From Alkalispirillum mobile (lineage in GTDB: Bacteria; Pseudomonadota; Gammaproteobacteria; Nitrococcales; Halorhodospiraceae): 64,000 nt of DNA. The notes below the pieces were generated by a model. It did not search any database. It was not told where the DNA came from and saw nothing but the letters and a program-made list of their open reading frames with translations. Positions 1 through 64,000 of the stretch are shown here, piece after piece. The number at the start of each line of letters is the position of its first letter. Position 1 is the stretch's first letter. The translations under genes and the position numbers were made by a program. The stretch spans positions 62,001 through 126,000 of the forward strand of contig NZ_RCDA01000001.1 of the NCBI RefSeq assembly GCF_003664325.1, read 5' to 3'.

Positions 1-145
1 CCTCAGCCCGGGGGCGGTCGTCCGGGTTCCAGGACAGGCTGTAGGTGCGCGGAGTCTCTGCCGGTTCCGGTAGCATGAGGCCGCAGCCGGTCAGCAGTAG
101 GGCAAGGGCCAGGGCGGTGATCGGGACCGTCAGTCGGTGGCTCAT
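1..145 (-). CDS. PqiC/MlaC-slot auxiliary lipoprotein of an MCE transporter (partial, N-terminus only)
   Basis: The first 48 codons of a leftward gene that runs off the left edge. They encode a classic lipoprotein signal: a short basic start, a hydrophobic Leu/Ala stretch and a lipobox LLTGC with the lipidated Cys near residue 21, followed by a Pro/Glu-rich spacer and a Tyr-Ser-Leu segment. It begins one base after the TGA of the MlaD-like gene, so it is the last seen gene of the mla-like operon. In this operon type the slot is normally filled by an ABC-type transport auxiliary lipoprotein (PqiC family). It would be anchored in the periplasmic leaflet of the outer membrane and help the MCE protein pass lipids. 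The family call rests on position and lipobox because the body of the protein is outside the window. Confidence 0.7.
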   Translation of the reverse strand, partial: MSHRLTVPITALALALLLTGCGLMLPEPAETPRTYSLSWNPDDRPRAE

Positions 146-146
146 G

Positions 147-1079
147 TCAACGCGCTTCCTCTCCAGGGCCGGGGGGGATGGGCTGGCGACCGTAGATCAG
201 CATCTGGGGCTCGTCGCTGAATTCCTCCAGAGTCCGATCCAGGTCCCGCGACAACCGCTGGATGTCGTAGAGCAGGGTGCCCAGTTCCGGGATCACGCTC
301 TGGTTCAGGTCGATCAGCGTGGTTTCGCCCCGGGTGGCCAGCGTGCCCAGGGCCTCGCCGGTCTCGCCCAGGTCATCGGCCAGACCGGCCCAGCGGTCCA
401 GGGTGGCATCGAGGCGGTCCATGCTGTCCGGCAGCCGCTCGGCTGTCTGGTTGCCCTGCTCCAGCAGCCGGTTGACGCGGGCCACGGTCTGGTCCAGTTC
501 GCCGGTACTGTCCGCCAAGTTGCCACTCAGGATTTCGGCGTTGTGCAGCAGACGGGAGACGCGCTCGCGGTTTTCTTCCCGCAGCAGGTCGCGGACCTCG
601 TCGGCGATCACGCTCATCACCCCCAGGGCCTCGTCAACGGTCTGCTCCACCCGGGCGCCGAACGAGGGCGTGGTGGTGATCTCGGGCAGGGTGTCACCGG
701 CCCGGGGGTCTGGTGTGACCGGCTCGGTGGTGCTGCCGCTCAGTTCGATAAAGGAGATGCCGGTGAGCCCCTGGGAGCGGATGGTGGCAACCGTTTCACG
801 GCCAACTGGGACGCCCTCTTCCACGGAGATCACCACGCGCACCTCGTCCGGGTGTTCCGGGTTGAGCGAGATGCCCTGCACCCGACCGACGTCGACACCG
901 TGGTAGCGCACGGGGGCGCTGACGTTCAGCCCGGCCACGGACTCGTCCATGTAGAGGGCGAAGTCCCGGTGTGGCGTGGTGCGGATGTCGCCCCCCAGGT
1001 AGAGGCCGGCGCCGATGACGGCAAAGGTGAGCACAATCACGAACAGGCCCACCAGGGTGTAGCTCACACGGGTTTCCAT
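147..1079 (-). CDS. MlaD-family MCE-domain lipid transport protein
   Basis: A 310-residue substrate-binding subunit of an Mla-type phospholipid/retrograde lipid transporter. One transmembrane helix lies at about residues 8-28, followed by an MCE domain at about 37-115 (contains VRYHGVDVGRV, typical of the fold), then a long predicted helical region to about residue 290 that would reach into the periplasm. This is longer than the compact E. coli MlaD (about 183 aa) and more like the MCE proteins of MlaE-F-D-lipoprotein operons. I chose the ATG at 1079 because it lies one base past the ATPase stop and gives a normal N-terminus; a start at 1115 would add 12 residues overlapping the upstream gene. 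Function is from family knowledge; the actual lipid cannot be read from sequence. Confidence 0.9.
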   Translation of the reverse strand: METRVSYTLVGLFVIVLTFAVIGAGLYLGGDIRTTPHRDFALYMDESVAGLNVSAPVRYHGVDVGRVQGISLNPEHPDEVRVVISVEEGVPVGRETVATIRSQGLTGISFIELSGSTTEPVTPDPRAGDTLPEITTTPSFGARVEQTVDEALGVMSVIADEVRDLLREENRERVSRLLHNAEILSGNLADSTGELDQTVARVNRLLEQGNQTAERLPDSMDRLDATLDRWAGLADDLGETGEALGTLATRGETTLIDLNQSVIPELGTLLYDIQRLSRDLDRTLEEFSDEPQMLIYGRQPIPPGPGEEAR

Positions 1080-1080
1080 C

Positions 1081-1854
1081 TCAGCGGTCTCTCCAGGCGG
1101 CGGTACGGGAACCACCGAAGTAGGACTCGATCAGCGGGTGTTCATTGTGGGTCAGCCGATCGATCGGCTCCACTGCCAGCACCCGGCGGTCGCCCAGAAA
1201 GGCCACGCGGTGCGTGGTGGCCCACAGGGCGTCCATGTCATGGGTCACCATGATAACCGTAAGGCCCAGCAGCTTGTGCAATTCCGCGATCAGTTCATCA
1301 AAGGCGCCGGCGCTCACCGGGTCCAGGCCGGCGGTAGGCTCGTCCAGGAACAGCAGCTCCGGGTCCAGGGCCAGCGCCCGGGCCAGTGCCGCCCGCTTGA
1401 CCATACCGCCGCTGAGTTCGCTGGGGTAGCGGTTGGCCGCGTCCAGCGGGAAGCCGGCCAGCTGGATCTTGAGCATGGCCAGGTCTTCGATGGTGGCGGC
1501 GTCGAAGGGTGTGTACTCCCACAGCGGCAGGCTGACGTTCTCCTTGACGGTCAGGCCGGTGAACAGGGCGCCCTGCTGGAAGAGCACGCCCATGCGCTGG
1601 CGCAGCCGCTTCTCCTCGGCACGCCCCAGCGATTGCGTGGGCGTACCCAGCAGGCTGATCTCGCCAGCATGGGGGCGGTGCAGCAACAGCATGCTCCGCA
1701 GCAGCACGGTCTTGCCTGAGCCACTGCCGCCGACCAGGCCCATGATCTCGCCCCGTCGTACCTCCAGGTTCAGGTCCTCGTGGACGGTGTTGCTGCCGAA
1801 GCGGTTGACCAGCCCGGTGACGGCAACGGCATTGTCGCTGTCGCTACCGCTCAT
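1081..1854 (-). CDS. MlaF-family ABC transporter ATP-binding protein
   Basis: A 257-residue cytoplasmic ATPase that powers the MlaE permease. The Walker A motif GGSGSGKT is at residues 42-49, the Q-loop at FQQG (about 92-95), the signature LSGGM at 147-151, Walker B LLFLDEP at 167-173, and the switch histidine in VTHD near residue 205. Signature LSGGM, rather than LSGGQ, is characteristic of MlaF/Ttg2A ATPases. Its start overlaps the end of the permease gene by 4 bp (ATGA) and its stop lies one base before the MCE gene, so the three are tightly coupled in translation. Confident in family; whether it should carry the mlaF name depends on whether another complete mla operon exists elsewhere in the genome. 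Confidence 0.93.
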   Translation of the reverse strand: MSGSDSDNAVAVTGLVNRFGSNTVHEDLNLEVRRGEIMGLVGGSGSGKTVLLRSMLLLHRPHAGEISLLGTPTQSLGRAEEKRLRQRMGVLFQQGALFTGLTVKENVSLPLWEYTPFDAATIEDLAMLKIQLAGFPLDAANRYPSELSGGMVKRAALARALALDPELLFLDEPTAGLDPVSAGAFDELIAELHKLLGLTVIMVTHDMDALWATTHRVAFLGDRRVLAVEPIDRLTHNEHPLIESYFGGSRTAAWRDR

Positions 1855-2984
1855 AGGCCCACCAGGTTGAAGAGAATGGAGAAGACCGCATCGGCGACGA
1901 TCACCAGGAAGATGGCCTGCACCACGGTGACCGTGGTGGCGCGGCCGACGCTTTCGGCACTGCCCTGGACCCGCATGCCCTGGAAGCAGGCGATACCGAC
2001 GATGATGAGCGCGAATACCGGTGCCTTGATGATCCCCACCCAGAGATGGGAGGCGGCGATGGCCTCGGGCAGCCGGTTGATGAATTCATGGGTGGGCAGG
2101 CCGAACATCAGGTCGGCGACGAGCATCCCGCCGACGATGCCCAGCACGTCGGCGTATATAGTGAGCAACGGGAGCACGACGATCAGCGCCATCAGCCGGG
2201 GCAGGATCAGCATGTCGTAGGGGCTGATGCCCAGCGTCCGCAGCGCGTCGATCTCCTCGGTGATCTTCATGGTCCCCAGCTGAGCCGCCCAGGACGAGCC
2301 GGTGCGGCCGGCTACCACGATGGCGGTGAGCAGCGGCGCCATCTCCCGCAGCATGGTGACGCTGATCAGCTCCACCAGAAAGATGTTGGCACCGTACCGC
2401 TCCAGCGTCTCGCCACCCTGGTAGGCGATGACCAGCCCGACCAGGAAGGCCAGCAGGCCGATGATGGGCAGGGCCTGGACGCCCGCCTTCTGGATCTCGG
2501 CGGCCAGCTGCTTCCACCGGATGGTCCAGGGGCGGAGCAGACGGGGCAGCGCCTCCAGGGTGATCTCGCCGATGAAGCTCAGGAAGGCCCCGCTCTGCTG
2601 TAGCCGGCCTACGGTGTCCCGGCCGATCCGCTCCAATAGGCCCGGGGCGCGGGGTTGCGGTTGGCGCTCGCTGACCGCCTGGCGCGTGAAGGCGAGCAGG
2701 CCGTCCATCTGATCCGGCCGTTCCGCGCCCAGGAGGACCATCTCTCCACGCGCTTCCAGGCGCTCCTGCAGGCGGTGCAGTTGCCGGGCCCCGGTGAGGT
2801 CCAGGCGGGTCATGCCGCTGGCGTCCAGGGTCCACCCCTGCGACCGCTTCGGCGGCAGGGCCTGCAGGGTGCGGCGGTTGAAGGCGGCCAGCCCGGTGCT
2901 GGTCCAGTCACCGCTACAGAGGATGAGGCCGCGGTCCTCGTCCCAGTCCAGCCCGGCCGTCGGCGGTTGCATGTGCATTGTCAC
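1851..2984 (-). CDS. STAS-MlaE fusion: ABC lipid transporter permease
   Basis: A 377-residue inner-membrane permease of the MlaE (YrbE/DUF140) family with a STAS domain fused to its N-terminus (about residues 10-100). In E. coli the STAS role is played by a separate protein, MlaB. The permease part, from about residue 150, has the MlaE hallmarks: an amphipathic entry helix, then segments with GGETLERYGAN and MAPLLTAIVVAGRTGSSWAAQLGTMK, then several membrane helices. It is the first gene of the leftward operon. The start is uncertain: GTG at 2984 is used here, but ATGs at 2978 and 2972 are also possible and no option has a strong ribosome-binding site. A fused STAS would let the permease regulate the ATPase without a separate MlaB. 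Confidence 0.92.
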   Translation of the reverse strand: MTMHMQPPTAGLDWDEDRGLILCSGDWTSTGLAAFNRRTLQALPPKRSQGWTLDASGMTRLDLTGARQLHRLQERLEARGEMVLLGAERPDQMDGLLAFTRQAVSERQPQPRAPGLLERIGRDTVGRLQQSGAFLSFIGEITLEALPRLLRPWTIRWKQLAAEIQKAGVQALPIIGLLAFLVGLVIAYQGGETLERYGANIFLVELISVTMLREMAPLLTAIVVAGRTGSSWAAQLGTMKITEEIDALRTLGISPYDMLILPRLMALIVVLPLLTIYADVLGIVGGMLVADLMFGLPTHEFINRLPEAIAASHLWVGIIKAPVFALIIVGIACFQGMRVQGSAESVGRATTVTVVQAIFLVIVADAVFSILFNLVGL

Positions 2985-3105
2985 TGCGTCATCGTTCCCG
3001 ATTTGCTGTCCGGTCGGTTCACCCGTGTGGGCCGGATGGGAGTCATCCGTGAAAAGTGCTTTGGTGCTACCATTCGCACGGGTAAGTTATCGCTAGAGGT
3101 GTGAA

Positions 3106-4647
3106 GTGAGCAACGGCAGTAACGCCACGCCCCCCCAATCAGAGCTGCTAGCAGCGTTACGCGACCCCGCTATCTACCCTTGGCCGGTGGACGCAGTAGA
3201 GGTGATCGAGACCCACATCTCCACGGTGTTCCTGGCGGGCGACCACGTGCTGAAGATAAAGAAGCCGCTGGACCTGGGCTTTCTCGATTTCAGCACCCTG
3301 GAGCGCCGGGGCTGGTTCTGCGAGGAGGAGGTGCGCCTGAACAGCCGGCTGGCGCCGGACTGGTACCTGCGCCCCGTCCCCATCAGCGGAACAGTCGCTG
3401 CCCCCGAGATTGAGGGCGGGGGCGAGCCGCTGGAGTGGGGGGTGCTGATGCGCCGCTTCCCGCAGTCGGCGCTCGCGGATGCACGACTGGACCGCGGCGA
3501 GCTGCCCGTTAACGTAATGGATGGCCTGGCCCGGGTGGTGGCGGAGTTCCACGCAGAGATCCCGGCGGCTGGTCCGGACACCGATTACGGCACCGTCGAC
3601 TCCGTGCTGGCACCGATGCTGCAAAACTTCGAGCAGTTGCGCGAGCTCGATGCCGCGGGGGCTGACCCGGCCGTGTTGGACGCCCTGGAGGCGTGGGTCC
3701 AGACCCAGGGGGAAGAGCTGGGTGAACTCATCGACGCCCGTTTCCAAGGTGGCTTCGTCCGCGAGTGCCACGGGGATTTGCACCTCGGGAACATCGCCTG
3801 GCACGAGGACGAGGTGATCGTCTTCGATGCCATCGAATTTGAGCCCTACCTGCGCTGGATCGACGTGGCCAACGAAGTGGCTTTCGTGGTCATGGACTTG
3901 GACCACCGGGGTGCCTACGACCACCGTCACCGCTTTCTGAATGCCTACCTGGAGCACACCGGCGATTACGGCATGATGCGGCTGCTGCGCTTTTATGCCG
4001 CCTACCGCGCCATGGTGCGCGCCAAGATCAACGGCTTTATGGCCAGCCAGGCGGAGGAGGGTAGCGAGGCGCGCCAGGCCGCGCGCCAACAGGTCACGGC
4101 CTACATGGCCCTGGCCCAGGGCTACACCCAGCTGCGTCGGCCCGAACTGGTCATTACCCACGGGCTGTCGGGCTCCGGCAAGACCCAGGTGGCGGGCGAG
4201 TTGGTAGCGGCGGAGGGGCACCTGCGGCTGCGGTCGGACGTGGAGCGCAAGCGGTTGTTCGGGGTTGCGCCCGAGGAACGCCGGGACGATGAACCCGAGG
4301 CGGGTCTCTACACCCCCGAGGCCACCGAGCGGACCTACAGCCACCTCGAAGGCCTGGCCCGGGAGATGCTCGAGGCGGGCTGGTCAGTGGTGGTGGACGC
4401 GGCCTTCCTGGACCCCCGTCACCGGGAGGCCTTCCGGGCACTGGCCGAGGAGCTGGAATGCGGGTTCCGGATCCTGGACGTGCAGGCCGCGCCAGACGTT
4501 CTGCGCGAGCGGGTGCGGGCGCGTGCCCGCGCAGGGGCTGATGCCTCCGATGCGACCGTGGACGTGCTGGAGCACCAACTGGCGGACTACGAGCCGCTGT
4601 CCGGTGACGAGGCGGCCCTCGCGCAGGTGATCCGCACCGACGACTAG
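3106..4647 (+). CDS. Fusion of an aminoglycoside phosphotransferase-like kinase and a P-loop ATPase/kinase
   Basis: A 513-residue cytoplasmic protein with two phosphotransfer modules. Residues about 20-330 are an APH-like kinase domain: the catalytic-loop motif HGDLHLGN is at 222-229 and the metal-binding Asp of FDAIEF is D241. Residues about 345-513 are a zeta-toxin/gluconokinase-like P-loop domain with Walker A GLSGSGKT at 353-360. This pair (COG2187 plus COG0645 type) is widespread in proteobacteria and is annotated as bifunctional aminoglycoside phosphotransferase/ATP-binding protein, but its substrate is not known; it is not evidence of antibiotic resistance. Start is GTG with AGAGG just upstream. 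It is divergent from the mla operon across 121 bp. Confidence 0.85.
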   Translation: MSNGSNATPPQSELLAALRDPAIYPWPVDAVEVIETHISTVFLAGDHVLKIKKPLDLGFLDFSTLERRGWFCEEEVRLNSRLAPDWYLRPVPISGTVAAPEIEGGGEPLEWGVLMRRFPQSALADARLDRGELPVNVMDGLARVVAEFHAEIPAAGPDTDYGTVDSVLAPMLQNFEQLRELDAAGADPAVLDALEAWVQTQGEELGELIDARFQGGFVRECHGDLHLGNIAWHEDEVIVFDAIEFEPYLRWIDVANEVAFVVMDLDHRGAYDHRHRFLNAYLEHTGDYGMMRLLRFYAAYRAMVRAKINGFMASQAEEGSEARQAARQQVTAYMALAQGYTQLRRPELVITHGLSGSGKTQVAGELVAAEGHLRLRSDVERKRLFGVAPEERRDDEPEAGLYTPEATERTYSHLEGLAREMLEAGWSVVVDAAFLDPRHREAFRALAEELECGFRILDVQAAPDVLRERVRARARAGADASDATVDVLEHQLADYEPLSGDEAALAQVIRTDD

Positions 4648-4711
4648 CTGGCCGCAGGGCCCAAACCACAGGGCGGCTGCCCGTTACCCGATTTTCTTGG
4701 AGACAATGTAG

Positions 4712-6076
4712 ATGTCCGCACCCGACAAGCCTGTCGCCGAGCCGATCACCCGTGTCGACTCGCTGGTGGAGTGGATGGCGGCGGGGTGCAAGCCACTGGA
4801 AGACTGGCGAATCGGCACCGAGCACGAGAAATTCGTGTTCCACCGGGGGGACCTGAGCCCGGTGCCTTACGAAGGCGAGCGGGGCATCGGCCAGTTCCTG
4901 GGGCAAATGCAGCGCTTCGGCTGGACACCGGTGCGCGAGGGCGAAAACACCATCGCCCTCAAGAAGGACCAGGCCAGCATCACCCTGGAGCCCGGCGGGC
5001 AGTTGGAGCTTTCCGGCGCGCCCCTGGAGAACATCCACCAGTCCTGTTGCGAGGTGCAGGAGCACCTCCGCCAGGTGGATGAGGTGGCGCGGGAGTTGGA
5101 TTTGGGCATGATCGGCCTGGGCTTCCACCCCACGGCGAAGCGCAGCGAGATCCCCTGGATGCCCAAGGGGCGCTACGGGGTCATGGGCAATTACATGCCC
5201 AAGGTCGGCACCCTGGGCCTGGACATGATGCTGCGGACCTGCACCGTGCAGGTGAACCTGGACTTCAGCTCTGAGACAGACATGGTGCGCAAGTTCCGGG
5301 TGGGCCTGGCCCTGCAGCCGCTGGCCACGGCGCTGTTCGCCAACTCCCCCTTCGTCGAGGGGCGTCCCAACGGTTTCCTGAGTTACCGCAGCCACGTCTG
5401 GACGGACACCGATAACGACCGCTGCGGCATGCTGCCCTTCGTCTTCGACCGGGATATGAGCTTCGAGCGCTACGTGGAGCATGTGCTCGACGTCCCCATG
5501 TACTTCGTCTATCGGGAGGGGCGGTACATCGACGTGGCCGGCCAGTCCTTCCGCGACTTCATGCAGGGCAGGCTCCCCGGCCTGCCCGGGGAGTACCCGA
5601 GCCTGAGTGATTGGGAGGACCACCTGTCCACCCTGTTCCCGGAAGTGCGGATGAAGCGTTTCATCGAGATGCGTGGTGCGGATGGTGGCCCCTGGGGCCG
5701 GCTCTGCGCCTTGCCCGCCTTCTGGGTCGGTCTGCTTTACAGCGAGTCGGCGCTGGATGAGGCGGTGCAGCTGATCGCGGATTGGGACGTGGCCGAGATT
5801 AGCGAACTGCGTGACCGGGTGCCCCGCGAAGGGCTGGACACCCCCTTTCGCGGCGGGACGCTGCGCGACGTGGCGTTGGAGGCGTTGGCCATCAGTCGGC
5901 GCGGTTTGGCGGACCGGGCGCGGCTGGACCGCCGGGGCCGGGACGAAGGGCATTTCCTGGACCTGCTCGACGGGATCGCGCAGTCGGGCCGGACGCCGGC
6001 AGAGGAACTGCTGGAAGCCTGGGAGCAGCGCTGGGATCACCAGGTCTACCCGGTCTTCAGGGAGTTCGCCTACTGA
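4712..6076 (+). CDS. gshA: Glutamate-cysteine ligase (plant/alphaproteobacterial type)
   Basis: A 454-residue enzyme that joins L-glutamate and L-cysteine, using ATP, in the first and limiting step of glutathione synthesis in the cytoplasm. The N-terminal block has GTEHEKFVF (about 33-41), the ATP-grasp-like glutamate-binding signature of GCS2-superfamily ligases, followed by ENTIALKK and [10 protein letters not shown]. Length and motifs fit the plant/proteobacterial class (about 450 aa), not the E. coli-type GshA (518 aa). Start ATG follows TTGGAGA. It stands 64 bp after the kinase fusion and is followed by the DUF523 gene with its own apparent promoter region. gshB is not in the window. Confidence 0.93.
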
Positions 6077-6123
6077 GTGGCTAGCCGGGCGGGCATTGCG
6101 TTGTCTGCCTGGCGGGACTAGCA

Positions 6124-6143
6124 TTGTACAAGACTTGTACAAT
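6124..6143 (+). promoter_or_regulatory. Tandem TTGTACAA operator-like palindromes with overlapping -10
   Basis: Two exact copies of the self-complementary 8-mer TTGTACAA occupy 6124-6131 and 6135-6142, 11 bp start to start, so they face the same side of the helix. The second copy overlaps TACAAT (6138-6143), a good sigma-70 -10 hexamer. The downstream ribosome-binding site GGAGGG (6151-6156) serves the DUF523/DUF1722 gene. The layout looks like a regulator-binding site that controls this one gene. MerR-family photosensory or B12 regulators (LitR/BluR type) are known to use TGTACA-like half sites near related ybgA/photolyase genes, but no regulator gene lies next to it here, so the identity of the factor is inference. 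Confidence 0.55.
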
Positions 6144-6162
6144 CTGATCCGGAGGGATCACC

Positions 6163-7143
6163 ATGACTCAGGCCAGTTTTATGCCGCCCCGCGACAACAG
6201 CAAAATTCCCGTGGGTATCAGCTCCTGCCTTCTGGGTGAGCCGGTGCGCTATGACCGGGGCCACAAGCGCAGCAGCTTTATCACCGACATCCTGGCCGAA
6301 TATTTCGATTTCCGCCCGGCCTGCCCGGAGGTAGCGATCGGGCTCGGGGTGCCGCGACCGCCCATCCGGCTCAGCGGTGACCCGGACAACCCCCGTGCCG
6401 TGGGGGTCAGTGACCCGGACAAGGACGTCACCGAGCCCTTGCGGGCCTACGGCGAGCAGATGGCTGGTGAGCTGGACTACATCAGTGGCTACATCTTCAA
6501 GAGCAAGTCACCGAGCTGCGGCCTGTTCCGCGTGAAGGTCTACGGTGCGCCCGGCAAGTCGCCCTCCACCCGGGGCCGCGGCCTCTACGCGGCGGCGATC
6601 ACCGAGGCCAATCCGCTGCTGCCTGTGGAAGAGGAGGGGCGGCTCAACGACCCGGTTTTGCGCGAGAATTTCATCGGCCGGGTCTACGCCTACCACCGCT
6701 GGCAGACCCTGCTCGCGGAGGGCGTTACGCCCGAACGGCTGGTGGCGTTTCACACGGCACACAAACTGATCCTGATGGCGCACGGGCGCCAGGGGTTGCG
6801 CGAGCTGGGCCAGCTGGTGGCCCAGGCCGGGGAGGGTGATATACACGCTCTCGCAGCGCGTTACGGCGAACTCTTCATGCAGACCCTGGGCCACAAGGCC
6901 ACCCGGCGCAGGCATACCGATGTGCTCTTCCACCTGCTGGGTTACCTCAAGCGGACGCTGGCGAGCGACGAAAAGGCGGAGGCGGTGGAGCTCATCCACG
7001 ATTACCGGGAGGGGCGGGTCCCCCTCATCGTGCCGGTGACGCTGTTCCGGCACCACTTCCGCAAGCACCCGGAGCCCTACATCCAGCGCCAGCTCTATCT
7101 CGACTGGCAGCCGGCAGGCCTGGGCCTTTGGAATGCCATCTGA
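6163..7143 (+). CDS. DUF523 and DUF1722 (YbgA-like) domain protein
   Basis: A 326-residue cytoplasmic protein with two domains of unknown function. The N-terminal DUF523 domain (about residues 12-160) begins with the conserved ISSCLLGEPVRYDRGHKR region and has further Cys in FRPACPEV and SKSPSCGLF, suggesting metal or Fe-S binding. The C-terminal DUF1722/YbgA domain (about 185-310) contains HTAHKLILMAHG. In E. coli, YbgA is encoded beside the photolyase gene phr and the family is linked to light- or stress-response regulons. Here the gene stands alone between gshA and an RND pump, behind a tandem palindromic site. Biochemical function is not known. Confidence 0.85.
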   Translation: MTQASFMPPRDNSKIPVGISSCLLGEPVRYDRGHKRSSFITDILAEYFDFRPACPEVAIGLGVPRPPIRLSGDPDNPRAVGVSDPDKDVTEPLRAYGEQMAGELDYISGYIFKSKSPSCGLFRVKVYGAPGKSPSTRGRGLYAAAITEANPLLPVEEEGRLNDPVLRENFIGRVYAYHRWQTLLAEGVTPERLVAFHTAHKLILMAHGRQGLRELGQLVAQAGEGDIHALAARYGELFMQTLGHKATRRRHTDVLFHLLGYLKRTLASDEKAEAVELIHDYREGRVPLIVPVTLFRHHFRKHPEPYIQRQLYLDWQPAGLGLWNAI

Positions 7144-7183
7144 CCGGGGGGTGGGCCACCGGGACCACAAGGACGATGATCGA

Positions 7184-8440
7184 GTGAGCGGCAACCGACT
7201 TCTGAAAGCACTACTGCCCCCGCTGGTGATCGCCGCGGGGGTGGCGCTGTTCCTGCTACTGCGGGCGACCGCGCCGGAGACCGAGCCCCAGCCGGTGGAG
7301 GAGCCGGCCTGGGCCGTGCAAAGCGTCGAGGTCAGCCCTACGCCGGTCCCGCCCCGGCTGCGCCTTTCCGGCTACCTGGAATCCCCCCGGACCAGCATGC
7401 TGACGGCCGCCGTGGAAGCGGATGTGGCGTCGGTGCCGGTGCGGGAGGGGCGCCGGGTGGAGGCCGGCGATGTCCTGGTGGAGCTGGACCGGGCCGACCT
7501 GGAACTGCAGCTGCGGGAACAGACCGCGGAGGTCAACGATCTGCGCTCCCAGCGGGCGCTGGAGGAACGCCAGATCGAAGCGGACCGCCGGGAGCTGGCC
7601 AATGAGCGGGAGCTGGTGGCCATTGCCGAGCGGGAGCTGAACCGTGTGCAGCGCCTGGCCGACCGGGACATGGCCTCGGGCTCCGACGTGGATGCCCGCC
7701 GCCGGGAGCTGGAGCAGCAGCAGATGTCGCTCAGCGGGCGGCAACTGGCAGTGGATTCCGCCGAGAACCGGCTGGAGCAGCTGGCGGCCCGACTGGACCG
7801 GGCCGAGGCCGTGCGCGACCGGTTCGCCCGCGACCTGGGCCGGACCACCGTGCGCGCCCCCTTCACCGGCCGGTTGTCCGAGGTCCACGTGAGCCCCGGG
7901 GACCGGGTCCGCCCCGGCGAGCAGCTGGTCCAGGTCTATGACACCCGGGCGCTGGAGGTCCGTGCCCACCTGCCGGCCGGCAAGATCGGGCCCGTGCGTC
8001 GGGTGTTGGCTCTAGAGGACGGCCTGTCCGCCACGGCGATGGTGGATGCCCAGTCACTGCGCCTGGAGTTGGACCGGCTCAGTGGCCGTTCCGAACGGGG
8101 GGAGGGCGGCGTGGCCGGTCTGTTCCGCGTGGTCGAGGGGGGCGAGGACCTGCCGCTGGGCCGCTTCGTGGCGCTGGAGGCGCTGTTGCCGGCGGAACCG
8201 GACGCCGTAGTGCTGCCCTTCGAGGCCCTGTACGGGACTCGCCGGGTCTACCGGCTGGACGATGAGCGCATGCGCGCGGTGGAAGTGGAGCGCCTTGGCG
8301 AGGCCCCGTTGGCGGATGGCCGCCGCGGCATGCTGGTGCGCAGCCGGGAGCTGACCGCGGGGACCCGGGTGGTGGTCACCCAGATCCCGCGGGCCATGGA
8401 CGGGTTGCGGGTGCGTGACCTGGGGAGTGAGCAGCCGTGA
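7184..8440 (+). CDS. RND efflux periplasmic adaptor (membrane fusion protein)
   Basis: A 418-residue adaptor that links an inner-membrane RND pump to an outer-membrane channel. A single N-terminal membrane anchor (about residues 8-24) is followed by a barrel-sandwich/lipoyl half motif (VEADVASVPVREGRRVEAGDVL, about 73-94 in part), a long coiled-coil hairpin rich in Glu/Arg/Leu (about 105-220), the second lipoyl half (TTVRAPFTGRL) and beta-barrel domains. I chose GTG at 7184 (AAGGA 10 bp upstream), which puts the anchor near the N-terminus; an ATG at 7133 overlapping the previous stop would add 17 charged residues. It overlaps the pump gene by 4 bp. No outer-membrane factor gene is adjacent, so the pump probably borrows a TolC-like channel. 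Confidence 0.88.
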   Translation: MSGNRLLKALLPPLVIAAGVALFLLLRATAPETEPQPVEEPAWAVQSVEVSPTPVPPRLRLSGYLESPRTSMLTAAVEADVASVPVREGRRVEAGDVLVELDRADLELQLREQTAEVNDLRSQRALEERQIEADRRELANERELVAIAERELNRVQRLADRDMASGSDVDARRRELEQQQMSLSGRQLAVDSAENRLEQLAARLDRAEAVRDRFARDLGRTTVRAPFTGRLSEVHVSPGDRVRPGEQLVQVYDTRALEVRAHLPAGKIGPVRRVLALEDGLSATAMVDAQSLRLELDRLSGRSERGEGGVAGLFRVVEGGEDLPLGRFVALEALLPAEPDAVVLPFEALYGTRRVYRLDDERMRAVEVERLGEAPLADGRRGMLVRSRELTAGTRVVVTQIPRAMDGLRVRDLGSEQP

Positions 8441-11400
8441 GTCGTAGGGCCACCGCCGGCAGCCTGGCCTGGTTCTCCCGGCATGCGGTCGCCGCCAACC
8501 TGGTGCTCCTGCTGATGGTGGTGGGCGGACTGTACGCCCTCAGCCAGTTGAACACCCAGTTCTTCCCCAACTTCGAACTCGACATCGTCAACGTCGAGGT
8601 GGAGTGGCAGGGTGCCACCGCAGAGGACGTGGCGGACGGTATCACCCGCCCGCTGGAGGATGAACTGCGCGACCTGGACGGGTTGCGCGAGATGGTTTCC
8701 ACCTCCGCCGAAGGCATCTCCGTCATCACCCTGGAGTTCTCCGAGGGCACGGACATGGCTCAGGCGGTGGAGGATGCCAAGGAGCGGGTGGGTCGGGTGC
8801 GTAACCTGCCGCCGGATTCCGAGACGCCCACCATCAATCGGGTCACCCGCTACGATCCCATCGCCCGCGTACTTCTCACGGGCGATCTACAGCCGGATGA
8901 ACTGCGCGGCGTGGCCCGCGATCTGGAGGAGAGCCTGCTCCAGAGCGGGGTCGCCCGGGTGCAGGTAACCGGCCTGCCGGACGAGGAAATCCGGATCACC
9001 ACCGGCAATGATCAGCTGCTGGACCTGGGCCTCTCCTTCGACCGGTTTGCTGGCCTAATCGGCAGCCAGAGCCGCGACCTGCCCGCCGGTGAGGTGGGGG
9101 AGGCGGACGTGGCGCGGCAGTTGCGCAGCCTGGAGCAGCGCCGCAGCGTTGCCGAATTCGAAAACCTGCAACTCTCCATCGATGGGCGCAACATCATGCT
9201 CGGCGACATCGCCAGCGTGGAGCGGCTGCCCCGCGACGGTGAGATCGAAGTCTACTACCAGGGCCGCCCCGCGGTGGAGCTGCTGCTGGAGCGGGCGGAG
9301 CAGGAGGATGCCCTGGACAGTGCCCGGATTCTCGAAGACTGGGTGGCGGAGACCCAACCCACCCTGCCACCGGGGGTGGAGCTGCAGGTCTTTGACGAGT
9401 CCTGGGAGCTGATCAGCGAGCGCATCGGGCTACTGGTTAAAAACGGCCTCAGCGGGTTGCTCCTGGTGGTGGGGATACTGTTCGTCTTCCTGTCCGGACG
9501 GGTGGCCTTCTGGGTCACGGTAGGTATCCCCGCCTCCTTCCTCGCGGCCCTGACCGTGCTGTGGCTGGTCGGGGGCAGCATCAACATGATGAGCCTGTTC
9601 GCGCTCATCATGACACTGGGCATCATCGTGGACGATGCCATTGTCGTGGGGGAGGACGGCCTCGCGCATTATCAACGGGGTGAGGGCCCGTGGCGTGCCT
9701 CCGAGGGGGGCGCACGGCGCATGCTGCCCCCGGTGGTGGCCTCGTCACTCACTACCATCGCCGCCTTCCTGCCACTGATGGCGGTGGGGGGCGTGATCGG
9801 CAATATTCTGTTCGACATCCCGCTGGTCGTGGTCTGCGTGATCATCGCGTCCTTGGTGGAGGCCTTCCTGGTGTTGCCGGGCCACCTGCGGCGGTCATTC
9901 GAGGCGATGCAACGCCCCGACGGCGGGTGGCCGGGCCGGATCTGGCGGTTATTCACCCGGCAACGATCGCAGCCGCCGGCGGTGGATGAGGCGGGGCGGG
10001 CGCTGCGGCCCGGGCCGGGGCCGGTGCGCCGCCGCATCGACGGGGCATTTGATCGCTTCCGGGACGGTTACTTCATCCCCGCCGTGCAGCGGGCGCTGGC
10101 CTTTCGCTGGACCACCATCGCGGTCGGGGTGGCCCTGGTGATCGGCTCGGTGGGGCTGGTGGCAGGTGGTCGGATCGCGTTCACCTTCTTCCCCAACGTG
10201 GAAGGCACCATCCTCAACGCCAACACCAGCTTCGTGGCCGGCACCCCGAGGGAGCGTACCAAAGCCTACCTGGAGCGGTTGGAGTCGGCCCTGCTGGAGA
10301 CCGAGGAGGCGCTTGGCGGTGAACTGCTGCGCGGCCACCTCGTATACGTGGGCAAGAAACTGAGCGATGGAACCGGCACCCAGGACCGCGGCGACCACTA
10401 CGGGTCCATCATGGTCGAACTGGTCTCGCCCGATGCGCGCGATGTCTCCAACAGCGAGTTCATGGCGGAGTGGCGGGAACGGGTCCCCGCGGCCGCCGGC
10501 CTGGAGGACCTGGTGATCCAGGAGCGGATGGCTGGCCCACCGGGGGATGACTTGGATATCCGGCTGATCGGCCCGGATATCCACCAGCTCAAGACCGCTT
10601 CCGAGGCGCTGCAGGAGACGCTGGCCAGCTACGCCGGTGTCTCGGCGATCAGCGACGACCTGCCCTGGGGCCAGGAGCAGTGGATCTACAGCCTGACCGA
10701 AGAGGGCCGCGCCCTGGGGCTGGACGTGGCCGAGATCGGTAGCCAGCTGCGGGCCACCTATCTGGGCGAGCTGGTCCAGATCTTCCACGAGCGGCGTGAC
10801 GAAGTGGAGGTACGCGTCCGTCTGGACGAGGGCGAACGGCGGGGACTGGCGGCGTTGTCCGACTTCCGCGTCCAACTGCCCGACGGGGGCGCCGTGCCCC
10901 TGGACAGCGTGGCCCAGATCGACAGCCGGCGGGGCTTCGAGGCCCTGCGCCATATTGATGCCCGTCAGGCGGTCACTGTGACCGCTGACGTGGACGCCGC
11001 CGTGGCCAATGCCAATCGCATCCTGGCCGACCTGGAGGCGAGTGCGTTGCCCGACCTGGCTGCCCAGCACGGGCTGGAATACTCGTTCGGGGGACGGGCA
11101 CAGGATCAGGAGGAGACCCTCGCCGACATGCGGACCGGGCTGGTGCTGGCACTGACCCTGATCTACATCATCCTGGCCTGGATCTTCGGCTCCTACGGCT
11201 GGCCGCTGGTGGTGATGGCGGTGATCCCCTTCAGCCTGGTGGGGGCCTTCCTGGGCCATTGGGTGATGGGGCTGGACCTGACCATCCTCTCGCTCTTCGG
11301 GCTGTTCGGCTTGACGGGGATCGTGGTCAATAATTCCATCATCCTTGTGGTCTTCTACCGACAGCTGAGAGAACAACGGCGGATGTCGGCGGACCGGGCG

Positions 11401-11667
11401 TTGGTGGAGGCCTCGCGCCAGCGGTTACGACCGGTACTGCTCACCTCTCTTACCACCATCGGCGGGCTGCTGCCCCTGCTGTTCGAGACCTCGGTGCAGG
11501 CCCAGTTCCTGATTCCCATGGCGGTGTCCATTGCCGGCGGTCTGGCGGGGGCCACCCTGCTGGTGCTGTTCCTGGTGCCCGCCATGCTGTCCGTCTACGA
11601 GAGCGCCGCGGAGCGCCTGAACGGCGGCGCCGACAACCGATTCCGGGAGGCAACAGACCATGGCTGA
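8437..11667 (+). CDS. RND-family efflux pump, inner-membrane permease (AcrB/MdtB-like)
   Basis: A 1076-residue proton-driven inner-membrane transporter. It has the usual RND architecture: one membrane helix at about residues 13-33, a large periplasmic loop beginning FFPNFELDIVNVEVEW, a first block of membrane helices around 335-500, a second periplasmic loop, and a final block from about 895 to the end. The proton-relay acidic pair is visible in IIVDDAIVVGED in TM4. A loop of about 50 residues between the halves is Arg/Pro/Gly-rich. Start is GTG, overlapping the adaptor stop (GTGA). Family is the HAE1/HME-like group of multidrug or heavy-metal pumps; substrates cannot be predicted safely. Confidence 0.93.
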   Translation: MSRRATAGSLAWFSRHAVAANLVLLLMVVGGLYALSQLNTQFFPNFELDIVNVEVEWQGATAEDVADGITRPLEDELRDLDGLREMVSTSAEGISVITLEFSEGTDMAQAVEDAKERVGRVRNLPPDSETPTINRVTRYDPIARVLLTGDLQPDELRGVARDLEESLLQSGVARVQVTGLPDEEIRITTGNDQLLDLGLSFDRFAGLIGSQSRDLPAGEVGEADVARQLRSLEQRRSVAEFENLQLSIDGRNIMLGDIASVERLPRDGEIEVYYQGRPAVELLLERAEQEDALDSARILEDWVAETQPTLPPGVELQVFDESWELISERIGLLVKNGLSGLLLVVGILFVFLSGRVAFWVTVGIPASFLAALTVLWLVGGSINMMSLFALIMTLGIIVDDAIVVGEDGLAHYQRGEGPWRASEGGARRMLPPVVASSLTTIAAFLPLMAVGGVIGNILFDIPLVVVCVIIASLVEAFLVLPGHLRRSFEAMQRPDGGWPGRIWRLFTRQRSQPPAVDEAGRALRPGPGPVRRRIDGAFDRFRDGYFIPAVQRALAFRWTTIAVGVALVIGSVGLVAGGRIAFTFFPNVEGTILNANTSFVAGTPRERTKAYLERLESALLETEEALGGELLRGHLVYVGKKLSDGTGTQDRGDHYGSIMVELVSPDARDVSNSEFMAEWRERVPAAAGLEDLVIQERMAGPPGDDLDIRLIGPDIHQLKTASEALQETLASYAGVSAISDDLPWGQEQWIYSLTEEGRALGLDVAEIGSQLRATYLGELVQIFHERRDEVEVRVRLDEGERRGLAALSDFRVQLPDGGAVPLDSVAQIDSRRGFEALRHIDARQAVTVTADVDAAVANANRILADLEASALPDLAAQHGLEYSFGGRAQDQEETLADMRTGLVLALTLIYIILAWIFGSYGWPLVVMAVIPFSLVGAFLGHWVMGLDLTILSLFGLFGLTGIVVNNSIILVVFYRQLREQRRMSADRALVEASRQRLRPVLLTSLTTIGGLLPLLFETSVQAQFLIPMAVSIAGGLAGATLLVLFLVPAMLSVYESAAERLNGGADNRFREATDHG

Positions 11668-12415
11668 GCAGTGGGAGCCCCGTTTCGGGGTGCTGATTAT
11701 CGGAGATGAGCTGCTCTCCGGCCGTCGCCAGGACAAACACATGGCGGCGGTTATCGAGCGGCTGGATGCGCGCGGGCTGGAACTGTCCTGGGCGCGGATC
11801 GTGGGCGACGACCCGCAACTGCTCACCGAGAACCTGCGCGAGACCTTCCGCTCCGGCGATGTGGTGTTCAGCTTCGGGGGGATCGGTGCCACCCCCGACG
11901 ACCGGACCCGGCAGTGCGCCGGCGAGGCCCTGGACCTACCGCTTGTTCTGCACCCGGAGGGTGAGCGTGAGATCCGCGAACAGTTCGGCGACCGCGCCAC
12001 GGCGCAGCGGCTGCGCATGGCGGAGTTCCCGGAGGGGGCCGAACTGGTCCCCAACCCGGTGAACCGGGTGGCCGGCTTCTCCATCCGCCACCACCACTTC
12101 GTGCCGGGTTTCCCCAAGATGGCCTGGCCGATGGTGGAATGGGTGCTGGATCACCACTACGCGCGCTGGCACGCTCCGGGAGTCCGGGTGCAGCAGACGT
12201 TCCGGGTGCCGGGGGCCCGCGAGGGCGACCTTATCCCGTTGATGGAGCAGTTCGTCGCGCGCTACCCGGAGCTGCGCCTGTCCTGCCTGCCGCGTTCCGA
12301 TGCCAAGGGTTTCGAGGTGGAGCTGGGGTTGCGCGGTGAGGCCGACCAGGTGGAGCCGGCCATGGAGGCGCTTCGGGCTGCGGTTACCGCGATGGGGTAC
12401 GAGGTGCGGGAGTGA
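11660..12415 (+). CDS. Stand-alone MoaB/Mog-type molybdopterin-binding domain protein (CinA N-domain-like)
   Basis: A 251-residue cytoplasmic protein made of one MoCF_biosynth (MoaB/Mog) domain, about residues 8-175, plus a short C-terminal alpha/beta part. The conserved nucleotide/molybdopterin loop is seen as IIGDELLSGRRQDKH near the start and FGGIGATPDDRTRQ at about 72-85. Full CinA proteins carry an extra C-terminal nicotinamide-nucleotide amidase domain; it is absent here, so cinA is not a safe name. The family's stand-alone members may act on ADP-ribose-like or nucleotide substrates, but this is not established for them. It overlaps the RND permease gene by 8 bp and the next small gene by 4 bp. 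Confidence 0.82.
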   Translation: MAEQWEPRFGVLIIGDELLSGRRQDKHMAAVIERLDARGLELSWARIVGDDPQLLTENLRETFRSGDVVFSFGGIGATPDDRTRQCAGEALDLPLVLHPEGEREIREQFGDRATAQRLRMAEFPEGAELVPNPVNRVAGFSIRHHHFVPGFPKMAWPMVEWVLDHHYARWHAPGVRVQQTFRVPGAREGDLIPLMEQFVARYPELRLSCLPRSDAKGFEVELGLRGEADQVEPAMEALRAAVTAMGYEVRE

Positions 12416-12645
12416 GGCTGCGTCCGGTGGACTGGTTGATCGGCGTGGGCTTTGCGCTGGGTTGCGCCGCTTGCCTGGTGGTCACGGTGGTGCTGCTGGG
12501 CAACGGGGTGCTCGGGCTGCTTGGACGCGGTGAGGCAGTGCTGGGAAGCCCCGGGGATCACTGGCCGGTAATGGTCGTGCTGGCGGGGTTGCTGTTGCCC
12601 CTGGTGCTCTGGGGCATGGCCCGGCGGAACCACACCGGCGAGTGA
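12412..12645 (+). CDS. Small two-helix inner-membrane protein, function unknown
   Basis: A 77-residue protein that I do not recognise. It has two clear hydrophobic helices, about residues 9-36 (rich in Val, Leu, Ala and Gly) and 51-69, joined by a short loop with Arg, Glu, Asp and His, and a basic end (ARRNH). GTG start overlaps the TGA of the molybdopterin-domain gene (GTGA), which argues for translational coupling and that the reading frame is real. Codon usage matches its neighbours. It is the last rightward gene before the convergent MFS gene, 37 bp away. No function is proposed. Confidence 0.6.
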   Translation: MRLRPVDWLIGVGFALGCAACLVVTVVLLGNGVLGLLGRGEAVLGSPGDHWPVMVVLAGLLLPLVLWGMARRNHTGE

Positions 12646-12682
12646 CCACAACGCCCCATTGCCATCGCGCAGCCTGGGGCAA

Positions 12683-13861
12683 TCACTTTCGCCGCAGGCC
12701 GTAGCCGGCGAGCAGCGTGGCGAGCAGCAGCGCCCCGCCGCCCAGCCAGAGGAGCGGTTGGTAGCTGTTCGCCCAGCCGAAGAGGGCGGAGTGGGCCCAG
12801 GCGGCCACGCCCTGGGCAAGGGCGAAGGCTGCAGTCAGGCGCCCCCACAGCCGTGCCTGCTGCCCGGGTGGGCAGAGCTCCGCCAACCGCCCGGAGACCA
12901 GCACCACCATGCCGGGCGTGGTGGCGCCGATGAACAGCGACGAGGCGAACAACAGCGGACCGAAGTGCCACACTGAGGGCAGCAGGGTGGCCAGGGCCAT
13001 CAGGCCCAACGTGAGGGCGAGGGTGGGGGCAAAGCCGTGCTGACGCGCGGCCGAGCCGGCGAGCAGAGCGCCCATCAGTGCCCCCAGACCGAAAAGGGTC
13101 CAGTAGGCACTGGCCTGGCCCAGGCCCATACCCACCTCGCGGGCCAGGTAATCCACCCAGAAGACCGTGTGCGGGATGTAGCCCACTGCCACCAGGCAGT
13201 AACAGGCCGCGAGCAACAGGATTGCCGTGCGGCCTTCCTGCCCGCCCGGGCGCCAATGACCCTTGGCCTGGCCGGGGTCTGCGTGCGCCCCGGGCCGGTT
13301 CCGGCCCCAGGCACGCAAACTGATGGCCGTGGCCAGCAGGGCGGTCCCCGCAAGCACGGCCCAGCCCATGGCCGCATGCCGGTCCGCCATTCCGGGCAGC
13401 ACGATGCCCGAGAGCGCCACCCCGATCCCGATACCGCTGAAGATGATGGCCCCCACGGCGGGTCGCTGGGCGGCCGGGGTCCGGCTCAGGGCTTCGGAGA
13501 CGGCCACCACCATCAGGATGGCGCCGCCGACGCCGGCGACACCCCGCCAGAGGGCGAACCAGGCGAACCCCCAGGGCCACAAGCAGGCGGCCAAGGCAAC
13601 GGTGGTCAGAATCAGATTGACGCGGATGACACGGGCCGGACCGAAACGTCGGGCCAGCGGCGCCCCGGCCAGGGCGCCGATCAGGTAGCCAAGCAGGTTG
13701 GCCGCGCCCAGCCACGCGGTCTGCGTGGCGCTGAACCACCCCTGTTCCACCATCGGGGTGATCAACGGGGCGTAGGCGAACCGTGCCAGGCCCACGCCCA
13801 CCAGTGTGGCTGCCAGGCCGGCCAGGGCCAGGCGGAGCAACGGCAGCGGAATCAGGCGCAT
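12683..13861 (-). CDS. YbfB/YjiJ-family MFS transporter
   Basis: A 392-residue inner-membrane protein with about 12 hydrophobic helices and the typical YbfB/YjiJ beginning (Gly-rich first helix with VGLARFAYAPLIT). The gene family belongs to the major facilitator superfamily; substrates are not established. Its ATG has no visible Shine-Dalgarno sequence, and a 34-codon ORF with a strong one overlaps its start by 10 bp, so translation may be coupled. Upstream on the same strand, within 142 bp, is tRNA-Leu, with no intrinsic terminator between them that I can see. Confidence 0.85.
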   Translation of the reverse strand: MRLIPLPLLRLALAGLAATLVGVGLARFAYAPLITPMVEQGWFSATQTAWLGAANLLGYLIGALAGAPLARRFGPARVIRVNLILTTVALAACLWPWGFAWFALWRGVAGVGGAILMVVAVSEALSRTPAAQRPAVGAIIFSGIGIGVALSGIVLPGMADRHAAMGWAVLAGTALLATAISLRAWGRNRPGAHADPGQAKGHWRPGGQEGRTAILLLAACYCLVAVGYIPHTVFWVDYLAREVGMGLGQASAYWTLFGLGALMGALLAGSAARQHGFAPTLALTLGLMALATLLPSVWHFGPLLFASSLFIGATTPGMVVLVSGRLAELCPPGQQARLWGRLTAAFALAQGVAAWAHSALFGWANSYQPLLWLGGGALLLATLLAGYGLRRK

Positions 13862-13956
13862 GGGCGGGGGCGTGCGGTCGGAAGCGCGGCGTTCTGGGGT
13901 GCGGGGGCGTGGCCCGCGCGTCGGGCACAGGGGAGCGGGAAGAGCCGCTTGTGCAC
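13852..13956 (-). CDS. Possible 34-residue leader or coupling ORF upstream of the MFS gene
   Basis: A GTG-started frame of 34 codons that is too short for ordinary gene calling. It is listed because an unusually strong Shine-Dalgarno sequence, GAGGAGGA, lies 5 bases before the GTG, and because its TGA overlaps the start of the MFS gene, which itself has no ribosome-binding site. The peptide begins VHKRLFPLPC and is rich in Arg, Pro and Ala; no signal or membrane segment is convincing. The likely role, if real, is translational coupling to the MFS gene rather than a stable product. The same frame is open further upstream through the tRNA, so chance cannot be excluded. Confidence 0.33.
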   Translation of the reverse strand: MHKRLFPLPCARRAGHAPAPQNAALPTARPRPCA

Positions 13957-14002
13957 GCGATCCTCCTCAGGGGACGGGGCAGGTGCTTGCTGGGAGAGAA
14001 GG

Positions 14003-14087
14003 TGGTGCCGCCCCCCGGACTTGAACCGGGACGCCCGAAGGCAAGGGATTTTGAATCCCTCGTGTCTACCAATTCCACCAGGGCGGC
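14003..14087 (-). tRNA. tRNA-Leu, anticodon CAA
   Basis: Read on the minus strand, an 85-nt tRNA with encoded CCA: acceptor stem GCCGCCC pairs with GGGCGGC, followed by discriminator A and CCA. The D-arm has TGGTGGAATTGGTAGACAC, the anticodon stem GAGGG/CCCTT-type encloses loop TTCAAAA (anticodon CAA, reading UUG), a class II long variable arm (TGCCTTCGGGCGT) follows, then the T-arm with GGTTCAAGTCC. The long variable arm and the base pattern identify leucine. A clear promoter lies immediately upstream. Confidence 0.95.
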
Positions 14088-14097
14088 AGCGGCGCAC

Positions 14098-14126
14098 AGT
14101 ATACGGGCGTTACCGGCGCCAAGCAA
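14098..14126 (-). promoter_or_regulatory. Sigma-70 promoter of tRNA-Leu
   Basis: On the minus strand, -35 TTGCTT (14121-14126), a 17-bp spacer and -10 TATACT (14098-14103). Predicted start is near 14091, four bases before the mature 5' end of the tRNA. Spacing and hexamers are close to consensus, which is expected for a stable RNA gene. Confidence 0.75.
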
Positions 14127-14168
14127 TTTTCGTCCGTTGGCGTGGCGCATCTGCTAACATCCCGCGCC

Positions 14169-16356
<2,188 letters not shown>

Positions 16357-16439
16357 TTGGGATTGCAGCTACGCTTTTCGCCCCAAGGCCCTGAGTGCAA
16401 AGGCGAGTCCCAGTCGAGGTTCGAGTAAGTGCGGGGCTG

Positions 16440-16448
16440 TGCCATAAT
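16440..16448 (+). promoter_or_regulatory. Extended -10 promoter for the yajC-yajC-secD-secF operon
   Basis: TGC-CATAAT (16440-16448) is an extended -10 element (TG one base before a near-consensus hexamer). The best -35 at 17-bp spacing is TTCGAG (16420-16425), which is weak, as is common for extended -10 promoters. Start would fall near 16455, about 49 bases before the first yajC. Confidence 0.5.
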
Positions 16449-16462
16449 AGCCCCCTTTTGGG

Positions 16463-16485
16463 ACCGGGCGCCTGCCGCGCCCGGT
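16463..16485 (+). other. Perfect hairpin in the 5' leader of yajC
   Basis: ACCGGGCGC (16463-16471) pairs perfectly with GCGCCCGGT (16477-16485) around a 5-nt loop. It lies between the predicted transcription start and the ribosome-binding site GGAGGAG (16492-16498). There is no T-run, so it is not an intrinsic terminator. It could stabilise the 5' end of the sec operon mRNA or serve as a protein site. Confidence 0.6.
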
Positions 16486-16503
16486 AAAGCTGGAGGAGAA
16501 CGG

Positions 16504-16842
16504 ATGGACTTTTTCATCTCCCCTGCCATGGCGCAGGGTGGAGCCGGCGGAGGCGGCGGCATGAGCTTCCTGGTCTTCACCCTGGTGCTCATCGCGGTGT
16601 TCTGGTTCCTGGTGATCCGGCCTCAACAGAAGCGGATGAAGGCCCATCGCCAGATGCTTAGCGAGTTGAACGAGGGCGACGAGGTGGTCACCAACGGTGG
16701 CGACCTGGGTCGGATCACCTGGCTGAGTGACAGTTGGATGGGGCTGCAGGTCACCCCTGAGCAGGAGTGGGTGGTGCAGCGCCAGTTCGTGGCCCACCAG
16801 ATGCCCAAGGGCACCGTGGAGCAGTCCTGGGAGCAGGACTGA
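16504..16842 (+). CDS. YajC-like preprotein translocase subunit, first copy (short)
   Basis: A 112-residue inner-membrane protein of the YajC family, a partner of the SecDF complex. It starts MDFFISPAMAQGG, has one membrane helix at about 20-38 ending IRPQQKRMK, and the conserved cytoplasmic block EGDEVVTNGGDLGRI. Unlike the second copy it has no charged C-terminal tail, ending soon after HQMPKGTVEQ. It has a good ribosome-binding site (GGAGGAG). The second half diverges, with unusual Trp residues (WLSDSWMG), so it probably has a different role or partner preference. The adjoining second copy shares the first 16 or so residues almost exactly. Confidence 0.9.
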   Translation: MDFFISPAMAQGGAGGGGGMSFLVFTLVLIAVFWFLVIRPQQKRMKAHRQMLSELNEGDEVVTNGGDLGRITWLSDSWMGLQVTPEQEWVVQRQFVAHQMPKGTVEQSWEQD

Positions 16843-16919
16843 AGCCGCTGGCAGCCGTCTGCACTGGTGCATTCCGCCGGGGCAGCCGGAACCGATCAAG
16901 ATAAAGACAGGAGCGCGTG

Positions 16920-17417
16920 ATGGACTTTTTCATTTCCACTGCCATGGCCCAAGGGGGCGGCGAGCAGGGCAATCCGCTTTTCGGGATCATCTTCTTGGTC
17001 CTGATGATGGCCATTTTCTGGTTTTTGCTCATCCGCCCGCAGCAGAAGCGCCAGAAAGAGCACCAGAAAATGGTCGGCGAACTCTCCCGCGGTGATGAGG
17101 TTGTCACCAACGGCGGGGTGCTGGGCCGGGTGACCGCCGTGGGTGAAACTTTCATCACCCTGGAGGTCTCCAAGAGCCAGCAGGTGCGCGTGCAGAAGAA
17201 TGCCGTGGCCAACGTGATGCCCAAGGGGACGATCAAGGAGCAGGAAAAGGCCGCGCAGCAGGCGAAGAAGGATGCCAAGAAGCAGGAGCAGCAGCCCCAG
17301 GTCGACGACCAGTCTGACGAGCCGGCTCCTGCCGAGGAGGCTTCGGCCGAAGAGACCGAGAAGGGCGCCGAGGGCTCTGAGGATGCCACCCAGGACAAGG
17401 ACCGGCCGGCGCAGTAA
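16920..17417 (+). CDS. yajC: YajC preprotein translocase subunit, second copy (canonical with tail)
   Basis: A 165-residue YajC. It starts MDFFISTAMAQGGG, has a membrane helix at about 19-38, then IRPQQKRQKEHQKM and RGDEVVTNGGVLGRVTAVGE, the standard YajC core. A long C-terminal tail (about 105-165) is first Lys/Gln-rich and then Asp/Glu/Ala-rich, longer than in E. coli YajC (110 aa). ATG at 16920 follows AGGAG; a GTG one codon upstream is also possible. It sits 77 bp after the first copy and 27 bp before secD, the usual yajC-secD-secF order, so this copy is the likelier orthologue. Confidence 0.94.
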   Translation: MDFFISTAMAQGGGEQGNPLFGIIFLVLMMAIFWFLLIRPQQKRQKEHQKMVGELSRGDEVVTNGGVLGRVTAVGETFITLEVSKSQQVRVQKNAVANVMPKGTIKEQEKAAQQAKKDAKKQEQQPQVDDQSDEPAPAEEASAEETEKGAEGSEDATQDKDRPAQ

Positions 17418-17444
17418 CAGGTTGCGCCCGTTGGCGGAGGCAGA

Positions 17445-19310
17445 ATGAACCGCTACCCCCTCTGGAAGTACCTGATTCTCATCGTGGTGATTGGCATCGG
17501 CGTGCTCTACGCCCTGCCAAACCTGTTCGGTGAGGACCCCACCCTGCAGATCTCCACCGCGGATGGCGAGCCACCGGACCAGGAGACCCAGCAGGAGTTG
17601 CTGCGTTTCCTGGAGGAGGAGGGGCTGAACCCGACCGGGGCCGAGACCCTGGAAGGGCTGTACCTCATCCGCTTCGAGAGCGTGGACGACCAGATGGAGG
17701 CGGCGGACCGGGTCTCCGCCAAACTGGGCCGTGACTACACGGTCGCCATGACGCTGACCCCGGCCACCCCCAACTGGCTGCGTGCGCTGAATGCGGAGCC
17801 CATGTACCTGGGGCTGGACCTCCGGGGCGGCGTCCACTTCCTGCTGGAGGTGGACGTGAACGCGCTCAAGGAGCAAACGGTCGAGCGCCACGTCAACGAC
17901 TTCCGGACGGTGCTTCGGCAGAATCGCATCCGCTACGGGCAGGTCGAGGCCTATGACGACCTGGCGGTGCGGGTCTCCTTCCGTGAAGCCCCTGCGCGCG
18001 AGGAGGCCCAGCGCCTCCTGCAGGAGGACTTCGACGAATTGGAGTTCGATCAGGAGGAGTCCGACGGCAATTTCTACCTGATCGCACGGGTCAGTGAGGA
18101 GGAGCTGGACGAACTGATTCAGTTCTCGGTCAGCCAGAACATCACCACCCTGCGGAACCGGGTCGATGAGCTGGGCGTGGCCGAGCCGGTGATCCAGCGC
18201 CAGGGGGCCGAGCGCATCGTGGTCCAGCTGCCCGGCGTGCAGGACCCGGCGCGGGCCAAGGAGATTCTGGGCGCCACTGCCACGCTGGAGTTCCGGCTGG
18301 TGGATATGGAGAACTACCCGTTTGACGGCGATCCGGACTCGCCCCGCATCCCGCCATCCTCCGAACTCTTCCAGGAGCGTGATGGCGGCCACGTGGTGCT
18401 GCAGCGGGACGTGATGATGACCGGTGACCGCATCGTGCACGCCGCCTCCGGGCTCGACCAGGAGACCGGCGGGCCACAGGTCAACATCCGGCTGTCCGGT
18501 GCCGCGGGTCGGCAGTTCAACCGCATCACCCGCGACCACGTGGGTGACCTGATGGCGGTGGTGTTCATTGAGCGCCAATCGGAAATGGTGCTGGTGAACG
18601 ACGAACCGCAGCGCGAGGTCACCGAGGTTCGCGAGGTGATCAGCGTGGCCAACATCCGGGAGCCATTGGGTTCGAGCTTCCGGATCACCGGCCTGGACAG
18701 CAGCTCCGAGGCCCGCAACCTGGCCCTGCTGCTGCGTGCCGGTGCCCTGGCCGCGCCCATCGACATCGTCGAGGAGCGGACCATCGGCCCGAGCCTGGGT
18801 GCGGAGAACGTCCGGCAGGGCTTCCTGGCCGTGGTGATCGGGTTCGCCCTGGTGGTCGTCTTCATGGCGCTCTACTACCGGGTGTTTGGCCTGGTGGCCA
18901 ATCTGGCTCTGATCACCAACCTGGTGCTCATCGTCGCCATCCTGTCGCTGCTGCAGGCGACCCTGACGCTGCCTGGTATTGCCGGCATCGTGCTCACGGT
19001 GGGGATGGCAGTGGACGCCAACGTCCTCATATTCCAGCGAATACGCGAGGAGCTGCACGCCGGATCCAGTATTCAGAGGGCGATCAGCGAGGGCTACGGC
19101 AAGGCCTTCTCCACCATTGCGGACGCCAACGTGACCACGTTGATCGCCGCCGTCGTGCTGTTCGTGTTCGGCACCGGCCCGGTTCAGGGCTTTGCGGTGA
19201 CGTTGTCCATCGGGCTGGTGACCTCCATGTTCACCGCCATCCTGGGCACGCGGGCGGTTATTAACCTCATCTACGGCGGCAACAAGCGCGTCGAAGCGCT
19301 GAAGATCTGA
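17445..19310 (+). CDS. secD: Protein translocase subunit SecD
   Basis: A 621-residue inner-membrane component that uses the proton gradient to help pull exported proteins out of the SecYEG channel on the periplasmic side. One N-terminal helix (about 8-26), a large periplasmic P1 region that includes YLGLDLRGGVHFLLEVD, and five C-terminal helices from about 455 with GIAGIVLTVGMAVDANVLIFQRIREE, the conserved TM4 signature with its essential Asp. Length is normal (E. coli 615). It is 27 bp after yajC and 10 bp before secF. Confidence 0.97.
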   Translation: MNRYPLWKYLILIVVIGIGVLYALPNLFGEDPTLQISTADGEPPDQETQQELLRFLEEEGLNPTGAETLEGLYLIRFESVDDQMEAADRVSAKLGRDYTVAMTLTPATPNWLRALNAEPMYLGLDLRGGVHFLLEVDVNALKEQTVERHVNDFRTVLRQNRIRYGQVEAYDDLAVRVSFREAPAREEAQRLLQEDFDELEFDQEESDGNFYLIARVSEEELDELIQFSVSQNITTLRNRVDELGVAEPVIQRQGAERIVVQLPGVQDPARAKEILGATATLEFRLVDMENYPFDGDPDSPRIPPSSELFQERDGGHVVLQRDVMMTGDRIVHAASGLDQETGGPQVNIRLSGAAGRQFNRITRDHVGDLMAVVFIERQSEMVLVNDEPQREVTEVREVISVANIREPLGSSFRITGLDSSSEARNLALLLRAGALAAPIDIVEERTIGPSLGAENVRQGFLAVVIGFALVVVFMALYYRVFGLVANLALITNLVLIVAILSLLQATLTLPGIAGIVLTVGMAVDANVLIFQRIREELHAGSSIQRAISEGYGKAFSTIADANVTTLIAAVVLFVFGTGPVQGFAVTLSIGLVTSMFTAILGTRAVINLIYGGNKRVEALKI

Positions 19311-19320
19311 CGGGGGCGAT

Positions 19321-20265
19321 ATGGAGTTATTTAAACGAGAACCCCGGATCGACTTTCTGGGCAAGCGCCGGCTGGGGTTGGTGCTGTCGGTGGTGCTGCT
19401 GCTTGCCTCGATCGGTTCGCTCGCATACCAAGGGCTGAACCTGGGCATCGACTTCACCGGTGGGACGGTGGTGGAGGTGGGTTACCCCGAGGCGGCCGAT
19501 CTGGACCGTATCGAGTCGGTGCTGGAGGAGGCCGGTTACGGCGATGCGGCCGTCCAGTTCTTCGGGACGCAGCGGGACGTGATGATCCGGGTGCCGCCGC
19601 GTGAGGATGCGGAGAGCGCCACCATCAGTGAGGAGATTCTGGACGCCCTGCAGTCGGATAATGCCGACGTCGACCTGCGTCGGGTGGAGTTTGTCGGTCC
19701 ACAGGTGGGTCGTGAACTCACGGAGCAGGGGCTGCTGGCGATGCTCTATGCGCTTGGCGGCATCCTGTTGTATGTGGCGTTCCGCTTCGAGTACCGCTTT
19801 GCCATCGGGTCGGTGGCGGCGCTGCTGCACGACATCATCCTGGTGCTGGGCTTTTTCTCCATCACCCGCATGCAGTTCGACCTCACAGTGCTGGCGGCGG
19901 TGCTGGCTATCATCGGCTACTCGCTCAACGACACCATCGTGGTCTTCGACCGGATCCGGGAGAACTTCCTGAAGATCCGCAAGGCAGGGTCGCGCGAGGT
20001 GATGAACATTTCCATCAACCAGACGCTGTCCCGGACCCTGGTCACCTCGTTCACCACCCTGCTGGTGGTCGGCTCGCTGATGGTCGTCGGGGGGGAACTG
20101 ATTCGTGGCTTCGCCACGGCGCTCGCGGTGGGCGTGTTGATTGGTACTTACTCCTCTATATATGTGGCCAGTGCCTCGGCGCTGGCGCTCGGGGTAACCA
20201 AGCAGGACCTCCTGCCCCCGGAAAAGGAGGAGAAGGAGGGCGAGGAGCAGGGGGAGCGGCCCTGA
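19321..20265 (+). CDS. secF: Protein translocase subunit SecF
   Basis: A 314-residue partner of SecD. N-terminal helix at about 17-34, the periplasmic block GIDFTGGTVVEVGYP, then five helices with AVLAIIGYSLNDTIVVFDRIREN, the SecF TM4 signature. The tail after the last helix is Glu/Lys-rich. It ends 34 bp before a well-formed intrinsic terminator, so it closes the yajC-yajC-secD-secF operon. Confidence 0.97.
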   Translation: MELFKREPRIDFLGKRRLGLVLSVVLLLASIGSLAYQGLNLGIDFTGGTVVEVGYPEAADLDRIESVLEEAGYGDAAVQFFGTQRDVMIRVPPREDAESATISEEILDALQSDNADVDLRRVEFVGPQVGRELTEQGLLAMLYALGGILLYVAFRFEYRFAIGSVAALLHDIILVLGFFSITRMQFDLTVLAAVLAIIGYSLNDTIVVFDRIRENFLKIRKAGSREVMNISINQTLSRTLVTSFTTLLVVGSLMVVGGELIRGFATALAVGVLIGTYSSIYVASASALALGVTKQDLLPPEKEEKEGEEQGERP

Positions 20266-20298
20266 CGCTCAGGTTTTTCCGCTGTTCCGCACGCAGGG

Positions 20299-20332
20299 GC
20301 CCCGGTGCACGTTTGTTGCCCGGGGCTTTTTT
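20299..20332 (+). terminator. Intrinsic terminator after secF
   Basis: GCCCCGG (20299-20305) pairs with CCGGGGC (20320-20326) around a 14-nt loop, followed directly by six T (20327-20332). Rightward, 34 bp after the secF stop. Confidence 0.85.
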
Positions 20333-20475
20333 GTGTCTCGATCCCGTACAGGTGCATGAAACGGGGAAACTTTCCTGGCGATAGAAGCGCCAAATCAGCG
20401 GGTTCCCGGACCTATTTCAACTCGTCTCGGCAGAAAAATTATCCACCTCGGGGGGTGGTTTCCCGGCCCTGTGGT

Positions 20476-20486
20476 CTATGCTTTTA
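20476..20486 (+). promoter_or_regulatory. RpoS-like extended -10 upstream of the CBS-domain gene
   Basis: Bases 20475-20487 read TCTATGCTTTTAA, close to the sigma-S extended -10 (KCTAYRCTTAA). No convincing -35 is seen at 16-18 bp. The match fits a stationary-phase gene cluster, since prkA-yeaH-type genes are RpoS-controlled in E. coli. Prediction only. The rest of the 258-bp gap between secF and this gene holds the secF terminator and no other gene. Confidence 0.4.
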
Positions 20487-20523
20487 ATGACACACCACCC
20501 GACAATAGGCAGGAGAACGACCA

Positions 20524-20961
20524 ATGGATAACACCCTGCATGCCGTCCTGAAGGACAAGGGCGTGGCACTTTACAGCGTTGATGCCAAAGCCTCCGTGAC
20601 CGAGGCCATCAATACCATGGTGGATGGGCACGTGGGCAGTGTGCTGGTGATGGACAAGGGGAGTTTGAGGGGCATCTTCACGGAGCGGGACGTCATGACC
20701 CGGGTGGTGCATGGCGGCAAGGATCCGGAGAAGACCCCCGTCTCGGAAGTCATGACCCGGGAGGTTGCGGTGGTGCCACCGACCATGACCATCGAGGCGG
20801 CCATGGCCGTCTGTCTGGAGCGCCGTGTGCGCCACCTGCCGGTCTACGACGGCGCTGACCTGGAGGGCGTGGTCTCCAGCGGGGACCTGATGCGTTGGGT
20901 CATCGGTGATCAGAAGCACATGATCGATGACCTGATTCAGTACATCTACGTGGGTCGTTAG
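20524..20961 (+). CDS. Tandem CBS-domain protein
   Basis: A 145-residue cytoplasmic protein that is essentially one Bateman module: CBS 1 at about 7-65 (GSVLVMDKGSLRGIFTERDV) and CBS 2 at about 72-132 (RVRHLPVYDGADLEGVVSSGDL). Such stand-alone CBS pairs bind adenine nucleotides or related ligands and modulate partner proteins. Good ribosome-binding site (AGGAGA). It is 107 bp upstream of prkA on the same strand and could report energy state to the PrkA kinase cluster; that link is inference from position only. Confidence 0.88.
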   Translation: MDNTLHAVLKDKGVALYSVDAKASVTEAINTMVDGHVGSVLVMDKGSLRGIFTERDVMTRVVHGGKDPEKTPVSEVMTREVAVVPPTMTIEAAMAVCLERRVRHLPVYDGADLEGVVSSGDLMRWVIGDQKHMIDDLIQYIYVGR

Positions 20962-21008
20962 TCCGCAGTGTGACATTGCTGCCGCCCTGCGGGGAACTGT
21001 GAACCGAC

Positions 21009-21032
21009 GGCCACGTCCAATCAGACGTGGCC
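21009..21032 (+). other. Perfect inverted repeat between the CBS gene and prkA
   Basis: GGCCACGTC (21009-21017) and GACGTGGCC (21024-21032) form a perfect 9-bp stem with a 6-nt loop. No T-run follows, so it is unlikely to terminate transcription. It may be an RNA stability or processing element, or a protein site, just before the prkA ribosome-binding site (AGGAGG at 21056-21061). Confidence 0.55.
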
Positions 21033-21068
21033 CGCGACTTAGCGAGCCGGACCTCAGGAGGGTCGCTT

Positions 21069-23015
21069 ATGGATTCTGCCGAAGCGCTGATCGCACAGTA
21101 CGCCAGGGCCTATGAAAAACGCCAGGAGCATGAGATGAGCCTGGCGGAGTATCTCGAGCAATGCCGCGACAATCCCTTGATGTATGCCACGGCCGCGGAG
21201 CGGCTGGTGGAGGCCATAGGGGAACCCGAAGTGGTCGACACGGCCAAAGACGAGCGTCTGGGCCGGGTCTTCATGAACCGCACCATCAAGCTCTATCCGG
21301 CTTTCCATGACTTTTACGGCATGGAGGAGACCATTGAGCGCATCGTGGGGTTCTTCCGCTACGCGGCCCAGGGGCTGGAAGAGCGCAAGCAGATCCTCTA
21401 CCTGCTGGGTCCGGTGGGCGGAGGTAAGTCATCACTGGCCGAGCGTTTGAAGAGCCTGATGGAGCACTACCCCATCTATGTGCTCAAGGCGGGCGACGAG
21501 CTTTCTCCGGTGTTCGAAAGCCCGCTCGGGCTGTTTGATCCCGAGACCATGGGCGAGGAGCTGGAGTCGCGTTTCGGCATCCCGAGTCGGCGGCTCACCG
21601 GCTTGATCTCCCCTTGGGCGGTGAAACGGCTGGATGAGTTCGGCGGCGACATCGGGCGGTTCCGCGTGGCGCGGGTATACCCCTCAAAACTGCGCCAGAT
21701 AGCCATCGCAAAGACCGAGCCGGGCGATGAGAACAACCAGGACATCTCCTCGCTGGTGGGCAAGGTGGATATCCGAAAGCTGGAGCTCTACAGCCAGAGC
21801 GACACCGATGCTTACAGCTATTCCGGCGGGCTCAACCGCGCCAACCAGGGCCTGTTGGAGTTCGTGGAGATGTTCAAGGCGCCTATCAAGATGCTTCACC
21901 CGCTGCTCACCGCCACCCAGGAGGGCAATTACGTGGGCAGCGAGAACATCGGGGCCATTCCCTTCCAGGGGATCGTCATGGCCCACTCCAACGAGGCGGA
22001 GTGGCAGACCTTCCGCAACAACAAGAATAACGAGGCCTTTATCGACCGAATCTCGGTGATCAAGGTGCCCTATTGCCTTCGGGTGGACGAAGAGGAGCTT
22101 ATTTACGGCAAGCTGATTCAGAACAGTGAGCTCGCCGACTCGCCTTGTGCCCCGGGCACGCTGGACATGCTGGCGCGGTTCACGGTGCTGACCCGGTTGA
22201 AGGAGCACGAGAACTCCAGCCTGTACTCAAAGATGCGGGTCTACAACGGCGAGAGCCTCAAGGACACCGACCCGCGGGCCAAGTCAATGCAGGAGTATCG
22301 CGACCAGGCGGGCATGGACGAGGGCATGGGCGGGGTGTCCACGCGCTTCGCGTTCAAGGTGCTCTCGGAGACCTTCAACTACGACACCCGTGAAGTGGCT
22401 GCCGACCCGGTCCACCTGTTGTACATGCTGGAGCAGGCCATCAAGCGCGAGCAGCTGCCGGAGGAAACCGAGCGCAAGTACCTCGAGTTGATCAAGGCTG
22501 AGCTGGCACCGCGCTACGCGGAGTACATCGGCAACGAGATCCAGAAGGCCTACCTGGAGTCCTACAGTGACTTCGGGCAGAACCTGTTCGAGCGCTATGT
22601 GGCGTACGCAGACGCCTGGATCGAGGACCACGACTACAAGGACCCCGATACCGGCCAGCTGATGGACCGCCAGACGCTGAACCAGGAGCTGTCCAAGACG
22701 GAGAAGCCGGCAGGCATCGCCAATCCGAAGGATTTTCGTAACGAGGTGGTCAAGTTTGCCCTGCGCGCCCAGGCGCAGCGCGGTGGCGACATGCCCCGCT
22801 GGACCAGCTACGAGAAGATCCGCGAGGTGATCGAGAAGCGTATGTTCAGCCAGGTGGAGGACCTGCTCCCGGTGATCAGCTTTGCCAGCAAGGCCGATTC
22901 CGAGACCGAGCGCAAGCACACCGAGTTCGTTCAGCGGATGGTGGAGCGCGGTTATACCCAGCGCCAGGTCCGCCGGCTGGTGGAGTGGTACATGCGAGTC
23001 AAACAGGCCGGGTAA
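21069..23015 (+). CDS. prkA: PrkA serine protein kinase (YeaG-like)
   Basis: A 648-residue cytoplasmic protein of the PrkA/YeaG family: an AAA+ ATPase module with Walker A GPVGGGKSS at 114-122 and a C-terminal kinase-like PrkA domain. Nearly the same length as E. coli YeaG (644 aa). YeaG is a stress- and stationary-phase protein that acts with YeaH in nitrogen starvation; recent work on the Bacillus homologue describes protease activity as well. The ATG at 21069 follows AGGAGG at 6-bp spacing. First of three genes prkA-yeaH-spoVR, a conserved proteobacterial cluster. Confidence 0.95.
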   Translation: MDSAEALIAQYARAYEKRQEHEMSLAEYLEQCRDNPLMYATAAERLVEAIGEPEVVDTAKDERLGRVFMNRTIKLYPAFHDFYGMEETIERIVGFFRYAAQGLEERKQILYLLGPVGGGKSSLAERLKSLMEHYPIYVLKAGDELSPVFESPLGLFDPETMGEELESRFGIPSRRLTGLISPWAVKRLDEFGGDIGRFRVARVYPSKLRQIAIAKTEPGDENNQDISSLVGKVDIRKLELYSQSDTDAYSYSGGLNRANQGLLEFVEMFKAPIKMLHPLLTATQEGNYVGSENIGAIPFQGIVMAHSNEAEWQTFRNNKNNEAFIDRISVIKVPYCLRVDEEELIYGKLIQNSELADSPCAPGTLDMLARFTVLTRLKEHENSSLYSKMRVYNGESLKDTDPRAKSMQEYRDQAGMDEGMGGVSTRFAFKVLSETFNYDTREVAADPVHLLYMLEQAIKREQLPEETERKYLELIKAELAPRYAEYIGNEIQKAYLESYSDFGQNLFERYVAYADAWIEDHDYKDPDTGQLMDRQTLNQELSKTEKPAGIANPKDFRNEVVKFALRAQAQRGGDMPRWTSYEKIREVIEKRMFSQVEDLLPVISFASKADSETERKHTEFVQRMVERGYTQRQVRRLVEWYMRVKQAG

Positions 23016-23034
23016 TCCCCGGGGAGGTCAGCCC

Positions 23035-24327
23035 GTGGTCAATATCATCGACCGGCGGCTCAACCCCAAGGACAAAAGCCTGGCCAACCGGCAGCGGTTT
23101 CTTCGCCGGGCCAAGCGGCAGGTTCTGGACGCCGTGCGCGATGCTTCCGCCAAGCGCAGCGTCAAGGACATGCGTGGCGAGGGGGAGCAGATCAGTATCC
23201 CTGCAGATGGCCTCGGTGAGCCGAGCTTCCGCAAGGGGAGCGATTCGGGCGCCCGCGAGCACGTGCTGCCCGGCAACAAGGAATACCGCGTGGGTGATGT
23301 CATCCCCCGGCCCGAAGGGGGCGGGGGTGGCGGTGGACGCGGCGAAGGCAGTCCGGATGGCGAAGGGCAGGACGAGTTTCAGTTCATGGTCTCGCGGGAT
23401 GAGTTCCTGGACCTCTTCTTCGAGAACCTGGCCCTGCCGGACCTGGTCAAGAAGGATCTGAAAAAGACCGAGCGTTTCGCCAATCAGCGGGCCGGCTACA
23501 GCGTGAGCGGCTCGCCCTCCAACCTCAATCTGACCCGTACCATGCGCAATAGCCTGTCGCGGCGGATTGCGCTGCGCCGCCCGAAGCGCGAGGCGTTGCG
23601 CGACCTGGAGCTGGAGATCGACCGGTTGGAGCGCAGCGGCAGCGATCCAGAGCGGCTCCGCGCACTGGTGGAGGAGCTGGACCGGCAAACCCGGCGCGCA
23701 CGGCAGATCCCCTGGATCGACCCCATCGACATCCGCTTCAACCGTTTCGAGCCGGTGCCGCAGCCGGTATCGCAGGCGGTCATGTTCTGTCTGATGGACG
23801 TCTCCGGCTCCATGACCGAAGACATGAAGGATTTGGCCAAGCGCTTCTTCATGCTCCTTTACCTCTTCCTGGAGCGGCGTTACCGGCACGTGGACGTCGT
23901 ATTCATTCGCCACACGCATATCGCCCAGGAAGTGGACGAGGAGACCTTTTTCTACAGCCGGGAGACCGGCGGTACCCTGGTCTCGCCGGCGCTGGACGAG
24001 ATGTACCGGGTGCAACGGGACCGTTACCCGGAGGAACGTTGGAACATCTACGCGGCGCAGGCCTCGGACGGCGATAACACCCCGGCGGACAACCCTCGCG
24101 TCATCCAGACGATGCGCGAGACCATCCTGCCGCTCTGCCAGTACTTCGCCTACATCGAGGTGGGGGGGCAGGGGCTGCACATGGCCTCGGACCTGTGGCG
24201 CGCCTACGAGAAGGTGGCCAGTACCCAGCCGGTCATGGCCATGCGGCGGGTACGCCGCCGGGACGAGATCTTCCCGGTGTTCCGCGAGCTGTTTACGCCT
24301 GTCGATAAGCTGGGAGCGGGCCTATGA
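23035..24327 (+). CDS. yeaH: YeaH/DUF444 family protein with von Willebrand-like MIDAS motif
   Basis: A 430-residue cytoplasmic protein (E. coli YeaH 427). A basic N-terminus (NIIDRRLNPKDKSL) is followed by a Gly-rich linker at about 96-105 and a C-terminal VWA-like domain with MIDAS-type DVSGSM at about 256-261 and a later ETGGT. The GTG start at 23035 has GGGGAGG 8 bases upstream. It functions with PrkA/YeaG in stress response in enterobacteria. Its stop overlaps the spoVR start by 4 bp (ATGA), showing tight coupling. Confidence 0.94.
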   Translation: MVNIIDRRLNPKDKSLANRQRFLRRAKRQVLDAVRDASAKRSVKDMRGEGEQISIPADGLGEPSFRKGSDSGAREHVLPGNKEYRVGDVIPRPEGGGGGGGRGEGSPDGEGQDEFQFMVSRDEFLDLFFENLALPDLVKKDLKKTERFANQRAGYSVSGSPSNLNLTRTMRNSLSRRIALRRPKREALRDLELEIDRLERSGSDPERLRALVEELDRQTRRARQIPWIDPIDIRFNRFEPVPQPVSQAVMFCLMDVSGSMTEDMKDLAKRFFMLLYLFLERRYRHVDVVFIRHTHIAQEVDEETFFYSRETGGTLVSPALDEMYRVQRDRYPEERWNIYAAQASDGDNTPADNPRVIQTMRETILPLCQYFAYIEVGGQGLHMASDLWRAYEKVASTQPVMAMRRVRRRDEIFPVFRELFTPVDKLGAGL

Positions 24328-25892
24328 CGAGGTTGGAGGAGAGTGCCCGGCTGCTCTATCGCGGGGCGGATTGGGACTACGACAAACTCAAGCGGGTCCA
24401 TGATGCCGTGGAGCGCATCGCCCACGAGGAGCTGGGGTTGGACACCTACCCCAATCAGATCGAGGTGATCAGCTCCGAGCAGATGCTGGATGCCTACTCC
24501 AGCCTCGGCATGCCGCTGTTCTACCGGCACTGGTCGTTTGGCAAGCATTTCGCCCGCGACGAGATGCACTACCGCAAGGGCCTGACTGGGCTGGCCTACG
24601 AGATCGTTATCAACTCAAGCCCCTGCATCAGCTACGTCATGGAAGAGAACACCATGACCATGCAGACGCTGGTGATCGCCCACGCCGCATTCGGCCACAA
24701 CCATTTCTTCAAGAATAATCAGCTGTTCCGGACCTGGACCGACGCCGAGGGCATTCTGGACTACCTGGATTTTGCCAAGGGCTACATCACCCAGTGCGAG
24801 GAGCGCTACGGGGTGCAGGCGGTGGAACGGCTGCTCGATGCGGCGCATGCGCTCATGAGCCACGGGGTCCACCGTTTCCCGCGCAAGGGCCGGCTCAACC
24901 TGCGCCAGGAACGGGAGCGGGAGGAGGCGCGGCGGCAGTACCTGGAGGCCACTTTCAACGACCTCTGGCGGACGGTGCCCACGCCCGAGTCCGGGGGGAG
25001 TCCCCCGCCGGAACTGCAGGCGCTGGATGCGCGCCAACGCCGGTTGGGGTTGCCCGAGGAGAACCTGCTCTACTTCCTGGAAAAGCGGGCGCCGCGGCTG
25101 CATCACTGGCAGCGCGAGGTGTTGCGCATCGTGCGGCAGGTGGCGCAGTACTTCTATCCGCAGAAGCAGACCAAGGTGATGAACGAGGGCTGCGCCACGA
25201 CGGTGCACTACAGCATCATGAACCGTCTGCACCAGTCCGGTCAGATTGACGATGGCGCCTACCTTGAGTTCTTGCACAACCATACCAACGTGGTGGCGCA
25301 ACCGGACTTCGACGACCCCCGGTTCTCGGGCATCAACCCCTATGCCCTCGGTTTTGACATCCTTCAGGACATTAAACGGATCTGTGAGTCGCCCACCGAC
25401 GAGGACCGGCGCTGGTTCCCGGACATCGCCGGTAACCAGGACCCGTTGGGCACCTGGAAGCACGCCTGGGCGGAGTACCGGGACGAGAGCTTCATCCAGC
25501 AGTTCCTGAGTCCGCGGTTGATGCGCCAGTGGCGGTTGTTCCGTATCCACAACGACGCCGAGGACCCCGACCTGGAGGTCACTGCCATCCACGATGACGC
25601 CGGTTACCGGGAACTGCGCCAGTCGTTGGCGGCACAGTACGATCTGGCGCGCCAGGAAGTGGATCTGCAGGTGGTTGATGTGGACCTGGTGGGGGATCGC
25701 AAGCTGATCCTGGAGCATCGGGTGGTGGACGGCGTGCTCCTGGATTCCGCCAGCACGCTGCAGGTGCTGCGGCACCTGGCCAATCTTTGGGGCTACGGGG
25801 TGATCCTGCTGGAGCGGGACGCCCGCAGCGACCGGGTGGTCAACGAGTATCCGGAGGTAGAGCCGGACGACCCCCTGGTTGACGGGGCCTGA
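24324..25892 (+). CDS. SpoVR family protein (YcgB-like)
   Basis: A 522-residue cytoplasmic protein of the SpoVR family, named from a Bacillus spore-cortex gene but common in non-sporulating proteobacteria (E. coli YcgB, 510 aa). Conserved blocks visible are YPNQIEVISSEQMLDAY, PLFYRHWSFGKHF, ENTMTMQTLVIAHAAFGHNHFFKNN and NEGCATTVHY. The His/Glu-rich blocks suggest metal binding. Together with prkA and yeaH it makes the three-gene cluster found across proteobacteria; molecular function remains unknown. A terminator-like hairpin follows immediately. Confidence 0.94.
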   Translation: MTRLEESARLLYRGADWDYDKLKRVHDAVERIAHEELGLDTYPNQIEVISSEQMLDAYSSLGMPLFYRHWSFGKHFARDEMHYRKGLTGLAYEIVINSSPCISYVMEENTMTMQTLVIAHAAFGHNHFFKNNQLFRTWTDAEGILDYLDFAKGYITQCEERYGVQAVERLLDAAHALMSHGVHRFPRKGRLNLRQEREREEARRQYLEATFNDLWRTVPTPESGGSPPPELQALDARQRRLGLPEENLLYFLEKRAPRLHHWQREVLRIVRQVAQYFYPQKQTKVMNEGCATTVHYSIMNRLHQSGQIDDGAYLEFLHNHTNVVAQPDFDDPRFSGINPYALGFDILQDIKRICESPTDEDRRWFPDIAGNQDPLGTWKHAWAEYRDESFIQQFLSPRLMRQWRLFRIHNDAEDPDLEVTAIHDDAGYRELRQSLAAQYDLARQEVDLQVVDVDLVGDRKLILEHRVVDGVLLDSASTLQVLRHLANLWGYGVILLERDARSDRVVNEYPEVEPDDPLVDGA

Positions 25893-25893
25893 C

Positions 25894-25927
25894 CCGGCAG
25901 GCCGCCGCCGGTCCTGCCGGCTTCTTC
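25894..25927 (+). terminator. Probable terminator after spoVR
   Basis: CCGGCAGG (25894-25901) pairs perfectly with CCTGCCGG (25913-25920) around an 11-nt GC-rich loop and is followed by CTTCTTC, a weak pyrimidine-rich tail. It starts 2 bases after the spoVR stop. Confidence 0.5.
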
Positions 25928-25943
25928 ATACCCCCGGGCACGG

Positions 25944-26513
25944 ATGCTGATCATGCGACAAGGCACCTCGGACGATTATTTCGACTGGCGGCCCGCCACC
26001 ACCGATGACATCCCGGTGGTCCGGCGCGTGGCCGCCGAGACTTGGTGGCAGTGTTACCGGGGAATGATCAGTGACGGGCAGATCCGGTACATGCTTGACT
26101 GGATGTACGCCCCGGAGTTGCTGCGTCGCGAGTTGCAGGGGCTTGTCAACTGGCTGCTGTTGGTCCGCAGGGTTGACCGGGCGGTGGCGGGGTTCGCCGC
26201 CTGGGCGCCCCACGATGGCGCTGCGGCGCGGTTGCACAAGCTTTACGTTCACCCTGATCACCAGCGCCGCGGAGGGGCCATGCTGCTGCTGGAGGCGGTA
26301 ACCCGGCAGGTGACCCATGCAGGCCACAGCGCTCTGACCCTCACGGTGAACCGCTCCAATGACGAAGCCCTGGCCTTCTACCGGCGCGCAGGGTTTGTCT
26401 GCCAGGGGCAGCAGTGCAAGGAGATCGGTGGCGGGTTCGTGATGGATGACTACGTCATGGCCCTGAGCCTGGAGCAAGCAGCGGGGCCGGCAACCGACCG
26501 CAAAAGCGGTTAG
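25944..26513 (+). CDS. GNAT-family N-acetyltransferase
   Basis: A 189-residue cytoplasmic acetyl-CoA-dependent transferase. The GNAT motif A is seen as LYVHPDHQRRGGAMLLLEAV (about 97-116), followed by motif B ALTLTVNRSNDEALAFYRRAGF. Substrate cannot be told. There is an unusual Trp-rich stretch near the front (AAETWWQCYRGM). Its 3' end lies only 9 bp before aroC. ATG at 25944; a second in-frame ATG three codons later is also possible. Confidence 0.88.
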   Translation: MLIMRQGTSDDYFDWRPATTDDIPVVRRVAAETWWQCYRGMISDGQIRYMLDWMYAPELLRRELQGLVNWLLLVRRVDRAVAGFAAWAPHDGAAARLHKLYVHPDHQRRGGAMLLLEAVTRQVTHAGHSALTLTVNRSNDEALAFYRRAGFVCQGQQCKEIGGGFVMDDYVMALSLEQAAGPATDRKSG

Positions 26514-26522
26514 AATAGCGGC

Positions 26523-27623
26523 ATGTCAGGAAATACGTTAGGCAAACTGTTTACCGTCACCACCTTCGGCGAGAGCCACGGGCCTGCGCTGGGGGCGATT
26601 GTCGATGGTTGTCCACCCGGGCTGCCACTGAGCGAGGCCGATCTCCAGCACGATCTTGATCGCCGTCGCCCGGGGACGTCCAAGTTCACGACGCAGCGCA
26701 AGGAGCCCGACCAGGTCCGTATCCTGTCGGGGGTCTTCGAGGGGTACACCACCGGCACGCCCATCGGGCTGCTTATCGAGAATCAGGACCAGCGCTCCAA
26801 GGACTACTCCGAAATCGCCCAGCGTTTCCGGCCGGGTCACGCCGATTACACGTACACCCAGAAGTATGGCGTGCGTGACTATCGCGGCGGTGGCCGGTCG
26901 TCGGCGCGGGAGACCGCCATGCGGGTGGCCGCTGGAGGGATTGCCCGTAAGTACCTGCGGGAGCGGCTGGGTATCACCGTCCAGGGCTGCCTGACCCAGC
27001 TCGGACCGATCGAACTGTGCATCAAGGACTGGATGGCGGTGGATCAGAACCCTTTCTTCAGTGCCGACCCGGAGCGGGTGCCGGATCTCGAGTCGTTCAT
27101 GCACGACCTGCGCAAGTCCGGCAACTCCATTGGCGCTGCGGTTACCGTGGTGGCCCGTGGCTGCCCTGCGGGTCTGGGTGAGCCGGTCTTCGACCGCCTG
27201 GATGCGGACCTGGCCCACTCACTGATGAGCATCAACGCGGTCAAGGGGGTTGAGCTGGGGACGGGGTTTGCCAGTGTCATGCAACATGGCAGTGAACACC
27301 GTGATGAGCTCACCCCGGAGGGCTTCACCAGCAATAACAGCGGTGGTGTGCTGGGTGGGCTGTCCACTGGGCAGGATGTAGTCGCCCGCATCGCGCTCAA
27401 GCCCACGTCCAGCATCCTCGTGCCGGGCCGGACCATCGATGCTGCCGGCGAACCGGTGCCGGTGGTCACCAAGGGGCGGCACGACCCCTGCGTGGGTATC
27501 CGTGCCGTACCCATCGCCGAGGCCATGATGGCCCTGACCCTCATGGATCACTGGCTGCGCCACCGCGCCCAGTGCGCCGACGTAAACGCCGAGACGCCGA
27601 CGATACCCGCCAGCAACCGCTGA
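26523..27623 (+). CDS. aroC: Chorismate synthase
   Basis: A 366-residue FMN-dependent enzyme that makes chorismate from EPSP, the last shikimate step, feeding aromatic amino acids (trpFBA is 11 kb away). [12 protein letters not shown] at the N-terminus, [16 protein letters not shown] and the [11 protein letters not shown] block are all AroC signatures. No good Shine-Dalgarno precedes the ATG and a TAGAAT hexamer ends 5 bases before it, so a leaderless transcript is possible. The MFS gene starts within the stop codon. Confidence 0.97.
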
Positions 27624-28768
27624 TGGCCTCAGCATTACCCTACTGGCGGTTATCCAGCTTTTACTTTTTCTTCTTTGCCGCCCTGGGTGCCCTGGTACCT
27701 TACTGGGGCCCTTACCTGCGGCAACTCGGCTTCAGTTCCGCCGAGATAGGCCAGCTGCTGGCCATTCTGCACGCCACCAAGATCATCGCCCCGAATCTCT
27801 GGGGCTGGTTGGCCGATCACCTGGGCCGGCGCATGCTCATCGTGCGGCTGGCGGCATTGGCGGCGCTCCTGCTGTTCGCCGGGGCCCTGGTGGAGGGCGG
27901 GTTTTGGTGGATGGCGTTGGTCATGGCCGGGTTCAGCTTTTTCTGGAACGCCGCTCTGCCTCAGTTCGAGGCCAACACCTTCAACCACCTGGGGCAGCGT
28001 CCTCAGGTCTACAGCCTGGTGCGGCTGTGGGGTTCGGTAGGGTTCATCGTCACGGTGATCGGCTTTGGCCGGGCGGTGGATCACTTCGGTCTGGACCTCC
28101 TGCCCTGGGGCATTTTGCTGCTGTTCGCCGGGCTCTGGATCTCTGCGCTGATCGCGCCGGAGGGGCGCAATGGCCAGGGTAATGGGGATCATCCGCCGTT
28201 CCTCGCGGTCCTGCGTCAGCCCCACGTGCTGGGCTTTCTGCTCGCCTGCATGCTGCTGCAGGCCAGCCACGGGCCCTTCTACGCTTTCTTCAGCATTTAC
28301 CTGGAGGATCATGGCTATTCCGGTAGCACCATCGGGATCCTGTGGGCGGTGGGCGTGGTCGCCGAGGTGTTGCTGTTCCTGGTCATGCACCGGTTATTGC
28401 CCCGTTACGGCCCCCGTTTGCTGCTCACCATTGCCCTGGTGCTGGCGGTGGTGCGTTGGCTGCTGCTCGGCGCCTTCGTGGACAGTCTTGCCCTGGTGGC
28501 GCTCTCGCAGACGCTGCATGCGGCGACGTTCGGCGTCTACCACGCGGTGGGCATCCACACCATCAACCGTTACTTCGTCGGCGGCAACCAGGGCCGGGGG
28601 CAGGCGCTCTACAGCAGCCTGACCTTTGGGGCCGGGGTGGCGCTGGGCAGCCTGGTGGCCGGGTGGTTGTGGGATGACTGGGGTGGCCATACCTACTACC
28701 TGGGGGCGCTGGTGGCGGCAGTGGCCGCGGTGCTGGCATGGGTGAGCCTGCAACGCGAGGCGCATTGA
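27623..28768 (+). CDS. MFS transporter, HcaT-like (MFS_1_like)
   Basis: A 381-residue inner-membrane permease with about 12 hydrophobic helices. The N-terminal block YWRLSSFYFFFFAALGALVPYWGPYLRQLGFSS is typical of the 3-phenylpropionate/H+ symporter HcaT-like group (only a short part is quoted exactly: GALVPYWGPYL). ATG at 27623 uses the last base of the aroC stop (TGATG), so it is translationally coupled with aroC. Substrate unknown. Confidence 0.87.
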   Translation: MASALPYWRLSSFYFFFFAALGALVPYWGPYLRQLGFSSAEIGQLLAILHATKIIAPNLWGWLADHLGRRMLIVRLAALAALLLFAGALVEGGFWWMALVMAGFSFFWNAALPQFEANTFNHLGQRPQVYSLVRLWGSVGFIVTVIGFGRAVDHFGLDLLPWGILLLFAGLWISALIAPEGRNGQGNGDHPPFLAVLRQPHVLGFLLACMLLQASHGPFYAFFSIYLEDHGYSGSTIGILWAVGVVAEVLLFLVMHRLLPRYGPRLLLTIALVLAVVRWLLLGAFVDSLALVALSQTLHAATFGVYHAVGIHTINRYFVGGNQGRGQALYSSLTFGAGVALGSLVAGWLWDDWGGHTYYLGALVAAVAAVLAWVSLQREAH

Positions 28769-28799
28769 GCACTGGTTCCCGGTGCCCGTTTGCCCTGAT

Positions 28800-28828
28800 A
28801 TGAATCAATAGCGCGATTTCGATATACT
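28800..28828 (+). promoter_or_regulatory. Promoter of the leuC-leuD-leuB group
   Basis: -10 TATACT (28823-28828) with a 17-bp spacer to ATGAAT (28800-28805), a 3/6 match to -35. A GC-rich hairpin (GGGCGG 28844-28849 with CCGCCC 28859-28864) lies in the predicted leader, followed by GTTTGT. I found no leucine-rich leader peptide. Confidence 0.55.
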
Positions 28829-28896
28829 GGAGCGCTGAATCAAGGGCGGTGCAGCGCGCCGCCCGTTTGTCCCGCAAGACACTGATGGTGATCGCT

Positions 28897-30312
28897 ATGT
28901 CTGGCAAGACCCTTTACGACAAGCTCTGGGAAGCCCATGTGGTGCGTGAGAACCCCGATGGTTCTGCGCTGCTGTATGTGGATCGCCAGCTGCTGCACGA
29001 AGTGACCTCGCCGCAGGCCTTCGAGGGGTTGCGCCTGGCCGGCCGCCGGCCCTGGCGGGTAGAGGCCAACCTGGCGGTCACCGACCACAACGTGCCCACC
29101 ACCAATCGGGCCCAGGGTATCGCTGATCCGGTCTCCCGGGTGCAGGTGCAGACGCTGGACAAGAACTGCGAGGAGTTCGGCATTACCGAGTACGGCATGC
29201 TGGACCGGCGCCAGGGGATCGTCCACGTGGTGGGGCCGGAGCAGGGTGCGACGCAGCCCGGCATGACGGTGGTCTGTGGCGACTCGCACACCTCGACCCA
29301 CGGCGCCCTGGGTGCCCTCGCTTTCGGGATCGGCACCTCCGAGGTGGAGCACGCGCTGGCCACCCAGACGGTAGTGCAGAAGAAGGCCAAACGCATGCTG
29401 GTCCGCGTGGACGGCCAGCTGGGCCGGGGCGTCACTGCCAAGGATGTGGTCCTGGCCATCATCGGCAAGATCGGCACTGCCGGGGGCACCGGCTACGCCA
29501 TCGAGTTCGGTGGTGAAGCCGTCCGCTCGCTCTCCGTCGAGGGCCGGATGACCATCTGCAACATGTCCATCGAAGGCGGTGCCCGCTGCGGCATGGTGGC
29601 AGTGGACGACAAGACCATCGAGTACGTGCGCGGCCGCCCCTTCGCACCCAAGGGCGAGCACTGGGACAAGGCGGTCGAGTACTGGAAGACCCTGCACAGT
29701 GACCCGGACGCTGAGTTCGACCGGGTGGTGGTGCTGGATGCCGCCGAGATCGAGCCGCAGGTCACCTGGGGGACCTCCCCGGAGATGGTGGTGCCGGTGG
29801 GTGGCCGGGTGCCGAACCCCTTCGAGGAACAGGACGAGGTCAAGCGCAGCAGCATGGGCCGTGCGCTCGATTACATGGGCCTGCAGCCCGGTACGCCGAT
29901 CAAGGAAATCCAGCTGGATCGCGTCTTTATCGGCTCCTGCACCAACTCCCGGATCGAGGACCTGCGCGCCGCCGCCGAGGTGGTCCGCGGTCACAAGGTG
30001 GCTGACACGCTGACCCAGGCGCTGGTGGTTCCCGGCTCGGGGGTGGTGAAGGCCCAGGCCGAGAAGGAAGGCCTGGACAAGATCTTTATCGAGGCCGGTT
30101 TCGAATGGCGCGAGCCGGGCTGCTCCATGTGCCTGGCCATGAACGCCGACCGGTTGCAGGCCGGTGAGCGTTGCGCCTCCACCTCGAACCGGAATTTCGA
30201 GGGGCGGCAGGGGCAGGGCGGCCGGACGCACCTGGTCAACCCTTCCATGGCTGCGGCCGCGGCCATCGCCGGCCACTTTGTGGACGTGCGACACTGGCCC
30301 GAACAGCAGTGA
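28897..30312 (+). CDS. leuC: 3-isopropylmalate dehydratase large subunit
   Basis: A 471-residue aconitase-family subunit that, with LeuD, isomerises 2-isopropylmalate to 3-isopropylmalate in leucine synthesis. The three [4Fe-4S] ligands are visible: C348 ([10 protein letters not shown]), C409 and C412 (PGCSMC). N-terminus [14 protein letters not shown] is standard. ATG at 28897 is chosen over an upstream 28849 frame by comparison with the family; no strong Shine-Dalgarno is seen. First gene of leuC-(lipoprotein)-leuD-leuB-asd. Confidence 0.97.
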
Positions 30313-30329
30313 TGCCGCATTGATCCCGG

Positions 30330-30357
30330 AGCCGGTGGGCCTCAGGGGCCACCGGCT
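30330..30357 (+). other. Strong intercistronic hairpin between leuC and the small lipoprotein gene
   Basis: AGCCGGTGG (30330-30338) and CCACCGGCT (30349-30357) form a perfect 9-bp stem around a 10-nt loop that can pair further (GCC/GGG). It is followed by GACTTTATTCT, only weakly U-rich. It could be a partial terminator or an mRNA-stabilising element within leuCD. Confidence 0.6.
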
Positions 30358-30385
30358 GACTTTATTCTCCCCTGGAGGTCGGACC

Positions 30386-30517
30386 ATGCGTTACTTCGCG
30401 ATTCTCATGCTGCTGGGCCTGCTGGTGAGCGGTTGTGCCACCATCGAGGGCGCCGGAGAGGACATTGAGCAGACCGGCGAAGTCATCCAGGAAGAAGCCG
30501 ATACCGAAGAGGATTGA
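30386..30517 (+). CDS. Entericidin-like small lipoprotein
   Basis: A 43-residue secreted lipoprotein precursor. It has a hydrophobic signal helix (residues 2-13) and lipobox LVSGC with lipidated C17, leaving a 27-residue mature peptide (begins [17 protein letters not shown]), very acidic at its end. The mature part has the amphipathic pattern of the entericidin A/B (EcnA/EcnB) family. It has its own AGG-type ribosome-binding site (CTGGAGG, 8 bases before ATG) and sits between leuC and leuD, 7 bp before leuD. What an envelope lipoprotein does inside the leucine operon is not known. Confidence 0.8.
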
Positions 30518-30524
30518 TCGCCTC

Positions 30525-31181
30525 ATGGAACCATTCATCACGCACAAGGGGGTAGTGGCGCCGTTGGACCGGGCTAACGTGGACACCGACGCCATCATCC
30601 CCAAGCAGTTTCTCAAGTCCATCCGCCGTACCGGGTTTGGTCCCTTCCTGTTCGACGAATGGCGTTACCTGGACGAGGGTCAGCCGGACATGGATTGCAG
30701 CCAGCGCCCGGTCAACCCGGATTTCGTCCTGAACCAGCCCCGCTATGAAGGCGCCAGCATCCTCCTGACCCGGCGGAACTTCGGTTGCGGCTCCTCCCGC
30801 GAGCACGCGCCCTGGGCTTTGAAGGACTTCGGGTTCCGCGCCATCATCGCCCCCAGCTTCGCCGATATCTTCTACAACAACTGCTTCAAGAACGGCCTGC
30901 TGCCGTTGGTGCTCACCGAGGAGCAGGTAGACCAGTTGTTCAAGGAGGTCGAAGACACGCCGGGTTACCAACTGGAGGTCGACCTGCCCGAGCAGCAGGT
31001 GCGCACGCCCTCCGGTGAGGCCTTTGACTTCCAGATTGACGGCTTCCGCAAGCACGCCCTGCTCGAGGGGCTGGATGAGATCGGCCTGACCCTGAAGCAC
31101 GCCGAGGACATCCGCACCTATGAGGCCCGCCGCCGCGAGCAGGCGCCGTGGCTCTTCACCGACCTGGAAGAGGGCAGCTGA
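30525..31181 (+). CDS. leuD: 3-isopropylmalate dehydratase small subunit
   Basis: A 218-residue swivel-domain partner of LeuC. It has [26 protein letters not shown] at its start (quoted core [16 protein letters not shown]), the [15 protein letters not shown] active-site loop, and [18 protein letters not shown]. Length is slightly above E. coli LeuD (201). ATG at 30525, 7 bp after the lipoprotein stop. Confidence 0.96.
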
Positions 31182-31214
31182 CGCTGGCCTCCACGACCCC
31201 GCAAAGGACCCTGC

Positions 31215-32300
31215 ATGACTGCTGATATCCTGATTACCCCGGGCGATGGCATCGGCCCGGAGATCGTGGCCGAGGCGCGCAAGCTCCTCGAGGCCCTGCG
31301 CGACGACTACGGCTTCGACTGCAATCTGGAAGAGGCCCCTATCGGCGGTGCTGGCTACGAGGCCCACGGCAAACCGCTGCCGGACGAGACCCTGGCCCTG
31401 GCCCGCGATGCCGACGCCATCCTGCTGGGGGCGGTGGGTGGCCCGCGCTGGGAGCAGCTGGACCGCCCGCTGCGGCCCGAGCGCGGCCTGTTGGCCATCC
31501 GGGCCGAGCTGGGCCTGTTCGGCAACCTGCGGCCGGCCATTCTCTACCCGCAACTGGCGGACGCCTCCAGCCTGCGGCACGACGTGGTGGCCGGTCTGGA
31601 CATCATGATCGTGCGGGAGCTCACCGGGGGCATCTATTTCGGCGAGCCGCGGGGAATCCGCACGCTCGAGAGCGGCGAGCGCCAGGGCTACAACACCATG
31701 GTCTACAGCGAGTCGGAGATCGACCGCGTGGGCCGTCTGGCCTTTGACATCGCCAGCAAGCGCGGTAGCCGGGTCTGCTCCGTGGACAAGGCCAATGTGC
31801 TGGAGGTCTCCGAGCTTTGGCGCGAGGTGATGGAGCGCGTGGCCGGTGACTATCCCGGCGTGGAGTTGAGCCACATGTACGTGGACAATGCCGCCATGCA
31901 ACTGGTGCGGGCGCCCAAGCAGTTCGACGTCATGGTCACCAGCAACCTGTTCGGTGACGTGCTCTCCGACTGCGCGGCCATGCTCACCGGCTCCATCGGC
32001 ATGCTGCCCTCCGCCTCGCTGGACGTACACAGCAAGGGGCTGTACGAGCCGGTGCACGGCTCCGCACCCGATATCGCCGGCAAGGGGCTGGCGAATCCGC
32101 TGGCGACGCTTCTGTCCGTGGCGATGATGCTGCGCTACAGTCTCGATCAGGGGGCGCTGGCGGACCGGGTACAGCAGGCGGTGGGCGACGTGCTGGACCA
32201 AGGCCTGCGCACTCCGGATATCGCCGCCCGCCAGTCCCGAACCGTCAGCACCGCCGAAATGGGCGATGCGGTCGTGGCCGCGCTGCGCGCCCGGGACTGA
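31215..32300 (+). CDS. leuB: 3-isopropylmalate dehydrogenase
   Basis: A 361-residue NAD-dependent enzyme that oxidises and decarboxylates 3-isopropylmalate to 2-ketoisocaproate. It starts [14 protein letters not shown], has the [14 protein letters not shown] substrate loop and [26 protein letters not shown] (core NLFGDVLSD is the metal/substrate block). AAAGGA precedes the ATG. It is 33 bp after leuD and 51 bp before asd. Confidence 0.97.
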
Positions 32301-32351
32301 GGCCCAGGATCACCGATCAACCAATTCTGTAAGCGAAAAGGGGACGACCCA

Positions 32352-33374
32352 ATGAGCAAGACCTACGATGTCGCTGTAGTCGGCGCCACCGGTGCAGTCG
32401 GCGAGACCATGCTGTCCATCCTGGCCGAGCGCGACTTCCCCGTAGGCAACATCTACCCGCTGGCCAGCAGCCGTTCCGCGGGCAAGACCATCGAGTTCAA
32501 GGGCAAGCAGGTCGAGATCCAGGATCTCGCCACCTTTGATTTCTCCAAGGTGCAGATCGGCCTGTTCTCCGCGGGGGGCTCGATTTCCGCCGAGTATGCG
32601 CCCAAGGCCGCCGAGGCGGGCTGCGTGGTGATCGACAACACCTCGCACTTCCGCTACGAGGAGGATATCCCGCTGGTGGTCCCGGAGGTTAACCCGGACG
32701 CCGTGGCCGGTTACACCAAGCGCAACATCATCGCCAACCCGAACTGCTCCACCATCCAGATGCTGGTGGCGCTGAAGCCGTTGCACGAGGCTGCCACCAT
32801 CGAGCGGATCAACGTGGCCACCTATCAGGCGGTGTCGGGCTCCGGCAAGGAGGCCATCGAGGAGCTGGCCACCCAGACCGCGAATCTGCTGAACGGCAAG
32901 CCCGTCGAGTGCGAGGCCTATCCCAAGCAGATCGCCTTCAACTGCCTGCCGCACATCGATGTGTTCCTGGACAACGGGTACACCAAAGAAGAGATGAAGA
33001 TGGTCTGGGAGACCCAGAAGATCTTCGGCGACGAGAGCATTCTGGTGAACCCGACGGCGGTCCGCGTACCGGTCTTCTACGGTCACTCCGAGGCCGTGCA
33101 TATCGAGACCCGCGAGAAGCTCACCGAGGCCAAGGCCCGTGAGCTGCTGAGCCAGTTCGAAGGCATTGAGGTGCTGGACGACCGCGAACCGGGTGGTTAC
33201 CCCACGGCGGTGACCGAGGCCGCCACTCACGACCCGGTCTACGTGGGTCGTATCCGGGAGGACATCTCCCATCCCCGCGGCCTGAACCTCTGGGTCGTGG
33301 CCGACAATGTGCGCAAGGGCGCTGCCCTGAACAGTGTTCAGATTGCTGAACTACTGATTCGCGAGTACATTTGA
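32352..33374 (+). CDS. asd: Aspartate-semialdehyde dehydrogenase
   Basis: A 340-residue NADPH enzyme that makes aspartate-4-semialdehyde for lysine, threonine, methionine and diaminopimelate (peptidoglycan). The dinucleotide loop VVGATGAVGE is at about 9-18, the nucleophile C132 is in NPNCSTIQM, and the later CLPHIDVF/EEMKMVWE blocks fit. It is the shorter class of Asd (340 aa), not the E. coli 367-aa class. It is followed by a 12-bp perfect inverted repeat, then fimV. Confidence 0.97.
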   Translation: MSKTYDVAVVGATGAVGETMLSILAERDFPVGNIYPLASSRSAGKTIEFKGKQVEIQDLATFDFSKVQIGLFSAGGSISAEYAPKAAEAGCVVIDNTSHFRYEEDIPLVVPEVNPDAVAGYTKRNIIANPNCSTIQMLVALKPLHEAATIERINVATYQAVSGSGKEAIEELATQTANLLNGKPVECEAYPKQIAFNCLPHIDVFLDNGYTKEEMKMVWETQKIFGDESILVNPTAVRVPVFYGHSEAVHIETREKLTEAKARELLSQFEGIEVLDDREPGGYPTAVTEAATHDPVYVGRIREDISHPRGLNLWVVADNVRKGAALNSVQIAELLIREYI

Positions 33375-33383
33375 GGTCCGGGG

Positions 33384-33413
33384 GATGCCCGCCCCTGAAG
33401 TGGGGCGGGCATC
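33384..33413 (+). other. Perfect 12-bp inverted repeat downstream of asd
   Basis: GATGCCCGCCCC (33384-33395) pairs exactly with GGGGCGGGCATC (33402-33413) around a 6-nt loop. No T-run follows on either strand, so it is not a standard intrinsic terminator. It begins 10 bp after the asd stop and may protect the mRNA 3' end or act with Rho. Confidence 0.6.
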
Positions 33414-33471
33414 AGGAAACGCAGCGCGGTGGGTGCAAGGCCCGCCCGCGCATCATCACTCAGGGATTGGG

Positions 33472-35892
33472 ATGCTACTAAAACGGGCCATTATCACCAC
33501 CGTTGCCGGTCTGACGTTCTCCTCCACCGCCTTGGCACTGGGGCTGGGCACTATCGAGCAGGATTCATTCCTCAACCAGCCGTTGTCGGCGCGCATACCG
33601 CTGGAGGCGAGCGACCGGGATAAGCTGGAAGACCTGCAGGTGACGATGGCGCCGGAAGAGGTCTTCGACCGCGCCGGGCTGGACCGGCCCCACTACCTGC
33701 GGGATATCCGTTTCGAGGTGGTCGAGGACGACGCTGATGGCCCGCATGTCCGGGTCTACACCCGCAATCCCTTCCGCGAGCCCTTTGTCGACTTCCTGGT
33801 GGAACTTAACTGGCCCCAGGGCCGGTTGATCCGAGAGTACACCCTATTGCTGGACCCGCCCCGTGATTCTGACGAGGCGCCGGCCCCGCCCACGGCCCCG
33901 GCTACTGAAAGACGGGAAGTGGAAGGAGTGCCGATCGCCGAGGCGGAGCGTGCGCCATCGGCCCAGCCGGGAGTCCGTGATGGCCAATACGGCCCGGTCG
34001 GCGACGGCGAAACCCTCTGGGCGATCGCTGAACAGGCCCGGGCCGAAGGGGTGAACGCCCACCAGATGGCGGTGGCCCTTTTCGAGGCGAACCCCGAAGC
34101 GTTCGTCGATGGCGATATCAACCGTTTGCGTCGGGGCGCCACCCTGGAGGTGCCCTCCGCCAACCAGGCCCGCCAGCTTGATGCGGATCAGGCGAGGGAG
34201 CGGTTCCGGCAACTGGCCAGCGCCCCTGCAGAGGCGCCCGTTACCGATGAGCCCGATGCGGACGTTGCCGAGACTGAGCCGCCTGCCGATGTCCTGGATA
34301 GCGAGCAGCTGGATCAGCAACTGCAGATAGTCGCCGAATCGGACCGCAATGAGGAAGAGATCGCCAACCTGCTGGATGGCGATATCGAGCCGAGCGAAGA
34401 GAACATCGGGGCGTTGCGTGAAGAGCTGATCCGCGCCCGGGAAGAGCAGGCGAGCCTTCGATCCGAGAATGAGGACCTGCGTGCGCGCCTGGCGGATATG
34501 CAGGACGAACTCGCCCGCCTGGAACGTTTGGTTACCGTCGAGCTGGAGGAAGGGGTGCCCGTGCCTGTGGACCCTGCCGATAGCGAGGTGACCACCGAGG
34601 CGCCGGAGGAGGAGCCCGAAACGGCGCCTACCGACCCGGACGTGGCGGATGCCGAGCCTGCCGTCGAGGATGACGCCCTGGCGGAAGAGGACGAGGAAGC
34701 CGCACCCGCCCAGCCGCCGACGGGAACCGAACCCCGGCCAACGGGCTGGCTGGACGGGCTCAGCCTGCCGCTGGCGATTGGTGGTCTCGCCATTCTTATC
34801 GGGCTGCTGGCGTTGATGTTGTTGCGCCGCCGTCGTGGTGAGACCGGTGTGGCTGCCGAGGAAGTACCGATTGCTGAACCGCCGGCCCGTGAGGCCGGCG
34901 TCGCTGCGGGCGGTGTGGCTGTTGCGGCGGCGGCCGGCGAGGGCGCTGCCGACGAGGCCGATCCCCTGAAGGAGGCAGATCGCCTGGCGGAGGCCGGCGA
35001 CCTGGATGGGGCCCGGGAGACCCTGATTGCAGCGCTCAACAACACCCCGGCACGTAGCGAGTACCGGCTGCGTCTCCTCGAGGTGCTTTCCGAGACGGGT
35101 GATCGGCAGGCCTTTGATCAGCAGGCGCAGGCCCTCTGGGATCGCGTGGACGGCCAGTCCGACCCGCACTGGGTGCGGGCCGTCACCATCGGGCAGGCGT
35201 TCGCGCCGGATAACCCGCTGTTTGGTGGCGACCAGTCTGCAGCCGGTGCGCCGGAGGTAGAGGATGCGTCGGGTACGGCGACGCTGCCGACGCTGGGTGA
35301 ACCCGATGCCGCGGCAGAGGACCAGAGTGATTTAAAGCGCAGTGACGAGCCGTTCGGGGGCGACCTGGCGTTTGACCTGGACTTGCCGGAGACAGAGCGC
35401 TCCGCCGACGGGGCGGAAACCCGTCAGGGCAGCGAACCGCATGAACCGGATGCCGACGATGGTAAGGCCGCTGATGCAGGCGTCTCGCAGCGGTCGGAGG
35501 GCGAAGGAATGGGCGATCTGTCACTGGACTTCGAGGTCGACGACAGTTGGCGAGACAGGGCAGAGTCTGCCGAGCAGGCCGAGGGCGCCGACAAGGCCCG
35601 GGACGACGAGTTTGACCTGGATTTCGGTGGGCTGAACCTGGATGACGTGGCGGCCCAGGATGCCTCGGACGATGGGACTGCGGCGCCGACCGATGACCGG
35701 GCTGCCGACGACGAGCCCGAGCCGGGGGCGGAGGCCGACGAAGAAGAGATTGCCACCAAGCTCGACCTGGCTCGGGCCTACGTGGACCTGGGTGATCCCG
35801 ACGGCGCCAGGGAACTGTTGAACGAGGTGGTCTCGGTCGGCAGTCCCGAGCAGAAGAAGGAAGCGCAGGCGCTGCTGGACAGCCTCGGCTGA
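33472..35892 (+). CDS. fimV: FimV-like inner-membrane protein with LysM domain
   Basis: An 806-residue protein of the FimV/HubP polarity family, needed in relatives for type IV pilus assembly and pole organisation. A signal/anchor sequence (about 1-23) precedes an N-terminal FimV domain (QPLSARIPLEASDRD), a LysM-like peptidoglycan-binding segment at about 175-230 (GETLWAIAEQAR), an acidic coiled-coil region (about 280-390), a membrane helix at about 430-452, a very acidic, low-complexity cytoplasmic stretch and a C-terminal FimV TPR cap (AYVDLGDPDGARELLNEV). ATG at 33472 gives the signal. The extreme acidity is normal for the family. It precedes the EcfT-like gene by 5 bp. Confidence 0.93.
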   Translation: MLLKRAIITTVAGLTFSSTALALGLGTIEQDSFLNQPLSARIPLEASDRDKLEDLQVTMAPEEVFDRAGLDRPHYLRDIRFEVVEDDADGPHVRVYTRNPFREPFVDFLVELNWPQGRLIREYTLLLDPPRDSDEAPAPPTAPATERREVEGVPIAEAERAPSAQPGVRDGQYGPVGDGETLWAIAEQARAEGVNAHQMAVALFEANPEAFVDGDINRLRRGATLEVPSANQARQLDADQARERFRQLASAPAEAPVTDEPDADVAETEPPADVLDSEQLDQQLQIVAESDRNEEEIANLLDGDIEPSEENIGALREELIRAREEQASLRSENEDLRARLADMQDELARLERLVTVELEEGVPVPVDPADSEVTTEAPEEEPETAPTDPDVADAEPAVEDDALAEEDEEAAPAQPPTGTEPRPTGWLDGLSLPLAIGGLAILIGLLALMLLRRRRGETGVAAEEVPIAEPPAREAGVAAGGVAVAAAAGEGAADEADPLKEADRLAEAGDLDGARETLIAALNNTPARSEYRLRLLEVLSETGDRQAFDQQAQALWDRVDGQSDPHWVRAVTIGQAFAPDNPLFGGDQSAAGAPEVEDASGTATLPTLGEPDAAAEDQSDLKRSDEPFGGDLAFDLDLPETERSADGAETRQGSEPHEPDADDGKAADAGVSQRSEGEGMGDLSLDFEVDDSWRDRAESAEQAEGADKARDDEFDLDFGGLNLDDVAAQDASDDGTAAPTDDRAADDEPEPGAEADEEEIATKLDLARAYVDLGDPDGARELLNEVVSVGSPEQKKEAQALLDSLG

Positions 35893-35897
35893 GCGAC

Positions 35898-36569
35898 ATG
35901 CACCCGGCCACCCGCGTCCTGCTGGTGATCGCGCTGGCAACGGTCCTGGCGCGGGCGTCCATGGCCCAGGTGGCCATCGCCGGGGTGCTGGTAGCCGGGT
36001 TGCTGCCCTGGCGGGACGCCCCGGGTTGGCGCAGGCTCGCGCGCGGGCTGTGGCAACTCAAGTTCCTGTTTCTCTCCATCGCGGTGCTCTACCTCTTCCT
36101 CACGCCCGGGCAGGCACTCTGGCCGGGCGGTGAACCCGGGGCGGTGCCCAGCCGTGAGGGGCTTGCCGAGGGGCTATTGCGCGTTTTCGCCCTTGCGGCG
36201 CTGGTGGCGGCCGTGCACTGGCTGATGCGAAGCCAGTCGCGCGCCGACCTGATCGCAGGGCTGGGCTGGGTGTTGCGACCGTTGCGCCTGGTCGGGCTGG
36301 ACGTCGACCGGGTGGCCGTCCGCCTGGTCCTCACCCTGGAGACCGTGCCGCGCTTGCGGGTCATGGTGGCAGCCACCCGGAGGGACTGGGCCCGCGGCAG
36401 TCCCTGGCGGCAACCGGCCGTCTTCGGTGCCCGGGTTTTCGCCCGGGCCATGGTGCATGCGGAGCGCCGACCGCCGCCGCGGGTATGGGTCCCGCACGAT
36501 GTCCGCCCTCCGCTATGGCAGTTGACCCCGGTGGTTGGCGTTACCGCGGCCCTGCTCTTTTGGTTCTGA
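35898..36569 (+). CDS. Orphan EcfT/CbiQ-like transmembrane protein
   Basis: A 223-residue membrane protein with several hydrophobic helices and the CbiQ/EcfT pattern GLLRVFALAALVAAVHW then RPLRLVGLDVDRVAVRLVLTLE (in part). EcfT proteins are the T component of energy-coupling factor vitamin importers and need an S component and ATPases, none of which is nearby. The Ala-Arg-Gly-type coupling motifs at the C-terminal cytoplasmic loop are not clearly recognisable. It lies between fimV and truA, 5 bp after fimV, a placement I regard as conserved synteny or a shared promoter rather than a functional link. Role not known. Confidence 0.65.
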   Translation: MHPATRVLLVIALATVLARASMAQVAIAGVLVAGLLPWRDAPGWRRLARGLWQLKFLFLSIAVLYLFLTPGQALWPGGEPGAVPSREGLAEGLLRVFALAALVAAVHWLMRSQSRADLIAGLGWVLRPLRLVGLDVDRVAVRLVLTLETVPRLRVMVAATRRDWARGSPWRQPAVFGARVFARAMVHAERRPPPRVWVPHDVRPPLWQLTPVVGVTAALLFWF

Positions 36570-36594
36570 TCAAGCCGGCAGCCATGGAGTCCCG

Positions 36595-37380
36595 ATGATC
36601 TTTCGACTGGCCCTGGGGCTGGAGTATGACGGTAGTGGTTTCTGCGGCTGGCAACGCCAGGACCACGCGCCGTCGGTTCAAGAGGCCCTGGAGAAGGCAC
36701 TCTCCCGCGTGGCGGATGAGCCGGTCACCGTAACCTGCGCGGGCCGGACCGATACCGGGGTGCACGCCACGGAGCAGGTGGTCCACTTCGAAACCGCCGC
36801 CTACCGGCCGGAGCATGCCTGGGTGTTGGGTGCCAACTCGAATCTGCCCGGTGGGGTAGCGGTGCGCTGGGCGCGGCCGGTGGACGACACCTTCCATGCC
36901 CGTTTTGGCGCCACTTCCAGGAGCTACCGCTACATCTGGTGCTGCGGACGCGCCCGGCCCGCGTTGCTGCGGGGGCGGGTGGCGTGGTCCAAGTACCCAC
37001 TGGATGCCTCGCTCATGGCCAAGGCCGCCGGCGCGTTGCTGGGCGAACACGACTTCTCCGCCTTCCGCGCCGTGGCCTGCCAGGCCAAGCACCCGGTCCG
37101 TACGGTCCGGGCATTGACCGTGCAAGCAGCAGGGCCGTTCATCTACCTGGACATCACGGCCAACGCGTTCCTGCACCACATGGTGCGCAACATCGCCGGC
37201 ACGCTCTCATTGATCGGCCGCCAGGAGCGCCCGGTGGCCTGGACGGCCGAGTTGCTTGCCGGCCGTGACCGCACCGTCGCCGGCGCAACGGCACCTGCGG
37301 AGGGCTTGTACCTGGTGGGGGTGGAATACCCGGAGGTGCACGGGTTGCCGCTGCAGGGGTGGCGACCGCGCTTTGCCTGA
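36595..37380 (+). CDS. truA: tRNA pseudouridine(38-40) synthase
   Basis: A 261-residue enzyme that converts U38, U39 and U40 in tRNA anticodon arms to pseudouridine. The catalytic Asp is D53 in AGRTDTGVHA; other TruA blocks seen are RLALGLEYDGSGFCGWQ (core YDGSGFCGWQ) and FHARF, SYRYI. ATG at 36595 gives the family N-terminus. It is in the fimV-truA-trpF order typical of gammaproteobacteria. Confidence 0.96.
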   Translation: MIFRLALGLEYDGSGFCGWQRQDHAPSVQEALEKALSRVADEPVTVTCAGRTDTGVHATEQVVHFETAAYRPEHAWVLGANSNLPGGVAVRWARPVDDTFHARFGATSRSYRYIWCCGRARPALLRGRVAWSKYPLDASLMAKAAGALLGEHDFSAFRAVACQAKHPVRTVRALTVQAAGPFIYLDITANAFLHHMVRNIAGTLSLIGRQERPVAWTAELLAGRDRTVAGATAPAEGLYLVGVEYPEVHGLPLQGWRPRFA

Positions 37381-37445
37381 GTAACCCGCCGCGGGTTAGC
37401 ATGAACGGCTATCCATTCAAGTTCTCATCCGGATACGCGATAATT

Positions 37446-38090
37446 GTGAGCGCCAAAAGCTTTCGAACCCGAGTAAAGATCTGTGGGGTCACCCGCCCTG
37501 AACACGCCCGCGATGCCGCCCACCTGGGCGCTGATGCCGTGGGGCTGGTCTTTCACGAGCGCAGCCCCAGGGCGGTGGATCGCGCCACGGCGCAAGCCGT
37601 CATCGACGCGCTGCCCCCGTTCGTGACCGTGGTTGCCCTGTTCCAGGACCCCCAGGCGGCTTTCGTGCGCCAGGTGCTAAGCGAACTGCGCATCGACCTC
37701 CTGCAGTTCCATGGCGATGAGGCCCCCGAGTTCTGCGAAGGATTCCATCGGCGGTACATCAAGGCCATCCCGATGGGCGAGTCGGGGGACCCGAAGGCTT
37801 GGGTGGCCCGTTACCCCTCCGCGGTGGGGTTCCTTCTGGACAGCCATAGCCGCGGCACCAGTGGCGGCAGCGGCGAGGTGTTCGACTGGGCTCGGGTGCC
37901 CCATGATGCCGGCGTCCCTTTGATCATGGCCGGTGGGCTGAGCCCGGATAACGTGGGCGATGCCGTCAAACAGGCTCGACCGTTCGCGGTGGACGTGAGC
38001 TCGGGGGTCGAATCGGCTCCCGGCGTGAAGGACCCGCAGCTCATGGCCGCATTCATCAACGAGGTGAGCAATGTCCACCAAGCCGACTGA
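37446..38090 (+). CDS. trpF: Phosphoribosylanthranilate isomerase
   Basis: A 214-residue TIM-barrel isomerase, third step in tryptophan synthesis. The general base C13 lies in [15 protein letters not shown] and the phosphate-binding [11 protein letters not shown] block also fit. GTG at 37446 gives the family start; an ATG at 37401 would add 15 residues, so the start is not settled. It overlaps trpB by 20 bp. trpE, trpG, trpD and trpC are not in the window, so the pathway is split as in Pseudomonas-like species. Confidence 0.95.
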
Positions 38091-39306
38091 TGTGATCGAA
38101 CGCATTCCGGGGTTCGACCGTTACCCCGACGAGACGGGGCACTTCGGGCCCTATGGAGGCCGCTTTGTCTCCGAGACCCTTATGGCCCCATTGGATGAGC
38201 TGGCGCGGGCCTACGAGCATTTCCGCAACGACCCGGAGTTCCTGGCGGAAATCGATCGCGACCTGCAGGACTTTGTGGGTCGCCCGACGCCGCTCTACCT
38301 GGCGGAGCGCTGGAGCAGCCGGGTGGGGGGCGCGCGCATCTACTTCAAGCGCGAGGATCTCAACCACACCGGTGCGCACAAGATCAACAACACCGTCGGC
38401 CAGGCGCTGTTGGCGAAACGCATGGGCAAGCCGCGGGTGATCGCCGAGACCGGTGCCGGCCAGCACGGCGTGGCTAGCGCCACTGTGGCCGCGCGCCTGG
38501 GCATGCAGTGCGTGGTCTACATGGGTGCCGACGATGTCAAACGCCAGTCGGTCAACGTCTTTCGCATGCGCTTGCTGGGCGCTGAGGTGCGCGCCGTGGA
38601 CGGCGGCACCCGGACCCTCAAGGACGCGCTCAACGAGGCCATGCGCGACTGGGTGGCCAACGTGGATGATACCTTCTACATCATCGGCACCGTGGCAGGC
38701 CCCCACCCCTATCCGATGATGGTCCGCGATTTTCAATCCGTTATCGGGCGGGAAACGCGCCGGCAGATGCTGGAGCGCGAGGGCCGGCTGCCCGACGCCC
38801 TGGTGGCCTGCGTCGGTGGGGGCTCCAATGCCATCGGCCTGTTCCATCCCTTCCTGGCGGACCAGTCCGTTGCCATCTACGGCGTCGAGGCCGGCGGTGA
38901 GGGCGTGGAGACCGGACGCCACGCCGCTCCGCTCTGTAAAGGCCGTTCCGGGGTGCTGCACGGTAACCGCACCTACCTGATGATGAACGAATCGGGGCAG
39001 ATCCAGGGCACGCACTCGATCTCCGCCGGGCTGGACTACCCCGGAGTGGGACCGGAGCACGCCTGGTTGAAGGACTCCGGCCGTGCCCAGTACGTCAGCG
39101 TCACCGATGACGAGGCGCTGCAGGCGTTCCACGAGGTCACCCGCTGCGAGGGCATCATGCCCGCGCTGGAGACGGCCCACGGTTTGGCCTATGCACGCAA
39201 GCTGGCCGCCGAGATGAGCCCGGAACAGAGCATCGTGGTGAACCTGTCGGGCCGGGGTGACAAGGACATCGCCACCGTGGCCGACCTGGAGGGTATCGAG
39301 CTATGA
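38071..39306 (+). CDS. trpB: Tryptophan synthase beta subunit
   Basis: A 411-residue PLP enzyme that condenses indole with serine. The Schiff-base lysine is K104 in HTGAHKINN; the phosphate loop GGGSNA is at 249-254; the indole-side E in the GAGQHG block is present. N-terminus [13 protein letters not shown] is classical. The ATG is inside trpF by 20 bp and the stop overlaps trpA by 4 bp, so the genes are tightly coupled. Confidence 0.97.
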
Positions 39307-40127
39307 ATCGCCTGGAAAAGCGTATGACCGACTGCCGCAAGGCCGGCCGGAAGGCTTTGATTCCCTACATCACCGCCGGTGACCCGGCACCGGAGCATAC
39401 GGTGGGCATCATGCACGCGCTGGTGCGGGCCGGTGCCGACATCATCGAACTGGGCGTGCCTTTTTCCGACCCGATGGCCGACGGCCCGGTCATCCAGGCG
39501 GCGTGCGAGCGCGCCCTCGTGCACGGGACCACCCTGCGCGATGTCCTGGAGATGGTCCGCCAGTTCCGTGAGGAGGACGACCAGACCCCTGTGGTCCTGA
39601 TGGGTTACATGAACCCCATCGAGTACCTGGGGCCGGAGGTGTTCGCCGAGGAGGCGGCCGCCGCCGGTGTGGACGGTGTGTTGACGGTGGACCTGCCGCC
39701 GGAAGAGGGCGGGGCGTTCACCCAGGCTTACGAGAGCGAGGGGCTCTCCCCCATTTTCCTGGTGGCACCCACCACCGCGCCGGAACGCCTGGAGGCCATT
39801 TGCGGGGCTGCCAGGGGCTTCATTTATTACGTTGCCATCAAGGGCGTCACCGGTTTCGCCGACCTGGACGTCGACGACATCCGGCGCCGAGTGGCGACGG
39901 TGAAGGCCCGGACCGACCTCCCGGTGGGAGTGGGTTTCGGGATCCGGGATGCGGACAGTGCGGCACGCATAGGGGCGTTGGCGGACGCCATTATTGTCGG
40001 TAGTGCGCTGGTCAAGCGCATCGCCGAGCATGCGGACGAGCCGGAACGGATCGCACCGGAGTTGGAAGAGGCGCTGGGTGCCATGCGCCAGGCCCTGGAC
40101 GGGGTGGCGGAGGAGGTAACGTCGTGA
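39303..40127 (+). CDS. trpA: Tryptophan synthase alpha subunit
   Basis: A 274-residue TIM-barrel that cleaves indole-3-glycerol phosphate. Catalytic residues E49 ([10 protein letters not shown]) and D60 (PMADGPVIQ) are present; phosphate site GVGFGIRD fits. ATGA overlap with trpB, GTGA overlap with accD. It forms the channelled alpha2beta2 complex with TrpB. Confidence 0.97.
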
Positions 40128-41041
40128 GCTGGTTCCAGAAGCTGATGCCTTCGCGGATCCGCACCGAGGCCACGGAGCGAAGCCGCAGCGTACCGGAGGG
40201 GCTGTGGACCAAGTGCGGCCACTGTGACGCTGTGCTCTACCGACCGGAGCTGGAGCGGAACCAGGAGGTCTGCCCCAAGTGTGGCGATCACATGCGAATC
40301 GGTGCGCGCCAGCGCCTGGAATGGCTGTTGGATGCCGAGGACCGGCATGAAATCGGTTCCGAGGTGCAGCCGGTGGATGCCCTGCGCTTCCGCGACAGCA
40401 AGAAGTACAAGGACCGGCTGGCCCAGGCGCAAAAGGCGACCGGGGAGCGGGACGCCTTGGTCGCCATGCAGGGGCGGCTCAAGGGGATGCCCGTGGTCGC
40501 GGTGGCCTTTGAGTTCTCCTTCATGGGCGGGTCGATGGGCTCGGTGGTCGGCGAGCGTTTCGTGCGGGCCGCCGAAACGGCGTTGGAGCAGGGCGTGCCG
40601 CTGATCTGCTTCTCCGCCAGCGGCGGTGCGCGGATGCAGGAGGGGCTCTTCTCCCTCATGCAGATGGCCAAGACCAGCGCGGTGCTGGCCCGGCTGTCGG
40701 AATCGGGTGTCCCGTTCATTTCGGTGCTCACCGACCCGACCATGGGCGGGGTTTCCGCCAGTCTCGCAATGCTTGGCGACCTGGTAGTCGCCGAGCCGGA
40801 CGCACTGATTGGCTTCGCAGGACCGCGCGTGATCGAACAGACCGTGCGCGAGACCCTGCCGGAAGGCTTCCAGCGGAGTGAGTTCCTGTTGGAGCATGGC
40901 GCCATCGATCAAATCATCGACCGCCGTGAAATGGCCGAGCGTCTGCACGCCATCCTCAGCATGCTGACCCATCAGACGCCACTGCCTGCCACGGATGCGC
41001 CTGAGCCCACCGCCGACGAGGTGGCGGAGCACTGGGACTGA
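40124..41041 (+). CDS. accD: Acetyl-CoA carboxylase carboxyltransferase subunit beta
   Basis: A 305-residue subunit that, with AccA, moves carboxyl from biotin to acetyl-CoA to start fatty-acid synthesis. An N-terminal zinc ribbon has four Cys: C31, C34 (CGHC) and C50, C53 (CPKC). The crotonase-like core contains [13 protein letters not shown] start overlaps the trpA stop by 4 bp. accD next to folC is the usual gammaproteobacterial order. Confidence 0.97.
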
Positions 41042-41042
41042 T

Positions 41043-42350
41043 ATGGCGGACCCCTGTGCCCCGGAACGTACGCCGGCGGCCGCCCGCTGGGGCCTCGCCG
41101 ACTGGCTGCGCTGGCAGGAGGGCCTGAGCCCGGTGGAGATCAACCCGGGCTTGGACCGGGTTCAGGAGGTCGGCTCGCGGTTGGGTGTGCTGAACCCGGC
41201 CTGCCCGGTCATCACGGTGGCCGGGACCAACGGCAAGGGGTCCACGACTGCGTACCTCGAGGCGATCCTCAACGCGGCCGGTTACCGCACCGCGGTCTAC
41301 ACCTCGCCCCACCTTCTGCGTTACAACGAACGGATCCGGGTGGCCGGCGAGGCGGTTCATGACGAGATCATCACTGCCGCCTTTCAGTGGGTGGACCGAG
41401 CCCGTGAAGGGGTGCCCCTGACCTATTTTGAGTTCGGTACCCTGGCTGCATTGAGCGTGTTCGCCGCCGCGGATTGCGATGTCTGGCTACTCGAAGTAGG
41501 TATGGGCGGGCGGCTGGACGCGGTCAACGCGGTGGACCCTGACCTGGCTATCATTACCAGTATCGGCGTGGACCACACCGAATGGCTCGGTAATGACCGC
41601 GAGCAGATCGGTGCCGAAAAGGCCGGTATCATGCGTCCGGGCCGGCCGGTCTGCCTGGGCCAGGCGAAACCGCCGCTAAGCGTGCGCCACCGGGCCCGGG
41701 AATTGAACGCGCCCGTGGTGGCGGCCGGGGTGGATTTCCGCTGGCGCAAGCAACCCCAGGGCTGGGACTGGATCAGCATCGAGAAACGCATCAATGACCT
41801 GCCGCTCCCCGCGTTGGCCGGCGACGTGCAGATCGACAACGCCGCTGCCGCTATCGCCGGCCTGAGGCAACTGTCCGGGCGGCTGCCCGTTGACCGCTGG
41901 GCCATCACCCGGGGGCTGCGCAGCGCACGATTGCCGGGCCATATGGAACGCCTCCACGTGGATGGCGTGGAGTGGCTGTTCGATGTAGCCCATAACGAGG
42001 ACAGCGCGCGCGTGCTGGCGGAGACGCTGCGCTCCGAACCCCTGGCCGGGCAGGTGATCGCGGTATTCGCCGCCATGAAACGGAAGGCCCTGCCCGGTAT
42101 CCTCGACGCCATGCACGGGGTGATCGACCAATGGCTGTTACCCGAGCTGGCGGACGAGCAGGCACAGCCGCCAAACGTCATTGCCCGGGCGCTGGAGCAG
42201 CGCCGCGGTAGCGGGAGCGTGAAGGTCGGCAGCCTGACCGAGACATTGGAACGACTGCGCCGACGTGCGCGCCCGGCGGACCGGGTTGTGGTATTCGGCT
42301 CCTACCGGACGGTCGAGGCCGTGATGCGGGCGCGCCGTCTTTGTGATTGA
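41043..42350 (+). CDS. folC: Folylpolyglutamate/dihydrofolate synthase
   Basis: A 435-residue ATP-dependent ligase (Mur ligase fold) that makes dihydrofolate and adds glutamates to folates. The P-loop GTNGKGST is at 61-68, and YTSPHLLRYNERIRV, EVGMGGRLDAVN and SIGVDHTEWLG are FolC signatures. ATG at 41043 lies one base after the accD stop. The last 7 bp overlap the possible long frame of the next gene, which I start later. Confidence 0.96.
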   Translation: MADPCAPERTPAAARWGLADWLRWQEGLSPVEINPGLDRVQEVGSRLGVLNPACPVITVAGTNGKGSTTAYLEAILNAAGYRTAVYTSPHLLRYNERIRVAGEAVHDEIITAAFQWVDRAREGVPLTYFEFGTLAALSVFAAADCDVWLLEVGMGGRLDAVNAVDPDLAIITSIGVDHTEWLGNDREQIGAEKAGIMRPGRPVCLGQAKPPLSVRHRARELNAPVVAAGVDFRWRKQPQGWDWISIEKRINDLPLPALAGDVQIDNAAAAIAGLRQLSGRLPVDRWAITRGLRSARLPGHMERLHVDGVEWLFDVAHNEDSARVLAETLRSEPLAGQVIAVFAAMKRKALPGILDAMHGVIDQWLLPELADEQAQPPNVIARALEQRRGSGSVKVGSLTETLERLRRRARPADRVVVFGSYRTVEAVMRARRLCD

Positions 42351-42381
42351 GCCCTGGCCGACGAGCGGGAGAGGGATAGAC

Positions 42382-43068
42382 TTGGAACAGCACATCAAGC
42401 ACCGCCTGGCCGGCGCTGTCATCCTGGTGGCGCTTGCAGTCATCATCCTGCCCTGGTTGTTCAGTGGCAACGGTGAGCACAGTGAGCTGGATATGCCCCT
42501 GGACATTCCGCCGGCACCGGAGGTGAGCGAGGTGCCGGTACCGGAAGCCCGGGATGGGGAGGCGCCGGTGGAGGCGCCGCGCCCGGAGCCCTTGCCGGAG
42601 CCGGAGCTGCCCGCTGAGGAAGAGTTGGCAGCGCCCCGGTCCGACGAGCCCGATGAGACGCCGGCCGAGCCGGAGGCCGAAGAGCCGCCCGTCTCAGAGC
42701 CGGAACCCGAGCCCGTGCCCGATGTGGCCGAGCCGGAGCCTGAAGCCGCGCCCGAGCCGGAACCGGAGCCGGAAGTGACCGAGGAGCCCCGGACCACGGA
42801 AGAGGGGCTCGACATCATCCCACCCGACCGCGGCGACTGGGTGGTCCAGGTGGGCAGCTTCGGCAACCTGGAAAACGCCCTGGGCTTCCGGGACCGCCTG
42901 CGTGAGGACGGCCTGGAGGTGTTCGCCGACCGGGTCGATACCGAGGCGGGCCGGACGTTCTACCGGGTACGGGTGGGGCCGATGGAGACCCGCGAGGAGG
43001 CGCAGCGGATGCTGGATCGCCTGGAGGAGGAGCAGGGGTTGGAGGGTCTGGTGGCTGGCCACCCGTGA
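42382..43068 (+). CDS. dedD: SPOR-domain cell division protein (DedD-like)
   Basis: A 228-residue bitopic membrane protein. Short cytoplasmic part, one helix (about 9-29, LAGAVILVALAVIILPW), a Pro/Glu repeat-like linker (about 40-145) crossing the periplasm, and a C-terminal SPOR domain (about 152-228, WVVQVGSFGNLENA) that binds denuded septal peptidoglycan. The TTG at 42382, with GAGAGGG upstream, gives a DedD-like N-terminus; a GTG at 42343 inside folC would add 13 residues. The linker is unusually rich in Glu-Pro pairs. Confidence 0.88.
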   Translation: MEQHIKHRLAGAVILVALAVIILPWLFSGNGEHSELDMPLDIPPAPEVSEVPVPEARDGEAPVEAPRPEPLPEPELPAEEELAAPRSDEPDETPAEPEAEEPPVSEPEPEPVPDVAEPEPEAAPEPEPEPEVTEEPRTTEEGLDIIPPDRGDWVVQVGSFGNLENALGFRDRLREDGLEVFADRVDTEAGRTFYRVRVGPMETREEAQRMLDRLEEEQGLEGLVAGHP

Positions 43069-43145
43069 GCGGCGCGCGCGCTTTCTCCAACCGCTACGCT
43101 TTGGTAATATTCACCGCCTTTCGGCGGTGCGGCGCGGGGCCGTGA

Positions 43146-43739
43146 ATGAATTGGCTTGATATCGCCATCTTGGGCGTCGTCGGTGTTTCGGCGCTGCTCA
43201 GCCTGATCCGGGGCCTGTCCCGGGAAGTTGTCTCCCTGCTCGCCTGGGTGCTGGCCATCTGGGCTGGGCTGGTGTTGGCTGCCCCCGCATCGGAATTCCT
43301 GTCCTCCTGGATCGATTCCCCCACGCTGCGGCTTGGCGCGGCCTTTGTGGGGGTCTTCGTGTTGGTGCTGCTGGTCGGCGCCCTGGTCAACCTGCTCATC
43401 GGTAAACTGGTCGGCGCAACCGGCTTTTCCGGGACCGATCGCCTGCTCGGGATGATCTTTGGCGTGCTGCGCGGACTGGTGGTGGTCGCCCTGGTGATGC
43501 TCATCCTGGGACTGAGCCCGATGCCGCAAGAGCGGGTCTGGCAGGAGTCGGTGATGATCCAGGGCATGGAGCCCTGGGTCTGCCGGGTCGGCGCCGACGG
43601 CTGGATGGACCGGCTGCTGGCACTGGGTGGCCCCGACGAGGCGCTGTTGCCGGAAGAGACGTATTGGCAAACCTATTGCGCGGGTGACGAGCCGGGCATC
43701 CCGCCCGCCGATGCCGTGATCGTCCCCGAGGAAATCTGA
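43146..43739 (+). CDS. cvpA: CvpA family membrane protein
   Basis: A 197-residue inner-membrane protein with four hydrophobic helices (about 3-22, 28-48, 62-84 and 103-125) followed by a periplasmic tail. It starts [10 protein letters not shown] and has [14 protein letters not shown], the CvpA signature. In E. coli it is required for colicin V production/export and is co-transcribed with purF; its actual function is not settled. A small CACCGCC/GGCGGTG hairpin lies just upstream in the 77-bp gap. I see no clear PurR box. Confidence 0.92.
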
Positions 43740-43758
43740 ACCGAGAGGTACTTGCTCC

Positions 43759-45273
43759 ATGTGTGGCGTGATTGGAATGGTGGCCCGGGAGCCGGTCAAC
43801 CAGGCTTTGTATGACGGACTGACCGTGCTGCAGCACCGGGGGCAGGACGCTGCCGGCATCATGACTTACGACAACGGCCACCTGCACCTGCGCAAGGACA
43901 AGGGGCTGGTGCGCGATGTGTTTCGCACGCGTCACATGCAGCAGCTGGCCGGCAACATGGGGATCGGCCACGTCCGGTACCCCACTGCCGGGTGTGACAC
44001 TTCGGCCGAGGCACAGCCCTTCTATGTCAACAGCCCCTACGGCATTTCGCTGGCGCACAACGGTAACCTGATCAATGCCGAAGAGCTAAAGCGCGAGCTG
44101 TTCCTTTCCGACCTGCGTCACATCAACACCTCGTCCGATTCCGAGATCCTGCTCAATGTCCTCGCCCACGAGCTGGGCCGTAGTGGAAAGATGCGGATTA
44201 CCCCGGACGACATCTTTGACGCCGTGGGCGAGGTGCACCGGCGCTGCAAGGGCGCCTACGGCGTGGTCTCGATGATCAATGGCTACGGCATCCTCGGCTT
44301 CCGCGATCCCAACGGCATCCGGCCGATCTGCTTCGGGGAGCGCACCACGGACATGGGCAAGGAGTACATCATTGCCTCCGAGAGCGTGGCGCTGGACGTG
44401 CTCGGCTTTACCCGGGTGCGCGATATTGCGCCGGGGGAGGCGGTATTCATCGACATGGACGGGGTGCTGCATACCCGGCAGTGCGCGGAAAACCCGGTGT
44501 ATTCCCCCTGCATCTTCGAGTACGTCTACCTGGCCCGGCCCGACACCATCATCGACGAGGTGGCAGTCTACAAATCACGGCTGCGGATGGGCGAGAAACT
44601 GGCCGGCAAGGTGGAGCGTGAATGGCCGGACCACGACATCGATGTGGTGATCCCCATCCCCGATACTAGCCGTACCGTGGCACTGGAGATGGCCAATCAC
44701 ATGGGGGTCAAGTACCGCGAGGGGTTCATCAAGAACCGTTACATCGGCCGCACCTTCATCATGCCGGGGCAGACCCTGCGCAAGAAGTCCGTTCGCCAGA
44801 AGCTGAACCCCATTCACCTGGAGTTCAAGGACAAGAACGTGCTGTTGGTGGACGACTCCATCGTGCGGGGCACCACCTGCCAGCAGCTGGTGCAGATGGC
44901 CCGTGATGCCGGGGCGAAGAACGTTTACTTTGCCTCGGCGGCCCCACCGGTGCGCCACCCCAACGTCTACGGTATCGATATGCCCTCCGCCGAGGAGCTG
45001 ATTGCCCACAATCGCACGGTGGACCAGATCGCTGCGGTGATCGGGGCAGACCGGCTGATATTCCAGGACCTGGATGATCTGAAGGACGCCGTCCACTATG
45101 GCAACCGACGCATCGACCGTTTTGACTGCTCCTGCTTCGACGGGGAGTACGTGACCGGGGGCGTGGATAGTGACTATCTGGAGGGGCTGCAGGCGGAGCG
45201 CGGCGATGATGCGCGGGGCAAGCGGAAGGCCTCTGCCGAGGCGGGCGCCGTAAGCCTGCACAACCACCGCTGA
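43759..45273 (+). CDS. purF: Amidophosphoribosyltransferase
   Basis: A 504-residue enzyme that makes phosphoribosylamine from PRPP and glutamine, the first committed purine step. The N-terminal nucleophile Cys follows Met (MCGVIGMV, processed), the glutaminase domain includes [11 protein letters not shown], and the PRPP loop [13 protein letters not shown] is at about 361-373. Good ribosome-binding site. 19 bp after cvpA, 7 bp before metZ. Confidence 0.97.
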
Positions 45274-45280
45274 GGCCGCC

Positions 45281-46501
45281 ATGAGCGACAACCAACTGCC
45301 CAAAGAGGACCCGCGTCACCCCGGCAATTGGGCCGCCGCCACGCGGGCGGTGCGCGCCGGCCAGACCCGGGGGCTGGAACAGGAGCAGAGCGAGCCGATC
45401 TACGCCAGCTCCAGCTTTACCTACCGGAGCGCCGCCGAGGCGGCGGCCCGCTTCTCCGGCGAGAGCCCCGGAAACATCTATTCCCGCTTCACCAACCCCA
45501 CGGTGCGCACCTTCGAGGAACGGCTGGCCGCCCTGGAGGGTGCGGAGGCCTGCGTGGCCACGGCCTCGGGCATGTCGGCGGTGCTGGCCAGCACCCTCGG
45601 GCTGCTGCGGGCGGGTGACCATATCGTGGCTTCCAGCGGGCTCTTTGGTGCCACGGCCTCGCTGTTCGCCAACTATCTACCGCGCTACGGCATCGAGGTG
45701 ACCGTCGTCCCGCTGACCGATGTGCAGGCCTGGCGGGACGCCGTTCGCCCCGAGACCCGCATGCTCTTCCTGGAGACGCCCTCCAACCCGCTGACCGAGG
45801 TGGCGGATATTGCGGCCCTGGCTGACGTGGCCCATGAGCACGACGCGCTGCTGGCCGTGGACAACTGCTTCTGCACCCCGGCGTTGCAGCGGCCCCTGGA
45901 TTTGGGCGCGGACCTGATCATCCACTCCGCGACCAAGTATCTGGACGGGCAGGGCCGGTGCGTGGGTGGGGCGGTCTGCGGTGATGCCAAGACTGTGGGT
46001 GAACAGGTGTTCGGGTTCCTGCGCACGGCCGGCCCGAGCATGAGCCCGTTCAATGCCTGGGTGTTCCTCAAGGGGTTGGAAACCCTGGACCTGCGGATGC
46101 AGGCCCACTGTCGCAGCGCCGGAGTGCTGGCCGAGTGGCTGGCTGCCCACCCGGCGGTGGAGCGAGTGCATTACCCGGGCCTCGGCAACCACCCGCAGCA
46201 CGAGCTGGCGGCGCGTCAGCAATCCGCCTTTGGCGGGATCGTCAGCTTCGAGGTGCTGGGGGGCCGGGAGGCCGCCTGGAAGGTCATCGACAACACCCGG
46301 TTGCTCTCCATTACCGCCAACCTGGGTGACGCGAAGAGCACCATCACCCATCCGGCCACCACGACCCACGGCCGCAATACGCCGGAACAACGCGCGGCGG
46401 CCGGCATCAAGGAATCGTTGGTGCGTATTTCGGTGGGCCTGGAGGCTGTGGTGGATATCCGCGCCGACCTGGAGGCGGCATTGGCCCCGCTGAAGGCTTG
46501 A
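45281..46501 (+). CDS. metZ: O-succinylhomoserine sulfhydrylase
   Basis: A 406-residue PLP enzyme of the Cys/Met metabolism family that forms homocysteine from O-succinylhomoserine and sulfide. The PLP lysine is K219 in HSATKYLDGQGR, a block diagnostic of MetZ. SRFTNPTVRTFEERL and ETPSNPL also fit. Direct sulfhydrylation would use sulfide made from the sulfate imported by the cys system at the right of this window; that link is inference. It is the last rightward gene before convergent suhB. Confidence 0.94.
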   Translation: MSDNQLPKEDPRHPGNWAAATRAVRAGQTRGLEQEQSEPIYASSSFTYRSAAEAAARFSGESPGNIYSRFTNPTVRTFEERLAALEGAEACVATASGMSAVLASTLGLLRAGDHIVASSGLFGATASLFANYLPRYGIEVTVVPLTDVQAWRDAVRPETRMLFLETPSNPLTEVADIAALADVAHEHDALLAVDNCFCTPALQRPLDLGADLIIHSATKYLDGQGRCVGGAVCGDAKTVGEQVFGFLRTAGPSMSPFNAWVFLKGLETLDLRMQAHCRSAGVLAEWLAAHPAVERVHYPGLGNHPQHELAARQQSAFGGIVSFEVLGGREAAWKVIDNTRLLSITANLGDAKSTITHPATTTHGRNTPEQRAAAGIKESLVRISVGLEAVVDIRADLEAALAPLKA

Positions 46502-46531
46502 TCCGCAGGCACAGGCCGGGGCGGCGGTACC

Positions 46532-47332
46532 TCAGCCGCCCATGGTCTCGCTGTTGTAATGGGGCCGGATGGTCCGTAACAGGTCAGCGAAGAGCTTGGG
46601 GTTGCCGGCCACGATGTGTCCGGTCTGCATGTGGTTCTCGCCCCCGGTGACATCACCCACCAGGCCACCGGCCTCTTTCACCATCAGGGCGCCGGCCGCC
46701 ATATCCCAGGGCTGCAGGCCCAGCTCCCAGAACCCGTCCAGCCGGCCGGCGGCCACGTAGGCCAGGTCCAGCGCCGCGGACCCCGCCCGGCGGAGGTCGG
46801 AGGCGCGCCCGCTCACATCCCGGAACATGTCCAGGTAGGGGTTGAGCAGGTGCTGGTTCTTGAAGGGGAAGCCGGTACCGAGCAGCGCTCCGTCGATGGT
46901 CTTTGCGCGGGTGACGCGCAGGCGGCGGCCGTCCAGCTGGCAACCGGCGCCGCGGCGGGCGGTGAACAGCTCCTGGCGCAGCGGGTCGTAGATAACCCCG
47001 GACTCCAGGCGGCCGCGATGGCGCAGGGCGATGGAGACTGCGTAGTGGGGGAAGCCGTGGAGGAAGTTGGTGGTGCCGTCCAGCGGGTCGATGACCCACT
47101 CGAAGTCGGCCTCGCCGTGGCTGCCCGACTCCTCGCCGAGGATGGCGTGGTCCGGGTAGGCGCGGCGCAGAATGTGGATGATCTGCTCCTCGGCCATGCG
47201 ATCCACATCGCTGACGAAGTCGTTGCGGCCCTTGTTGTCCACCTGGACGCGGTCCAGACGGTCGAGGTTGCGTACAATAACGTCGCCGGCGGCCCGAGCG
47301 GCCCGGACGGCCATGTTTACCGTTGCGTGCAT
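46532..47332 (-). CDS. suhB: Inositol-1-monophosphatase family protein (SuhB)
   Basis: A 266-residue Mg2+/Li+-sensitive phosphatase, which in E. coli also acts in rRNA antitermination. Metal ligands are seen in GEESG (about 66-70) and IDPLDGTTNF (81-90; D82, D85), and WDMAAGALMVKEAGG completes the fold. The ATG at 47332 is used; an in-frame upstream extension to 47383 is unlikely. It is divergent from trmJ, an arrangement common in gammaproteobacteria. Confidence 0.95.
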   Translation of the reverse strand: MHATVNMAVRAARAAGDVIVRNLDRLDRVQVDNKGRNDFVSDVDRMAEEQIIHILRRAYPDHAILGEESGSHGEADFEWVIDPLDGTTNFLHGFPHYAVSIALRHRGRLESGVIYDPLRQELFTARRGAGCQLDGRRLRVTRAKTIDGALLGTGFPFKNQHLLNPYLDMFRDVSGRASDLRRAGSAALDLAYVAAGRLDGFWELGLQPWDMAAGALMVKEAGGLVGDVTGGENHMQTGHIVAGNPKLFADLLRTIRPHYNSETMGG

Positions 47333-47468
47333 GGTGGTCTTCGCTAGCCAGGATGGGTGGGTCTGGATCGGTGGACCGCTCAACGGCGGTCAGACGCCGC
47401 GAAGCATAACAGGAAACCCGCCCGGGCTGTACCGCCGGCCCTTTCACAGCGGACCTTATGGGAGTGGG

Positions 47469-48230
47469 ATGACGCCTTCTAACCTCAGAATTGTGCTGGT
47501 GGGCACCAGCCATCCGGGTAATATCGGCTCGGTTGCCCGGGCCATGAAGACCATGGGGCTGAACCGGCTGGAGTTGGTCGCCCCGGAGTGTGATTTTCCG
47601 CATGAGCAGGCCACTGCCAACGCCTCCCGGGCCGACGACGTGCTGGAGGGCGCAGGGCGGCACGCGTCACTGGACAGCGCGCTGGCCGGTTGCGGCCTGG
47701 TCATGGGTCTTTCCGCACGGCCGCGACGGATCACCAGCGCCGAGGTGCTGGATGTGCGCGAGGCGGGCCGCCGGGTGGTCACCGAAGCGGCCGAACGGCC
47801 GGTGGCGATGCTCTTCGGCCGGGAGCGCTCGGGCCTGACCAATGCCGAACTGGATCGCTGCCAGGCACTGGTGCACATTCCGGCCAATCCCGATTACAGC
47901 TCCTTGAACCTTGCCGCGGCGGTCCAGGTGGTCTGCCACGAGGTCAACATGGCGCTGGGCGCACAGGTGGTCACCCCGGATCGCCTGCCGGCCAGTGCGC
48001 AGGACATGGAATACTTCTATGAGCACCTGGCCCGGGTTGCGGACAAGGTGGACTTCCTGCGCAAGCACAACCCGGAGATCCTGATGAGACGCCTGCGCCA
48101 GCTCTTCTACCGGGCCGCACCCGATGACCATGAGCTGCAGATGCTGCGCGGCCTGTTGGCCAACGTGGAAAAGCGCCTGCCTGAGCTGCCGCAGGCCGGG
48201 GAGAGGCAAGCCCGCGGGGGTGGTGATTAA
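47469..48230 (+). CDS. trmJ: tRNA (cytidine/uridine-2'-O-)-methyltransferase TrmJ
   Basis: A 253-residue SPOUT-class methyltransferase that 2'-O-methylates position 32 of tRNA using SAM. Signatures: LVGTSHPGNIGSVARAMKTMG near the N-terminus (core HPGNIGSVARAMK), MLFGRERSGLTNAEL, and the SAM-knot NPDYSSLNLAAAVQVV. ATG at 47469 follows GGGAGTGGG. It is followed by a 146-bp gap before cysE. Confidence 0.96.
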   Translation: MTPSNLRIVLVGTSHPGNIGSVARAMKTMGLNRLELVAPECDFPHEQATANASRADDVLEGAGRHASLDSALAGCGLVMGLSARPRRITSAEVLDVREAGRRVVTEAAERPVAMLFGRERSGLTNAELDRCQALVHIPANPDYSSLNLAAAVQVVCHEVNMALGAQVVTPDRLPASAQDMEYFYEHLARVADKVDFLRKHNPEILMRRLRQLFYRAAPDDHELQMLRGLLANVEKRLPELPQAGERQARGGGD

Positions 48231-48258
48231 ACCTTCCGGGGGGCGTAAACTAGGACAC

Positions 48259-48315
48259 ATGACTCAGCTTTATGCCTACTCGTACCGATGTAGCAGCGGG
48301 TCGGTCGGCACCTGA
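48259..48315 (+). CDS. Possible 18-residue leader peptide upstream of cysE
   Basis: A short frame MTQLYAYSYRCSSGSVGT with AGGA 3 bases before its ATG and a weak -10 (TAAACT, 48246-48251) upstream. The peptide has four Ser and one Cys in six codons (C11 S12 S13 G14 S15), near the end, and the perfect 14-bp palindrome GGCCGGCGCCGGCC follows 2 bases after its stop. This is suggestive of a leader controlling serine O-acetyltransferase (cysE, start 48377), but no clear attenuator with a T-run is present and the ORF is short enough to be chance. Confidence 0.25.
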   Translation: MTQLYAYSYRCSSGSVGT

Positions 48316-48376
48316 CCGGCCGGCGCCGGCCCCCCGTTCTGTAACCCCGCCATTCACCCGACAGAGCTGACTGTCC

Positions 48377-49240
48377 ATGTTCAAACGGATCAGAGAGGAC
48401 ATCCGCTGCGTCATGGACCGCGACCCGGCGGCCCGTAACGCGTTCGAGGTGCTGACCACCTACCCTGGGCTGCACGCACTGATCTTTCACCGCTGCAACC
48501 ACTGGCTCTGGGGCAAGGGGCTGCGCTGGCCGGCCAGGTTCTTTTCCACCATCGCCCGCTGGCTGACCGGCATCGAGATCCACCCGGGTGCACGGATCGG
48601 TCGACGCTTCTTTATCGACCACGGGATGGGGGTGGTGATCGGCGAAACCGCCGAGGTGGGCGATGACGTCACCCTCTACCACGGCGTGACACTGGGCGGT
48701 ACCAGTTGGGAAAAGGGCAAGCGCCATCCAACGCTCGGCGACGATGTGGTGGTCGGCGCCGGCGCCAAGATTCTCGGCCCGATCAGTGTCGGCAGTGGCG
48801 CCCGGGTGGGGTCAAATGCCGTGGTCCTGCGCGATGTACCGGAGGGCGCCACCATGGTGGGTATACCCGCGCGGGTGGCGGGTGTCCGGCCCACGCCCGA
48901 CAGCGCCGAGGACAAACGGCGGGCCGCGGTGGCACGCAAGATCGGCTTTGACGCCTACGGCACCACCGATATGCCCGATCCGGTGGCCAATGCCGTCAAC
49001 GCCATCCTCGACCACATTCATGTCACCGATGCGCGCCTGGAGCAGATGTGCCAGGCCATCCGCGGCATGGGCGGCGATGTGGAAGACAGCCGCATCCCCG
49101 ATGTGGAGGTCGAGGAACTGGATTGCGGCAAATCGGAGCGCGAGGCAGAGGTGACTGATGGCGCCCGGAAACCCGGCGCGAGTTCCGATCATGCCAGCGA
49201 CGCGGCAGATGCACGGTTCCGCGACCGGACCGGCTCCTGA
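48377..49240 (+). CDS. cysE: Serine O-acetyltransferase
   Basis: A 287-residue enzyme that acetylates L-serine with acetyl-CoA, giving O-acetylserine for cysteine synthesis. The N-terminal block [20 protein letters not shown] is followed by hexapeptide left-handed helix repeats ([35 protein letters not shown]). The C-terminal extension (about 200-287) is acidic and unusual. It is the EpsC/short-type SAT plus a tail. In many gammaproteobacteria cysE precedes the iscRSUA operon; here it is followed only by iscA, 116 bp later. Confidence 0.94.
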
Positions 49241-49356
49241 GCTGGCCGCTGCGCAGCAGGGAACTCGATCCCGGTTCCGGTAATCAGTATCATTAGCCGA
49301 TGAATCCCGCAGGCCCGGCGTGTTGCTTCGCCCGGGCAAGCCAATGGAGGCAAACC

Positions 49357-49683
49357 ATGGCAAATATCCGTCTCACTGACACTGCAGTCCGCCACGTCAA
49401 AGATTATCTGGCCCGTCATGAGGGCGGTGTCGGTCTGCGTCTGGGCGTGAAGACCACGGGCTGCTCGGGCTTTGCCTACACGGTCGACTACGCCGAGAGC
49501 GTCGAAGAGACCGATGAGGTGATCGAGCAGGATGGCATCAAGCTGCTGATCAGCCGGAAAAGCCTGCCCTTTCTGGAAGGCACCGAGGTGGACTTCATCC
49601 GCGAAGGCCTCAACCACCGCTTCGATTTCCGCAACCCCAACGTGAAAGACACCTGCGGCTGCGGCGAGAGTTTCACGGTCTGA
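49357..49683 (+). CDS. iscA: Iron-sulfur cluster assembly protein IscA
   Basis: A 108-residue A-type Fe-S carrier. The three conserved Cys are C36 (TTGCSGFAY) and C100, C102 (CGCGESF). NPNVKDTCGCGESF is closer to IscA than to ErpA or SufA. Its usual neighbours iscR, iscS, iscU, hscB, hscA and fdx are all absent. ATG at 49357 follows GGAGG. A TATCAT hexamer (49288-49293) with TCGATC 17 bp before it may be its promoter. Confidence 0.94.
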   Translation: MANIRLTDTAVRHVKDYLARHEGGVGLRLGVKTTGCSGFAYTVDYAESVEETDEVIEQDGIKLLISRKSLPFLEGTEVDFIREGLNHRFDFRNPNVKDTCGCGESFTV

Positions 49684-49714
49684 GTCCGGTTGCCCCGCGG
49701 GGTGGTCAGGCAAA

Positions 49715-49743
49715 TTGCCCGGTACCCGGTCAGCAGGTACACT
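49715..49743 (+). promoter_or_regulatory. Promoter for ndk-rlmN-pilW-rodZ
   Basis: -35 TTGCCC (49715-49720), 17-bp spacer, -10 TACACT (49738-49743). It lies in the 176-bp gap between iscA and ndk; the predicted leader is about 110 nt. Nothing else gene-like is seen in the gap. Confidence 0.5.
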
Positions 49744-49859
49744 TGCGCGAGTCGCGCGGGACGGCCCGCCGGCTCGGGCGGCCGTGGTGCACCGCAAGCG
49801 GTCATCCCCGCCAGTCCATCCCAACCTTCAATCCCTGACAGATACACTGGAGTCCTTGC

Positions 49860-50285
<426 letters not shown>

Positions 50286-50319
50286 AAAGGCGCAAACGCC
50301 GAAGGGCGGTGAGCAGCCC

Positions 50320-51402
50320 ATGAACCTGCTGGATTTCGACCGGCAGGGGCTGAAAAGGCTTTTCGCTGACATGGGCGAAAAGCCTTTTCGCGCCACGCAG
50401 GTACTCAAGTGGGTGCACCAGCGCCGCGTGACCGGCTTCGAGGAGATGACCGATATCTCCAGGGCGCTGCGCGCGCGGCTGGCACAGCGCGTGTCGCTTC
50501 GCCTGCCCGAGGTCATCACCGAGCAGTTGTCCGAAGACGGCACCCGGAAATGGCTACTTCGCCTGGACGGTGGCCAGGCCATTGAGACGGTGTTTATCCC
50601 GGACAACGGGCGGGGCACGCTGTGTGTCTCATCGCAGGTGGGCTGCGCGCTGGACTGCACCTTCTGCTCCACCGCCCAGCAGGGCTTCAACCGCAACCTG
50701 AGCACGGCGGAGATCATAGGCCAGTACTACGTGGCCTATGATCAGCTCACCGGCACCGACGAGCACATCACCAATGTGGTGTTCATGGGCATGGGGGAGC
50801 CGCTGCTCAACATGGACGCGGTCATCCCCGCCGTCCGGTTGATGACCGACGACGACGCCTACGGGCTCTCCAAGCGCAAGGTGACGATCAGCACATCGGG
50901 CGTGGTCACCATGCTCGAGCGCATGCGCGAGGAGACCGACGTTAGCCTGGCGGTCTCCCTGCACGCGCCCAACAACGAGCTGCGCGACGAGCTGGTTCCG
51001 ATCAACCGCAAGCACCCGCTGGAGCGGCTGATCCCGGCCTGCGCCGAGTACATCGCCGATAAACCCCACCGCCGGATCACCTGGGAGTACGTGATGCTGG
51101 ATGGGGTGAACGACCAGGATCACCATGCCCACCAGTTGGCGGAGCTGCTGGGTGACATCCCCAGCAAGGTCAACCTGATCCCGTTCAATCCCTTCCCGGG
51201 GGCGCGGTATCAATGCAGCCCGCGGGGCCGGATCCTGCGTTTTGTCCGGATCCTGCAAAGCCACGGCCTGACCGTCACCACCCGCGTGACGCGTGGCCAG
51301 GATATCGACGGCGCCTGCGGGCAGTTGGTGGGTAAGGTCAAGGACCGGACCCGACGTCAGCAGCGCCTGGTCAGGCGTGAAATCCGCCAGGAGGGCCGAT
51401 GA
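50320..51402 (+). CDS. rlmN: Dual-specificity 23S rRNA/tRNA m2A methyltransferase
   Basis: A 360-residue radical-SAM enzyme that methylates A2503 of 23S rRNA and A37 of some tRNAs. The CxxxCxxC motif is C109, C113, C116 (CALDCTFC) and the acceptor cysteine is C333 (DGACGQL). GEKPFRATQVLKW near the front fits. Start 50320 is chosen; an ATG at 50266 inside ndk would add 18 residues similar in length to the E. coli extension, so this is uncertain. It overlaps pilW by 4 bp. Confidence 0.95.
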   Translation: MNLLDFDRQGLKRLFADMGEKPFRATQVLKWVHQRRVTGFEEMTDISRALRARLAQRVSLRLPEVITEQLSEDGTRKWLLRLDGGQAIETVFIPDNGRGTLCVSSQVGCALDCTFCSTAQQGFNRNLSTAEIIGQYYVAYDQLTGTDEHITNVVFMGMGEPLLNMDAVIPAVRLMTDDDAYGLSKRKVTISTSGVVTMLERMREETDVSLAVSLHAPNNELRDELVPINRKHPLERLIPACAEYIADKPHRRITWEYVMLDGVNDQDHHAHQLAELLGDIPSKVNLIPFNPFPGARYQCSPRGRILRFVRILQSHGLTVTTRVTRGQDIDGACGQLVGKVKDRTRRQQRLVRREIRQEGR

Positions 51403-52151
51403 CGAGGGTCTGGCAACTGTTGTTCGTCGCGCTGCTGGGCGCAACGCTGACGGCGTGTGGCACCACGGGCCAATCCAGCCGCGAGGGCAGCGAAAGGGCC
51501 GTGGAGATCAACACCGAGCTGGGGCTCGGCTACCTGCAGGAAGGCGAATACGAGGAGGCGGACCGTCGTCTCAAGCGGGCGTTGGACATGGACCGCCGCT
51601 ATGCCCCGGCGCAAGCGGCGATGGCCCTGTTGCAGGAGCGACTCGGGGAGGAGGATGCCGCCGAACGGCACTACCGGCGTGCGGTCCGGCTGGACGGCGA
51701 AAGTTCCAGCACGCGCAACAACTTCGGGCGCTTTCTCTGCGAGCAGGGGGAGCTGGAGCGCGCCCTGGATCAATTCGATGCCGCGGTGGAAAACCCGCTC
51801 TACCGGACCCCTGAGATCCCGCTTACCAACGCGGGTGTCTGCCTGATGCGTGACGGCCAGAACGAGCGCGCCGAAGACTATTTTCTGGAGGCCTTGCGCG
51901 AGAACAGTCGCTTTGCTCCCGCGCTACTGCGCGTCGCCCAGTTGCGCTACGAGGCAGAGGATTATGAGGGTGCGCAGGATTACTTCACCCGTTACCGGGC
52001 GGAGGCTCAGCAAACCCCGGCCAGCCTGTGGTTGGGCGTCCGGTTGGCGCGGGAACTGGGCGATGCCGATGCGGAGGCCAGCTTCGGCTTAAGCCTGCGT
52101 AACCGGTTTCCCGACTCCCGGGAAGCCCGTCTTTACCGTGAGAGCCGCTGA
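51399..52151 (+). CDS. pilW: Type IV pilus biogenesis/stability lipoprotein PilW (PilF)
   Basis: A 250-residue outer-membrane lipoprotein with TPR repeats that helps the PilQ secretin assemble. Signal and lipobox LTAC with C20; TPRs from about 36 (NTELGLGYLQEGEYEEADRRL, core LGYLQEGEYEEAD) through about 210. ATGA overlap with rlmN, 3-bp gap to rodZ: the standard ndk-rlmN-pilW-rodZ order. With fimV, it suggests type IV pili in this organism. Confidence 0.92.
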   Translation: MTRVWQLLFVALLGATLTACGTTGQSSREGSERAVEINTELGLGYLQEGEYEEADRRLKRALDMDRRYAPAQAAMALLQERLGEEDAAERHYRRAVRLDGESSSTRNNFGRFLCEQGELERALDQFDAAVENPLYRTPEIPLTNAGVCLMRDGQNERAEDYFLEALRENSRFAPALLRVAQLRYEAEDYEGAQDYFTRYRAEAQQTPASLWLGVRLARELGDADAEASFGLSLRNRFPDSREARLYRESR

Positions 52152-52154
52152 TAC

Positions 52155-53168
52155 ATGAGTTCAGACCACGACAGCCGGTTGGCCCCGAGTGCGGAAGACC
52201 GGCGCGGTTACCCGGAAGAAACGCCGGGACAACTGCTGGCCCGGGGGCGCGAGGCCCAGGGGCTTAGCCGTAAGGCGGCAGCCGACGCGCTTAACCTGCC
52301 GCTGAGGACGCTGGAGGCACTGGAGGCGGACGACTACGACAAGCTGCCTCCGCTCACCTTTGTAAAAGGCTATCTGCGGGCCTACGCCCAGCTGCTCGAG
52401 TTAGATCCCGAGCACCTCCGCGATGCCTTGAAACGACTGAACCTGGAGAACGCGGAGCCGCACGCCCCCCGGGACACCCCGGTACGGGAGGCCAAAGGGG
52501 TCGGGGTGGAGCGGTCGCCCGGCCGGCGACCTTGGCTGCTTGGGCTGAGCAGCGTGGCCGTGCTGGTCGCCGTCGGCGTTCTGGCTTGGCTCTGGCTGGT
52601 GGACAACGGTTTCTCGACCGGGACCCCATCCCAACCCACCGTCGCTGAGCCGGTGGAAGAGGTCGAAGGGCCGGAAGAGTCAGCGGAGGTCACTCCGGAG
52701 TCAAGCGAGATGGATGTCTCGGACGTCCCGGCAACAGAACCCGGGACGCTGGACGATCTCGCACAGGAAGAGGGGAGCGACCCGGCGGTCAGTGAAGAAC
52801 CGGAGGCCGCCCCTGAGCCCGATGCACCGGCGGACACACCCGTGAGCGTGCCGGAGTTGGCCCTGGATGAGGAGGCGGCCCCCGCCGCTGATGACGGCGA
52901 AGCGGAGAATGGCCAGCCGGCGGCACAGCCCGAGGGGGCACTCGTGCTGCACATTTCCGGGAACACTTGGCTGGAAGTCAGGGACGCCTCCGGTGACCGG
53001 TTGATGGTAGGCAATTACTCCGGCGATGAGACGCACCACCTGGAAGGGGAGGCGCCCTACGCCCTGGTGATCGGCAACGCCGGGCAGGTCCGCGTGGAGT
53101 ACGACGGTGAGTCTGTCGATCTGGGGCCCCACACCCGGGGCAACGTAGCCCGCTTGACTGTCCCTTAA
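52155..53168 (+). CDS. rodZ: Cytoskeletal protein RodZ
   Basis: A 337-residue bitopic protein that anchors MreB filaments and supports rod shape. N-terminal helix-turn-helix (about 23-90, [20 protein letters not shown] in part), one membrane helix at about 127-149, an acidic Pro/Glu periplasmic linker and a C-terminal DUF4115 domain ([19 protein letters not shown] in part). Followed by a terminator-like structure instead of ispG. Confidence 0.94.
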
Positions 53169-53184
53169 CGAACGAACGCCCAGT

Positions 53185-53233
53185 GGCCGGCCAGGCGAGA
53201 GCCCCTGCGGGCAGCGCGCCGCCGGCCTTTTTT
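53185..53233 (+). terminator. Intrinsic terminator/possible attenuator just before hisS
   Basis: GGCCGGC (53185-53191) pairs with GCCGGCC (53221-53227) with an inner GCCC/GGGC helix in the 29-nt loop, followed by six T (53228-53233). The hisS Shine-Dalgarno AGGAGG starts at 53235 and GTG at 53246, so the terminator abuts the hisS translation signals. It may end the rodZ transcript or act as an attenuator. Confidence 0.7.
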
Positions 53234-53245
53234 CAGGAGGAACGC

Positions 53246-54535
53246 GTGGCGAAAGGTATACGAAGTATCCGCGGTTTCAGCGATATCCTGCCGGATCAGA
53301 CCCCTTTGTGGCAGCACGTGGAAGCAACCATCAGGGGGACCCTGGAAGCGTATGGCTACCGCGAGATCCGCCTGCCGATCGTCGAGAAGACGGAACTGTT
53401 TAGCCGCTCCATCGGCGAGGTCACCGACATCGTCGAAAAGGAGATGTACACCTTTGACGACCGTAACGGCGACAGTCTGACCCTCCGCCCGGAGGGCACC
53501 GCCGGCTGTGTGCGGGCCGGGATCCAGAACGGCCTGTTCCACGGCGCCCAGCCGCGTCTTTGGTATGCCGGGCCGATGTTCCGGCACGAGCGGCCGCAGA
53601 AGGGGCGTTACCGTCAGTTTCACCAGATCGGGGCGGAGGTCTACGGTGAAACCGGTCCGGGGGTGGACGCCGAGATGATCCTGATGACCGCCCGACTGCT
53701 TAAACGGTTGGGTCTGGAAGATGTCCGCCTGGAGTTGAACACGCTGGGGACGGCCGAGGCGCGTGCCGCCCACCGGGAGGCGTTGGTGGCCTATCTTCAG
53801 GCCGAGGAGGGCCGCCTCGACGAGGACGCTAAGCGGCGCCTGCACACGAACCCACTTCGCATCCTGGACACCAAAAACCCGGAGATGCAGGATCTCGTCG
53901 AGGCGGCGCCCCGGCTCATGGATTACATGGACGACGCCTCACGGGAGCACTTCGAGGCGGTCTGTAGCGTTCTGGATCAGGCGGGTATCAGCTACCGGAT
54001 CAATCCCCGGCTGGTGCGGGGGCTGGATTACTACAGCCGGACCGTCTTCGAGTGGATTACTGACCGCCTCGGTGCCCAGGGGACCGTGCTCGCGGGTGGG
54101 CGGTACGATACGCTGGTCGAACAGGTCGGCGGCAAGGCCACTCCGGCGGTGGGTTTCGCACTGGGGCTGGAGCGCCTGGTGTCGTTGCTCGAGGAGTCCG
54201 GGGGCGCGGGGCGCGCGAACGACCCGCACTGTTTCGTGGTCAGTACCGATAGCCTCAAAGCCCTGCCGCTGGTGGAGGCCCTGCGGGACCGCCTGCCTGC
54301 GCTTCGGCTGCAGATGCAGACGGACGGCGGCAGTTTCCGCAGCCAGTTCAAGCGTGCGGACCGCAGTGGGGCCGGCGTTGCCCTGGTGCTGGGCGACGAG
54401 GAGCTGGCAGGGCGGCGCTTTGGCGTGAAAGACCTGCGTGGGCAGGCCGAGCAGCAGGCGCTTGCCCTGGATGAACTGGAAGAATACCTGGCCCGGCGTT
54501 GGCCTGAACTGGCAGCAACAGAGGTGGTGGATTAG
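53246..54535 (+). CDS. hisS: Histidyl-tRNA synthetase
   Basis: A 429-residue class II synthetase. [15 protein letters not shown] at the start, motif 2 region [20 protein letters not shown] (core [16 protein letters not shown]), the HisRS block [15 protein letters not shown], motif 3 region [12 protein letters not shown] start at 53246 with AGGAGG 6 bp upstream. Gap to yfgM is 2 bp. It starts right after a terminator-like hairpin, so it must be transcribed through or from a promoter within the hairpin region. Confidence 0.96.
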
Positions 54536-54537
54536 CA

Positions 54538-55167
54538 ATGGCACGGCATCCCAGCGATGAGGAACAGTTAGAGGCCGTCAAGCGGTGGTGGCAGGAGAAT
54601 GGCCGCTCTATCATCATCGGCCTGATCCTGGGCGCCGGTGCCGTGGGCGGCTGGTGGGGTTGGGGTGCCTGGCAGGAGCGGGCCGCCGTGGACGCCGCCA
54701 ATGCCTATGCGGACTTCATGGCACCGGCCAACCAAGGGGAGTACGAGACAGCGGTCCGGCGCGGCGAACTTGTACTCGAGAATCACGGTCGTAGCCTGTA
54801 TGCCACGATGGCGGCGCTGCAGCTGGGCGCACTGCACATGCAGGAGGGCGATCCGGCAGCGGCGGCCGAGAGCCTGCGCTGGGCAGCGGATAACGCCGAC
54901 AGCGAGGCCATGCGCAGCTTGGCCCGGCTGCGGCTGGCGAGGGCGTTGGCGGCAGACGGCCAGCACGAGACAGCGCTGGAAAAGCTGGATAACGGTGGCG
55001 CCTATGCCGGCCAGATGGCGGAACTGCGTGCCGATATCCTGCTGGAGCTGGAGCGGGAGGACGAGGCCCGGTCAGCCTATCGCGCCGCGCTGAACCACGA
55101 TGACATTTCTCCCACCCAGCGGGAACTGATCCAGATCAAGCTGGATGACCTGGGCAGCGGGGCGTGA
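54538..55167 (+). CDS. yfgM: YfgM-like ancillary SecYEG translocon subunit
   Basis: A 209-residue protein with one membrane helix (about 22-41) and a TPR-like periplasmic domain. Homologues interact with the SecYEG translocon and PpiD and take part in periplasmic chaperone networks. It begins MARHPSDEEQLEAVKRWWQENG (core EEQLEAVKRWWQEN), the YfgM hallmark. It is between hisS and bamB, its usual place. Confidence 0.93.
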   Translation: MARHPSDEEQLEAVKRWWQENGRSIIIGLILGAGAVGGWWGWGAWQERAAVDAANAYADFMAPANQGEYETAVRRGELVLENHGRSLYATMAALQLGALHMQEGDPAAAAESLRWAADNADSEAMRSLARLRLARALAADGQHETALEKLDNGGAYAGQMAELRADILLELEREDEARSAYRAALNHDDISPTQRELIQIKLDDLGSGA

Positions 55168-55216
55168 CGCCCCTGCTGCCGCCCCAGGGTGCAGCCGTCC
55201 AAACGGAATACAGCTG

Positions 55217-56368
55217 ATGAAGCGGTACAACCACACCCCCCTCCGTATCCTGGCCACGCTGGCCACGCTGTTGCTGCTAGCCGCTTGCGGCAGTGGCCGG
55301 GAACTGCCGGATCTTTCCGACGTTGACGACACCGTTCCCACCGAAACCCTGTGGACGGCGTCTACCGGGTCCGGGAGCGACTCTTCGGCATACGGTCTGG
55401 TGCCTGCTGTTGACGATGGTCGGGTGTTCGGTGCGGACAGCCGCGGGCGGGTGACCGCCTGGGATGCGGAAACCGGGGAACGGCTCTGGCGAGTGGACAC
55501 CGGGCGACGCCTGTCCGCCGGGCCGGGCTCGGGCGCCGGGCTGGTGCTGGTGGGTGACCGGCAGGGCCAGTTGTTGGCCCTGGACGCCGAGACCGGTGAG
55601 GAGCGTTGGATCTCTGGGCTGTCCAGCGAGATCCTTGCAGTGCCCCAGATTGGCCGCAACATAGTGGTGGCCCGCAGCGCCGATGGCCGCGTTTACGGCT
55701 TGGACGGGCTGACGGGGCGCCGGCTCTGGATTCACGACCGCAGCGTCCCCGTGCTCACCCTGCGTGGCAGCAGCAATCCCGCGATCGTGGGTAACCGCGT
55801 GGTGGTGGGGCAGGACAACGGCCGCCTCGTCGCCCTGGATCTGCAGGAGGGCGAGGTCATCTGGGAGGCGCCCGTGTCGGTGCCGCGTGGTCGCTCCGAC
55901 TTGGAGCGCATGGTGGACCTGCACGCCAATCCACTGGTTTTCCGTGGCGTGGCGTATGGGCAGGCCTACCAGGGCGAGATCGCCGCCGTGGGCATGGGGG
56001 ACGGCCGTGAACGCTGGAGCCGTGAGATTCCGGGTCACACTGGTATGGGTGCGGATGGCAGCCAGGTCTACGTGGTGGACCGCCAATCGCGGCTCTGGGC
56101 ACTGGATCGCAACAACGGCGCCACGGTCTGGCGCCTGGATCGGCTGGAGGGTACGCGCCTGACCGCTCCGGTGGTGGTGGGCGAACACATCGTGCTGGCC
56201 GATGAAGAGGGTTACCTGAATTGGGTTGCCCCGGAGAACGGCGATCTGGTGGGGCGGACCCGGGTCGCGCGCCAGGCGATTCACCATGCACCCGTGCTGG
56301 TGGATGGTGTGCTCTACACCCTTGCGGCCAACGGCCAGTTGACCGCCCTGAAGGTGGCGGAGGACTGA
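55217..56368 (+). CDS. bamB: Outer membrane assembly lipoprotein BamB
   Basis: A 383-residue beta-propeller lipoprotein of the BAM complex that inserts outer-membrane beta-barrels. Lipobox LLAAC with C24; repeated propeller strands such as AWDAETGERLW and ALDAETGEERW. ATG at 55217 gives the signal sequence. The usual downstream gene der (engA) is not present; an NRDE protein follows instead, 3 bp later. Confidence 0.95.
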   Translation: MKRYNHTPLRILATLATLLLLAACGSGRELPDLSDVDDTVPTETLWTASTGSGSDSSAYGLVPAVDDGRVFGADSRGRVTAWDAETGERLWRVDTGRRLSAGPGSGAGLVLVGDRQGQLLALDAETGEERWISGLSSEILAVPQIGRNIVVARSADGRVYGLDGLTGRRLWIHDRSVPVLTLRGSSNPAIVGNRVVVGQDNGRLVALDLQEGEVIWEAPVSVPRGRSDLERMVDLHANPLVFRGVAYGQAYQGEIAAVGMGDGRERWSREIPGHTGMGADGSQVYVVDRQSRLWALDRNNGATVWRLDRLEGTRLTAPVVVGEHIVLADEEGYLNWVAPENGDLVGRTRVARQAIHHAPVLVDGVLYTLAANGQLTALKVAED

Positions 56369-56371
56369 GCC

Positions 56372-57148
56372 ATGTGCCTGCTGCTGGTGGCCTGGCAGCA
56401 GCACCCACGATGGCCGCTCGTGGTGGCGGCCAACCGGGACGAGTTCCATGCCCGCCCGGCCCGTCGGGCGGAGTGGTGGACCAGCCCCCGAGTACTGGCC
56501 GGTCGCGATGAGCAGGCCGGTGGGACTTGGATGGGGGTCGCCGAAGGGGGGCAGTGGGCCGGTTTGACCAACTACCGGGAGCCCAGCCGGCCCCGGAAAG
56601 GCTGGCGTAGCCGCGGGCGACTGGTCCTCGATGCGCTAGGGCACTCGCCAGAGGATTTCCGCGCCAACCTCGACCCCGACACACTGCAAACCGATTACGA
56701 CGGGTTCAACCTGCTATTTGGTGACCGCCACCACCTCTTTTACGTATCCAACCGGGACCGGCCCCTGCGCCGGTTGGCACCCGGGTTCCACGGGCTCAGT
56801 AACGGCCTGCTCAACGACCCCTGGCCCAAGGTTCATCGGGGCTGCGATGCGCTGCAGCAGGCCCTTCCCGAAGCGTTGGACCATACTATTGATGGGCCCG
56901 AGACCGAGCCGCTTTTTACCCTGCTCCGTGACCGCTGGTGCCCGCCGGACCACGAACTGGTGGACACCGGGGTCAGCCTGGCCTGGGAGCGGCGCCTGGC
57001 ACCAATGTTCATTCGCAGCCCCGAGTATGGGACCCGCTGCTCGACACTCCTGTTGATGGGTGCTGATGGCAGCGTGCACTTCGCCGAGCGGTGGTTCGAT
57101 GCCGGGGGCGAGCCGCAGGGTACCAGGCATTTCCAATTCCGGGCCTGA
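56372..57148 (+). CDS. NRDE family protein (TANGO2-like)
   Basis: A 258-residue cytoplasmic protein of the NRDE/TANGO2 family with Ntn-hydrolase-like fold. It starts MCLLLVAW, with candidate nucleophile C2, and the family motif NRDE at 21-24; ANRDEFHARPARRAEWW in part and GGTWMGV follow. In eukaryotes TANGO2 is linked to haem/lipid handling, but bacterial function is not known. Start codon is 3 bp after bamB, so it is probably cotranscribed. Confidence 0.88.
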   Translation: MCLLLVAWQQHPRWPLVVAANRDEFHARPARRAEWWTSPRVLAGRDEQAGGTWMGVAEGGQWAGLTNYREPSRPRKGWRSRGRLVLDALGHSPEDFRANLDPDTLQTDYDGFNLLFGDRHHLFYVSNRDRPLRRLAPGFHGLSNGLLNDPWPKVHRGCDALQQALPEALDHTIDGPETEPLFTLLRDRWCPPDHELVDTGVSLAWERRLAPMFIRSPEYGTRCSTLLLMGADGSVHFAERWFDAGGEPQGTRHFQFRA

Positions 57149-57278
57149 GTCCTCGCGTTGCAGGCCGACGGGGCCGATGATAGGCTCGGGCCCGTTAACG
57201 GGCTCCGCGGCAGCCGTAGATGGCCAGGGCCGCCTCGGATGGCCGTCCAGGAACAGAATAATTCTTCAAAACCAATAA

Positions 57279-57965
<687 letters not shown>

Positions 57966-58104
57966 GGCGCGACCGGTTGCAGTTGCACTGCCCGGTCAGG
58001 GCGGTGCCGCTCTGGAGCCCCCGTGTCCCAGCCGGCCGACAGGCCAGGCCGGGTGCGGGGGTTCCTGCATTCAACTCCTCGCTCAGTCTACCGGAGGTGA
58101 TTCT

Positions 58105-58404
58105 ATGGCCAGCGAGAACCCGGATCCCCGCAGCCTTCTCAACACCGAGACCGCCCGCATCGGTTGGTCGGAACTGGAGCGCCATTTTGCCAGTGGCGCC
58201 ATGGTCACCGTGGCCCCTGACCTGGACCTGGTGGAAGTAGGCGCGCGCTTTATCGAGGACGACAAGCCGGCGGTCCAGCAGTGGTTGGACAACGACCGTA
58301 TCCGGAGGACCACCGAGGACGAGGCGCGCCGGTGGGCGGCGTCGGATGCAGGCCTCTGGTGCGTGGTAGTGGCCCCCTGGGTACTGGTGCAGGAGCCGCA
58401 GTAA
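58105..58404 (+). CDS. DUF2288 family protein
   Basis: A 99-residue cytoplasmic protein of the DUF2288 family, unknown function. Conserved features seen are LERHFASGAMVTVAPDLDLVEVG (core FASGAMVTVAPDLDL) and the C-terminal WVLVQEPQ. Good ribosome-binding site (GGAGG). It is 139 bp after adk and the intervening gap shows no other gene. Confidence 0.85.
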   Translation: MASENPDPRSLLNTETARIGWSELERHFASGAMVTVAPDLDLVEVGARFIEDDKPAVQQWLDNDRIRRTTEDEARRWAASDAGLWCVVVAPWVLVQEPQ

Positions 58405-58473
58405 GCCCTTGACCGACGCCCGGCCCGCCCCCATGGTTAGTGGATGAACCTTACGGATCGGGAGGGACGCGGC

Positions 58474-59145
58474 ATGACTCAGCCATCGGTCACTGTGGAC
58501 CCGGATAAAGCGGCCCTGCTGGTGGTAGATATGCAACCCGATTTCATGCCCGGCGGCCCGCTGGCTGCGCCGGAGGGTGATGCGTTGGTTCGGCCTGTCT
58601 CGGAGTTGATGGCCAGCGGCCTTTTCCGGCATATCGTGGCCACCCAGGACTGGCATCCGGCCGACCACGTCTCCTTCGCCAGTCAACAACCGGGCCGTAA
58701 GCCTTTCGAGTCCATCGAGTTGTACGGGCAGCCGCAGGTGCTGTGGCCGGACCATTGCGTGCAGGGTACGCCGGGTGCGGCACTGCACCCAGACCTGGAC
58801 TGGCGCCACGCCACCCTGATCCTGCGCAAGGCGACGGACCCCGGGGTCGACTCCTACAGCGCGTTCCGTAGTAACCACGGCCCGGACGGCAGCCGGCCGC
58901 CCACCGGGCTGACCGGGTACCTCCGCGACCACGGGGTCACCCAGGTCTTTCTCTGTGGTCTGGCCCGGGATTACTGCGTGAAGTGGAGCGCCGAGGACGG
59001 CGCCGCGGAGGGGTTCGATTGCCACTTCCTGTGGGACCTCACGCGGGCCGTCGACCCGGCGGCGGATGAGTCGGTCCGCGCGGACCTCTCCACCGCTGGG
59101 GTCTCGCTTATTGAATCCAGACAACTGACGGCGAAAAATGGCTGA
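58474..59145 (+). CDS. pncA: Nicotinamidase
   Basis: A 223-residue cysteine-hydrolase that turns nicotinamide to nicotinate for NAD salvage. Catalytic triad D19 (VVDMQPDF), K119 (LRKATDPG) and C168 (GLARDYCV); metal ligands in QDWHPADH (D59, H61) and WPDHCVQGT (H94). ATG at 58474 follows GGGAGGG; an ATG at 58444 would add 10 residues. It overlaps the next gene by 8 bp. Confidence 0.95.
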   Translation: MTQPSVTVDPDKAALLVVDMQPDFMPGGPLAAPEGDALVRPVSELMASGLFRHIVATQDWHPADHVSFASQQPGRKPFESIELYGQPQVLWPDHCVQGTPGAALHPDLDWRHATLILRKATDPGVDSYSAFRSNHGPDGSRPPTGLTGYLRDHGVTQVFLCGLARDYCVKWSAEDGAAEGFDCHFLWDLTRAVDPAADESVRADLSTAGVSLIESRQLTAKNG

Positions 59146-59671
59146 ACTGATCTATTTTGCCTATGGCTCCAATCTCCACCCCCTGCGCCTGCTGAAGCGG
59201 GTGCCCTCGAGCCGCCCCCTGGGCTGCGCGGTGCTGCCGGACCACGCTCTGCACTTTGATAAAAAGAGCGTGACCGATGGCTCCGGAAAGTGCCGCATCG
59301 GTGCCGAGCCGGATTGCCGGGTGCACGGTGTGCTGTTCTCACTGCGCGCGGACGAACGGCCCTACTTGGATCGGGCCGAAAGCCTGGGCGTGGGGTATTT
59401 CCTGGAGGACGTGCAGGTGCTCAATGCCGCGGGTGAGCAGGTGGAGGCCTTCACCTACGTGGCCAATCCGGAGCGCCTGGACCCGACGGTGCAGCCCTAC
59501 TGCTGGTACCGGGATATCGTCGCCGCCGGCGCCCGTTTCCACGGATTTCCGGCCGATTACGTGCAATCCATCGCTCGGCGGCCGGTCTGGGAAGACCCGG
59601 ACCCGGCACGGCGGGCGCGGCAGCACGAGCTGGTCCGTGACTGCCTCAACTGGCGCCCGGCCGAGGCCTGA
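59138..59671 (+). CDS. Gamma-glutamylcyclotransferase-like (AIG2/BtrG fold) protein
   Basis: A 177-residue cytoplasmic protein with the GGCT fold. FAYGSNL at 7-13 forms the substrate loop and the catalytic acid is E81 (RAESLGVGYF). Related proteins cyclise gamma-glutamyl groups from glutathione or gamma-glutamyl amines to 5-oxoproline. gshA lies elsewhere in the window, so glutathione turnover is plausible but not shown. ATG lies within the pncA end (8-bp overlap). Confidence 0.87.
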   Translation: MAELIYFAYGSNLHPLRLLKRVPSSRPLGCAVLPDHALHFDKKSVTDGSGKCRIGAEPDCRVHGVLFSLRADERPYLDRAESLGVGYFLEDVQVLNAAGEQVEAFTYVANPERLDPTVQPYCWYRDIVAAGARFHGFPADYVQSIARRPVWEDPDPARRARQHELVRDCLNWRPAEA

Positions 59672-59703
59672 GCCCGCTTCCCCGGGAGTGAGGCGCTCCG
59701 CGG

Positions 59704-60567
59704 CTAGCCCCCGCGGGCGAAGGCGCGCCGTGCCCGCCACTCGGCCACGGTCTTGAGCACTAGCGTTACCACAGCGAGCAGGGCTAACAGGGAGGCGGCC
59801 GCGAAGGCGCCGGTGGCGTTGTAATCCTGATAAAGCAACTCAATGTGCAGTGGCAAGGTATTGGTTTCGCCCCGAATATTGCCGCTGACCACCGCCACGG
59901 CGCCGAACTCACCCATGGCCCGGGCGTTGCAAAGGATCACCCCGTAGATCAGCGCCCATTTGATATTGGGCAGAGTGACGTGCCAGAACGTCTGCCACCC
60001 GGACGCGCCCAACACCCGGGCGGCTTCCTCCTCTTCGCTGCCCTGTGCCTGCATGTAGGGGATGAGCTCGCGGGCCACGAAGGGGCTGGTCACGAAGATG
60101 GTTACCATCACCACACCCGCGACCGAGAACATCAGCTGAATGTCGTACTGCCCCAGCCATTGACCGGCCCAACCCTGACCGCCGTAGAGCATCAGGTACA
60201 TCACCCCCGCCACCACCGGCGAGATGGAAAAGGGGATGTCGATAAAGGTCTGCAACACCCGTTTGCCGGGGAAGCGGAAGCGGGTAATGGCCCACGCCGC
60301 TGCCACGCCGAACAGGGTGTTCACCGGTACCGCGATGGCGGCGGCGATCAGTGTGAGCCGGATGGCATGCAACGTGTCCGGGTGCAGCAGGTTCTCGGCA
60401 TAGACCGCCCAGCCCCGACTGAAGGCCTGGGCGAAGACCGCGGCGAAGGGGAGCAGCACTACCAGCACGGTCAGGGCCAGGGCCAGTGCGATCAGCAGTC
60501 TCCCCACCCAGGGGCTGGCGTGTCGCGGCGGGGCGTGCGTTTGCGGCGCTTGATCGGGCAGTGCCAT
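59704..60567 (-). CDS. cysW: Sulfate/thiosulfate ABC transporter permease CysW
   Basis: A 287-residue inner-membrane permease, one of two forming the CysTWA sulfate importer. It has about six helices and the permease signature EAARVLGASGWQTFWHVTLP near the C-terminal third (core EEAARVLGASGWQTF), with the CysW-type GEFGAVAVVSGNIRGETNTL (core FGAVAVVSGNIRG). It is 4 bp downstream of cysT and convergent with the GGCT gene. Confidence 0.95.
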   Translation of the reverse strand: MALPDQAPQTHAPPRHASPWVGRLLIALALALTVLVVLLPFAAVFAQAFSRGWAVYAENLLHPDTLHAIRLTLIAAAIAVPVNTLFGVAAAWAITRFRFPGKRVLQTFIDIPFSISPVVAGVMYLMLYGGQGWAGQWLGQYDIQLMFSVAGVVMVTIFVTSPFVARELIPYMQAQGSEEEEAARVLGASGWQTFWHVTLPNIKWALIYGVILCNARAMGEFGAVAVVSGNIRGETNTLPLHIELLYQDYNATGAFAAASLLALLAVVTLVLKTVAEWRARRAFARGG

Positions 60568-60571
60568 GGCC

Positions 60572-61423
60572 TCAGCCCCTCTGCAGGTACCGCAGGCTCC
60601 GTGCCTGCAGCAGGTTGATGGTCAGCAGCAGGGCCAGGGCGGCCCCCAGAACGACCACCGCGATGGCCGAGGCGGCGGCATAGTCGTACTCCTCCAGCCG
60701 GATCATGATCAATAGGGCGCTGATCTCCGTCTCGTAGGGGATGTTCCCCGCGATAAAGATAATGGCGCCGAACTCACCGAGGCTGCGGGCGAACGACAGG
60801 GCAAAGCCGGCCATCAATGCCGGGAGTAGCAGGGGGAAGATGACCCGCAGGAAGGTATTCACCGGGCCGGCACCCAGGCTCATGGCGGCCTCTTCCAGTT
60901 CCGGTTCCAGGTCCTCCAGCACCGGCTGTACCGAGCGCACGACGAAGGGTGCACTGGTGAAGGCCATGGCGACGACGATGCCCCACCAGGTGTAGGCGAC
61001 TTCGATGCCCAAGGGGGCCAGCCATTGCCCGATCCAGCCGTTGTGCGAAAACAGGGTGGCCAGCGACAGACCGGCCACGGCGGTGGGCAGTGCGAAGGGC
61101 ATATCCACCACCGAGTCGAGCACAGTCCGACCGAAGAAATCGTAGCGGGTCAGCACCCAGGCCAGCAGGAGGCCAAAGAAGCAGTTGAAGAGCGAGGCTA
61201 CCAGGGCCGCTGAAAGCGTCACCCGGTAGGTGGCCAGGGCCCGTTCGCTGGTGACGATCGCCCAGAATGCCGGGCCATCGAGGCTGCTGGCCTGGGCCAG
61301 CAGCGCGGCCAGGGGCAGCAGCATGACCAACGCCACGAAGAGCAGAGTGGTGCCCAGGGTAAGGCCGAACCCGGGTAGGACACGCTTCGCCCGTGGGCGG
61401 ATCAGGGGCAGGCTGACGCTCAT
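60572..61423 (-). CDS. cysT: Sulfate/thiosulfate ABC transporter permease CysT (CysU)
   Basis: A 283-residue inner-membrane permease partner of CysW. Six helices; EEAAMSLGAGPVNTFLRVIFP (core EEAAMSLGAGPVNTF) is the coupling motif and GEFGAIIFIAGNIPYETEI (core FGAIIFIAGNIPYE) distinguishes CysT from CysW. 32 bp after sbp on the minus strand. Confidence 0.95.
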   Translation of the reverse strand: MSVSLPLIRPRAKRVLPGFGLTLGTTLLFVALVMLLPLAALLAQASSLDGPAFWAIVTSERALATYRVTLSAALVASLFNCFFGLLLAWVLTRYDFFGRTVLDSVVDMPFALPTAVAGLSLATLFSHNGWIGQWLAPLGIEVAYTWWGIVVAMAFTSAPFVVRSVQPVLEDLEPELEEAAMSLGAGPVNTFLRVIFPLLLPALMAGFALSFARSLGEFGAIIFIAGNIPYETEISALLIMIRLEEYDYAAASAIAVVVLGAALALLLTINLLQARSLRYLQRG

Positions 61424-61455
61424 GGCCGTTCTCGCGATGGCTCCCGCTGCGCGCC

Positions 61456-62472
61456 TCAGCGGCGGCCCCGGCGACTCTGAAGCTGGTCCATGGTGGCATC
61501 CGAGGCGAAGTGCTCCGCCTGAGCCTCGCGCCAGCTGCCGAAGACGTCTTCCACCCGCACAAGTTCCACCTCGGGGAAGCGGTCCGCATACGCTTTGGCC
61601 ACGTTCTCGTCGCGGACCCGGTAATGGTGCTGTGCCAGGATCTCCTGCCCCGCTGTGCTATAGAGGAACTCTAGGTAATCCTCCGCCAGCTCGCGGCTGT
61701 CGCGACGCGCCACGGTGCGTTCCACCACCGCCACCGGAAACTCCGCCAGCACCGAGAGGCTGGGCACCACCGGTTCGAAGGCGTCCTCGCCATACTCTCC
61801 GCGAATACCGTGCACCTCCGACTCGAAGGTGATCAGTACGTCCCCGAGGCGGCGTTCCACGAAGCTGGTGGTCGCCCCGCGGCCACCGGTATCGAACACG
61901 CGCACGTTGGCGAGCAGGTCGCGCATGAAATCCCGTACCTGCGCCTCATCGCCATCGTACTTGCGCTCCGCCCAGGCCCACGCCGCCAGGTAGGTGTAGC
62001 GGCCATTACCGGAGGTCTTGGGATTGGGGAAGACGATGGAGACATCCTCGCGGGCCAGGTCCCCCCAATCCTCGATGCCCTTGGGATTGCCATCACGGAC
62101 CAGGAAGGCGGGCAGGGAGTAGTGCGGCGAGGCGTTATGGGGGAAGTGCTCGCGCCAGTCCTCACTGACCACACCGCCATCCACCAGGGCCTCCACGTCG
62201 GTGGTCTGGTTAAAGGTCACCACGTCGGCGTTCATGCCTTCGAGGATACTGCGGGCCTGGCGGGACGACCCGCCGTGGGACTGGCGGATGGTCACCGCCT
62301 CACCCCTTTCCGTCTGGTAGTGGTCGAGAAAGGCTTCGTTCACGTCCTGGAACAGCTCCCGTGCGATATCGTACGAGGAGTTCAGCAGCGTCTTCTCCGC
62401 CACGGCCCCGGCGGGCAAGAGCAGTAGCGCACTGAGGAACAGGGTGGTCGTCAGTGGGTGGCGCTGGGTCAT
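61456..62472 (-). CDS. sbp: Periplasmic sulfate-binding protein
   Basis: A 338-residue solute-binding protein. Signal peptide with AVA|E cleavage after residue 25, then mature KTLLNSSYDIAREL typical of Sbp/CysP; HGGSSRQAR and FPNPKTSGNGRYTYLAAW (core NPKTSGNGRYTYLA) bind sulfate. First gene of the leftward sbp-cysT-cysW operon, divergent from cysA. Name sbp is used because the pair Sbp/CysP cannot be told apart from sequence alone. Confidence 0.94.
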   Translation of the reverse strand: MTQRHPLTTTLFLSALLLLPAGAVAEKTLLNSSYDIARELFQDVNEAFLDHYQTERGEAVTIRQSHGGSSRQARSILEGMNADVVTFNQTTDVEALVDGGVVSEDWREHFPHNASPHYSLPAFLVRDGNPKGIEDWGDLAREDVSIVFPNPKTSGNGRYTYLAAWAWAERKYDGDEAQVRDFMRDLLANVRVFDTGGRGATTSFVERRLGDVLITFESEVHGIRGEYGEDAFEPVVPSLSVLAEFPVAVVERTVARRDSRELAEDYLEFLYSTAGQEILAQHHYRVRDENVAKAYADRFPEVELVRVEDVFGSWREAQAEHFASDATMDQLQSRRGRR

Positions 62473-62679
62473 GATGAGGCTCCTTGCTTTTTGGCAATGG
62501 AGGCCACGATAAGCGCCGTTGTTAAGAACGAAAAATAATTTCTAGTCACAGAGAAAGAAGTCAAAAGAATATAGAGCAGGCATTGATATAGCCAAAAAGA
62601 ATCAAAATAGCGAATTTCAATCTTTTACGAGCTTACCCGCGCTGGCTAGTCTGCCGTGAGTAGACAGAAGGAGTGCGCA
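62473..62679. promoter_or_regulatory. AT-rich divergent regulatory region between sbp and cysA
   Basis: A 207-bp intergenic region whose middle (about 62521-62630) is far richer in A/T than the rest of the window. Besides the promoter listed separately, it holds TTGATA at 62583-62588, a -35-like hexamer for cysA with a poor -10 (AAATAG, 62605-62610). The opposed elements overlap, so the two directions may compete. AT-rich sites are typical of CysB activation in sulfur genes, but no CysB site can be called by eye. Confidence 0.5.
62568..62595 (-). promoter_or_regulatory. Promoter for sbp-cysT-cysW
   Basis: On the minus strand, -35 TTGGCT (62590-62595), 16-bp spacer, -10 TATATT (62568-62573). 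Predicted start near 62561, about 90 bases before the sbp ATG. Confidence 0.5.
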
Positions 62680-63792
62680 ATGGGTATTCAGGTCGAACGC
62701 ATCCAGAAGCATTTCGGGCGCTTCCACGCCCTGGACGATATCTCGCTGGACCTGCCAACGGGCCAACTCAGCGCTCTGTTGGGCCCCTCAGGCTCGGGCA
62801 AGACCACGCTGCTGCGCATCATCGCCGGTCTGGAGCACCCAGACAGCGGGCAGGTGCGCCTGGATGGCGAAGACGTCAGCCTCCGCCATGCCAGCCAGCG
62901 CGGCGTGGGGTTCGTCTTTCAGCAGTACGCGCTGTTCCGGCACATGACCGTTTTCGAGAATGTGGCCTTCGGGCTCAAGGTGTTGCCCCGACGGCAGCGC
63001 CCGCGACGGGCGGCGGTCCGGCAACGCGTCATGTCGTTGCTGGAGCTGGTGCAGCTGGAATGGACTGCGGACCGGTACCCGTCCCAACTCTCCGGCGGAC
63101 AGCGTCAGCGCATCGCGCTGGCGCGCGCCCTCGCCACCCATCCCCGGGTTTTACTGCTGGACGAACCCTTCGGCGCCCTGGATGCGCGGGTGCGGGCGGA
63201 GTTGCGGCAGTGGCTTCGACGCTTGCACGAGGAGATCCACGTCAGCACCGTCTTCGTCACCCACGACCAGGAGGAGGCCCTGGAGGTGGCCGACCGCCTG
63301 GTGGTCATGAACCATGGGCGAATAGAGCAGGTCGGCCATGCGGACCGGGTCTACCAGCACCCGGCTACACCCTTTGTTTGCGAATTCATGGGCGAAGCCA
63401 CCCAGCTGGCCGGCCACCTGGAGGGCGGGCGCAGTCGGGTGGGCAGTGTCTCCCTGCCTCCGCCGGCTCGAGCGGCACCGGACGGGGCCCAGGTGCGGGT
63501 TTACGTAAGGCCCCACGAGTGGAAGATCAGCCGGGCCCGACCGGCCGATGACGCCTGGCAAGGGCACCTGCAAAGCCTCGATTTCGTGGGACCGGACGCC
63601 CGCCTGACCATCGCACTGCCGGGGCAACCCGAGGTCGAGGTGGTGCTGGACCGCCAGCAAGTGGCCGCCCTGGGGCTTGAGGGGGGTGAGACGCTCTGGC
63701 TCCGCCCCCACGCCAGCCGGGCCTTCGTAATCCCGGGCGCGGAAGACGTGCAGACCACCGCGCCCGAGAGTCGGGCGCGGGTCGCCGCCTGA
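62680..63792 (+). CDS. cysA: Sulfate/thiosulfate ABC transporter ATP-binding protein CysA
   Basis: A 370-residue ATPase for the CysTW permease. Walker A GPSGSGKT at 35-42, signature LSGGQ at 137-141, Walker B VLLLDEP at 157-163, D-loop GALD and switch H195. A C-terminal TOBE-like domain (about 240-350, [14 protein letters not shown] in part) fits CysA. ATG at 62680 with AGGAG upstream. Unlike the usual single operon, this gene is divergent from sbp-cysT-cysW. Confidence 0.95.
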
Positions 63793-64000
63793 AGGCGGTC
63801 GGGGCGGAGGAACGCACCTGAAGCGAGCGCGCCTGGCCGTCCGAGGAGAGGCTGTGCGCGCGTATAAAACGATAAAGAATAAACAAAAAGGAAAATTGTA
63901 TTTTTTATAATTTGGATTGGCATCTACGCTTTCAAGCAGAAACCGCGTGATGCCGCGTGCCTTTGATCGAACGATACTCGCCGCGAATAACAACCGATGA
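63793..64000. other. Non-coding end of window, partly AT-rich
   Basis: 208 bp with no gene. Bases about 63860-63915 are very A/T-rich, with a TATAAT at 63906-63911 that could serve a rightward gene outside the window, but no good -35 matches. The flanks are normal GC-rich sequence. An ATG at the very end (63997) cannot be judged. Confidence 0.4.

Follow-up and report, generated by a model that had tools for sequence, protein, structure and literature searches.

The rudS Locus of Alkalispirillum mobile

The window, i.e., the whole stretch of 64,000 nucleotides that was analysed, contains a rudS-type gene that is preceded by two tandem operator-like repeats and followed by genes for an RND efflux pump. 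The features of this region are the following.

6096..6101, + strand: candidate -35 element TTGCGT (weak), 17 bp before TAGCAT, in a region where a consensus scan returned no match
6119..6124, + strand: candidate -10 element TAGCAT, abutting the operator; its counterpart in sister-genus rudS regions is TAGAAT
6121..6131, + strand: operator repeat 1, GCATTGTACAA, which fits nnnnTnnACAn (rule from PMC9304148)
6132..6142, + strand: operator repeat 2, GACTTGTACAA; the pair is kept before rudS in 8/8 LitR-bearing family genomes
6151..6156, + strand: Shine-Dalgarno-like GGAGGG, from sequence
6163..7143, + strand: rudS-type gene (TudS + DUF1722), 326 aa, by Pfam; family function from PMC11417400
7133..8440, + strand: RND efflux adaptor, probably of the same operon (NCBIfam RND_mfp, above cut-off)
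8437..11667, + strand: RND efflux permease, probably of the same operon (RND permease models match best, none of them reaching its cut-off)

The preliminary description had placed a DUF523/DUF1722 gene next to the palindromes, and Pfam bears this out. DUF523, in Pfam now called 2-thiouracil desulfurase (TudS), covers residues 17-158 (E 2e-36), and DUF1722 covers residues 201-317 (E 7e-39). Both matches lie above the Pfam cut-offs and extend over the full profile lengths, and the TudS-DUF1722 fusion by which RudS proteins are recognised is thus present at 6163-7143. Removal of 4-thiouridine (s4U) from tRNA is predicted for this protein from its family. According to PMC11417400, RudS strips s4U, a near-UV chromophore, from tRNA, and its overexpression in E. 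coli shortens the UVA-induced growth delay; rudS genes are often found within light-responsive operons, in Pseudomonas together with litR and phrB.

The frames of rudS, the RND adaptor (for which a GTG at 7184 is an alternative start) and the permease, at 6163-11667, overlap from one gene to the next, and the three are likely to form one operon. A homologue of the adaptor lies 3' of rudS in all nine sister-genus (g2) genomes, including those that lack LitR, and in G052. The overlap and the kept gene order suggest a link between tRNA desulfuration and an efflux pump.

The two exact self-complementary 8-mers with starts 11 bp apart, as first described, are present: TTGTACAA is found at 6124-6131 and 6135-6142 and at no other place in the window, while 100 dinucleotide-preserving shuffles contained a mean of 0.10 copies and at most 1. 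The whole 19-mer, when up to 3 mismatches are allowed, occurs once, against 0.01 expected. These 8-mers are embedded in tandem 11-bp direct repeats (6121-6131 and 6132-6142), both of which match the CarH rule nnnnTnnACAn, and their cores form the pattern TGTACA-N5-TGTACA, with a spacing of 5 between the halves. In Pseudomonas, class II LitR also uses TGTACA as its half site, but with 12 bases between the halves (PMC9758184). By these sequence criteria the tandem repeats are a genuine operator-like element.

The position of this element relative to the promoter differs from the initial reading. TACAAT, proposed as the -10 element, is indeed present at 6138-6143, yet the relatives favour TAGCAT at 6119-6124: TAGAAT lies two bases 5' of the first TGTACA in 7/7 LitR-bearing sister-genus rudS regions with the operator, and this upstream TAGAAT/TAGCAT is the conserved element. 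With TACAAT as the -10, the leader would be only about 13 nt long and the Shine-Dalgarno sequence would fall at its edge. TAGCAT is accordingly taken as the better -10 candidate. A consensus promoter scan of 5950-6250 returned no promoter, so the assignment is a prediction by comparison with relatives only. The putative operator, lying on and after the candidate -10, would cover the transcription start site in the manner of a steric repressor site.

Other Sites in the Genome and a Candidate Regulator

The A. mobile genome (2.95 Mb) contains three exact TGTACA-N5-TGTACA pairs, located before rudS, before folE-folB (L006; Pfam) and before a STAS/chemotaxis-like operon, and no exact copy of the reversed pattern. 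The folE site lies 3' of TTGACA-N16-TATTCT, with one base common to both. The third pair, at L007:1501-1517 (C3:209068), merges with the Shine-Dalgarno sequence of a STAS gene (Pfam), and the operon continues with ORFs that by eye resemble CheY, CheA and CheW. Light may control a chemotaxis operon here, or the pair may be due to chance. Over all spacings from 0 to 30, the genome holds 7 exact TGTACA pairs, three of them at spacing 5, and one reversed pair. With the other 30 spacings, which share the remaining 4 pairs, as background, three pairs falling on a single spacing have a Poisson probability of about 4e-4, a rough figure that was framed post hoc.

A three-repeat site with one mismatch lies at most 49 nt before an operon that encodes, in order, an FAD amine oxidase, a cyclopropane synthase (CMAS), a 301-aa MerR-type protein (LitR) and a DNA photolyase. 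When two mismatches are allowed, the genome has 19 sites and the reversed pattern still finds 6, so that those before a photolyase-type gene and before an alpha/beta hydrolase gene are tentative. The former, at L189:2254 (C2:300953), precedes a second photolyase/cryptochrome-type gene (L189:643-2217). Two pairs at the Pseudomonas spacing of N12 were considered as LitR sites and set aside: that at C2:95746 lies inside a long ORF (L188), and that at C1:1361074 (L021:1501) is followed after 11 nt by two genes that by eye resemble an antitoxin-toxin pair.

The initial reading, in which the palindromes resemble half sites of LitR-type MerR regulators, called for further sites and a candidate regulator gene in the genome. 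Both were found: two further exact pairs and the three-repeat site, and, behind the latter, a LitR-like gene between the cyclopropane synthase and photolyase genes.

This LitR is encoded on contig C8 (L004:14026-14931), away from rudS. The MerR profile PF13411 has two matches in the genome, LitR beside photolyase (MerR_1, E 9e-18) and a protein of 120 aa at C1:922577. LitR aligns with CarH over residues 2-272 (E 1e-18) and scores 101.8 bits against the NCBI CarH model, whose cut-off is 400; by sequence, the regulator is related to CarH but is not a CarH equivalog. Among the 26 LitR sequences aligned with CarH, that of A. mobile included, the region of the DNA-binding helix is similar in all.

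The His177 residue of CarH is a cobalt ligand. None of the 26 LitR sequences has a histidine in this column, although two have one a single column off, in a part where the alignment is loose. In the A. mobile LitR, the one of the 26 that was scanned, Pfam recognises no B12-binding domain even at E 1, B12-binding_2 (PF02607) included. B12 sensing by this LitR is supported on neither count. Class I LitR, which is defined by a B12-binding domain with an axial histidine, does not accommodate this protein, and it resembles class II without formally belonging to it, as its sites depart from the N12 spacing and it lacks a PF02607 match. The literature is divided on the class II proteins: PMC9758184 does not expect them to bind B12, while PMC11417400 calls regulators of this type B12-dependent. 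The residues of the LitR sequences examined here agree with the former view.

If LitR does not sense light by itself, a candidate partner is at hand. The genome encodes a stand-alone LOV protein of 152 aa (L231:4117-4575) with the motif GHNCRFLQ (GxNCRFLQ). The protein consists of a PAS_9 domain without an effector domain, and in the PDB it is closest to LOV sensory-box and phototropin chains. Its gene does not adjoin litR. In Pseudomonas mendocina, the short LOV protein PmSB-LOV inhibits PmlR2 and thereby frees the promoter (PMC9758184), and by analogy the A. mobile LOV protein is a predicted candidate partner of LitR.

Conservation of the Putative Operator across Relatives

The family set comprised 12 genomes, eight of which (G000, G003-G009) have LitR at an E value below 1e-45. 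In all eight, an exact pair starts 25-46 nt 5' of the point that corresponds to residue 1 of RudS, and the other seven of these RudS proteins are 53-57% identical to that of A. mobile. G001 and G002 have rudS, no LitR and no pair at rudS, with one exact pair elsewhere in G002; G010 and G011 have weak MerR matches only and no pair. In the tree of RudS proteins, G001 groups with G002 as its sister (97/91), and the loss is therefore one event, which makes the co-occurrence less independent than the counts suggest. The A. mobile RudS falls outside the sister-genus clade, and thus either the operator outlasted a replacement of the gene or it arose on two occasions.

Upstream of rudS, 8/8 regions have the full score at spacing 5; at the remaining 20 spacings between 0 and 20 none has it, and neither has any of 2400 shuffles. 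Across the order (54 genomes, LitR called at E below 1e-40), an exact pair is present in 18/26 genomes with LitR versus 1/28 without (Fisher p 3e-7, uncorrected for kinship), so that 8/26 genomes with LitR lack such a pair; none of the 54 contains the reversed pattern. A rudS match is present in 25 genomes, and in these the operator is found at rudS in 8/12 with LitR versus 0/13 without. Four genomes outside the family that have both LitR and rudS (G021, G023, G030, G052) reach only 7 of 12 in relaxed scoring at rudS, which indicates that the predicted operator control of rudS is a feature of the family and not of the order. For the relaxed scores, the upstream stretch of G012 was short; the exact search covered whole genomes.

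In other families, the repeats are found at litR itself: upstream of litR in 18 genomes, 16 regions score at least 9 of 12 at spacing 5, at most 7 regions do so at any other spacing, and 266/5400 shuffles reach 9 of 12. This suggests that LitR is autoregulated in these families. The litR-operon promoter of the sister genus has degenerate repeats only, scoring 8, 10, 9 and 8 of 12 in four genomes. No spacing-5 pair was present in the stretch examined at 76 named GTDB rudS loci (upstream sequence below 200 bases for 3/76, in a sample that may omit records near the A. mobile genome), and spacing-12 pairs were found at rudS in 9/11 Pseudomonas loci of this set.

In total, 32 exact pairs were found in 19 genomes and assigned to the nearest suitable gene start. 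The targets are rudS (8), FAD amine oxidase (5; three by Pfam, two by eye), folE (4), a CMAS-type methyltransferase (2), pyp (1) and a DCC-like protein (1, by eye). With the exception of pyp, these match genes that light induces in P. putida and P. mendocina (PMC9758184, PMC11417400). The other 11 pairs have no clear light-related target: one precedes a cytochrome b561-like gene (by eye), one the STAS operon, and nine are without a clear target.

Two arrangements among these loci may be recorded. Exact pairs at L133 (G024:C2:91255) and L135 (G026:C81:5096) precede similar ORFs of about 100-110 aa, signal-peptide-like by eye; the one that was scanned has no Pfam match, and they may add a small new gene to the regulon. 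At L134, L183, L184 and L185, the operator pair separates the FAD oxidase gene from a divergent gene of TetR type (assigned by Pfam at L185 only).

Photoactive Yellow Protein in a Related Genus

The pyp target belongs to G007, where an exact pair (L107:1501-1517; C45:8998) begins 85 nt before a gene whose product matches the PDB photoactive yellow protein (PYP) at E 9e-77. An AMP-binding ligase-like ORF follows, the order also given for the known pyp operon in PMC12826048. Upstream of pyp1, 5/7 LitR genomes (G007, L191-L195) have a spacing-5 site that scores 11 or 12 of 12 and lies 81-92 nt before the gene; none of 2100 shuffles reached 11 or 12, and one region reaches 11 at spacing 9. G005 and G008 have no site before pyp1, and five second pyp copies have none.

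PYP is encoded in 7/7 LitR genomes of this genus and is absent from the two without LitR (G001, G002) and from A. mobile. Judged from PYP, this sister genus is probably Halorhodospira. The LOV motif occurs in 13/54 genomes, all 13 with LitR, and in 1/7 LitR genomes of the PYP-bearing genus, there in a large protein, with the proviso that an exact motif can miss variants. PYP might have replaced LOV in this genus as the light-sensing partner of LitR, which would let it act on transcription and feed back on pyp itself, and A. mobile would keep the LOV version; we consider this scenario rather unlikely. A link between LitR and PYP was not found in the titles and abstract openings of the openly licensed papers that were searched, and the terms LitR, MerR and promoter do not occur in PMC12826048, which describes the PYP signalling chain of Halorhodospira halophila as unknown. 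The putative operator before pyp would offer a transcriptional circuit in which PYP can be tested.

A Proposed Dark Repressor of rudS and Its Alternatives

From the sites, the regulator gene, the gene neighbourhoods, the co-occurrence and the conserved position, all of which are read from sequence, we infer binding, repression, release by light, the partnership with LOV and the physiological role along the following lines. LitR from contig C8 would bind the two 11-bp repeats in the dark. Since the operator abuts the candidate -10, LitR would cover the start of rudS, and probably that of the rudS-adaptor-permease operon, and block RNA polymerase. In the light, LitR would let go, most likely inhibited by the light-activated stand-alone LOV protein, comparable to PmSB-LOV and PmlR2. 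RudS would then remove s4U from tRNA and limit UVA-triggered cross-linking and growth arrest, and photolyase, cyclopropane synthase and folE would be induced in the same regulon. We regard it as likely that a dark repressor of LitR/CarH type acts on rudS through these repeats and is released by light, probably through LOV, with co-induction of these genes. The notion of a LitR-type MerR regulator has thus gained from the litR gene, the further sites and the LitR/operator co-occurrence, and the suggestion that the gene may belong to a light regulon, part of the preliminary description, fits the s4U-removing function of the family (PMC11417400).

The repeats might instead be the operator of another regulator that was inherited along with LitR. 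The co-occurrence is in part that of one lineage, the LitR-less G002 still has an exact pair, albeit elsewhere, and the A. mobile genome has a second MerR gene (120 aa, C1:922577). Nevertheless, a pair of the same type stands before the operon of litR itself, 16/18 litR promoters elsewhere score at least 9 of 12, and the repeats match both the CarH rule and the LitR half site, which renders another regulator unlikely.

That LitR is a simple dark repressor can also be questioned, as MerR proteins often act as activators, and LitR might be a classical MerR activator or work both ways. Deletion of PpSB-LOV in P. putida results in constitutively low transcription of PplR-dependent genes (PMC9758184), so that this system, too, is less than straightforward. 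The operator, however, lies on and after the candidate -10 and not between the -35 and the -10, and CarH and PmlR2 are both repressors (PMC9304148, PMC9758184). An activator, or a dual role, is consequently quite improbable.

With its similarity to CarH over the full length and 11-bp tandem repeats like those of CarH operators, LitR could be a B12 photoreceptor like class I CarH that has no need of a LOV partner. The lack of a histidine in the His177 column in 26/26 sequences and of a B12-binding Pfam match in the A. mobile LitR make this very improbable. Finally, a functionless chance pair is hardly credible: the motif is short and 11/32 exact pairs lack a clear target, but the pair holds the same place before rudS in eight genomes whose other seven RudS proteins are 53-57% identical to that of A. 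mobile, a pattern reached in 0/2400 shuffles.

Comparison with Known Systems

The dark repressor proposed for rudS can be compared with three published systems. It is similar to the class II LitR regulons of Pseudomonas (PplR1-3, PmlR1-2; PMC9758184) in its TGTACA half sites, in its targets (photolyase, a UfaM-type methyltransferase, an FAD oxidoreductase, folE and a CryB-type photolyase), in a C-terminus without B12 ligand, in the presence of a short LOV protein in the genome and in the inclusion of rudS in the regulon (PMC11417400). It differs in spacing, with half sites 5 apart in place of T(G/A)TACA-N12-TGTA(C/T)A, in that rudS of A. mobile lies outside the litR operon, with an RND pump and its own operator, in that the LOV gene is not beside litR and in the absence of a B12-binding_2 match.

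The operator is similar to those of CarH in Thermus, Bacillus and Myxococcales (PMC9304148), which are likewise tandem 11-bp TnnACA repeats. CarH operators overlap promoter elements, and the repeats here abut the candidate -10; the regulators are both of MerR type and align over nearly their whole length. Unlike CarH operators, which have three to five repeats, there are two here (three at the litR operon), the cores are perfect palindromes, the targets are light-repair and not carotenoid genes, and the His177 column is without histidine. A LitR without a recognisable B12 site is thus paired with a CarH-like 11-bp repeat operator.

The TudS-DUF1722 fusion is that of the RudS tRNA s4U desulfidases (PMC11417400), with the activity predicted here, and light-responsive operons and class II LitR control in Pseudomonas are already known for RudS (PMC11417400). 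The dedicated, unlinked putative operator and the conserved rudS-RND pump order set the present case apart. The element before rudS is very probably a LitR-type light repressor site that would control a predicted tRNA s4U eraser. Outside Pseudomonas, too, the removal of 4-thiouridine from tRNA would then be tied to a light repressor of LitR type, via a compact and directly testable putative operator; if this is true, a lit cell strips a UV-sensitive tRNA mark in the same response as it deploys its DNA-repair photolyase. Such control is of a known kind; the literature compared contains neither the spacing of 5, nor a rudS operon that is separate from litR and includes an efflux pump, nor an operator of this type before pyp.
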